A stretch of 33,260 nt of DNA from Anaerolineales bacterium (GTDB lineage Bacteria > Chloroflexota > Anaerolineae > Anaerolineales > Villigracilaceae). Below, piece by piece: positions 1 through 33,260 of the stretch (position 1 is its first letter; the number at the start of each line of letters is the position of its first letter). The translations under genes were made by a program, and so were the position numbers. The stretch lies in assembly GCA_919902735.1 (NCBI GenBank), contig CAKKRM010000047.1, forward strand, positions 1 through 33,260, given 5' to 3'. The notes under the pieces are model-generated. The model was not told the DNA's origin, did no database searches, and worked only from the letters and a program-made list of their open reading frames with translations.

Positions 1-343
1 TGGGGACTGCGCCAATCGCTTCCGCGACTACGGTGGAAGTTGGTTTGACCGCATAAGGGTGCGACTCAGACCCGACCCAAACCGCGCGCAGTTCATGCGG
101 GTCAATTTGTGCGCGGAGCATGGCATTGCGCGCCGCTTCAATTGACATGGTGATCACATCTTCATCGAGCCCGGGCACGGCTTTCTCTTTGATGGGGAGT
201 CCGCCCGTCTTGCCAGTCCATACGCGGGCAACTTCCTTGGCGGGCAGACGATAGCGCGGCACATACGCGCCGTAGCCGACAATGCCAACGGGTTTGATGG
301 GTTTTAGGAGGGTAGGGGAGTGCTGGTGTGTAGGGGTTGTCAT
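1..343 (-). CDS. hydroxymethylglutaryl-CoA synthase, archaeal type (5' part only)
   Basis: The gene starts at the ATG at 343 and runs off the left edge, so about 114 N-terminal residues are visible. After a short polar leader the protein has [15 protein letters not shown] and, further on, [14 protein letters not shown]. Both are typical of the archaeal/Chloroflexota branch of HMG-CoA synthase (thiolase-fold condensing enzyme; acetoacetyl-CoA + acetyl-CoA to HMG-CoA, first committed step of the mevalonate pathway). The catalytic Cys and His lie outside the window. A weak AAAGG lies about 10 bases before the ATG. The family assignment is from recognised motifs. A related thiolase-fold synthase of the same superfamily is the main alternative. 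Confidence 0.82.
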
Positions 344-460
344 TTAATAGCCTTTGAATTTATTTCTTTGGATTGTATTTGCAGGAGGCTTTCAAAATCT
401 ATCTTGTTAGAGGGAAAGGATAAAGGATGAAGGATGAATGATGAAGAGAACAGGCTTGGT
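344..460. repeat. intergenic spacer with short GGATGAA direct repeats
   Basis: This 117-base gap holds no gene. Bases 415-442 carry imperfect tandem copies of AAGGATGAA/AATGATGAA. A reverse-complement version of the same low-complexity motif (TCATCCTTCATCTTT) occurs at about 9565-9579, just before the MATE gene. This suggests a dispersed simple repeat in this genome rather than a regulatory site. Confidence 0.4.
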
Positions 461-3304
461 TTATTTCTTGCTTCTTTCCAAATTCAACTTCAACAATCTT
501 TCCAAAATCTCTTCATCGGATAAATTGGATTCCCATCCATAAGCGGCAAAGACGGCTTCATCCAATTTCTTGTGAGCCAAAGCCAACCAGATGGGACGTT
601 TGTTATACAAGTTCGTCAAGGTTCGTTTGCCTGATGATTCGGAATCATCGAAGACATCCGAAGTTTGCGGATTTAACCATTTATCCCTTTGCTCAACTAA
701 TTCTTTTGCGGCTTGGGCAATTGCCTTTACACGCGGGTCTTTCTTTGGCTCTTGCGCGGGCGGGAAGGGAAAGGGGAAGGTTTCAAAAGTTGAGGTGGGA
801 GTATAGCGAAAACCGCTTTCAGCTTCTCGAAGTTGTGTTCCTGTTGCTCGTGCCCAAATTTCATGAACTTTCGAGTGAAGAACCCCAAAGAAATAGTCAT
901 CGTCACGGGCAAAAATATATGTGGAACTGTCGGGTATAGTATTGCCACTTTCCCATACAAACAATCTGTGTTTTGAAACTCTCGGAGTAATAATGAATCT
1001 TTTTAGATTCTCTACCGCTTTACGCATATCAGGCGCAGGTCTACGATGCAACCACCAATATTCTGCTTCACGTTTGTTGTTTGATTTATCTCTGACTGGT
1101 TTAACCACTTTTCTTATATATTCAAATGGTGTTTCATACAATGAAGCCTCATTCATGGAAACGTCACACCCAAAATCAATAATCCATGTATTTGATGGAG
1201 ATTGAGTTATGTCACGAGCGTTAAGATATGGTCTGACAACATCCGAGTTTGGTTTCCCATGAGGATTGTTAGATTTAGAAATCATATCTAACGCTTGTTC
1301 CCGTGTAATATCGAAAGGCCCACCTTTTTCATCAGGGCGGAAAAATATATTTAAGTTTTCTTCCAAAGTTTTTGCTTTGGTCGTATCTGTCGCGCCAGTT
1401 AAGTCTGAGTTTATTGATTGAACATTCTCTCCGTCTAACAGGTAAAGTTTGTCATCTCCATTATCAAATCCAATCATCGACACATGAACGGTTGCGCCAT
1501 CTAAAATCCATTCACGATCAGAGTAAGCTAAGAAAATATTGCCTGTTTCTTTTATCCTCTCTAATACTTTTCTGTTTGCGCCTCCACGAATGGCTTGTGT
1601 TGCCAACAATCCTACACGCTTTACTTTTCCTTCCTGAATCATAGCTCGTGCTCTTTCAAACCAATAACAAACTAAATCGCTAACAGGTAATCTGTCATTG
1701 TATAGAGAAAATAATGCTTCTACATATTCATTGCCAAGTTCACTTCTCAATTTACTTGCACCCAAAAACGGCGGATTTCCGACAATCACATCGGCTGGGG
1801 GCCATTCGGGTTCAAGCCCCCTCTCGGTCTCCCCCAAATACGACGGTACTTCTGTCGTATTTGGGGGAGATGTCGGTACTCCGACAGAGGGGGCTAAGAT
1901 CGCGTCCATCCGCACAATATTTTGAATGGATTTCAAAATTGGTTCTTCGGGCAAGCCGTAGCCATTTTCCACCAGCCATTGGATGTAGCCAATCCAAACC
2001 GTCAACTGCGCCAGTTCGTGGGCATATTCATTCACTTCAATACCATGTAACTGCATGGGCGAAACGGTGATTTCCAATCGTCCCGCTTTGAGCGATTCGC
2101 AAAAAATGGAAACTTCCTTTTGCAAATCCAATAACAGGCGCAAGGCAACATATAGAAAATTTCCGCTTCCGCAGGCGGGGTCAAGCACCTGGATGGAGGC
2201 AATTTTGTCTGCAAACTTCTGCAACTCCGCGCGAATGGAAGCGTTGATGGTTTCGCTTTCGCCCTTGCGGATCATGTCGCGCTCGTCCGCAAGCGTTTGC
2301 ATGGCGGCTTTGAGTTCAGTCCACTCACGGCGCAACGGTGACATCAAAACAGGTTCAACAATCAGAAGGATATCGTCTATGCCTGTGTAGTGCGCGCCAA
2401 GTTGTGAACGTTTGGTTGGGTCAAGTCCGCGCTCGAAGAGAGTCCCGAAAATCGAAGGCTCGATAAACGCCCAATCCAGTTTGTCCAATCTTTGTAAAGT
2501 GACCATGCCGTCAGAGTCCAGTTGAACGACAGAGTCATCTTCAAACAAACCACCGTTGATATATGGAATCCGATCCGCGCCGAAGAATCCGCCCTTGCTC
2601 ATTTTGGCGAATAATTCCTTCAAGGTCTCGGAAAGGTTTCTGGAATTATTTCGAGTCTGTTCAACGATTCGAGCGAGCAATCCCTGTGGAAGCAAACCGA
2701 CATCCTGCGCAAAAAGGCAGAACAGAATGCGAATTAGAAAATGCGCCGACTTTTGCGAGTCCTCGCCATATTTGCGTAAAGTCGTGGCAAGTTCGGCAAA
2801 TTCCTTTGCGGCTTTTTCCGTCACAGCCTTGAGCGTTTCGTGCGGCTTCAATTCATCGGGGTTGAAAAAGACAGCCTTCAATATCCGCAGGTTTTCGGCT
2901 TTTAAAAGGTCGTCAAGTTCAAAAGTGTATTTTTGAGTTTTGTAGTTGGTGTAATTGGTGCGAATGATGATTCTGTTGATGTCAGACACGATCAGCAAAG
3001 GCGGGTTTTGCAGAGAATCACGATACTGCAAAAGTTGGGCATACGCCTTATCCATATCATCATTTTTCCCCTTGTATTCCAATCCAAAATAACCGAGTTT
3101 GGCAACGTCCGCCCAGCCTTGTCCGCCCGCGGTTTTGGTTGCTCCCATTTCAAAAGCAAAGGTCTTGCCGTCGGGGTCATATTCAAGCGGCGTCGGATGT
3201 CCGATCAAATGGCACAGGTCAATAAAGTGCTCTTGATAGATTTGTTTTTCGCGCGCATTTACACGCTTCCACTTGCTGACAAATTCCTGCGGTGTGATGT
3301 TCAT
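461..3304 (-). CDS. MmeI-type (type IIL) restriction-modification enzyme, single chain
   Basis: This 947-aa protein is predicted to cut DNA and to methylate adenine in the same recognition site. The N-terminal nuclease motif is D66-x9-E76-x-K78, the spacing known for MmeI. A helical spacer follows, then the methyltransferase: QLGAHYT (301-307, motif X), DPACGSGNF (375-383, motif I, SAM binding) and NPPF (510-513, motif IV, catalytic). The C-terminal third (about 620-850, with ESGFRYTPTSTFETFPFP) is the target-recognition region. Length fits the MmeI family (about 920 aa). It has no separate subunits, as expected for type IIL. Residues about 470-497, between motif I and NPPF, are encoded by a palindromic DNA element and look like an insertion in a surface loop. 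The frame stays open, so the enzyme may be active. Confidence 0.9.
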   Translation of the reverse strand: MNITPQEFVSKWKRVNAREKQIYQEHFIDLCHLIGHPTPLEYDPDGKTFAFEMGATKTAGGQGWADVAKLGYFGLEYKGKNDDMDKAYAQLLQYRDSLQNPPLLIVSDINRIIIRTNYTNYKTQKYTFELDDLLKAENLRILKAVFFNPDELKPHETLKAVTEKAAKEFAELATTLRKYGEDSQKSAHFLIRILFCLFAQDVGLLPQGLLARIVEQTRNNSRNLSETLKELFAKMSKGGFFGADRIPYINGGLFEDDSVVQLDSDGMVTLQRLDKLDWAFIEPSIFGTLFERGLDPTKRSQLGAHYTGIDDILLIVEPVLMSPLRREWTELKAAMQTLADERDMIRKGESETINASIRAELQKFADKIASIQVLDPACGSGNFLYVALRLLLDLQKEVSIFCESLKAGRLEITVSPMQLHGIEVNEYAHELAQLTVWIGYIQWLVENGYGLPEEPILKSIQNIVRMDAILAPSVGVPTSPPNTTEVPSYLGETERGLEPEWPPADVIVGNPPFLGASKLRSELGNEYVEALFSLYNDRLPVSDLVCYWFERARAMIQEGKVKRVGLLATQAIRGGANRKVLERIKETGNIFLAYSDREWILDGATVHVSMIGFDNGDDKLYLLDGENVQSINSDLTGATDTTKAKTLEENLNIFFRPDEKGGPFDITREQALDMISKSNNPHGKPNSDVVRPYLNARDITQSPSNTWIIDFGCDVSMNEASLYETPFEYIRKVVKPVRDKSNNKREAEYWWLHRRPAPDMRKAVENLKRFIITPRVSKHRLFVWESGNTIPDSSTYIFARDDDYFFGVLHSKVHEIWARATGTQLREAESGFRYTPTSTFETFPFPFPPAQEPKKDPRVKAIAQAAKELVEQRDKWLNPQTSDVFDDSESSGKRTLTNLYNKRPIWLALAHKKLDEAVFAAYGWESNLSDEEILERLLKLNLERSKK
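1815..1895. repeat. 81-bp nested palindromic element inside the MmeI-type gene
   Basis: Arms TCTCCCCCAAATACGAC (1828-1844) and GTCGTATTTGGGGGAGA (1854-1870) are perfect 17-bp inverted repeats with a 9-base loop. Outer arms AGCCCCCTCT (1815-1824) and AGAGGGGGCT (1886-1895) pair over 10 bp. A small hairpin TGTCGG/CCGACA sits at 1871-1886. GGTACT occurs in both loops. The total length is 81 bp, a multiple of three, so it adds 27 codons without breaking the frame. It resembles a MITE/RPE-like palindromic unit. Confidence 0.75.
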
Positions 3305-3313
3305 GGTCAGATT

Positions 3314-3532
3314 CTACCCTACTGTTATACATACCAAAACTTTGACGTCAACCCAGCCTGCACTTTGTAGCTGTTCCTGTGCGCGTTTGAAAATAACTTC
3401 ATTTTGTTGTAGTAAGGAAGATTTTGTCTTTGACGATGCCCAAAAATACCCAATTATTAATGCCAACGCCGCTACAAAAAATAGCATGACTGCAAGAATA
3501 ATGATTAAAAACCAGACATTTATGTTTCCCAT
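3314..3532 (-). CDS. small membrane protein, 72 aa, hypothetical
   Basis: I do not recognise this family. Residues about 5-31 form one hydrophobic helix (WFLIIILAVMLFFVAALALI), followed by a polar, probably helical tail (QQNEVIFKRAQEQLQ). A weak AGGT lies five bases before the ATG. The last 15 or so codons run through a copy of the array repeat (3325-3361) in a different frame from the one in which that repeat normally reads as a protein tail, so the C-terminus may have been replaced. It ends just before the MmeI-type gene, in the same orientation. It could also be a gene remnant. Confidence 0.5.
   Translation of the reverse strand: MGNINVWFLIIILAVMLFFVAALALIIGYFWASSKTKSSLLQQNEVIFKRAQEQLQSAGWVDVKVLVCITVG
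3325..3361 (-). repeat. array repeat copy R1
   Basis: R1 matches copy R3 (4391) at 32 of 37 bases. Read on the minus strand it encodes QAGLTSKFWYV followed by TAA. It lies between the MmeI-type gene and the 72-aa ORF and overlaps the 3' end of the latter in another frame. Confidence 0.7.
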
Positions 3533-3576
3533 GTTTTACCTGCTATGTTTTGTGACGTATTTATTAATTGGATCTT

Positions 3577-3613
3577 CTACACATACCAAAACGCTGACAT
3601 CAAACCTGCGTGC
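3577..3613 (-). repeat. array repeat copy R2
   Basis: R2 matches R3 at about 30 of 37 bases. On the minus strand it reads HAGLMSAFWYV then TAG. It lies between the 72-aa ORF and the TumE-type toxin gene. A palindrome (3627-3649) follows on its right. Confidence 0.7.
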
Positions 3614-3626
3614 GACCTCACCCCTG

Positions 3627-3649
3627 CCCCTCTCCTAAAAGGAGAGGGG
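3627..3649. repeat. perfect 9-bp palindrome, CCCCTCTCC/GGAGAGGGG
   Basis: The loop is TAAAA. There is no T-run after it on the minus strand, so it is not a convincing terminator for the leftward genes. A degenerate relative with CTTCTAAAAGGAGGGG lies at 4463-4490 next to repeat R3, so the palindrome seems to travel with the array repeat. Confidence 0.5.
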
Positions 3650-3666
3650 AAAAGACGCGAGACAAA

Positions 3667-4050
3667 TCAGGATTCATGCTGTGTTTTCATCCAATTGCTG
3701 ATTTCCTTCAACACAATTTTCAAATCCCGCTTGATGTTCCCTGTCAGCGGCGATGAAGACACATTATCGTTTTCATCGTGAAAATGGTGAGGCGCATTGG
3801 AAAGATGTCCGTAATGCGGAGCGTTGTCCCAGCGCAAAAGAGGCACAGTTGTAAAGAGTTGGTACGCATAATCCAGCGATTCTGGCTCGATGTGAATCCA
3901 AATTTGCAGCGTATGGTCTTTCGGTAACCGGCTGCGGAGTTTGGCTTCCAGCCTGCCCGAGGGAGTTTCATCGTAATTGATAACGCGTGTATTCTGAATC
4001 AGGTCGTTTCCTTGCAGGATTTCCAATATCTCGTCAACGACTTTGTTCAT
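3667..4050 (-). CDS. TumE-family toxin (DUF6516-like)
   Basis: This 127-aa protein has LLRWDNAPHYGHLSNAPHHF in the middle, followed by an acidic/polar stretch and a short C-terminal helix. The R-[WY]-DNAPHH signature and length fit the TumE toxin family of type II toxin-antitoxin systems, whose molecular target is not established as far as I know. Its ATG lies inside the end of the upstream gene (17-base overlap), the usual coupled layout of a toxin-antitoxin pair. Together they form one unit between repeats R2 and R3. Confidence 0.65.
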   Translation of the reverse strand: MNKVVDEILEILQGNDLIQNTRVINYDETPSGRLEAKLRSRLPKDHTLQIWIHIEPESLDYAYQLFTTVPLLRWDNAPHYGHLSNAPHHFHDENDNVSSSPLTGNIKRDLKIVLKEISNWMKTQHES

Positions 4051-4354
4051 GGCGCAAATCCTGATAGGTCTTTTGCCAATCCGTCAGCATGGAGCAGGCA
4101 GATTTCCACGCCAGCCAGTCATCTTCCTGTGCGGGTGTGGCTTTTCCTTTCAGGCGCGTTGTAAATTTCTCGAAATCCATCCCATATTTGTTTTCCAGTT
4201 TTTTGACTCGGCGGCGATAATAGGTCACTCTGCCGCGCACAGTGGAAATTGCCATATCCCACAAGGCATCTTCCACTGTGGCGAAGCGTTTTGCCGCGAC
4301 CAACGAATTTGCAACTTTGTTCAGTACCAAATTTGGAGAATAGTTAATTGCCAT
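4034..4354 (-). CDS. putative antitoxin partner of the TumE-type toxin
   Basis: The protein is 106 aa, highly charged and helical, with VRGRVTYYRRRVKKLENKYG then MDFEKF and a late DDWLAWKSA. Proteins with an E-KYGMDFE-F core are often found directly upstream of TumE-like toxins, and the two genes overlap here. A strong AAAGGAG lies seven bases before the ATG. No DNA-binding fold can be assigned from the sequence alone. The antitoxin role is inferred from position, size and this motif. Confidence 0.6.
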   Translation of the reverse strand: MAINYSPNLVLNKVANSLVAAKRFATVEDALWDMAISTVRGRVTYYRRRVKKLENKYGMDFEKFTTRLKGKATPAQEDDWLAWKSACSMLTDWQKTYQDLRHEQSR

Positions 4355-4390
4355 TTATGCTCCTTTTGAGAAATTATACTCTTTCAAGAT

Positions 4391-4450
4391 TTACACATAC
4401 CAAAACTTTGACACCAATCCCGCCTGCCTAAAAACCTCTGCAACCTGCTC
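4391..4450 (-). repeat. array repeat copy R3 (60 bp)
   Basis: R3 is 60 bp long and aligns without gaps to R4 (5191-5250). Bases 4420-4448 are identical to 5220-5248 (29 bp). On the minus strand it reads QVAEVFRQAGLVSKFWYV then TAA, the C-terminal tail of the MerB-like protein, but no start codon belongs to it. It is therefore an orphan duplicate of that gene's 3' end, and it closes the DUF433/DUF5615 unit. Confidence 0.85.
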
Positions 4451-4490
4451 GTGTGAGATATCATCCCCCGCCGCTTCTAAAAGGAGGGGA

Positions 4491-4832
4491 TTATTTCGGG
4501 GGACGATTAATGCGAACGACCTTTTGAGAAAGGCTGTCTTCTGCTTGAATGGCATTGTGGATTCTCTTTGCGAACCCCAGGAAATCAGGGTCGTAAGTGC
4601 AGGCTAAAATCCCAGCGTGGGGCTGGCGTTTGTTGTGCAATTTGATGAAATGTCGGCGGTTCAGTGTAAGTAAAATTCTTTGCTTGTCATTTGCAAATGC
4701 CAGCACATCTTCATCCGACATGGCTTGGTTTGCCTTTTCTGTTTCCTGAATGGTCAACACATCATGCCCAAGCTTACGGAGTTCATCCACGATGGGTAAG
4801 GGGAAATTCTCGTTGGAATATAGACGCGCCAT
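4491..4832 (-). CDS. DUF5615 PIN-like toxin
   Basis: The protein is 113 aa, beginning MARLYSNENFPLPIVDELRKLG with HDVLTIQE after it. This is the usual N-terminus of DUF5615 proteins, with the acidic residues of a PIN-like RNase fold. A second acidic patch (SDEDVLAFA) and LTLNRRHFIKLH, in which the usual acidic residue of this motif is Arg, follow. It is predicted to be an RNA-cleaving toxin. It overlaps the stop of the DUF433 gene by one base (TAATG), so translation is coupled. DUF433-DUF5615 is a well-known toxin-antitoxin pairing. Confidence 0.8.
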   Translation of the reverse strand: MARLYSNENFPLPIVDELRKLGHDVLTIQETEKANQAMSDEDVLAFANDKQRILLTLNRRHFIKLHNKRQPHAGILACTYDPDFLGFAKRIHNAIQAEDSLSQKVVRINRPPK

Positions 4833-5161
4833 TATGCTTCCTCGTTGGCTTTGATTTGCGCGTCAATTTCCTTGCGATGACTGCGCTCGTATGCCCAGGC
4901 ATTCGCAAGGTCTTCTGCGCGTAATGTAGAATAGGAGAGGAGTAAATCTGCTTCGCTGGTTCCCAATCGCCGAGCTTGTGCCAACAGCCAAACAGGAATG
5001 CGCGTGCGGACAATACATGGTTCGCCTCCGCAGACTAGTGGATTGCTTTCAATTCCAGGAAACGAATCGCCCAAGTCACGCGCCGCCCATTGGAGCAATT
5101 GGGCTTTTTCAGAACGGGAAAGACCCTTGTATATTTTTTCGAGATTTCGTGTGTGTTGCAT
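4832..5161 (-). CDS. DUF433 antitoxin
   Basis: The protein is 109 aa. The central part (IESNPLVCGGEPCIVRTRIP, then VWLLAQARRLGTSEADLL) is the DUF433 winged-helix-like signature: xxPxxxGGxPxIxGTRI, here with R-T-R in place of G-T-R. It should bind the DUF5615 protein and the operon's own promoter. AAAGG lies eight bases before the ATG. The first 30 residues (RNLEKIYKGLSRSEKAQLLQ) are an N-terminal helical extension seen in some members. It is the first gene of the two-gene unit lying between repeats R4 and R3. Confidence 0.8.
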   Translation of the reverse strand: MQHTRNLEKIYKGLSRSEKAQLLQWAARDLGDSFPGIESNPLVCGGEPCIVRTRIPVWLLAQARRLGTSEADLLLSYSTLRAEDLANAWAYERSHRKEIDAQIKANEEA

Positions 5162-5190
5162 ATCAATAACCTTTCATTTGATACTCGTTA

Positions 5191-5250
5191 TTATACAGCC
5201 CAAAAATCTGACTTCAATTCCGCCTGCCTAAAAACCTCTGCAACCTGCAC
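5191..5250 (-). repeat. array repeat copy R4 (3' end of the merB-like gene)
   Basis: This copy is the genuine 3' end of the merB-like reading frame: QVAEVFRQAELKSDFWAV then TAA. It matches R3 over 60 ungapped bases with 9 mismatches. Confidence 0.85.
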
Positions 5251-5898
5251 GGCGCTTCGTCCATGATAATCCAAGGATAGGCGGTCGTGATACCAGAGTT
5301 TGGAAAGTTCCCAAACTTGATGGATCGTCAGAACCTCTCCGCGTTCGATGTTATTTAGTTTGCACCACTTGTCAACCCACTCCTCCGACTGGAAGAGAAG
5401 TATGTTTGCTCAGGTGAAGACCAAGTCATCATACCAACGGGCGAAGGGCAGGGGGAAGTGGACTAATAAACTGCTCCCGTCGCCGTCCTCGGCGGCGGGG
5501 ACGCCGTCGAGAGCATAAATGTTTCCGTTTTTTATTTCCAGTTGAACCGAGTCGTTGCTTTCCGTGAACACCGCGTCAATGACTGCGTCGCAATGCAATG
5601 CGGCGGGGACGCCGAGCATGTCCCAGGCGCAGTTGGCAAAGTAGGTCTTGCCGTTCGCGTGAACTCGAAAGTCTGTGGGAATGCCAGAGAAGGGATTTGC
5701 CATGCGAATGGTCAATGTGTTTGGTTCAAGAAAAAACGCGTGGCGGTTGTGTAATTCTTTGTAAAGTTCGCCAGCTTCTTCATTGTTGATGTTAAAGCGC
5801 TGAGCCGTCTCTTCCACGCTCGGCGGATGGGTTGTGTCCGCGAAGTGGTTGAAGATGAAAGCGCGAGTTTGCCAGAGGAGAGTTTCGTTGATCGTCAT
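5191..5898 (-). CDS. MerB-like (organomercurial lyase family) protein, candidate selenoprotein with Sec163
   Basis: A MerB-fold protein of 235 aa if UGA at 5410-5412 is read as selenocysteine; without readthrough it stops at 162 aa. Start is the ATG at 5898 behind GGGAGA. Residues 1-60 form the helical N-terminal region; FANCAWDML has C90 and D93, matching MerB Cys96 and Asp99. The second catalytic Cys of MerB (Cys159) aligns with the UGA: YDDLVFT-U-ANILLFQSEEW. Downstream the frame stays open and family-like (DKWC, LWYHDRLSLDYHGR, FRQAELKSDFW) to TAA at 5191, so this is not random sequence after a stop. MerB breaks carbon-mercury bonds; the true substrate here is unknown. Alternatives are a nonsense mutation or sequencing error. 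The genome must encode SelA/B/C/D for Sec insertion, which cannot be seen here. Confidence 0.75.
5380..5397 (-). promoter_or_regulatory. candidate bacterial SECIS hairpin
   Basis: On the minus strand, 12 bases after the UGA, CTCTTCC pairs with GGAGGAG (7 bp, one U-G pair) around the loop AGUC. UGA to apical loop is 19 bases, and the loop has G at its second position followed by U. Both fit the bacterial SECIS rules (loop 16-37 bases from UGA, G in the first two loop positions), and the GU recalls the loop of the fdhF element. Confidence 0.6.
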
Positions 5899-5991
5899 TC
5901 TTTTCTCCCAATCAATGCGAATTAAATCCATATACGATGTCGGAGATTTATTCGGGAGTGCAGGGGTTTTCTTTCGATCATTTACTTGCTC

Positions 5992-6028
5992 TTGAATATA
6001 CCAGAACTTTGAATTTAACTCTGCCAGT
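5992..6028 (-). repeat. array repeat copy R5 (most degenerate)
   Basis: About 24 of 37 bases match R3. The minus-strand reading is LAELNSKFWYI with no stop directly after (CAA). It lies upstream of the merB-like gene in the same orientation as the other four copies and marks the right end of the array. No coding gene precedes it before thrC. Confidence 0.5.
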
Positions 6029-6104
6029 TTAGACCTGTGGCCTTTTTTACCCAAAGTAGGCTGCATCTCATTGCAAGATATCTCAGGTCTTTTCCCTTAT
6101 CGGG

Positions 6105-6120
6105 TAAAATTACGACATTA
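6105..6120 (+). promoter_or_regulatory. possible -10 of thrC, leaderless transcript
   Basis: TAAAAT at 6105-6110 would place the transcription start at about 6117-6120, on the ATG itself. No Shine-Dalgarno sequence precedes the ATG. The -35 region is not clear. Confidence 0.35.
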
Positions 6121-7388
6121 TGAAAAATTTCTCTGGCTACAAATGTTCACTTTGCGGCGCAGAATACCTGCAAGGACAGGTCACGTACACCTGCCCAAAA
6201 GACGGCGGGAATCTGGACATCATCCTTGATTACGAAACCATCAAAAAAAAATTCCAACCCGAAGATATAACTTCGCGGACTGAATCCTCGCTGTGGAGAT
6301 ACCTGCCTCTTTTGCCTGTTGACGAACCCGCAGGTGACTCTACTCCCTTGCACGCCGCAGGCTGGACGCCGGTATTTGCCCTGCCGCGATTGGCAGAGAA
6401 ACTACGCCTCAAACATCTCTGGCTGAAAGACGAGTCGCGCAACCCCACGGCATCCTTCAAAGACCGTGCCAGCGCAGTGGTGGTAACTCGCGCGCGCGAA
6501 TTGAAATCGGAGATCGTGGTGACTGCCTCCACGGGCAACGCGGGCGCGGCGCTGGCGGGTATGTCTGCCGCAGTGGGACAAAAGGCCGTGATCTTCGCGC
6601 CCAAATCCGCTCCGCAGGCGAAGGTGGCGCAACTGCTCATCTTCGGCGCGAAAGTCATTTTGGTGGATGGCGCCTACGATGATGCCTTCGACCTCACCAT
6701 AAAAGCCGCACAGGAATTTGGCTGGTATTGCCGAAACACGGGCTACAATCCATTTACTGCGGAAGGCAAAAAAACTGCCGCCTTTGAAATTTGGGAATGG
6801 TGGATCGAAGCGCATCGTGAATGGCATAAAAAAGACAGCGCGTTGGAAGATCATCCGCCATTGTCCATTTTTGTTTCTGTGGGGGATGGCAACATCATCT
6901 CCGGCATTCACAAGGGATTTAAAGACCTGCTGGCATTGGGTTGGATTCCAAACATGCCGCGCATCATCGGAGTGCAGGCCGAAGGTTCTGCGGCAATTGC
7001 AAACGCCTTCCATGCAAATACAGAAATCGTCACGCCTGTCTCTGCCGCGACGCTTGCAGACAGTATTTCCGTTGACCTGCCACGAGACGGAATCCGCGCG
7101 GTGCGGGCGGCGAAGGAAACAGGCGGCACGTACATCACAGTGACCGATGACGAGATCATCCAATCCATTGCGGAATTGGGCAGGATGGGAGTCTTTGCCG
7201 AACCTGCCGGGGCGGCGGCGTATGCCGGTCTGGTCAAAGCGGCAGGCTTGGGCGGGGTGGGAGGCGACGATCCCGTTCTTGTGTTGAATACAGGCAGTGG
7301 TCTCAAGGATGTCCGCGCGGCGATGCAGGCTGTTCCATCGGCTCCGATCATCGAACCTACTTTAGAGGCGGTAAAACGTATTTTATGA
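6120..7388 (+). CDS. thrC: threonine synthase
   Basis: Converts O-phosphohomoserine to threonine with PLP (422 aa). The PLP lysine is K115 in NPTASFKDRAS. ASTGNAGAALAG (phosphate-binding loop) follows, with NTGSGLKD near the C-terminus. The N-terminus carries a zinc-ribbon-like segment with C9-x2-C12 and C25, but the expected fourth Cys is Asp28 (CPKD), so metal binding there may be lost. It overlaps the next gene by four bases (ATGA) and is first in a three-gene operon. Confidence 0.93.
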   Translation: MKNFSGYKCSLCGAEYLQGQVTYTCPKDGGNLDIILDYETIKKKFQPEDITSRTESSLWRYLPLLPVDEPAGDSTPLHAAGWTPVFALPRLAEKLRLKHLWLKDESRNPTASFKDRASAVVVTRARELKSEIVVTASTGNAGAALAGMSAAVGQKAVIFAPKSAPQAKVAQLLIFGAKVILVDGAYDDAFDLTIKAAQEFGWYCRNTGYNPFTAEGKKTAAFEIWEWWIEAHREWHKKDSALEDHPPLSIFVSVGDGNIISGIHKGFKDLLALGWIPNMPRIIGVQAEGSAAIANAFHANTEIVTPVSAATLADSISVDLPRDGIRAVRAAKETGGTYITVTDDEIIQSIAELGRMGVFAEPAGAAAYAGLVKAAGLGGVGGDDPVLVLNTGSGLKDVRAAMQAVPSAPIIEPTLEAVKRIL

Positions 7389-8547
7389 AAACTCCCTGGG
7401 ATATTCCCTTTCGTTATATTGTTATGATTTTTCTGGCGATCTTCGCGCTGGCCGCATTATGGTATATCCGCGATGTGTTCAAGCCGTTGATCTCTGCCGG
7501 GCTGATGGCTTATTTTCTTAGCCCGGCTGTGAATTTTTTGGTTTTGCGCGCGCATATCCGCCGCAAGGTTGCCGCCAATATTGTTTATTTCGTAACATTG
7601 ATAGTTCTTATCGCTTTGCCGTTTACGATCCTGCCCGCATTGTTTGATGAGTTTCAAGGCATTATGACGGATTTGAATCGCACATTGAATCAAATGCAAA
7701 CTGTGCTTGTGGAGCCGCAGAAAATTGGCAACGTGAATTTATATCTTGGCGGTTTGATCCCGGCTATTCGTGAAAACCTGAATGCAGATATTGTGCCGCT
7801 GCCGGAAGATGCCCTGCGTGTGCTTGAAATTACTTCGCGCAACTTCCTCTGGCTGCTTGTGGTCCTCGTGACGGCGTATTATTTAATGACAGACTGGGAA
7901 CGATTGAAGAATTGGCTGATCCGTCTCGCGCCTGAGGAGGAACAGCCTGATATGGATCAGCTGTACCATGATATTCGAAAAGTATGGTCTTCCTACCTCG
8001 GCGGACAGATAAAATTAATCATTATCCTTGCGATTCTTTATTCTATTGTGTGGACCGCGATTGGTTTGCCCGGCGCGCTGGGGCTGGGGATATTGGCGGG
8101 ATTAATGAACTTGATTCCTGAGGTTGGCCCGGCTGGCGCCGCGATCTTTGCAACGACGGTTGCGCTTCTTGAAGGTTCAAATTTTTTCGAGATGCCAAAT
8201 TTCTTTTTTGCCATGCTAACTTTGGGTATCTATCTTTTGGTGAATACTTTTAAAACGGTCTGGCTTCAGCCGCGTGTGCTTGGGCATAGCGTTTTCCTGC
8301 ACGAAGGCCTGGTCTTTGTTGCCATTATTACAGCCATCGTGCTGCTGGGCGTGCTTGGAGTTTTGATCGTTGTTCCCCTGCTGGCGACTCTGGTTGTCGT
8401 TGGCCGTTACCTTCGCAGGAGATTGCTTGGCATGGCTTCGTTTGTAGAAAGAGAAGCGCTAACCGTTTCTGCTGACACCCTATCCGCTGAGCGGAGAAAA
8501 AATCCTCCCCGCTCTGCGCGGAAATCCAAAAAAACCAAACATACAAA

Positions 8548-8551
<4 letters not shown>
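7385..8551 (+). CDS. AI-2E family transporter (PerM-like membrane protein)
   Basis: This 388-aa integral membrane protein has several hydrophobic segments: an N-terminal pair (YIVMIFLAIFALAALWYI), a middle cytoplasm-facing part (MTDWERLKNWLIRLAPEEEQ), and a C-terminal block with the family's GLMNLIPEVGPAGAAI and LGVLIVVPLLATLVVV. The family includes TqsA (autoinducer-2 export) and sporulation or Na+/H+ roles, so the substrate cannot be inferred. The last 30 residues are basic (RKNPPRSARKSKKTKHTK). The gene overlaps both neighbours by ATGA. Confidence 0.88.
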
Positions 8552-9480
<929 letters not shown>

Positions 9481-9481
9481 G

Positions 9482-9526
9482 CAGTTATCAGTGAGCAGTT
9501 ATCAGTGAGCAGTTATCAGTGAGCAG
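9482..9526. repeat. tandem 14-bp repeat (CAGTTATCAGTGAG x3)
   Basis: Three perfect 14-bp units plus a further CAG lie directly after the GT2 stop and before the terminator hairpin. No function is evident. Related TGATTAC units occur at 11191-11218. Confidence 0.85.
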
Positions 9527-9564
9527 TCGTTGAATGTTTAACGTTAAACGTTCAACGACTTTTT
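9526..9564 (+). terminator. terminator of the thrC operon
   Basis: A 34-base near-perfect palindrome (one mismatch; outer arms GTCGTTGAA/TTCAACGAC, centre GTTTAACGTTAAAC) is followed by TTTTT. It is AT-rich but has the classic stem plus U-run form. Confidence 0.7.
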
Positions 9565-9583
9565 CATCCTTCATCTTTTTCCC

Positions 9584-10942
9584 ATGTCCCTCTCCTTCCT
9601 TCGTGACCGCGCCTTCCTCAAAGAAATGCTGGTGATCGCCGTCCCCATTTCATTTCAACAACTCATCAACGCCTCCCTCAACATGATCGACGTCATCATG
9701 GTCGGGCAATTGGGCGAAGCCTCCATTGCCGCGCTGGGTTTATCCAATCAGGTTTTCTTCGTTCTTATCCTTTTAATGTTCGGCACAACCAGCGGCATGG
9801 CCATTTTCACCGCGCAGTTTTGGGGCAAGCAGGAGATCGAACCCATCCGCAAAGTGTTGGGCATGAGCATCGTCACCACCTCGCTCATTGCCCTTGTTTT
9901 CACTCTCGCAGCCACCGTCATGCCGCGCACTGTTCTTGGCTTTTACACGAACGACAGCGCAGTGATCGAGATCGGCGCGCAATATCTTCGCATCGTTGGT
10001 TTCAGCTACATTCCCGTTGCCATCGCTACTTCCTACATTGCCGTCATGCGCAGCATTCAACTGGTGAGGATGACAGTCGTTGCAACGGTCAGCGCTTTGG
10101 TTTTCAAGACGATTCTCGGCTACATGCTGATCTTTGGCATTTGGATATTTCCCCCGCTTGGAGTTCGCGGCGCGGCGATTGGCACCGCCTCAGGCTGGAC
10201 CCTGGAACTGATTCTGCTCATCGGCTTTGTCTACGCCCAAAGGACTCCGCTCGCGGCTAACTTCGCCACGTTGTTTTCATTCCCAGCAGCCTTTTTTGCG
10301 CGGGTGTTGAAAACTACATTGCCCGCCATGGCAAATGAATTATTCTGGTCGGTGGGCATCACCACCTACAACGCCATTTACGCCCACATCGGCACTGATT
10401 CGATTGCCGCGATCAATATCAATGCGACAATGGAAGAGCTTGGCTTCGTGGTCTTTATGGGACTCGGCAATGCCTGCGCGGTGATGGTGGGCAACCGCAT
10501 TGGCGCAGGGAAAAAGGATGAAGCCTATGAAACCGTCCGCCGCGTCATCATTCTCAGCGTCTCCGCCGCGTGGATCGTCGGCCTGGTCGTCACTCTTTTG
10601 CGAGATACCGTTGTTGGGTTATATGATCTTTCCCCGAGCGGTATACACAACGTCCGCATGTTGATGTTGATGATGGCCTGTACTTTATGGATTCGCATGT
10701 TCAACTTTTCCACCTTCATTGGCGCGCTGCGGGCAGGCGGCGATACCCGCTTTGCGCTCGTCATGGAAATATGCTCCATCTGGCTGATTGGCGTCCCCGC
10801 CGCATATTTTGCGGCCTTCGTATTACGCCTGCCCGTCTATTACGTCTACCTCTTCGTAATTTTGGAAGAGATCGCCAAGGCCTTTGTGAGCGCATGGCGG
10901 TTCAGGTCAAAAAAGTGGATTCATGATCTGGTGAACATCTAA
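9584..10942 (+). CDS. MATE family efflux transporter
   Basis: This 452-aa protein has about 12 hydrophobic segments in two similar halves. The N-terminal half has the MATE signature region LINASLNMIDVIMVGQLGEA, and the second half has LGNACAVMVGNRIGAGKKDE. Members export organic cations, drugs or lipids using Na+ or H+ gradients; the substrate is unknown. No Shine-Dalgarno sequence is visible before the ATG, and an intrinsic terminator sits 20 bases upstream, so the promoter must overlap that short spacer or expression relies on read-through. Confidence 0.93.
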   Translation: MSLSFLRDRAFLKEMLVIAVPISFQQLINASLNMIDVIMVGQLGEASIAALGLSNQVFFVLILLMFGTTSGMAIFTAQFWGKQEIEPIRKVLGMSIVTTSLIALVFTLAATVMPRTVLGFYTNDSAVIEIGAQYLRIVGFSYIPVAIATSYIAVMRSIQLVRMTVVATVSALVFKTILGYMLIFGIWIFPPLGVRGAAIGTASGWTLELILLIGFVYAQRTPLAANFATLFSFPAAFFARVLKTTLPAMANELFWSVGITTYNAIYAHIGTDSIAAININATMEELGFVVFMGLGNACAVMVGNRIGAGKKDEAYETVRRVIILSVSAAWIVGLVVTLLRDTVVGLYDLSPSGIHNVRMLMLMMACTLWIRMFNFSTFIGALRAGGDTRFALVMEICSIWLIGVPAAYFAAFVLRLPVYYVYLFVILEEIAKAFVSAWRFRSKKWIHDLVNI

Positions 10943-10952
10943 TTCTGAACGA

Positions 10953-11073
10953 GGGGATTGCTCACCGCCACAGTTTCTAGTGCCCGAACAACTTAAAATT
11001 GATGGGTAAAAGCGGCGAAATTCAGCCACTTTTACCCTACATCTTCATGTTGTTCGGGTACTAGTCAATCCCC
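10953..11073. repeat. composite inverted-repeat element, 88 bp core
   Basis: The core runs from CTAG at 10977 to CTAG at 11064. Its arms are TGCCCGAACAAC (10981-10992) and GTTGTTCGGGTA (11049-11060), with inner arms GGGTAAAAG and CTTTTACCC. Outside it, GGGGATTG (10953-10960) and CAATCCCC (11066-11073) also pair. This suggests a MITE-like unit inserted in or framed by another repeat. GCAATGACGG at 11117-11126 is half of the palindrome seen at 18229-18274. There are no genes in 10943-11222. Confidence 0.65.
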
Positions 11074-11152
11074 ATTCGAGTACGATGTCGCCGCCAAAGA
11101 ACAAGAGTGGCTGCTCGCAATGACGGATGTATGGTTAGAGAATTAACAACAA

Positions 11153-11186
11153 AGACCTCCGAGCGCTTTGCGAAACTCGGAGGTCT
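11153..11186. terminator. bidirectional terminator between MATE gene and etfA
   Basis: The perfect 11-bp stem AGACCTCCGAG/CTCGGAGGTCT with a 12-base loop lies between the convergent MATE and etfA genes. U-runs are weak, so termination is inferred mainly from position. Confidence 0.5.
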
Positions 11187-11190
11187 GAAC

Positions 11191-11218
11191 TGATTACTGA
11201 TTACTGATTACTGATTAC
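11191..11218. repeat. tandem 7-bp repeat (TGATTAC x4)
   Basis: Four perfect units lie directly before the etfA stop codon region. It is a simple repeat with no function evident. Confidence 0.85.
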
Positions 11219-11222
11219 TGAT

Positions 11223-12245
11223 TTACTTCCCCAACTTCTTCTTCATCGCCTCAGTCAATGCTGGCAATATCTGGAACAAATCTCCAACCACACCGTATCT
11301 AGCTTGTTTGAAAATCGGCGCATCGGCATCTTTATTGATCGCCACGATGACTTTGGCATTGCGCATACCAACGAGATGTTGAATTGCGCCAGAGATACCG
11401 CAAGCGATGTATAAGTCAGGGGCAACGACTTTACCCGTTTGTCCAACCTGATGAGCATAAGTGATGTAGCCGCCGTCCACAGCCGCGCGGCTTGCGCCGA
11501 CTGCGCCACCGAGCAATTGAGCGAGGTCAGTGACAAGCGCAAAGCCTTGCTGGGCACGCCAGGTTTCGGCTTGCTTCTCATCCATGCCTGCGGGCGGGGT
11601 GAGGGACGGGTTGTTCGAAACGCCGCGTCCGCCAGAGACGATGACGCCTGCGTCGCCGAGATTCACTGCGCTTTCAGAAGCGGAGTAGCCTTCCACAGTG
11701 GACTTTGCTTCGCCAGCGGCGGGGACTTTCGTGATCGTGCCGCTCTTGCCTTCTTCGCGGTTCGGTTTCGGGAAAGCACGTCCGCGGATGGTTGCCATGA
11801 CAGGCTTGCCAGAGCACACGGTCTTTTCCAAAACTTTGCCTTCGTAAATGGGACGTGTGGCAATAAATGAATCGCTGTTCACTTCGAGAGCTGAAATATC
11901 GGTCAGCACGCCTGTGTTCAAATCGACAGCCGACATGGCAGCCATTTCACGGGTACGAGCAGTCGTCGGAAACAGGATCAGGTTCGGGCTTTGGGAAGAG
12001 GCGGCTGCGGCGAGCGAAGCGAGTGTGGAGGCATATGTCTCAGCGCGGTAATCTGTCAGCGAGGCATCATCCGCAACGAGGACTTCATCCGCGCCATATT
12101 CCACAGCGGCTTTCGCAACTTCATCAACACCAGTGCCGAAGACCAACGCGACGGCTGTGCCAAAACTTTTTGCGAGGCCGAGCGCTTCCCACGAGGCGGG
12201 CTGCACTTCGCCTTTGAAGTGATCGATATACACAAAAGTTTTCAT
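11223..12245 (-). CDS. etfA: electron transfer flavoprotein subunit alpha
   Basis: The protein is 340 aa. The C-terminal FAD domain has the ETF-alpha signature LYIACGISGAIQHLVGM followed by AINKDADAPIF, and SGGRGVS precedes it. With EtfB it carries electrons from acyl-CoA and other dehydrogenases to ETF:quinone oxidoreductase (or to a bifurcating partner) in the cytoplasm. The gene starts inside the etfB stop (ATGA overlap). No dehydrogenase or EtfQO is adjacent, so the electron donor is unknown. Confidence 0.95.
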   Translation of the reverse strand: MKTFVYIDHFKGEVQPASWEALGLAKSFGTAVALVFGTGVDEVAKAAVEYGADEVLVADDASLTDYRAETYASTLASLAAAASSQSPNLILFPTTARTREMAAMSAVDLNTGVLTDISALEVNSDSFIATRPIYEGKVLEKTVCSGKPVMATIRGRAFPKPNREEGKSGTITKVPAAGEAKSTVEGYSASESAVNLGDAGVIVSGGRGVSNNPSLTPPAGMDEKQAETWRAQQGFALVTDLAQLLGGAVGASRAAVDGGYITYAHQVGQTGKVVAPDLYIACGISGAIQHLVGMRNAKVIVAINKDADAPIFKQARYGVVGDLFQILPALTEAMKKKLGK

Positions 12246-13030
12246 AGCACTTTCTCCGCGATGATTTTGTCGGCAAGTTTTTCGGCGATCTCGGCGGGGG
12301 TTTCACCAGTGATCATTTCGGTGGCGGTTTCCTGCGCGGGCGGGTTCATCAACTCGGCGCGGGTCACGATGGCTGCGGGTGCGGCGATCCCCAGATCACC
12401 AAGCGACCAAACGGGGATGGTGGCTTTCGACGCTTTGCGGATGCCCATGAATGACGGGTAGCGCGGCTCGCCAATGCTTTGTACGACGCTCAACACCGCG
12501 GGCAGGTTTGCCTTCATGGATTGTCTGCCTTCTTCGAGGACTCGTTCAACCGTTACGCTTCTTTCTTCGACTTTGACCTGCCCTGCCAACCCAAGCATTG
12601 GCCACCCGAGGACTCTGGCTGTTTGCGCAGGGGTCAGACCCGCGCCATTGTCCAGTGTCTGCCGACCGAAGACAACCATATCCGCGCCGCCGATCTTTTG
12701 GATCGCCGCCGCGAGCACTTTCGCTGCGCCGACGGTGTCGAGGTTTTCGAGAGCCGCGTCTGAGACGAGGACGGCTTCATCCGCGCCCATGGCGAGGGCA
12801 TGTTTGAGCGCGTCTCTCGCGGACTCAGGTCCGATGCACAAGGCTGTGACCGTGCCGCCCGCGGCTTCCTTCTGCTGAAGCGCGCCTTCGACTGCATACT
12901 CGTCGAACGGGTTGATGACCAGCGGCGCGTCCCCCCAGGATACCTGCCCGACCTTACCATCCCCTGTGGGGACGGCTTTTACTTTCGCCTCCGAGTCAGG
13001 GACTTGCTTGATACATGCGATGATTTTCAA
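12242..13030 (-). CDS. etfB: electron transfer flavoprotein subunit beta
   Basis: The protein is 262 aa, beginning MKIIACIKQVPDSEAKVKA, the usual EtfB opening. AMGADEAVLVSD and FGRQTLDNGAGLTPAQTA are the nucleotide-binding regions. The start codon is TTG at 13030, chosen because AAGGAG lies six bases upstream and the family's N-terminus begins there. It is the first gene of a two-gene operon with etfA. Confidence 0.94.
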   Translation of the reverse strand: MKIIACIKQVPDSEAKVKAVPTGDGKVGQVSWGDAPLVINPFDEYAVEGALQQKEAAGGTVTALCIGPESARDALKHALAMGADEAVLVSDAALENLDTVGAAKVLAAAIQKIGGADMVVFGRQTLDNGAGLTPAQTARVLGWPMLGLAGQVKVEERSVTVERVLEEGRQSMKANLPAVLSVVQSIGEPRYPSFMGIRKASKATIPVWSLGDLGIAAPAAIVTRAELMNPPAQETATEMITGETPAEIAEKLADKIIAEKVL

Positions 13031-13057
13031 GATGTACTCCTTGTAGAAATTCTTTTT

Positions 13058-13129
13058 ACCACGAAGGGTTACAAAGTGTCACGAAGGTTTAATGCTTTTC
13101 CTTTGTGTACCTTTGTGACACTTTGTGGT
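13058..13129. repeat. imperfect long inverted repeat upstream of etfB
   Basis: ACCACGAAG with ACAAAGTGTCACGAAGG (13058-13087) pairs imperfectly with CCTTTGTG...CTTTGTGGT (13100-13129). It lies between the end of the 94-aa gene and etfB and could end the upstream transcript. Similar CACGAAG-type sequence recurs in the gyrA leader. Confidence 0.5.
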
Positions 13130-13137
13130 TTTATTTT

Positions 13138-13422
13138 TTATCCTAAATACGCCATCACTACAAAAACATCCATTCCCACAACTGCCACAATGCCGATCAG
13201 GCTGAAAATCTTTTGCTCAACTTCCCAGCCCTTGCGGTTTTTCAATCGCATGAGGAAGAACTCTTTGAACGGCATGGGAGAGCGGGTGAGGCTGTTGTAA
13301 AGGTCTTGATAATATTTTTCTGTGTTGAACCACAGCCTGAAGGTGTTCGAGAGGAAGATCAGGCTGAAAAGAAGGAAGGCGAGTAGAAATCCGAGGGGAG
13401 GTTGTTGAAGGGAAAGCATCAT
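13138..13422 (-). CDS. small membrane protein, 94 aa, hypothetical
   Basis: There is one hydrophobic segment near the N-terminus (PLGFLLAFLLFSLIFLSNTF) and one at the C-terminus (IFSLIGIVAVVGMDVFVVMA), with a basic cytoplasmic middle (FFLMRLKNRKGWEVE). It resembles no family I know. It overlaps the upstream 95-aa gene by four bases (ATGA), so the two are co-translated. Confidence 0.7.
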   Translation of the reverse strand: MMLSLQQPPLGFLLAFLLFSLIFLSNTFRLWFNTEKYYQDLYNSLTRSPMPFKEFFLMRLKNRKGWEVEQKIFSLIGIVAVVGMDVFVVMAYLG

Positions 13423-13706
13423 TTGAAACTTGATTGGCTGATGATCTTGCCGGTTTTCAAGTCCAATTCGCAGAAAAGACCATCGGTGGTGAAGGTGGAA
13501 AGGGTGAAATCTTCATTCAGTTTTATGCGTGTATAGAGGGATCGCGATTCTGGTTTCTCCGCCTTCCAAACGACGGTTCCATCTGGAGTGACAAGATATA
13601 GATTGGATTCTTTGAATGGGAATCCACTGTGGTTTTCAAGGATGATATTCCCATCGCTTGTTTGGATCGTTTTTTCGATATGGGTAAAGAGAGGTCGGAT
13701 TTCCAT
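13419..13706 (-). CDS. hypothetical protein, 95 aa, beta-strand rich
   Basis: Soluble, with alternating strands: NLYLVTPDGTVVWKAEKP, then LNEDFTLSTFTTDGLFCELD and LKTGKI. This recalls one or two blades of a beta-propeller (PQQ-like or WD-like), but it is too short for a full propeller. No family assigned. It is the first gene of a two-gene operon with the 94-aa membrane protein, behind the promoter at 13776-13804. Confidence 0.7.
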   Translation of the reverse strand: MEIRPLFTHIEKTIQTSDGNIILENHSGFPFKESNLYLVTPDGTVVWKAEKPESRSLYTRIKLNEDFTLSTFTTDGLFCELDLKTGKIISQSSFK

Positions 13707-13775
13707 AAATTTTATCCTTGCGCCATGCTATGGAGGGGGAGTCCATGCGTGAATTTCTCGGTCTGATATTTTCGT

Positions 13776-13813
13776 ATTATATCCCAATACTTACAAACCT
13801 ACCGCTCGGTAGG
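13776..13813 (-). promoter_or_regulatory. promoter with TetR-like operator for the 95/94-aa gene pair
   Basis: On the minus strand, TATAAT lies at 13781-13776. The perfect palindrome CCTACCG-CT-CGGTAGG (13798-13813) covers the -35 position at 17-base spacing. CTACCGnnCGGTAG-type palindromes are typical TetR-family operators. No TetR gene is in the window. The leader to the ATG at 13706 is about 60 bases. Confidence 0.5.
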
Positions 13814-13841
13814 GAGATTTGGACAGACTTTCCTGTAGAAT

Positions 13842-13878
13842 AAAAAAAGCCCGACGCGTTTTCGATGTGCGTCGGGCT
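13842..13878 (-). terminator. intrinsic terminator of the 38-aa gene
   Basis: The stem AGCCCGACGC (13848-13857) / GCGTCGGGCT (13869-13878) has an A-run at 13842-13848 on the plus strand, which is a U-run on the minus strand. It is strong and correctly oriented for a leftward transcript. Confidence 0.85.
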
Positions 13879-13899
13879 AGGGGATGGGATGGTCATCCG

Positions 13900-14016
13900 T
13901 CATTTCTCTTGAACTCCCATGTTGCTGAGTTCATCCGGGCTGTATTGGGCAACGAACAAATCCGAGCCAGCCAGGGCGAGCAATAGCAAGGTGACCACTA
14001 CTGCGAGTACAAACAT
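13900..14016 (-). CDS. small membrane protein, 38 aa
   Basis: ATG at 14016 follows AAAGGAG with eight bases between. The product starts MFVLAVVVTLLLLALAGSDL, a single hydrophobic helix, then a polar tail (FVAQYSPDELSNMGVQEK). It ends in TGA at 13900, and a strong terminator follows 22 bases later. A good ribosome site, a membrane helix and a private terminator make it a likely real, independently transcribed microprotein. I know no family for it. Confidence 0.7.
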   Translation of the reverse strand: MFVLAVVVTLLLLALAGSDLFVAQYSPDELSNMGVQEK

Positions 14017-14161
14017 GATACAACTCCTTTCTTTGATAAATACTATAACGATTCCTGGAGACAAAAGATACATCCCCTATCAGTACTGTAATGGAATCAC
14101 AATACATTTTTGAAAGGGACGAAAAGATAACGAATGATCGATCAATTTTGTTCCGTCCTTA

Positions 14162-14189
14162 TTGACATTCCAATTATTTGAGATAAAAT
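14162..14189 (+). promoter_or_regulatory. promoter of tRNA-Leu
   Basis: TTGACA at 14162-14167 and TAAAAT at 14184-14189 are 16 bases apart. The start would be near 14196, about 17 bases before the mature tRNA. Confidence 0.75.
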
Positions 14190-14212
14190 ACAACCCGCCA
14201 ACAAAATGACAT

Positions 14213-14296
<84 letters not shown>

Positions 14297-14304
14297 CTAC
14301 AATC

Positions 14305-14331
14305 GAGACCTGCTTAGGCGGGTCTCTTTTT
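14305..14331 (+). terminator. terminator of tRNA-Leu
   Basis: The 9-bp stem GAGACCTGC/GCGGGTCTC (one G-U pair) with loop TTAG is followed by TTTTT. Confidence 0.85.
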
Positions 14332-14464
14332 GTTTTGTGTATGGCTACAGGGAGTTTTTGTCACAGAGTTCACAGAGGAAAAAGAGGTGATGGGTTTTCT
14401 CAAAAACTCTGTGGCTTCTGAGGCTGTTGCGTGGCTCTCTGCGGCACAGAAAATGGACAGGGGT

Positions 14465-14472
14465 GGTATAAT
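14465..14472 (+). promoter_or_regulatory. extended -10 promoter of gyrA
   Basis: TGGTATAAT is an extended -10 element (TGn-TATAAT at 14467-14472). No good -35 is seen. Apart from this, bases 14332-14507 contain only degenerate ACAGAG/CTCTGTG repeats and no gene. Confidence 0.5.
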
Positions 14473-14507
14473 TGCACTATAAATAAGAGCTTCTTTCATC
14501 TAATGCG

Positions 14508-14541
14508 GACACGAAGTTTCCCCCCATCTTCGTGTCTTTTT
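14508..14541 (+). terminator. terminator-like hairpin in the gyrA leader
   Basis: The 9-bp stem GACACGAAG/CTTCGTGTC with an 11-base loop is followed by TTTTT at 14537-14541. It lies downstream of the apparent promoter and 40 bases before the gyrA ATG. It could act as an attenuator or end a short leader RNA. Confidence 0.6.
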
Positions 14542-14581
14542 ATGCCAGTTTGACGATTTTTTCCACATTGAAGGACACTTT

Positions 14582-17101
14582 ATGGCTGAAGAAAATGTGA
14601 TCGCAGGAAATATCGAGTCGGTTGATATTGACGCCCAGATGCGCTCTGCCTACCTTGATTACGCCATGAGCGTGATCGTGGCGCGCGCGCTCCCAGACGC
14701 CCGTGATGGCTTAAAACCCGTCCACAGGCGTATTTTATTTGCCATGCACGAGTTGGGCATTCGTTCAAACTCGTCTTTCAAGAAGTCTGCCCGTATTGTG
14801 GGTGAGGTGTTGGGTAAATACCATCCGCATGGCGACTCGGCGGTCTATGAGTCCATGGCGCGCATGGCGCAGGATTTCTCTCTGCGTTACCTGCTGGTGG
14901 ATGGTCAGGGTAACTTCGGCTCGGTGGATGGCGACGCGCCCGCGGCCATGCGTTATACCGAGGCGCGCCTGCAAAAAATGGCCGAGGAATTACTCGCCGA
15001 CCTTGAAAAAGACACTGTGGACTTTGGTCCCAACTTTGACGACTCTCTTGAAGAGCCGCTCGTCCTGCCTGCGCGTCTGCCGAATCTTTTATTAAACGGT
15101 TCATCGGGTATTGCGGTGGGGATGTCTACCAACATCCCGCCGCAGAACCTGCGCGAATTGACAGGCGCGATCAATCACCTGATCGATAATTACGACACGA
15201 TCGAAGATGTCACAGTTGACGACTTAATGAAGTTCGTTATCGGGCCTGATTTTCCCACGGGCGGAATCATCGTCGGAACAGAGGGAATTCACTCGGCATA
15301 CGGAACAGGCCGAGGTCGAATCGTGATGCGCGGCGTCGCTCATATCGAAGAGACCAAGGCTGGGCGTTATTACATCAACATTACGGAGATCCCGTACCAG
15401 GTCAATAAATCCACGTTGATCGAGCGCATTGCTGAATTGGTGCGTGATGGCAAGATCGACCAGATCTCAGACCTGCGGGATGAATCTGACCAGCGCGGCA
15501 TGAGCATCATCATCGAGTTGAAGCGCGGCGCGCAGCCGAAGAAGGTGTTGAACCAGCTTTATAAATATACGGCTTTGCAGTCCACGTTTGGTGTGCAAAT
15601 GCTCTCGCTCGTGGACGGAGAACCGCGCACCCTGCCGCTCAAGCGCATGTTGCATATCTTCATCGAGCACCGCCAGACGGTCATCGTCCGCCGCACGAAT
15701 TTTGAATTGGCGAAGGCGCGCGCCCGTCAGCATATTTTGGATGGCTACCTGATTGCGCTGAATAATATCGAAGCGGTCATCAAGACCATCCGCGAGGCCG
15801 ACGATGCGGATGTAGCCAAGGCCAGTTTGATGACTCGCTTCAAGCTAAGCGAGTTGCAGGCGCAGGCCATTTTGGATATGCAGTTACGCCGTCTCGCCGC
15901 TTTGGAACGCTGGAAGATCGAGGAAGAACACAAGCAGGTTCAAGCGACGATTGAATATCTTGAAGACCTGCTTGCTCATCCAAAGAAAATCCTCGAGCTT
16001 ATTAAATCTGAATTGATCGAGCTGACCGAGAAATACGGCGATGACCGCCGCACGCGTATTGCCGCAGACGCAAAAGAAGATATTCACGATGAAGACCTGG
16101 TGGCAGATGAATCCGTACTCATCAGCCTCACCGAGCGCGGATATATCAAACGTGTGGCTGCATCCGCATTCCGCTCACAAAGCCGCGGCGGGCGCGGTGT
16201 GATGGGGCACACCACCAAGGATGAAGACGAAGTGGTTATGCTCATCCCAGCCCGCACGTTGAACACGATGCTGTTCTTTTCGGATAAAGGCAAGGTGTAT
16301 TCCGAGAAGGTCTATCAAATCCCTGACTCGGAACGCGCTACCAAGGGCATTCCATTGGTCAATGTCTTGTCGCTTGATCCGAATGAGAAAGTAACAGCGG
16401 CCATGGCTGTCGGCGCGTTCTCTGCGGATAGTTTCTGTATGTTGATGACGGGACGTGGCAAGATCAAGCGCGTGACGATGGAAGAGTTCGCTTCTGTCCG
16501 CCCCTCTGGCTTGATTGCCATGTCTTTGGAAGAGGGTGACCAGTTGGGTTGGGCGCGTCTCACCTCTGGCAAAGATGAGATCATCATCGTCACTGAAAAC
16601 GGGCAGGCATTGCGCTTTAACGAAACCAAAGTCCGCTCGATGGGGCGGCAGGCTGCGGGCGTGCAGGGTATCAAACTCAAGAAGGATGACGCCGTCACAA
16701 GCATGGACGTCGTCGAGAAAGACGGCGCTTTGCTGATCATCACCACCAAGGGATTCGGCAAACAAACCCCACTGACCGATTACACGGCCAAGGGACGCGC
16801 AACGGGCGGTAACTTTACAATTGACCCCAAAGCCTTGAAAGAAGTTGGTAAGATCGCTGCGGCGCGCGTGGTTCAAAAAGATGACGATCTGACGATCATG
16901 ACCTCCAATGGCGTGACCTTGCGCCTGAAAGTGAACGATGTCAAACAGTCTGGTCGTGCCACGCGGGGCGTGCATCTCATCAAGCCGCAGGAGAATGATG
17001 CAGTCGCATCCGTGGCGCGCATCGCCGCCGAAGACCTGAAAAAGGCGGGCGCGCAAATCGCCGAAAACGAAAAAGTGGAAGAACAGCCGAAACTGGTTTA
17101 A
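14582..17101 (+). CDS. gyrA: DNA gyrase subunit A
   Basis: An 839-aa type IIA topoisomerase subunit that breaks and rejoins DNA. The catalytic tyrosine is Y125 in [10 protein letters not shown]. The quinolone-determining region is [17 protein letters not shown], with S86 and E90 at the sites equivalent to E. coli Ser83 and Asp87, so no common resistance change is present. The C-terminal beta-pinwheel includes QSRGGRG (about 532-538), a variant of the GyrA box QRRGGKG, which favours GyrA over ParC. The acidic C-terminal tail ([10 protein letters not shown]) is short. GAAGGA lies seven bases before the ATG. gyrB is not adjacent. Confidence 0.95.
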
Positions 17102-17104
17102 AAC

Positions 17105-17139
17105 AAAATGGGCAAGGCTCAAAGCCCCGCCCATTTTTT
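17105..17139 (+). terminator. terminator of gyrA
   Basis: The stem AAATGGGC (17106-17113) / GCCCATTT (17129-17136), with an inner GGCT/AGCC pairing, leads into a T-run. It starts four bases after the gyrA stop. Confidence 0.8.
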
Positions 17140-17191
17140 ATTTACCCTACACAGTGCCGCTCAAGGAATCACGGTAGGTTGCATAGGTGAC

Positions 17192-17410
17192 TTAAAACCC
17201 GATCTTGCCAGTTACCAGCAGGGTCAACGCGCCAATCACGCACACAGCCATGAACAACATCACAACGATTACAAAACGCTGAATGGGAGACATCCCCAAA
17301 ATACGGGTTGGCCGTCCACTGGAATATTCCGTCCCTGCGGCGGGTTGGAACTTGGCTTCTTCATCAATGAATGGCTTGGCTGAAACTTCTTCCCGAAGAT
17401 TATCAAACAT
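17192..17410 (-). CDS. small membrane protein, 72 aa, hypothetical
   Basis: It has a polar N-terminal half (FDNLREEVSAKPFIDEEAKF, then GRPTRILGMSPIQRF) and one C-terminal transmembrane helix (VIVVMLFMAVCVIGALTLLV). Start chosen at ATG 17410, with GAGG five bases upstream; a GTG two codons earlier would sit inside the ribosome site. Topology is probably N-in with a short external tail (TGKIGF). No family recognised. It lies downstream of the biotin ligase gene in the same direction. Confidence 0.65.
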   Translation of the reverse strand: MFDNLREEVSAKPFIDEEAKFQPAAGTEYSSGRPTRILGMSPIQRFVIVVMLFMAVCVIGALTLLVTGKIGF

Positions 17411-17436
17411 GGTCACCTCGATTTTTCACGAGTATA

Positions 17437-18216
17437 TCATGCCGCCGGGCGCAGGCTTACATCCCCAAAGCGGACGATCATGGAGTTGTCATGCAGGTCT
17501 TTCAGCCTCAAACTCCCATCGGATTCGAGGCCGTCCACCCTGCCAATGACTGGAACTTCGCCTCCTCCCTTAACTTCAACCTGCTCGCCGCGAAAGGCAA
17601 GCGCCTCCTCCCAGGCATCGATCAACTCATCCGAGCCGATCCGTTCGCGCCAGCGGATGAACGCAGTCAAAATGCTGAGCAAAATCTCTTCCCGTTTGGG
17701 TTCGTTTTCGAGCGCGTCTTCAAGGCTGGTGGCGGGGAATTGTAAAAACTCCGCAGGCGGTACAGATGACTTGTACACATTGATGCCCATGCCGATCACA
17801 AGCGAGTCCACATCTTCACCAGACCAAACTGACTCAACGAGAATGCCAGCCGTTTTTTTGCCGTTCAACAAAATATCGTTCGGCCATTTGATCTGCGGAG
17901 CGAGCCCAAGCTTGAGACAGGATTCTGCTATTGAAAGCGCAGCCAGCCCCACGGTCCGCGAGAGATGCGGGCGCAGGGGCGCGGCGGGGCGCAGGATCAA
18001 ACTAACAGCCAGGGCGCTGCCTTTTGGGGTGAACCATCTTCGGTTGAGTCTGCCGCGTCCCTGCGTCTGTTCATCCGCCACTACAATGGATAAATCCTTT
18101 GCGCCCTCCGTTGCCCACGCCAGCGCTTCATCGTTGGTGGAGCCGATGGAATCAAACCAGCGCAAGCCGCCGATGTTTATTTTGGAAAGGGATTTTTTGA
18201 GGGAGGATTCGTTCAT
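17437..18216 (-). CDS. birA: biotin--[acetyl-CoA-carboxylase] ligase
   Basis: This 259-aa enzyme attaches biotin to the carrier lysine of biotin-dependent carboxylases via biotinyl-AMP. Signature residues: SIGSTNDEA, the biotin/ATP loop QGRGRLNRRWF, IKWPNDILLNGKKTAGILVE and GMGINVY. A C-terminal SH3-like domain (about 210-259) follows. The N-terminal helix-turn-helix of E. coli BirA is absent, so this is a monofunctional (class I) ligase without a repressor role. Confidence 0.92.
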   Translation of the reverse strand: MNESSLKKSLSKINIGGLRWFDSIGSTNDEALAWATEGAKDLSIVVADEQTQGRGRLNRRWFTPKGSALAVSLILRPAAPLRPHLSRTVGLAALSIAESCLKLGLAPQIKWPNDILLNGKKTAGILVESVWSGEDVDSLVIGMGINVYKSSVPPAEFLQFPATSLEDALENEPKREEILLSILTAFIRWRERIGSDELIDAWEEALAFRGEQVEVKGGGEVPVIGRVDGLESDGSLRLKDLHDNSMIVRFGDVSLRPAA

Positions 18217-18228
18217 GGGGGAAACATT

Positions 18229-18274
18229 CCGTCATTGCGAGGGCGTTCTTGTACTTTGCCCGAAGCAATGACGG
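18229..18274. repeat. palindromic repeat CCGTCATTGC/GCAATGACGG
   Basis: Perfect 10-bp arms with a 26-base loop lie between the birA-type gene and the peptidase gene. One arm recurs at 11117-11126. It resembles a dispersed REP-like repeat. Confidence 0.6.
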
Positions 18275-18282
18275 GGCGCTAT

Positions 18283-19467
18283 TTATTGAACAATATCGTA
18301 CGGATTGATATTCGAGCCGCCGATGCGAACTTCAAAGTGAAGATGCGCGCCGAATGAATTGCCGGTGTTGCCCGCCGCGCCAATGACCGAGCCTTGACCC
18401 ACCGGGGTACATTGACTGACATTGATCGTGCTTAAGTGGGCATAGACCGTCACATAGCCATTGCCGTGATCGATTTGCACCACGTTGCCATAGCCGTAAT
18501 TCCATCCGCCCTGCGCCATCGTCACAATACCGTTCCCGGCTGCATAAACAGGTTCACCTTCATCGGCTTGAATATCAATGCCAAGGTGTCCGGGCCCATA
18601 GCCATTTCCTGAAATGGCATGTGCATTTGCAGGCCAGCCAAACCCGCTGGCTACCGGCCCGCCGCCACAACTGTTGGTTGCATTTGAGCCGCCCGTGCCG
18701 GTGTTTGCGCCGCGGCCTGCCGTTTGCAGATCTTGTTCCCAGGCACGCAGGTCGCGGGAGCCATCGGGAATCATCACCAAAGTACCGGGTTCCACTTTGG
18801 GGTCGGTCAGGTCAATATCGTTGCCGGGGAAGTTGATGATATCTTCCGCATCCGCATCGAATTTTTCCGCCACCGATTCAAATGTATCGCCATCCTCCCA
18901 TTCGTAATACAACCCATCCACAGGCGGAATAATGAGTTCCATGCCAGGCTTCAAGCTATGCGGGTTATCTTCCAATTGTGTATTGATATAAAGAATGGAT
19001 TCAGTTTTGATCTTATATTCATCCGCAATCGCAAGCATGGCATCACCGCGCGAAACGCGATAGATGATTGATTCATATCTGGGTCTTTCAGGGATGTTGG
19101 TGATCAACTGCAATTTGCGAAAGATGGATGGAAGAACGCTTCCCTCCCCGCCGACAACTGGTTCGCCGACCTGAGTTTGACCTAGGCTGCCAGTATTCGA
19201 TTCGCTGGTCGGCTGCGCGGCAGGGATATTCACGGCTGGGAGCGTGCTTTTATAGTAAAGCGTGGAACCCAGTAAAGCCGCCACAATGAAGATCGTCACA
19301 ACCCAACTGACAATCGAAAAACGATCCGCTTTGGAGTTTGCGCGAAGCGCGCCAGATGCACGCGGAGAAGTTGGCGGTTCGCTTATGACTGGCACATCCG
19401 CCCTGGGTTTTGGCTTGCGCTTAAATTTTTGGAAGAAAGATCGAAGGTTCTCTAAAAAAGGTTTCAT
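18283..19467 (-). CDS. LysM-domain M23 family metallopeptidase
   Basis: The protein is 394 aa: cytoplasmic basic N-terminus, one transmembrane helix (about 54-70, VVTIFIVAALLGSTLYY), two LysM-like modules (starting YRVSRGDAMLAIADEYKI and YEWEDGDTFESVAEKFDAD), a Ser/Gly linker, then an M23 peptidase domain. Zinc ligands are in GHLGIDI and HLHFE. Substrates are peptidoglycan cross-links or envelope polymers outside the membrane. Chloroflexota envelopes vary, so the target is uncertain. No Shine-Dalgarno is evident before the ATG. It follows rho on the same strand. Confidence 0.9.
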   Translation of the reverse strand: MKPFLENLRSFFQKFKRKPKPRADVPVISEPPTSPRASGALRANSKADRFSIVSWVVTIFIVAALLGSTLYYKSTLPAVNIPAAQPTSESNTGSLGQTQVGEPVVGGEGSVLPSIFRKLQLITNIPERPRYESIIYRVSRGDAMLAIADEYKIKTESILYINTQLEDNPHSLKPGMELIIPPVDGLYYEWEDGDTFESVAEKFDADAEDIINFPGNDIDLTDPKVEPGTLVMIPDGSRDLRAWEQDLQTAGRGANTGTGGSNATNSCGGGPVASGFGWPANAHAISGNGYGPGHLGIDIQADEGEPVYAAGNGIVTMAQGGWNYGYGNVVQIDHGNGYVTVYAHLSTINVSQCTPVGQGSVIGAAGNTGNSFGAHLHFEVRIGGSNINPYDIVQ

Positions 19468-19516
19468 TTTTTTATTTGCAGCTGTTTTTGGGGACAGCCC
19501 CGTAAAAGCAGCCAGG

Positions 19517-20794
19517 TTAAGCGTCCCTCGTCAGATTTTCAAGAAACTCCATATTATTTTTTGATTTTTCCATGCGAGTGATGATCGCTTCGGTTGCCAC
19601 AGAATTATCCATGCCCGCGCCCTGGGGCGGGGGGGAGGTCATCTGAATGAACATACGGCGCATCAGCCAGACGCGCTGGAGCAGGTCTGGGCCCAGCAGC
19701 AGGTCTTCGCGGCGGGTGGACGAGCGTTCGATATCCACTGCGGGGAAGGTGCGGCGTTCCTGCAACTTGCGGGAGAGGATTAACTCCATATTACCAGTGC
19801 CTTTGAATTCCTCGTAGACAACGTCATCGAGACGGGAACCTGTGTCTACCAGGCAGGTGGCAATGATGGTGAGCGAGCCGCCGTCTTCCACGTTACGCGC
19901 TGCGCCGAAAAATCGCTTGGGTGGATACAATGCGGATGGGTCCATACCGCCGGAGAGTGTGCGCCCGGATGGGTTGACTACAAGGTTATAGGCGCGGGCA
20001 AGGCGGGTGATCGAGTCCACCAAGATTACCACGTGACGCCCAATCTCTACCAAACGCTTAGCGCGCTCTAAGGCCAGTTCCGCCGTGCGGACGTGGGCGG
20101 TAACGGGTTCGTCAAAGGTGGAGGCAACCACTTCCGCATCTACAGAGCGATCCATATCTGTCACTTCTTCGGGGCGTTCACCGATCAGTGCAATTATTAG
20201 ATGTACGTCAGGGTATTTGGTTGAAATTGAGTTTGCAATTTGCTTGAGAATTGTAGTCTTGCCCGCCTTGGGAGGAGAAACAATCAATCCGCGCTGGCCT
20301 CTGCCTATGGGAGCGATCAGGTTAATCAATCGGGGAGCTAAAGTAGCCTGGTCGGTTTCAAGATCAAAACGTTTTTCTGGAAAAATAGGAGTGAGATTTT
20401 CAAAAATGACCCTGCGTATACCGGTTTCTGGTTCCAACCCATTAATTGATTCTACTTTGAGTAAACCGAAATGCCGTTCACTTTCACGCGGCGGACGCAC
20501 CTGCCCAATCACAAGGTCGCCTGCGCGAAGGTCATATTTCCTTAATTGCGCCTGTGAAACGTACACATCCTGCTCACTAATGCGATAGTTGGTGGCTCGC
20601 AGGAAGCCGATGCCTTCGCTCATGATCTCCAGAATGCCGCCGCGCAGCTCAATACCTTCCTTTTGCGCTTCCGCCTCGCGGATCAGCATGGCGAGGGTTT
20701 CTTTTTTCAGGCGGTTAAAGTTGGGAATATTAAAACTCTTCGCCATTGCGCGCAGTTTGGAAAGGGGTTCGTTCTCTAGTTCAAGTATTTTCAT
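19517..20794 (-). CDS. rho: transcription termination factor Rho
   Basis: A 425-aa hexameric RNA helicase that ends transcription. Order: N-terminal helical Rho-N domain ([20 protein letters not shown]), RNA-binding cold-shock-like domain (about 50-125, with [18 protein letters not shown]), then the RecA-type ATPase with Walker [10 protein letters not shown] (173-181), Walker B-region [15 protein letters not shown] and the Q/R-loop region [16 protein letters not shown]. Length is close to the 419 aa of E. coli Rho; there is no large N-terminal insertion. Confidence 0.96.
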
Positions 20795-21019
20795 GTTTTA
20801 TTCTCTTGGGGAATTTGGGATATGAATGCAAAACTAACCAGCTCCCCCTGGCGGCGGCTGGTGATTTTCCTTAGGATGTTCGTGAAAGTGGGAGTTCAGT
20901 CAAGGTTCTCGTTACAATTTCCAGGCACAATTGATCTGTGCATGGGGTTCTACAAAGTTGTGTTGGCAATCATTCAGGGGAGATGCCTGGATTATAGCAC
21001 TTACACCAGAGCGGTGCAA
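20795..21019 (-). promoter_or_regulatory. rho promoter and long leader
   Basis: On the minus strand TTGCAC (21019-21014), a 17-base spacer and TATAAT (20996-20991) make a near-consensus promoter. The start would be near 20984, giving a leader of about 190 bases before the rho ATG. An ACCAGC/GCTGGT hairpin lies at about 20837-20862. Long rho leaders are known sites of autogenous termination. Confidence 0.65.
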
Positions 21020-21159
21020 GCATCTCAATATTAAATTTTCCGCATTGGGGTATACGGTTTTGCAAATTTGGCTCCATTGGTTATAACGGGATAATTTTTT
21101 GGCTCATGTGTAAAGAGTGTGCAGGCGGCAATGCGCGACGCCTTCAAAGAGCGAAAATC

Positions 21160-21209
21160 TTAACGCGAATTTTCCGAACGCAGCGACTAACGCAAAAAAT
21201 TCGCGTTAA
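21160..21209. repeat. 14-bp inverted repeat TTAACGCGAATTTT
   Basis: Perfect arms at 21160-21173 and 21196-21209 with a 22-base loop. The right arm supplies the stop codon of the oxidoreductase fragment, which suggests insertion into that gene. Confidence 0.65.
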
Positions 21210-21286
21210 AGGGTTTGCTTTCTTGCACAGAGTCTGCACGCAGTATGCCCGGCAAACCCCGCGCCAATTACAACAACGTTTGCCAT
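21206..21286 (-). pseudogene. remnant N-terminus of an FAD/NAD(P) oxidoreductase
   Basis: From ATG at 21286, with AAGGAG ten bases upstream, the frame reads MANVVVIGAGFAGHTACRLC and stops after 26 codons. VVVIGAGFAG is the GxGxxG dinucleotide-binding start of sulfide:quinone reductase or NDH-2-like enzymes. The stop lies in the arm of the inverted repeat at 21196-21209, and no continuation is found further left. It is most likely a decayed gene start. Confidence 0.5.
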
Positions 21287-21324
21287 AGATCATTTTCTCC
21301 TTGGGATTTATAGTATTAGTAGAT

Positions 21325-21398
21325 CACGAAAACGTAGTAACGACTTTAGTCGTTCGAGTAAAAAGCGACTAAAGTCGCCACTACGAGGCCCTTTCGTG
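21325..21398. repeat. long imperfect hairpin with CGACTTTAGTCG arms
   Basis: CACGAAA (21325-21331) pairs with TTTCGTG (21392-21398), GTAGT with ACTAC, and CGACTTTAGTCG with CGACTAAAGTCG. It is a nested palindromic repeat just downstream of the lipoprotein gene, and it may also serve as its transcript end. Confidence 0.6.
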
Positions 21399-21430
21399 AA
21401 CCACTGACGCATGAATGTGCGGAGGTTGAT

Positions 21431-21856
21431 TTATTTTGGATTGGGGTACGCGGTCTCCGTACCGGGGGCATCAACTCCGTCAATGGAGCGTGTGCCGTAC
21501 AACTCTCCATTGACCGTGATGGTGTAGCTCGCAAGGCCGGAGACATCTTGATCTGTCCCTGAAACGCTGTGCCAGGTGACTGATAATTGATTTCCTTCGA
21601 GTATGCCTGTGCCTACATGAATGCCGCCTGAGATCAGCCATTGCAGGTTATATTCGTTGGGCTGTCCGCCTTTCGTGATGGTGAGCGTGCCGCCGTATTG
21701 TTCACCTGTCGGGTCGAAAGCATTGATTGCGTAGGAGCCGACGATGTTCGGCACATTGTCAGCGGGGGCGTCTGCGCCAAGGGGGCCGGGCTTGTTGCGT
21801 CCGCAAGCGGAGAGGGTTATGGCTGCTAATAAAATCAGAATGCTAATTCGTTTCAT
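21431..21856 (-). CDS. predicted lipoprotein, 141 aa
   Basis: The signal peptide MKRISILILLAAITLSAC has the lipobox LSAC with Cys18 as lipidation site, so the protein is anchored outside the cytoplasmic membrane by Lgt. After a Pro/Ala linker the mature part is beta-rich (GSYAINAFDPTGEQYGGTLT and LEGNQLSVTWHSVSG), similar to small beta-barrel or lipocalin-like proteins, but no family is certain. AGAGGAAAC precedes the ATG. It follows the respiratory fusion gene in the same direction, which may be chance or a link to that complex. Confidence 0.75.
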   Translation of the reverse strand: MKRISILILLAAITLSACGRNKPGPLGADAPADNVPNIVGSYAINAFDPTGEQYGGTLTITKGGQPNEYNLQWLISGGIHVGTGILEGNQLSVTWHSVSGTDQDVSGLASYTITVNGELYGTRSIDGVDAPGTETAYPNPK

Positions 21857-21870
21857 GTTTCCTCTTTTTT

Positions 21871-21899
21871 GACCGTAGACCGTAGACGACAGACCGTGG
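21871..21899. repeat. short GACCGTA tandem repeats
   Basis: Degenerate 7-base units (GACCGTA, GACCGTA, GACGACA, GACCGTG) lie between the lipoprotein and the cytochrome fusion gene. No function is evident. Confidence 0.5.
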
Positions 21900-21928
21900 T
21901 CAATCGTCCATTGTCTAACGTCGAATTT

Positions 21929-24265
21929 CTATTTTTCTTCCAGTGTCATCAGGAATGCGATCAGGTCGTTGATCTGCTCTTCGGTGAGGATGCTGCCAAA
22001 GTTTTGGATCATCTGCCCTGCGGGGTAGCTGGGGACAACGAAGGCATTGGGTTCAAGGATGGATTGTCGCAGGTATTCTTCTGCTGTCAATCCGGGCACG
22101 CGTTCTCCTGCGCGGTCTGCGATGCCGTAGAAGGATGGGCCGATGATCTTTTCATTTTTTTCAAGCGAGTGACAAATGCGGCAGCCTGCGTTCACACCGG
22201 AAGCGGTTTCGTAATAAAGCTGCTCACCTGCCTTGGGGTCGGGGATGTGCATGTCTCTAAAATTGATGGTCAGGGATTGGCGCGGTGCGAGGGTGATGGT
22301 TTTGTCGAACAGAGTTTGTTCCATGCTGGCATCGGCGCGGTCATACATTTTGATGATGATGTGATGCCTGCCAGCAGGCAGTTGAATCTGCTCGAAGATG
22401 CGCGCGCCCTGATTGATGTGAGTATCTGTGGCGGTGTAGGTTTCGTCGAAGACGAGCTTGCCATCCACCGTCAGCGTGAGGCGGGTTGGGTGGTCAAGAT
22501 CAGGCTCGGGCGGGGAGAGAGGCGTCACCTCATGGATGGGATATCCGCTGTGGTGAGTCATCTGAATCGCAAGCGTAGCTGAATCTGCACTGAAAAATTG
22601 AGTCGGCCAATCGCTCAGCCAGATTTGAAATGCGGTGACGATTGCCATGACGCCGATCAGCGGGATGATAAAACGCAGATGCGATTTGTTCGGCGTGAAC
22701 GTAAAAGTATTCGGCTCGGACTTAATCTGTGAGTTGATTGCCCTGCCAAAATCATTCGGCGCAACCCAGGCAGTGTGAACCTGCGGAATGAAATTTTGTT
22801 TGAGCTTTGGAAGCCGCCTGCCAGTGACGCGCTCATTCAGCCAGACATTGCCTTCGCGATTGGCGCAGTCTTCGGGCGGACAGCCGATGAATTGAACGTC
22901 GCTTGCGCCTGCTTCCAACGCCTGCGCGGCAAGGCTGGGATTTGCCATGGCAATGCAGGTGAGCGGGATGATGTGAATGTTCGGATCGTCAAAGTATTTT
23001 CCTGCGCCATGCAAGGCATGGCGTTCGCAGGTGAAGACGACCTTTACATTTTTCTTTTCCGCAACTTCGTTGAGGGTTGTCTTCCAAAGCGGGTTGAGCG
23101 GAATGTCGCCAAAGGTGAGGGCGTTGTCGGGGCAGCTTCCAATGCACACGCCGCAGGCAACGCATAAATTTGAATCTATCTCCGCTTGAAATTTGGGACG
23201 CCCGCCGTCGGTGCGCGGAATCATTTTGATGGCGAGGTAGGGGCAGTCGCGTTCGCAGAGGGTGCAGCCGTCGCAGTTGGCTAAATCCACTTTGACGGGT
23301 TCGAGTTTTTTTGCCTGGGGCATGAGCCAGGGCGCGGCAGTGACGATGCCAACGATGAAAAGCAGGATGCTCCAAAAGAGGGCTTGAGGTCCGCGCAGGA
23401 AGGTGGGCAGATAGAATAAATAGAATAAGTCAATGGGGGCTTCGCCGGGCAGTTGAGCGGCGTTGAGCGGCGGCAACATGCCGAGCGGGAAGAGCGCGGC
23501 GGCAAGCAAAAGCACAAAAACGGAGATGACCATCCAATATTTGGGCGGCAGCCATTTGGCGCGGCTCATGCGTTTGAGATGCAGCCACAGAAAATAAGCG
23601 GTGAGCGCGGAGAGGCCGAGGTGCAGGACGATGATGATCATCATAAATATCCAGCCCGTGCCTGCCGCGTCGCCGACGATGAAGTCTACGATGAAGGCTT
23701 GTCCGCTTTGGAAAATGCCAAGGATTTTATAAAGGCTTTGGTTGAGGATTTGTGCGCGGTTATCCCAGATCAGCCAGTAGCCTGTGATGCCAATGGCCCA
23801 GACAACAACCGCCATTCCAACGCCCGTGACCCAGGCCAGCCAGCGCGGCCCGCGGAAGCGATCCTGAAAGAAGGTGCGCCATCCATGCAGGAGCGCGAAG
23901 ATGACCGCTGCATCAGATGCGTAGCGGTGCATGGCGCGGATGATGCGCCCGACAAAGTTGGCTTCGATCTTGGAGACAGCCAGGTAGGAGAATGTGAATC
24001 CGAACGGGTAGAATAAGGTGAGGTAAATGCCAGTGAGTAGAATTACAAGCAAAAGGAAGATGGTGATCGTGCCCGTATGATAAAGCGGGTTGAAGCGCGG
24101 GTCGTGGATGAGCCAGTTGATGGGGGCTTCGAGGCGCAGGGAAATGCTCTCGAAGGCATTGAGCAGGCGTCGGCTTGGGGAGTTGAGGCGGGTTTTCCAA
24201 TCCACGCTGGGGTTGCGTTCGGAGAGGGAGTCGATCCGTTGTTTTTTTGCGGGGGAGAATGTCAT
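21929..24265 (-). CDS. cytochrome b - ferredoxin - MvhD-like - cytochrome c fusion protein
   Basis: A 778-aa protein (ATG 24265; an earlier in-frame ATG at 24349 lies in a hairpin and is less likely). Order: cytochrome b/b6 transmembrane part with haem-ligand His pairs 113/127 and 215/229, each 14 apart; two further hydrophobic segments without a clear PEWY motif; two [4Fe-4S] motifs, CDGCTLCERDCP (331-342) and CVACGVCIGSCP (368-379); an MvhD/FlpD-like domain with Cys 413, 437, 462 and 467 (GCPPEDCANREGN); one transmembrane helix (531-550); a beta-rich segment; and a C-terminal cytochrome c with CRICH (695-699). It probably links cytoplasmic Fe-S electron carriers and/or quinol to external cytochrome c and the adjacent oxidase. 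Each domain is clear; the combined reaction is inferred. Confidence 0.88.
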   Translation of the reverse strand: MTFSPAKKQRIDSLSERNPSVDWKTRLNSPSRRLLNAFESISLRLEAPINWLIHDPRFNPLYHTGTITIFLLLVILLTGIYLTLFYPFGFTFSYLAVSKIEANFVGRIIRAMHRYASDAAVIFALLHGWRTFFQDRFRGPRWLAWVTGVGMAVVVWAIGITGYWLIWDNRAQILNQSLYKILGIFQSGQAFIVDFIVGDAAGTGWIFMMIIIVLHLGLSALTAYFLWLHLKRMSRAKWLPPKYWMVISVFVLLLAAALFPLGMLPPLNAAQLPGEAPIDLFYLFYLPTFLRGPQALFWSILLFIVGIVTAAPWLMPQAKKLEPVKVDLANCDGCTLCERDCPYLAIKMIPRTDGGRPKFQAEIDSNLCVACGVCIGSCPDNALTFGDIPLNPLWKTTLNEVAEKKNVKVVFTCERHALHGAGKYFDDPNIHIIPLTCIAMANPSLAAQALEAGASDVQFIGCPPEDCANREGNVWLNERVTGRRLPKLKQNFIPQVHTAWVAPNDFGRAINSQIKSEPNTFTFTPNKSHLRFIIPLIGVMAIVTAFQIWLSDWPTQFFSADSATLAIQMTHHSGYPIHEVTPLSPPEPDLDHPTRLTLTVDGKLVFDETYTATDTHINQGARIFEQIQLPAGRHHIIIKMYDRADASMEQTLFDKTITLAPRQSLTINFRDMHIPDPKAGEQLYYETASGVNAGCRICHSLEKNEKIIGPSFYGIADRAGERVPGLTAEEYLRQSILEPNAFVVPSYPAGQMIQNFGSILTEEQINDLIAFLMTLEEK

Positions 24266-24313
24266 GTAACTAATAAAGTTTTCGGAATAAATCAAATGGG
24301 TTGCTGGATACCT

Positions 24314-24356
24314 GTGTTGCGTGTTCCGTAGATCTTCAAAACGGAACACGCAACAC
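24314..24356. repeat. perfect 16-bp hairpin between coxA and the fusion gene
   Basis: GTGTTGCGTGTTCCGT (24314-24329) pairs with ACGGAACACGCAACAC (24341-24356), with an 11-base loop. There is no T-run, so it is not a classic terminator. It could stabilise the upstream mRNA or lower read-through into the fusion gene. Confidence 0.7.
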
Positions 24357-24371
24357 GTTACAAGTTACAAA

Positions 24372-26021
24372 TTACCAGACTCGGAAGCCGGGGGAGGTGA
24401 GGGCAATGTTCTTGATCATGTCGAAGAGCACTGGCCCGTATACGAGAACGATCAATGCGAGCGAGCCATAGATCCACGGAGCCCAGCGGTCGAGCCAATC
24501 TGGGGTGAGGGCGGGGTCTTGCATGGCTTCGGCCATGGGGACTTCCACTTCTTCCGTGACCTTTTCCTTGTTCAAGGCGGTCTTGAGCATCACGGTGAGG
24601 TAGAGCGCGCCGCTGACGAAGAGGATCGCGCCGCCCACGCCGACCTGGAAGAGGCGGCTGTTCCATTCAGCAGGAACGTAGGGAGCCAGGCCGAGCGGTA
24701 CGCGGCGGGGAGCGCCGAGCAGGCCGACGATGTGCATGGCATTGGAGAAGATGATCATGCCGATGAACCAGGTCCAGGCTTGCGCAACAGCCCACTTGGG
24801 ATTCCACAGTTTTCTGCCGGTGAGATAGGGCAGCAGCCAGTAGGAAATGCCCATGAAGCTGAGCGTGACGGCTGTGGCAACGGTGAGGTGGAAATGCCCG
24901 GGGATGAAGGCGGTATTGTGCAAAACGAGGTTGACGTTGTAGGAAGCATTTGTCAAACCGCCGATGCCGCCAAAGAAGAACAGGATGCCAGCGAGAAGCT
25001 GGGCGGCTACCGAGGGGTCGCTCCAGTTCAATTTGCCGATCCAGGCGAGAGCGCCCTTGCCGCCTTGTTTGCGTCCCGCGTGTTCGAGGGAGGCAACCAC
25101 GGTGAAGGCGGTCATCATGGATGGGAAGAAGACGCCAAAGGTGAGCATGGAGTGGATGAACTTCCAGACGGGCGGAACGCCGGGGTCTACATACTGGTGA
25201 TGGAAACCAAGCGGTGTGGAGAGCACGAGGAAGATCCAGAAGGAAAGGCGGGCGAGTGAATCGCTGAACATCTTGCCGTTGCCAGCTTGTTTCGGGAGCA
25301 TGGCATACCATGAGATGTAGGCAGGCAGGAGCCAGAAATACACAAGCGGATGACCCGTGAACCAGAAGTAGGTGCGGGCCAATTGTGGGTCCACGCCTTC
25401 AATCAAACCGAGTGACCACGGCAGCAGCATGGTGAGGATTTCAACCGCAACACCGAGCGTACAAATTTGCCAAAGCAAGGCAGTCAAAATACTCGCAAAA
25501 GCAACGAAGGGAGAGCGCACATTGGGGTTTTCCTTGCGCCATCCGGCAAAGGTCATGAACAGGCCCCAGCCTTCCACCCAACTGCCGACCACAACAAGGG
25601 TCAGGCCTACGTAGAAAGCCCAATTGGCCTTAAGCGGGGGATAGAAGGTGAAAAGCACAGTGGCTTCGTTGGCAAGGATCGGGATCGCTGCAGCAACAAC
25701 GCCAACAACCATGAGCCAGAAGCCGACCTTGTTCAAGGTTGGGTTCTTGAGCGGGCGCTTCAAAGCGAAAGTCACATTGAAGGTCAGGAAGCCCATGATG
25801 AAGAAGGTTGTCCAAACCAGGGCGTTCAAAACGCCGTGAACCGTAAGACCCTGATAGTAGGATTTGATGAAAGGCTTGAGGTAGGGGTAAAAATCCCAGC
25901 CCGCGTGTTCAAAGGCTTGCAGGGGGCCAAACAAACTGCCAACGGCAAGCGCCAGGATGGCCACCAAAAGGTGTGAGCCAATGAATTTCTTTTCGCCAGT
26001 GGATAATTGATATTGTTTCAT
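24372..26021 (-). CDS. cytochrome c oxidase subunit I, B-family (ba3-like)
   Basis: A 549-aa membrane protein that reduces O2 to water and pumps protons. Ligands: H62 (low-spin haem), H223 and Y227 in GHPLVYFWLLPAY (CuB His crosslinked to Tyr), H273/H274 in GFHHQYVDPG (CuB), H375 and H377 in GHFHLTVATA (high-spin and low-spin haems). GHPLVYFWLLPAY and PKQAG resemble Thermus ba3 (B-family) oxidase. B-family oxidases have high O2 affinity. GAGAGA lies just before the ATG. It follows subunit II by 18 bases. Confidence 0.93.
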   Translation of the reverse strand: MKQYQLSTGEKKFIGSHLLVAILALAVGSLFGPLQAFEHAGWDFYPYLKPFIKSYYQGLTVHGVLNALVWTTFFIMGFLTFNVTFALKRPLKNPTLNKVGFWLMVVGVVAAAIPILANEATVLFTFYPPLKANWAFYVGLTLVVVGSWVEGWGLFMTFAGWRKENPNVRSPFVAFASILTALLWQICTLGVAVEILTMLLPWSLGLIEGVDPQLARTYFWFTGHPLVYFWLLPAYISWYAMLPKQAGNGKMFSDSLARLSFWIFLVLSTPLGFHHQYVDPGVPPVWKFIHSMLTFGVFFPSMMTAFTVVASLEHAGRKQGGKGALAWIGKLNWSDPSVAAQLLAGILFFFGGIGGLTNASYNVNLVLHNTAFIPGHFHLTVATAVTLSFMGISYWLLPYLTGRKLWNPKWAVAQAWTWFIGMIIFSNAMHIVGLLGAPRRVPLGLAPYVPAEWNSRLFQVGVGGAILFVSGALYLTVMLKTALNKEKVTEEVEVPMAEAMQDPALTPDWLDRWAPWIYGSLALIVLVYGPVLFDMIKNIALTSPGFRVW

Positions 26022-26039
26022 GGTGTCTCTCTTTTCGGC

Positions 26040-26540
26040 CTATGGCGTAACAATGATTGCGCCATACATAACGCCGTGCCCAACGCCGCAGTATTCCGTA
26101 CAAATGAAGTTATAGGTGCCGGGGTTCTTGAATGTGATAGTCAACTTGGAAACCTGCCCGGGCAGAACCATGAAGTTCGCGTTTGTATTCTGGATATTGA
26201 ACCCATGCTGTACATCGGATGAAGTCACATAGAAGGACACGCGGGAACCGACAGGCACTGTGATTTCCTTGGGCAGATATTCCCAGTTCGGAATCGCATG
26301 AGCCAAAATATAGGCATCGTACCGGCCGGGCGAAACCTCGCGCAAACCAGGGTTCGACCAGGGGCTGTTGGGGTCGGTTGCCACGGTTCGGGGGTCAACG
26401 CGCTGTTCGGGGGCAGGGACTTGAATTCCCATGCCGAAAGCGGCCACGCTTACCGCCGTTGCAAATAACACGAGCATGATCGCGCTGAAGATCATCCAGT
26501 TGCGCTCGTACACATTTATGTGCATGTTTTTGGCGCTCAT
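26040..26540 (-). CDS. cytochrome c oxidase subunit II (CuA)
   Basis: 166 aa with one N-terminal transmembrane helix (about 16-36), then an external cupredoxin domain. CuA ligands: H112 (DVQHGFN), C147, E149, C151, H155 and M158 (CTEYCGVGHGVM), all present. It accepts electrons from cytochrome c and passes them to subunit I. Start chosen at the ATG at 26540, which overlaps the stop of the 45-aa gene (TTATGA), rather than an upstream in-frame ATG inside that gene. A short single-helix subunit II is typical of ba3 oxidases. Confidence 0.93.
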   Translation of the reverse strand: MSAKNMHINVYERNWMIFSAIMLVLFATAVSVAAFGMGIQVPAPEQRVDPRTVATDPNSPWSNPGLREVSPGRYDAYILAHAIPNWEYLPKEITVPVGSRVSFYVTSSDVQHGFNIQNTNANFMVLPGQVSKLTITFKNPGTYNFICTEYCGVGHGVMYGAIIVTP

Positions 26541-26674
26541 AATGTGCTTCCCCGTCCGACAAGGATCATATAGATCGTTGTCCAAATTGCGATGAGTGTG
26601 ATGACAAAGATCGTCAAAACGGCGATCGTGCCGGTGGGGCGAAACTCATCATCGTCTTTATCTTTTTTCGCCAT
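26537..26674 (-). CDS. ba3-type oxidase small subunit IIa-like, 45 aa
   Basis: ATG at 26674 with GAGGAG eight bases before it. The protein has a charged N-terminus (MAKKDKDDDEFRPTG), one transmembrane helix (TIAVLTIFVITLIAIWTTIY) and a short tail. It overlaps the subunit II gene by four bases. Thermus ba3 oxidase has a single-helix subunit IIa encoded at this position, and size and layout match. Sequence similarity in such a short helix cannot prove it. Confidence 0.75.
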   Translation of the reverse strand: MAKKDKDDDEFRPTGTIAVLTIFVITLIAIWTTIYMILVGRGSTL

Positions 26675-26677
26675 GAT

Positions 26678-26776
26678 TCATTCTCCTCTTAAAATGGATT
26701 TGGGATATGCCGCTTCTTGCGGCGCCGCAAATTGCGGGGCGGAAATGGGCTTTTTCCTACGCTGATTCAGTTCCAC
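26678..26776 (-). CDS. possible 30-33 aa ORF with non-ATG start
   Basis: Directly after the SCO1 stop (TAA) comes AAGGAGGTGGAACTG. An open frame from GTG (26776) or CTG (26770) runs to TGA at 26678, three bases before the IIa gene: LNQRRKKPISAPQFAAPQEA then AYPKSILRGE. The near-perfect Shine-Dalgarno (five bases before CTG) serves no other start codon. The product is basic and Pro/Ala rich with no membrane helix. It may be a real small subunit or a translational coupling leader. Confidence 0.4.
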   Translation of the reverse strand: MELNQRRKKPISAPQFAAPQEAAYPKSILRGE

Positions 26777-26780
26777 CTCC

Positions 26781-27371
26781 TTATTGCTTTAGCATGTACT
26801 TCAGATCATCGGCGATATCTTTTGAGGTTACGCCGAATGGAAATACCAGTTTCAAGTAACCCTCACGGTCGATCACCAGTAAAGTGGCGGTATGGTCTAT
26901 TAAGTAACCGGATGCCGCACTGCCCACATGTTTTTCATAAAAGATGCCGTACAGGGATGTGACCTCTGCCAGTTGTTCCTGTGAGCCAGTCACACCGATA
27001 AACGAAGGGTGGAAATGCGCCACGTATTCAGCCAGCTTTTCGGGGGTGTCGCGTTCCGGGTCGAGCGAGATCATCAGAAGCTGAACATCCTCTGCCTGGC
27101 TCCCGCTCATGCTGCGCAAAGCCTGGCCGACATTCGCCAATGTGGCGGGACAAATATCCGGGCAAAAGATGTAGCCAAAATAGATCAAAACGTACTTGCC
27201 GCGAAAATCACTCAATGAAACATCGCCATTGACGCTGGTGAGTGTGAAATCAAAAGACGATTCAGGCGACTGGATGATCGTCCCATGCAGGGCAGGCGAG
27301 CGGAAGAAGTAGTAGCCTGCGGCCAATCCTAAAATAATGATGAGAACGCTGAGAAGGATTTTTGTTTTCAT
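26781..27371 (-). CDS. SCO1/SenC family copper chaperone
   Basis: 196 aa: an N-terminal membrane anchor (about 4-22), then a thioredoxin-like domain with the copper site C70-x3-C74 (FCPDICPATLA) and H160 (LIDHTATLLVID). All three ligands are present, so it should deliver copper to the CuA site of subunit II or reduce its cysteines, outside the membrane. It lies between the second SCO-like gene and the oxidase genes, as expected for an assembly factor. Confidence 0.92.
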   Translation of the reverse strand: MKTKILLSVLIIILGLAAGYYFFRSPALHGTIIQSPESSFDFTLTSVNGDVSLSDFRGKYVLIYFGYIFCPDICPATLANVGQALRSMSGSQAEDVQLLMISLDPERDTPEKLAEYVAHFHPSFIGVTGSQEQLAEVTSLYGIFYEKHVGSAASGYLIDHTATLLVIDREGYLKLVFPFGVTSKDIADDLKYMLKQ

Positions 27372-27391
27372 AGTTTTATTTTTTTACCGGG

Positions 27392-28066
27392 TTATGGCGC
27401 GTAACAAAGGAAGAGATGCGCGGCTTCGTACGCCACTTTTTGAGGCCCGCTGGAGTTTTGAACTTCATCTGCCAATACGCTGATGTGGCGCAGGATGCGG
27501 TCCGCGGTGGAGACTTCCGTCTGGTATTTATATTCGCCGCGGATAATGCCCCATCCATCCACCAAAACGAAGGTCGGGTCGAATGTGAAGCTGTTGTCGG
27601 GGGTTTTTTCGTAGTAGGCATGAAAGCCTGAGCCGATGATCGTTTTTAGCAGGGCTTCATTTGGCGAGGTGACAAACTTCCATTGATCGGTGTCTGCGTC
27701 GATGCTTTTGGCGTGGGCGCGCAATACAAGCGGTGAGTCGATTTGCGGGTCAAAGGATATGGTGATGAAGCTCATCTTTGTCTCGCCGAGGTCGGCTTCG
27801 CTTAATCGCGCCTGTATTTCCTGCATGGTTTTGTCTATGTCATGGCAGGGGCTGGGACAATTGGTGTACGTGAAGGTGTAGAGTACCATCTGTCCGCGTA
27901 CATCTTCGTTGGTCAGCCGCATCCAATCCTGGTCGAGCATGTCAAAGGCGGGGGAGAGGCGGATGCGCGGCAATACCTGGATGGGTTGAAAAATCTTGAA
28001 GGCAAAGGCCGAAATAACAATAAGGGCCAGCAGGCTGTAAACGCCGTTTAAAAGGTATTTGTTCAT
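27392..28066 (-). CDS. SCO-like thioredoxin-fold protein lacking the copper histidine
   Basis: 224 aa with an N-terminal transmembrane helix (about 9-26) and a thioredoxin-like domain with C70-x3-C74 (TNCPSPCHDID). The segment matching the SCO His (DHTATLLVID in the next gene) is FTFDPTFVLVD here, with no His. It may therefore act as a thiol-disulfide partner for CuA or SCO1 rather than bind copper in the usual way. It carries a C-terminal extension of about 30 residues ending in AAHLFLCYAP. It overlaps the Rrf2 gene by four bases, so regulator and assembly factors are translated together. Confidence 0.8.
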   Translation of the reverse strand: MNKYLLNGVYSLLALIVISAFAFKIFQPIQVLPRIRLSPAFDMLDQDWMRLTNEDVRGQMVLYTFTYTNCPSPCHDIDKTMQEIQARLSEADLGETKMSFITISFDPQIDSPLVLRAHAKSIDADTDQWKFVTSPNEALLKTIIGSGFHAYYEKTPDNSFTFDPTFVLVDGWGIIRGEYKYQTEVSTADRILRHISVLADEVQNSSGPQKVAYEAAHLFLCYAP

Positions 28067-28566
28067 GCGGTTACTTTGTCGGGAGCGAAAATGCCGTTCG
28101 TAACAGAATCAATTTTCAGCGCGTGTGAGGCGTCTTTTTTCAGGTTGGTTTCGATCAGGTTGCCTTCTTCCACAAGCTGCTGGAAGGAGACACGCGCCAT
28201 TTCATCGCGCAGCAGGTTTTTTAACCGCACCCATTGGCAATGCACGGGACATTTTTTGTCGAACGGACATTCGCCGGGTTTGAGCACGCAATCGGAAAGA
28301 TAAAGCTCACCCTCGAAATGCTCCACGATTTGCAGGAGGCTGATATCTTTTGGAGCGTGTGCCAGCGAAATGCCCCCGTCGCGGCCTGCCTGGGTGTGGA
28401 TGTATCCGCCGCCTGCCAGGTCCGCCACGATGCGCTGCAAGAGGGAGGGGGGAATCAACATCTCGCGCCCGATTTCGGATGTAAAAACGCGCTTGCCGGT
28501 TTCTCTTTTGGAGAGGGACAGAATTACTCGCACGGCGTAATCGGTTTGTCGGTTGATTCGGAGCAT
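28063..28566 (-). CDS. Rrf2 family transcriptional regulator
   Basis: 167 aa: an N-terminal winged helix (QTDYAVRVILSLSKRE, with IPPSLLQRIVADLAGGGYIH) and the cysteine loop C93, C100, C106 and C110 (SDCVLKPGECPFDKKCPVHC), which in IscR, NsrR and RsrR holds a [2Fe-2S] or [4Fe-4S] cluster. It likely senses redox state, NO or Fe-S supply. As first gene of the SCO/oxidase/cytochrome fusion cluster it probably controls that cluster and itself. It is divergent from lgt across about 210 bases. Confidence 0.9.
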   Translation of the reverse strand: MLRINRQTDYAVRVILSLSKRETGKRVFTSEIGREMLIPPSLLQRIVADLAGGGYIHTQAGRDGGISLAHAPKDISLLQIVEHFEGELYLSDCVLKPGECPFDKKCPVHCQWVRLKNLLRDEMARVSFQQLVEEGNLIETNLKKDASHALKIDSVTNGIFAPDKVTA

Positions 28567-28653
28567 GTCTTTTCCATTCTAATGTTGAGGGCGGTAGTCA
28601 ATGTTTACGGCTATTGTAAGAATTTATCTTTCCTTTTGGATGTGTTATTTATC

Positions 28654-28674
28654 ACATTGTATTATGACAAATGT
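28654..28674 (-). promoter_or_regulatory. possible operator upstream of the Rrf2 gene
   Basis: ACATT (28654-28658) and AATGT (28670-28674) are inverted around an AT-rich centre, and a TGTGATAAATAACACA-like partial palindrome is adjacent (about 28642-28657). Such AT-rich dyads are where Rrf2 or FNR/CRP-type regulators bind. The site is suggested by position and symmetry only. Confidence 0.35.
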
Positions 28675-28746
28675 CTTTTCTTTATGACACTCTATGAGAT
28701 ATTTATTACAGAATTTATCCAGTTTTTTTTGGTGTGTGAGATGGGA

Positions 28747-28752
28747 TATAAT
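28747..28752 (+). promoter_or_regulatory. -10 box of lgt
   Basis: TATAAT with a poor, T-rich -35 (about 28724-28729). The start would be close to 28759, about 20 bases before the ATG. Confidence 0.5.
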
Positions 28753-28779
28753 CGCAAAAAAATAACTCAGAGGTATTCC

Positions 28780-29838
28780 ATGATAGACTCCGTAATTTTT
28801 TCGTTCAAGTTGTTTAATTTGGAAATTGTGCTGCGCTGGTATGGCGTGTTGGTGATGCTTGGCGCAGTGGCTGGCGCGGTATGGGCTGAAAGGGAGATCA
28901 AACGACGCGGTGAGAATGGCGAGGTGATCTGGGATGCGATGATTTGGGTTTTACCCATCGGCATCCTCGGCGCGCGCTTGTGGTATGTGGTCAATAATAT
29001 CTTTGCCGGGGGAAGCTATTATCTCGATAATCCGATCAAGATATTCTACGTGTGGGAAGGCGGCTTGCATTTCTTTGGCGGGCTGTTGTTTGGCGGGGTG
29101 GTATTGTATTTTTTCCTCAAGAAAAATGGCATGGATGTGTGGCTTTTTCTGGATGCGCTTGCGCCAGCCACTTTGCTTGGACAAGCCCTTGCCCGCCCTG
29201 CGAATTTCATCAACCAGGAATTGTACGGCCAGCCGACTCAACTGCCATGGGGGATTTCGATTGACGCAACCCATCGCCTCGCTCAATACTCGGACCTGAT
29301 CCAGTTTCCTGTGGAGATAACCCGCTTCCACCCGACCTTTGCCTACGAAATGGTTTTGAACTTCCTTATTGTGCTCTTCCTGTGGTGGCTTTCCCGCCGC
29401 TACGAAGACGAGCTGAAGCCGGGCACATTGTTCAGCGCATGGCTTTTATTGGCTGGTCTTTCGCGCACCTTCATTGAGTTCTTCCGTCCCGATCAGGCTC
29501 GCATCGGTGAGACGTTCATCAGTTATACGATGGTGGTTTCCTTCGGCATGGCCATTGTGGGAGCGGTGATGCTGCTGGCCCGTTTTGGGAAAGTACAACT
29601 TGCGATGGCTGAAGGCTGGGAGGAGGAGTATCAGGTGGAGCAGAAGCCCCGTCCGCGTGTGAGGGCGTATGCTGAAGATGTGTCGGATATGGATAATGGC
29701 AAGGCGGTTTCCGCGCCTGTAAAAAGAAAGACTGTGGCGAAGACACCCACAAAGAAAACGGCTGCAACACCATCCCTGAAAGGGAAGAAGGCGCCTGCCG
29801 CCAAAAAACCAGCGCCGAAGCGCAAGGTTGAAAAATGA
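28780..29838 (+). CDS. lgt: prolipoprotein diacylglyceryl transferase
   Basis: A 352-aa membrane enzyme that moves diacylglycerol from phosphatidylglycerol to the lipobox Cys of prelipoproteins. Landmarks: RWYGVLVMLG near the start, GGLHFFGGLL (HGG-like region), ALARPANFINQELYGQPT (the Lgt signature with R, N and E) and FRPDQARIG in the last part. Start at ATG 28780, with AGAGG six bases upstream; the frame is open far upstream but only by chance. The final 50 or so residues are a Lys/Ala/Pro-rich, histone-H1-like tail (KKTAATPSLKGKKAPAAKKP) beyond the normal Lgt end. Confidence 0.93.
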   Translation: MIDSVIFSFKLFNLEIVLRWYGVLVMLGAVAGAVWAEREIKRRGENGEVIWDAMIWVLPIGILGARLWYVVNNIFAGGSYYLDNPIKIFYVWEGGLHFFGGLLFGGVVLYFFLKKNGMDVWLFLDALAPATLLGQALARPANFINQELYGQPTQLPWGISIDATHRLAQYSDLIQFPVEITRFHPTFAYEMVLNFLIVLFLWWLSRRYEDELKPGTLFSAWLLLAGLSRTFIEFFRPDQARIGETFISYTMVVSFGMAIVGAVMLLARFGKVQLAMAEGWEEEYQVEQKPRPRVRAYAEDVSDMDNGKAVSAPVKRKTVAKTPTKKTAATPSLKGKKAPAAKKPAPKRKVEK

Positions 29839-29852
29839 GATAGTGAATCAAA

Positions 29853-29880
29853 AGAGAGCGCCGCAAGGCGCTCTCTTTTT
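29853..29880. terminator. bidirectional terminator between lgt and the sulfotransferase gene
   Basis: The 10-bp stem AGAGAGCGCC/GGCGCTCTCT has loop GCAA, TTTTT on the plus side and TTTT on the minus side. It is well placed between convergent genes. Confidence 0.85.
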
Positions 29881-29892
29881 CGTCTGCCTGTT

Positions 29893-31080
29893 TTACATAT
29901 CCAGTTCGATGCTTTTTACGGGGACCAGGTCTTCGCGGGTTTCAAATTCAAACCGCTCGAAAATATCGGCGTAGATTTTTACGATCTGTTCGCGGGTGAA
30001 ACCCATTTTTTCCAACGAATAGGAATGGTCGCTTTTGAAGGCAAGCGTTTCTTTTACGGCCTGGTCAATAATGACGGGCAGGCCGGGTTTATCGGGGTAG
30101 CCAAACTGCTCATAAAACCCGCGAATGACCGCCTCCGGGCGTAGGATCAAATCGTCGTAATTAAGAATCAGGTGTCGGGGGGAAGGATGCGCATCCAGGT
30201 AGGCCAGCGGATGCCGGTACCAGTGTTGGGTCATGTCGAGGATTTCTTCGATGTAGTGGTAGCCCTCGCTGGGTTCGGTGAATTGGCGGCGCGCGTAATT
30301 GATCCACGAAATGGTGGAGGGCAGCATATCCAACGGGTTGCGCGCCAGGTAGATGATGCGCGCATCGGGGAAGAATTCCGCCAGCGTTGCGATCTTCGCG
30401 CTGAAGGCGGGGTTCTTCGCCACGAAATATTTTTTACCCGTTGCATACAAATGCCGCTGCAACATGGATTTGTAAAACGCCATGATGCGCTTTTTATGTT
30501 TGGGCGAAAGCGCCTCATCGAAGTGTTGATAGTTGGGCATCTCATCCATGAACGGGAAGAGGAAGCTGACGAAGTAGCCGTCCCAAATATGCAGGTGGAT
30601 GTTTTCATCCTCTTCGGGTTGGAAAAATGAAATAGGGTGGATTTTTATTTTGCCGAGCGTGCGGCGGTCGATGGCATACAGCGCACGATGCAGAAAGTTG
30701 TTGAAATATTTTTTATCCAGCCGTGAGACGAATTGCGTAATCTTCTTTTGCGTCACCGAAGGGGTCAGGTAAATATCCCAGGTGGTCAGGCTGGTGAAGG
30801 TTTCCGCATCGCGGGAGAGCAGGCGGTGCAGGAAGGTCGATCCGCTGCGCAGGTTGCCGAGAATAAAAAGCGGCTTTTCGATTTGATAATTTTTGTGAGC
30901 GGGGAAGAGGATGTCATCCAGCCAGAAAAAAAACCAGTGGATGAGCGTGCCGACAGGCCAGACCAAATAAAAAAGAGCGAGAAAGAGAAAACGTTTGCGG
31001 GTAAGTTGGGCAGTGGTGTTTTTGGATTTAAAAAACGAGCGGTAGAAAGTGCGCCAAAACAGGCGGAAGTTATATCTCAT
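29893..31080 (-). CDS. sulfotransferase family protein
   Basis: 395 aa. The PAPS 5'-phosphosulfate loop is LFILGNLRSGSTFLHRLL (71-88), and the 3'-phosphate region is ARIIYLARNPLDMLPSTISW. These mark the Sulfotransfer_3-type family, which moves sulfate from PAPS to hydroxyl groups of carbohydrates, lipids or small molecules. The N-terminal hydrophobic stretch (about 32-56, FLALFYLVWPVGTLIHWFFF) suggests membrane association. The acceptor is unknown and no PAPS synthesis gene is nearby. Confidence 0.85.
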   Translation of the reverse strand: MRYNFRLFWRTFYRSFFKSKNTTAQLTRKRFLFLALFYLVWPVGTLIHWFFFWLDDILFPAHKNYQIEKPLFILGNLRSGSTFLHRLLSRDAETFTSLTTWDIYLTPSVTQKKITQFVSRLDKKYFNNFLHRALYAIDRRTLGKIKIHPISFFQPEEDENIHLHIWDGYFVSFLFPFMDEMPNYQHFDEALSPKHKKRIMAFYKSMLQRHLYATGKKYFVAKNPAFSAKIATLAEFFPDARIIYLARNPLDMLPSTISWINYARRQFTEPSEGYHYIEEILDMTQHWYRHPLAYLDAHPSPRHLILNYDDLILRPEAVIRGFYEQFGYPDKPGLPVIIDQAVKETLAFKSDHSYSLEKMGFTREQIVKIYADIFERFEFETREDLVPVKSIELDM

Positions 31081-31319
31081 TCAGGGTGGGATCCTTGCAT
31101 TTCGATTTCCTTTCGATATTCTATCAGCAAATGACATTTTTTGATTAACGCCATGTGAAAATATTAGGATGAAAAACATCGCCCCTTCCCGCCCTGAAAG
31201 CTGGTTCGGTTTTCTGAAACATTTTCCCTGTGCAGGGTAGGTGTCACGCTGCAAGTGAGACCTGCAACTTAAGGGAGTAAAATTCAATTCTCGAAACCAC
31301 ATATTTTTTGGAGGCAGCC

Positions 31320-31964
31320 ATGAGCGATGATCTATTGACCTATCAAGCCACACAAGATTACCTTGCATCCCTCGTCCCACCGCGCGAAAAGGAGCTGCAG
31401 GCGATGGAAGTCTATGCCGAAAAGAACGATTTTCCCATCATCGGCCCGGTCTGCGGATATTACTGCTACCAACTGGCGCGGATGATAAACGCCAAATACA
31501 TTTTTGAGCTGGGTTCAGGCTACGGATATTCCACCGCCTGGTTTGCCAAAGCCTTGAAAGAAAATGGCGGCGGCGTGGTGCATCACACCGTTTGGGATGA
31601 GGAACTGTCGAAGAGCGCACGCAGCCATCTGGTTAAGTTGGGAAGCGATGCTCTCGTCCAGTATCATGTGTCGGAGGCGGTCGAAGCGCTTCGCAAGACA
31701 GACGGCCCGTTCGACATCATCTTCAACGACATTGACAAGCAGGCGTACCCTGCGTCTTTGCCCGTCATTAAAGAGAAGTTGCGCAGCGGCGGGTTGCTCA
31801 TCATCGACAACATGCTCTGGCATGGGCGCATCTTTGATAAAACAGACCTGTCTCCCGCAACGCTGGGTGTGCATGAATTTACAAAACAAATTACCACCGA
31901 CCCCGACTGGATCGTGTCCCTTGCGCCGATGCGCGATGGCATGATCGTGGCCTATAAAAAGTAA
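31320..31964 (+). CDS. class I SAM-dependent O-methyltransferase
   Basis: 214 aa, resembling the YrrM/catechol O-methyltransferase-like family. SAM motif I is FELGSGYGYSTAWFA. A motif-II-like acidic segment (DIIFNDIDKQAYPASLPVIK) with the metal-binding Asp and GGLLIIDNMLWHG follows. It probably methylates a catechol-like or other hydroxyl substrate with a divalent metal. ATG 31320 was chosen because GGAGG lies seven bases before it; an in-frame TTG four codons earlier is less likely. Confidence 0.88.
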   Translation: MSDDLLTYQATQDYLASLVPPREKELQAMEVYAEKNDFPIIGPVCGYYCYQLARMINAKYIFELGSGYGYSTAWFAKALKENGGGVVHHTVWDEELSKSARSHLVKLGSDALVQYHVSEAVEALRKTDGPFDIIFNDIDKQAYPASLPVIKEKLRSGGLLIIDNMLWHGRIFDKTDLSPATLGVHEFTKQITTDPDWIVSLAPMRDGMIVAYKK

Positions 31965-31967
31965 GCA

Positions 31968-32000
31968 AGACCCTAAAGGTTTTTAAAACCTTTAGGGTCT
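31968..32000. repeat. perfect 16-bp palindrome between the methyltransferase and aminotransferase genes
   Basis: AGACCCTAAAGGTTTT and AAAACCTTTAGGGTCT are separated by one base. There is no U-run after it, so it looks more like a palindromic repeat than a terminator. It lies 18 bases before the next ATG and could influence its translation. Confidence 0.75.
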
Positions 32001-32018
32001 ACCATCACAAGAGGATAA

Positions 32019-33233
32019 ATGACCAACTTCAACACAACTCCAAATCGTCGTAATTCCAATTCGCGTAAGTGGACGAAGTACCCAAAAGATGTTTTTCCAA
32101 TGTGGCTGGCGGATATGGATTTCCCAGTTCCCAGGCCGATCTTGAAAACGCTTCAAAAGGCTGTGGATCATGGCGTGTTGGGATACGAATTTGCAACTCC
32201 AGCATTGCAGGAGACCGTTGCAGCACGCATGGAGCGTTTGTATGGCTGGAAGGTTCAGCCCGAATCTGTGCTGGCCGTCACGGGTATTGTGAGTGGATTC
32301 AGTGTGACGGCGCGCGCATTTTGTTCGCCGAAAAAAGGCGTGGCGATCCAGACGCCTGTGTATAACGAATTCCATGAAGTGAAAAATAATATCGGCATTC
32401 CGCAGGTGGATATTCCGCTGGTGAGAAGTGTGAAGGGGAATATCATTTCGTATGAAATTGATTGGGATGTGTTCGAGAAGCAGGTCAAAAAAGCGCGAAT
32501 GTTCCTGCTGTGCAATCCGCACAACCCGTTGGGGATCATTTTCTCGCGCAAGGAATTAACCCGCATGGCGGAGATTTGCATCAAACACAAAGTCTTGATC
32601 GTTTCCGATGAGATTCATTCCGAGTTGCTGCTGGGTGATAACGAGTTCACGCCGATAGCGAAGATTTCCCGCGAGATCGAAAAACATGTCATCACGCTGA
32701 TTGCGCCGTCCAAGACATTCAATGTCCCCGGCCTGTTCTGTGGATTTGCGATCATCCCCAACAAGGAGTTGCGCGAACCCTTTGAAAAAGAAATGAACCA
32801 TCTGTGTCTGCACGTTGGCAGCATGGGATTGCACGCCGCGAATACCGCGTTCTCTGGTCAGTGTGACGGCTGGCTCAACGAACTTCGCCGCTACCTCACA
32901 GGCAACCGTGATTTTCTGGTGGATTATGTGGCGAAGTACATGCCCAACGTCCGCACCACGGTTCCAGATGCAACTTATTTGGGCTGGCTGGATTTCACAC
33001 AGGCAGGCATTGAGGGCTCGCCCTACGATTTCTTCCTCAAAAATGCGAAAGTGGCTTTAAGTGATGGAGCGATTTTCGGCAGGGAAGGGGAAGGGCATGT
33101 GAGAATTAATTTTGGCACATCTCGAAAACTTCTCAAAGAGGGGTTGGATAAAATGCGGGAGGCGTTGGATTCTGTTAACTCATCTTACGCAGTCAGGTAT
33201 GATTACCTCCCGAAGGACATCGGGACGATGTGA
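32019..33233 (+). CDS. PatB/MalY-type PLP aminotransferase (cystathionine beta-lyase-like)
   Basis: A 404-aa fold-type I PLP enzyme. The N-terminus has FPMWLADMDFPVP, the family hallmark. LLCNPHNPLG and VSDEIHSEL hold cofactor-binding Asn and Asp, and the PLP lysine is in LIAPSKTFNVPGL. GHVRINFGTSRKLLKEGL is the usual C-terminal Arg region. PatB enzymes cleave cystathionine or cysteine conjugates to a thiol, pyruvate and ammonia. The final 18 residues (NSSYAVRYDYLPKDIGTM) go beyond the normal end and may come from repeat-derived DNA. AGAGGA lies before the ATG. Confidence 0.9.
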   Translation: MTNFNTTPNRRNSNSRKWTKYPKDVFPMWLADMDFPVPRPILKTLQKAVDHGVLGYEFATPALQETVAARMERLYGWKVQPESVLAVTGIVSGFSVTARAFCSPKKGVAIQTPVYNEFHEVKNNIGIPQVDIPLVRSVKGNIISYEIDWDVFEKQVKKARMFLLCNPHNPLGIIFSRKELTRMAEICIKHKVLIVSDEIHSELLLGDNEFTPIAKISREIEKHVITLIAPSKTFNVPGLFCGFAIIPNKELREPFEKEMNHLCLHVGSMGLHAANTAFSGQCDGWLNELRRYLTGNRDFLVDYVAKYMPNVRTTVPDATYLGWLDFTQAGIEGSPYDFFLKNAKVALSDGAIFGREGEGHVRINFGTSRKLLKEGLDKMREALDSVNSSYAVRYDYLPKDIGTM

Positions 33234-33260
33234 GCGGAGCGAAGGGTCTCTAAGATAGTC

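Follow-up and report, generated by a model that had tools for sequence, protein, structure and literature searches.

The MerB-like gene on the reverse strand at positions 5191–5898 of the window (the whole stretch of 33,260 nucleotides analysed here) contains an in-frame UGA codon, at 5410–5412, that is almost certainly read as selenocysteine (Sec). With Sec at this codon the gene encodes a predicted protein of 235 amino acids that ends at a TAA stop (5193–5191), and Sec163 takes the place of Cys159 of MerB. That the product is a member of the MerB superfamily can be stated with equally little doubt, and organometal lyase activity of this MerB-like selenoprotein is an inference that is only slightly favoured. 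The explanation as a whole, in which lyase activity enters at this lower weight, is considered probable. The preliminary description had proposed a candidate selenoprotein with Sec at the UGA, and this proposal is supported by the presence of TGA in 70 of 71 loci, a hairpin behind the codon, and SelA, SelB, and SelD in the genome, with the lyase chemistry remaining inferred only. The conserved UGA, the hairpin, the Sec machinery, the family, and the three active-site residues can be read from the sequence, and support for Sec decoding is about as strong as sequence alone allows; Sec insertion in vivo, the chemistry, and the substrate are inferences, and there are no direct data on Se in the protein.

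From the ATG at 5898, the only stop ahead of the terminal TAA is the TGA at 5412–5410, after which 72 sense codons follow. Both this frame and the presence of Cys90 (5629–5631, reverse strand) and Asp93 (5620–5622, reverse strand) had been pointed out in the preliminary description and were confirmed in the sequence. The open reading frame list opens the frame at 6066, giving 218 amino acids up to the UGA, and the homologue alignments start near 5898. The Pfam MerB domain (PF03243) matches residues 70–203 (5290–5691, reverse strand), running across the UGA; the half before the UGA scores 46.1 bits, the half after it 23.2 bits, and the readthrough product 82.4 bits in one stretch (cut-off 27). 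The C-terminal tail (residues 204–235; 5194–5289, reverse strand), which ends in FW, lies outside the Pfam MerB model and is conserved in the family, with Trp-233 invariant.

The active-site residues were assigned by profile alignment to solved MerB structures, including the C160S mutant (PDB ID 3f2g), and the correspondences proposed earlier, of the UGA to Cys159, Cys90 to Cys96, and Asp93 to Asp99, hold. A profile of 55 family members matched MerB2 (PDB ID 5c17) with 84.9 bits, and the MerB structures 1s6l, 3f2g, 3fn8, and 5c0t were also matched. Within the MerB CC pair it is the first Cys that lines up with site 163, and because this is the Cys remaining in the C160S mutant, the site is equated with Cys159. 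The 55-row alignment was drawn from 64 rows (<98% identity, at least 190 amino acids) and leaves out L029, L031, L037, L040, L043, L057, L063, L068, and L071. Cys90 is present in all 55 rows and Asp93 is at least 90% conserved, with Cys at the latter position in L081, L128, and L131. Cys96, Asp99, and Cys159 are named as essential and strictly conserved in MerB in the accessible part of PMC8261052; the window gene keeps the first two and has Sec in place of the third. Across 108 labelled rows the active-site types are C-D-U (75), U-D-U (18), C-D-C (12), and C-C-C (3), and the Asp is kept in every Sec-bearing row. An AlphaFold2 model of the protein (mean pLDDT 87.3, pTM 0.86) falls below a pLDDT of 50 at residues 138–141 and at residues 158–161, the latter beside the Sec, and its comparison with the PDB gave 11 matches at E ≤ 0.001, all of them MerB or MerB2. 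The window protein scores far under the cut-offs of the NCBIfam MerB equivalogs NF009710 and NF033555 (29.2 versus 193 bits and 26.8 versus 200 bits, respectively), and no NCBIfam model reaches its own cut-off on it.

Relatives were found in 39 of the 396 genomes searched in the class, and 33 loci came from scanning named genome contigs; by title these are Chloroflexota save for one Gemmatimonadaceae assembly. Where the alignment extends across site 163, TGA stands at 70 of 71 loci and TGT at one, with TAA or TAG at none. This count omits L079 and L090, whose matches end short of the site, and it includes duplicate genes (L018/L074, L033/L073, L077/L086, and L032/L091), without which TGA is found in 66 of 67 genes; ten further loci with TGA at this site came from a search of the phylum. 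The preliminary description had asked whether homologues carry Cys or Sec at position 163, and the single TGT case, L081, has Cys there in a single open frame of 230 amino acids; Cys also replaces Sec in L136, L137, and L142. In the region after the TGA, dN is 0.10–0.17 and dS 0.43–1.54 against 12 of 13 close relatives (dS for the 13th, L060, was not computable), and this purifying selection after the UGA counts against a true stop or a decaying gene. Two observations that the preliminary description would have accepted as refutation, a TGC or TGT misread in sequencing and homologues that end naturally at this position, were not made: the same codon is TGA in dozens of other genomes (no raw reads were consulted), and the homologues run on past the UGA with conserved sequence, the Cys form being one open frame. 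The stretches L067:4404–4496 and L090:3001–3111 (G148) match only the tail, from residues 205 and 199, respectively, without the catalytic domain, and are perhaps remnants. The single-Sec relative at L034:1501–2136 (G181) contains another in-frame TGA, located 15 codons past the first, and is possibly a decaying copy.

Directly 3' of the UGA lies a SECIS-like hairpin, CUCUUCC-AGUC-GGAGGAG (5380–5397, reverse strand, with the loop at 5390–5387), that is marked by covariation and frozen synonymous sites. It was aligned over the 63 TGA rows of the set of 64, gap-free from the TGA. Columns 17–22 pair with columns 27–32, and the loop is GGUC in 43 sequences and AGUC, as in the window, in 20, with loop columns 24–26 (GUC) invariant in all 63. 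Paired cells amount to 97.6% (shuffled mean 95.6) and three pairs are changed on both sides (shuffled mean 0.2), values as high being obtained in none of 500 shuffles in either case. Sliding the partner by 1–3 columns left at most 69% paired; the covariation score of the +3-column control, 0.115, is slightly above the true value of 0.107. The hairpin codons are near-frozen at synonymous sites (Phe TTC in 62 of 64, Ser TCG in 63 of 64), with adjacent codons varying, and the Cys version L081 has a different sequence there and no such hairpin. Folding energy gives the window hairpin only modest support (z = −1.86, with 11 of 200 shuffles reaching so low a value), and the z values of four relatives range from −0.50 to −2.12. 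The energy by itself is weak evidence, and in its other features the element qualifies as a SECIS hairpin. An Rfam scan of window positions 4800–6200 returned nothing significant. We take the GGUC loop and the spacing to resemble those of the Escherichia coli fdhF SECIS.

A genome without Sec machinery would also have contradicted the selenoprotein assignment, but SelA (TIGR00474, 550.5 bits, cut-off 267.9), SelB (338.9 bits, cut-off 242.25), and SelD (358.4 bits, cut-off 125) are all encoded above cut-off in the window's genome (4.26 Mb, 356 contigs, 96% complete). The expectation of a full set of selA, selB, selC, and selD was met for three of these genes; selC (tRNA-Sec) was not found in the 356-contig assembly with an Rfam model (150 of 538 candidates scored), a pattern search, or synteny. 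The sole pattern match, L080, was rejected, being no tRNA by either ARAGORN or Rfam. All ten same-genus genomes tested have a tRNA-Sec above cut-off, which in the four relatives examined is located 227–867 nucleotides beyond tRNA-Pro(ggg), and contig C259 of the window's genome stops 131 nucleotides beyond tRNA-Pro(ggg). Because the contig ends where relatives carry tRNA-Sec, its absence is read as an assembly gap. The gene for SelD in the same genome (L016:1405–2466, reverse strand, G000:C167) has its own in-frame TGA, in CAGUASK, indicating a second likely selenoprotein.

SelB is above cut-off in 314 of the 396 class genomes and, being so common, is weak evidence when considered alone. Among class genomes with the TGA form it is above cut-off in 35 of 37 (the 39 with matches minus G270, which has Cys, and G148, which has the tail only), the two others being G109 (73% complete) and G186 (64% complete). 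The further phylum genomes with the single-Sec form have SelB above cut-off in 9 of 10 cases; the exception, G612, has the TGA form and is 98% complete, with SelB present only as a 122-position fragment. None of the four genomes with Cys forms of the window's family (G270, G414, G431, and G469) has SelB above cut-off, and G270, the TGT genome with L081, is 98% complete and lacks both SelB above cut-off and tRNA-Sec. tRNA-Sec was detected in every one of the 15 SelB-positive genomes tested, some of which are without the gene of the window's family, and in none of the four SelB-negative genomes tested (G270, G414, G469, and G650). G650 carries a C-D-C MerB-like protein outside the window's family.

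In the standard code UGA is a stop, and the gene could accordingly encode a truncated protein of 162 amino acids or be in decay, as may be suggested by the decayed copy on a Rubrobacter plasmid (L129) and by the second in-frame TGA further on in L034. This reading is hardly tenable in view of TGA in 70 of 71 loci, the purifying selection past the codon, the covarying hairpin, and the stop-free Cys forms; a chance stop or pseudogene was rejected on the grounds of TGA conservation, hairpin covariation, and purifying selection. TGA as an ordinary sense codon is disfavoured because more than 20 of the 71 genes terminate at TGA, although no dedicated test was made. With Sec at the UGA, the gene could also simply be SaoL. 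MerB-like selenoproteins as a kind are already known, one being listed in two reviews, of which the 2026 review, in its accessible part, names SaoL (NF040728, motif CU, one Sec; PMC13188914). SaoL shares the superfamily and the Sec with the window gene, and NF040728 matches all 55 members of the family alignment at E ≤ 0.001. It is nevertheless very unlikely that the two are the same, as the window protein scores 44.1 bits against a SaoL cut-off of 140 bits, the best E-value of the 55 members is no lower than 4.8e-16, the model is above its cut-off in none of 400 phylum genomes, and its match ends at residue 130, ahead of the Sec. In place of the CU motif that the accessible text of the review gives for SaoL, the residue ahead of the Sec is Thr in every one of the 55 rows and Ala in L150. 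SaoL identity was rejected on the NF040728 cut-off and the CU motif. Among the papers listed by the literature searches, nothing on Sec in MerB was found besides the two reviews, and an earlier description in the primary SaoL paper or a later selenoprotein paper is not excluded; neither the family with Sec at the Cys159 place nor the double-Sec family described below was found in the accessible papers and models, which do not cover the primary SaoL paper.

It is quite possible, if not the reading we prefer, that Sec is inserted and the protein is still no organometal lyase. It could instead have a different substrate, either as a MerB-fold enzyme with a housekeeping role or as a thiol/selenol protein that binds metal, and in some lineages it would be linked to operons of the mevalonate pathway or of translation genes. 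The neighbourhoods lend this support. In 70 loci with flanks, three genes being counted twice, an HMG-CoA reductase homologue is found upstream on the same strand in 27, within about 150 nucleotides in 15, and an HMG-CoA synthase homologue downstream in 13 (one member of each HMG-CoA cluster was checked against Pfam or NCBIfam). Another lineage has rpsB 742–848 nucleotides upstream in 8 loci, tsf directly before the gene in 5, and pyrH directly after it in 5. HMG-CoA reductase is not adjacent in the window; the gene for HMG-CoA synthase, one of the recurrent neighbours in relatives, starts at 343 on the same strand and is cut by the window edge (2–343; TIGR00748 positions 1–101, 148.9 bits), with a DUF433/DUF5615 pair and other genes in between. 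Such pairs, of which this one lies directly downstream of the MerB-like gene (4491–5161, reverse strand), are presumably toxin-antitoxin-like. Searches for pMR68-type MerT, MerP, MerF, and MerA found none in the 70 loci, the 18 double-Sec loci, or the window (E ≤ 1e-4, without a positive control), and the lack of mer genes found nearby weakens a classical mercury-resistance role and is also in keeping with a protein that is no lyase. Against such a protein stand the retention of all three MerB lyase residues, with Sec for Cys159, and the structural matches, the top ones all being MerB, and neighbours in bacterial operons can differ in function.

An organometal lyase remains the best single guess because all three catalytic residues are kept. 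The SECIS hairpin after the UGA would recruit SelB and Sec-tRNA, and the UGA would be read as Sec163. Cys90, Asp93, and Sec163 would then form a MerB-type active site in which Se replaces the sulphur of Cys159. The most likely reaction would be protonolysis of a carbon-metal bond, with methylmercury as the model substrate; the metal would sit between the thiolate of Cys90 and the selenolate of Sec163, and Asp93 would assist in protonating the leaving carbon. The roles given here to the three residues are assumed by analogy with the MerB mechanism.

In a second family, in-frame TGA codons occupy the positions of Cys96 and of Cys159 alike. Four matches of the SaoL profile are of this type (L157:1312–2043, L148:1282–2040, L151:1315–2064, and L158:1507–2178, all on the forward strand), and a search of the 396 class genomes with L157 gave matches in 17, of which 15 have TGA at both places, the remaining two being a Cys/Cys MerB and a single-Sec gene. 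The main double-Sec set consists of 17 loci (the 15 plus L148 and L151), namely L148, L151, L157, and L163–L176, with L158 as an outlier; for L164 one TAG is counted in addition. In all 17 main loci the first TGA is followed by CCCTTCGTGCAAGGG and the second by a GGUC-loop hairpin with a closing pair of U-A for C-G, and each TGA has its own conserved hairpin. A profile from 15 of the 17 loci (without L164 and L175) places site 121 at Cys96 and site 196 at Cys159 of solved MerB, although the matches are weak (best 29.4 bits); the Pfam MerB cut-off is passed by all three members scanned, and the Asp is kept as UxxD. SelB exceeds its cut-off in each of the 18 genomes that have a double-Sec gene, and in two genomes, G085 and G309, single- and double-Sec genes occur together. 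No shared neighbour was found, with no partner in more than 4 of the 17 loci.

The relationships among these proteins were inferred from 116 sequences, of which 8 duplicates or fragments and 2 near-copies were dropped to give 106 rows; the result is a quick tree with long branches and an unsure deep order. L158 is separate from the other 17 double-Sec sequences, and two origins of U-D-U would be needed to account for this, a conclusion that is not firm as L158 is a long branch in a quick tree. We lean somewhat towards the view that Chloroflexota hold a graded series of MerB-fold proteins, from C-D-C through C-D-U (the window's family) to U-D-U, with Se taking the place of sulphur at one and then both catalytic thiols; U-D-U would have a hairpin behind each UGA and at least two origins. 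On this view the proteins work outside mer operons as organometal-breaking or metal-handling selenoenzymes and go unnoticed in MerB surveys, the UGA being annotated as a stop.

The closest Cys form, L081 (G270), has Cys in place of Asp93 as well, and the Cys forms of the other three genomes (G414, G431, and G469) are plain C-D-C. The latter (L136, L137, and L142) are placed beside L088, a relative with Sec, in the tree, which looks like an exchange between Sec and Cys. Plasmid matches were found in 10 records; of the four examined, one is CDC, two are CCC, and the fourth is a decayed Sec copy. This copy, L129:3001–3407 on the Rubrobacter radiotolerans plasmid NZ_CP007515.1, is annotated as an 89-amino-acid merB; its TGA is kept and the hairpin and later frame are broken, as would be expected of a decaying Sec gene, here in an isolate. 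The double-Sec query matched 7 plasmid records, all below 60% identity, and 8 pattern matches in viral contigs included no relatives.

MerB is the reference enzyme for methylmercury breakdown, and mercury has a higher affinity for selenium than for sulphur. A natural Sec in the position of one catalytic thiol, or of both, would allow a direct test of whether Se enhances or alters the cleavage of carbon-metal bonds or is used for another metal, with the Cys forms in SelB-less genomes as natural controls. The strong affinity between mercury and selenium is described in the accessible part of PMC11639659. With the UGA annotated as a stop, gene models end short of the second catalytic residue, and Cys159-based surveys are expected to miss MerB-like selenoproteins for this reason; the accessible part of one survey, which covered 84,032 genomes of every kind, reports MerB from 7 genomes of Chloroflexi (PMC8261052).

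When compared with MerB (PF03243; PDB ID 3f0o and 1s6l; MerB2, PDB ID 5c17), the window family has the same domain, fold, Cys96, and Asp99, but differs in having Sec for Cys159, a conserved C-terminal tail, and no mer genes found nearby. The double-Sec family of L157 and its relatives shares PF03243, Sec at the Cys159 place, the GGUC hairpin, and the Asp with the window family, from which it is distinguished by Sec also at the Cys96 place, an N-terminal extension, and the lack of a shared neighbour. The Cys forms L081 (Chloroflexota), L128 (Paraburkholderia), and L131 (Sphingomonas) align with the window family over most of its length, including the tail, but have Cys at the Sec place and at the Asp99 place too (CCC). 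SaoL, the MerB-like organometallic lyase of the SAO system (NF040728), is likewise MerB-like with one Sec as far as the accessible part of PMC13188914 describes it, whereas the window family falls far below the SaoL cut-off and carries a TU motif in place of CU.
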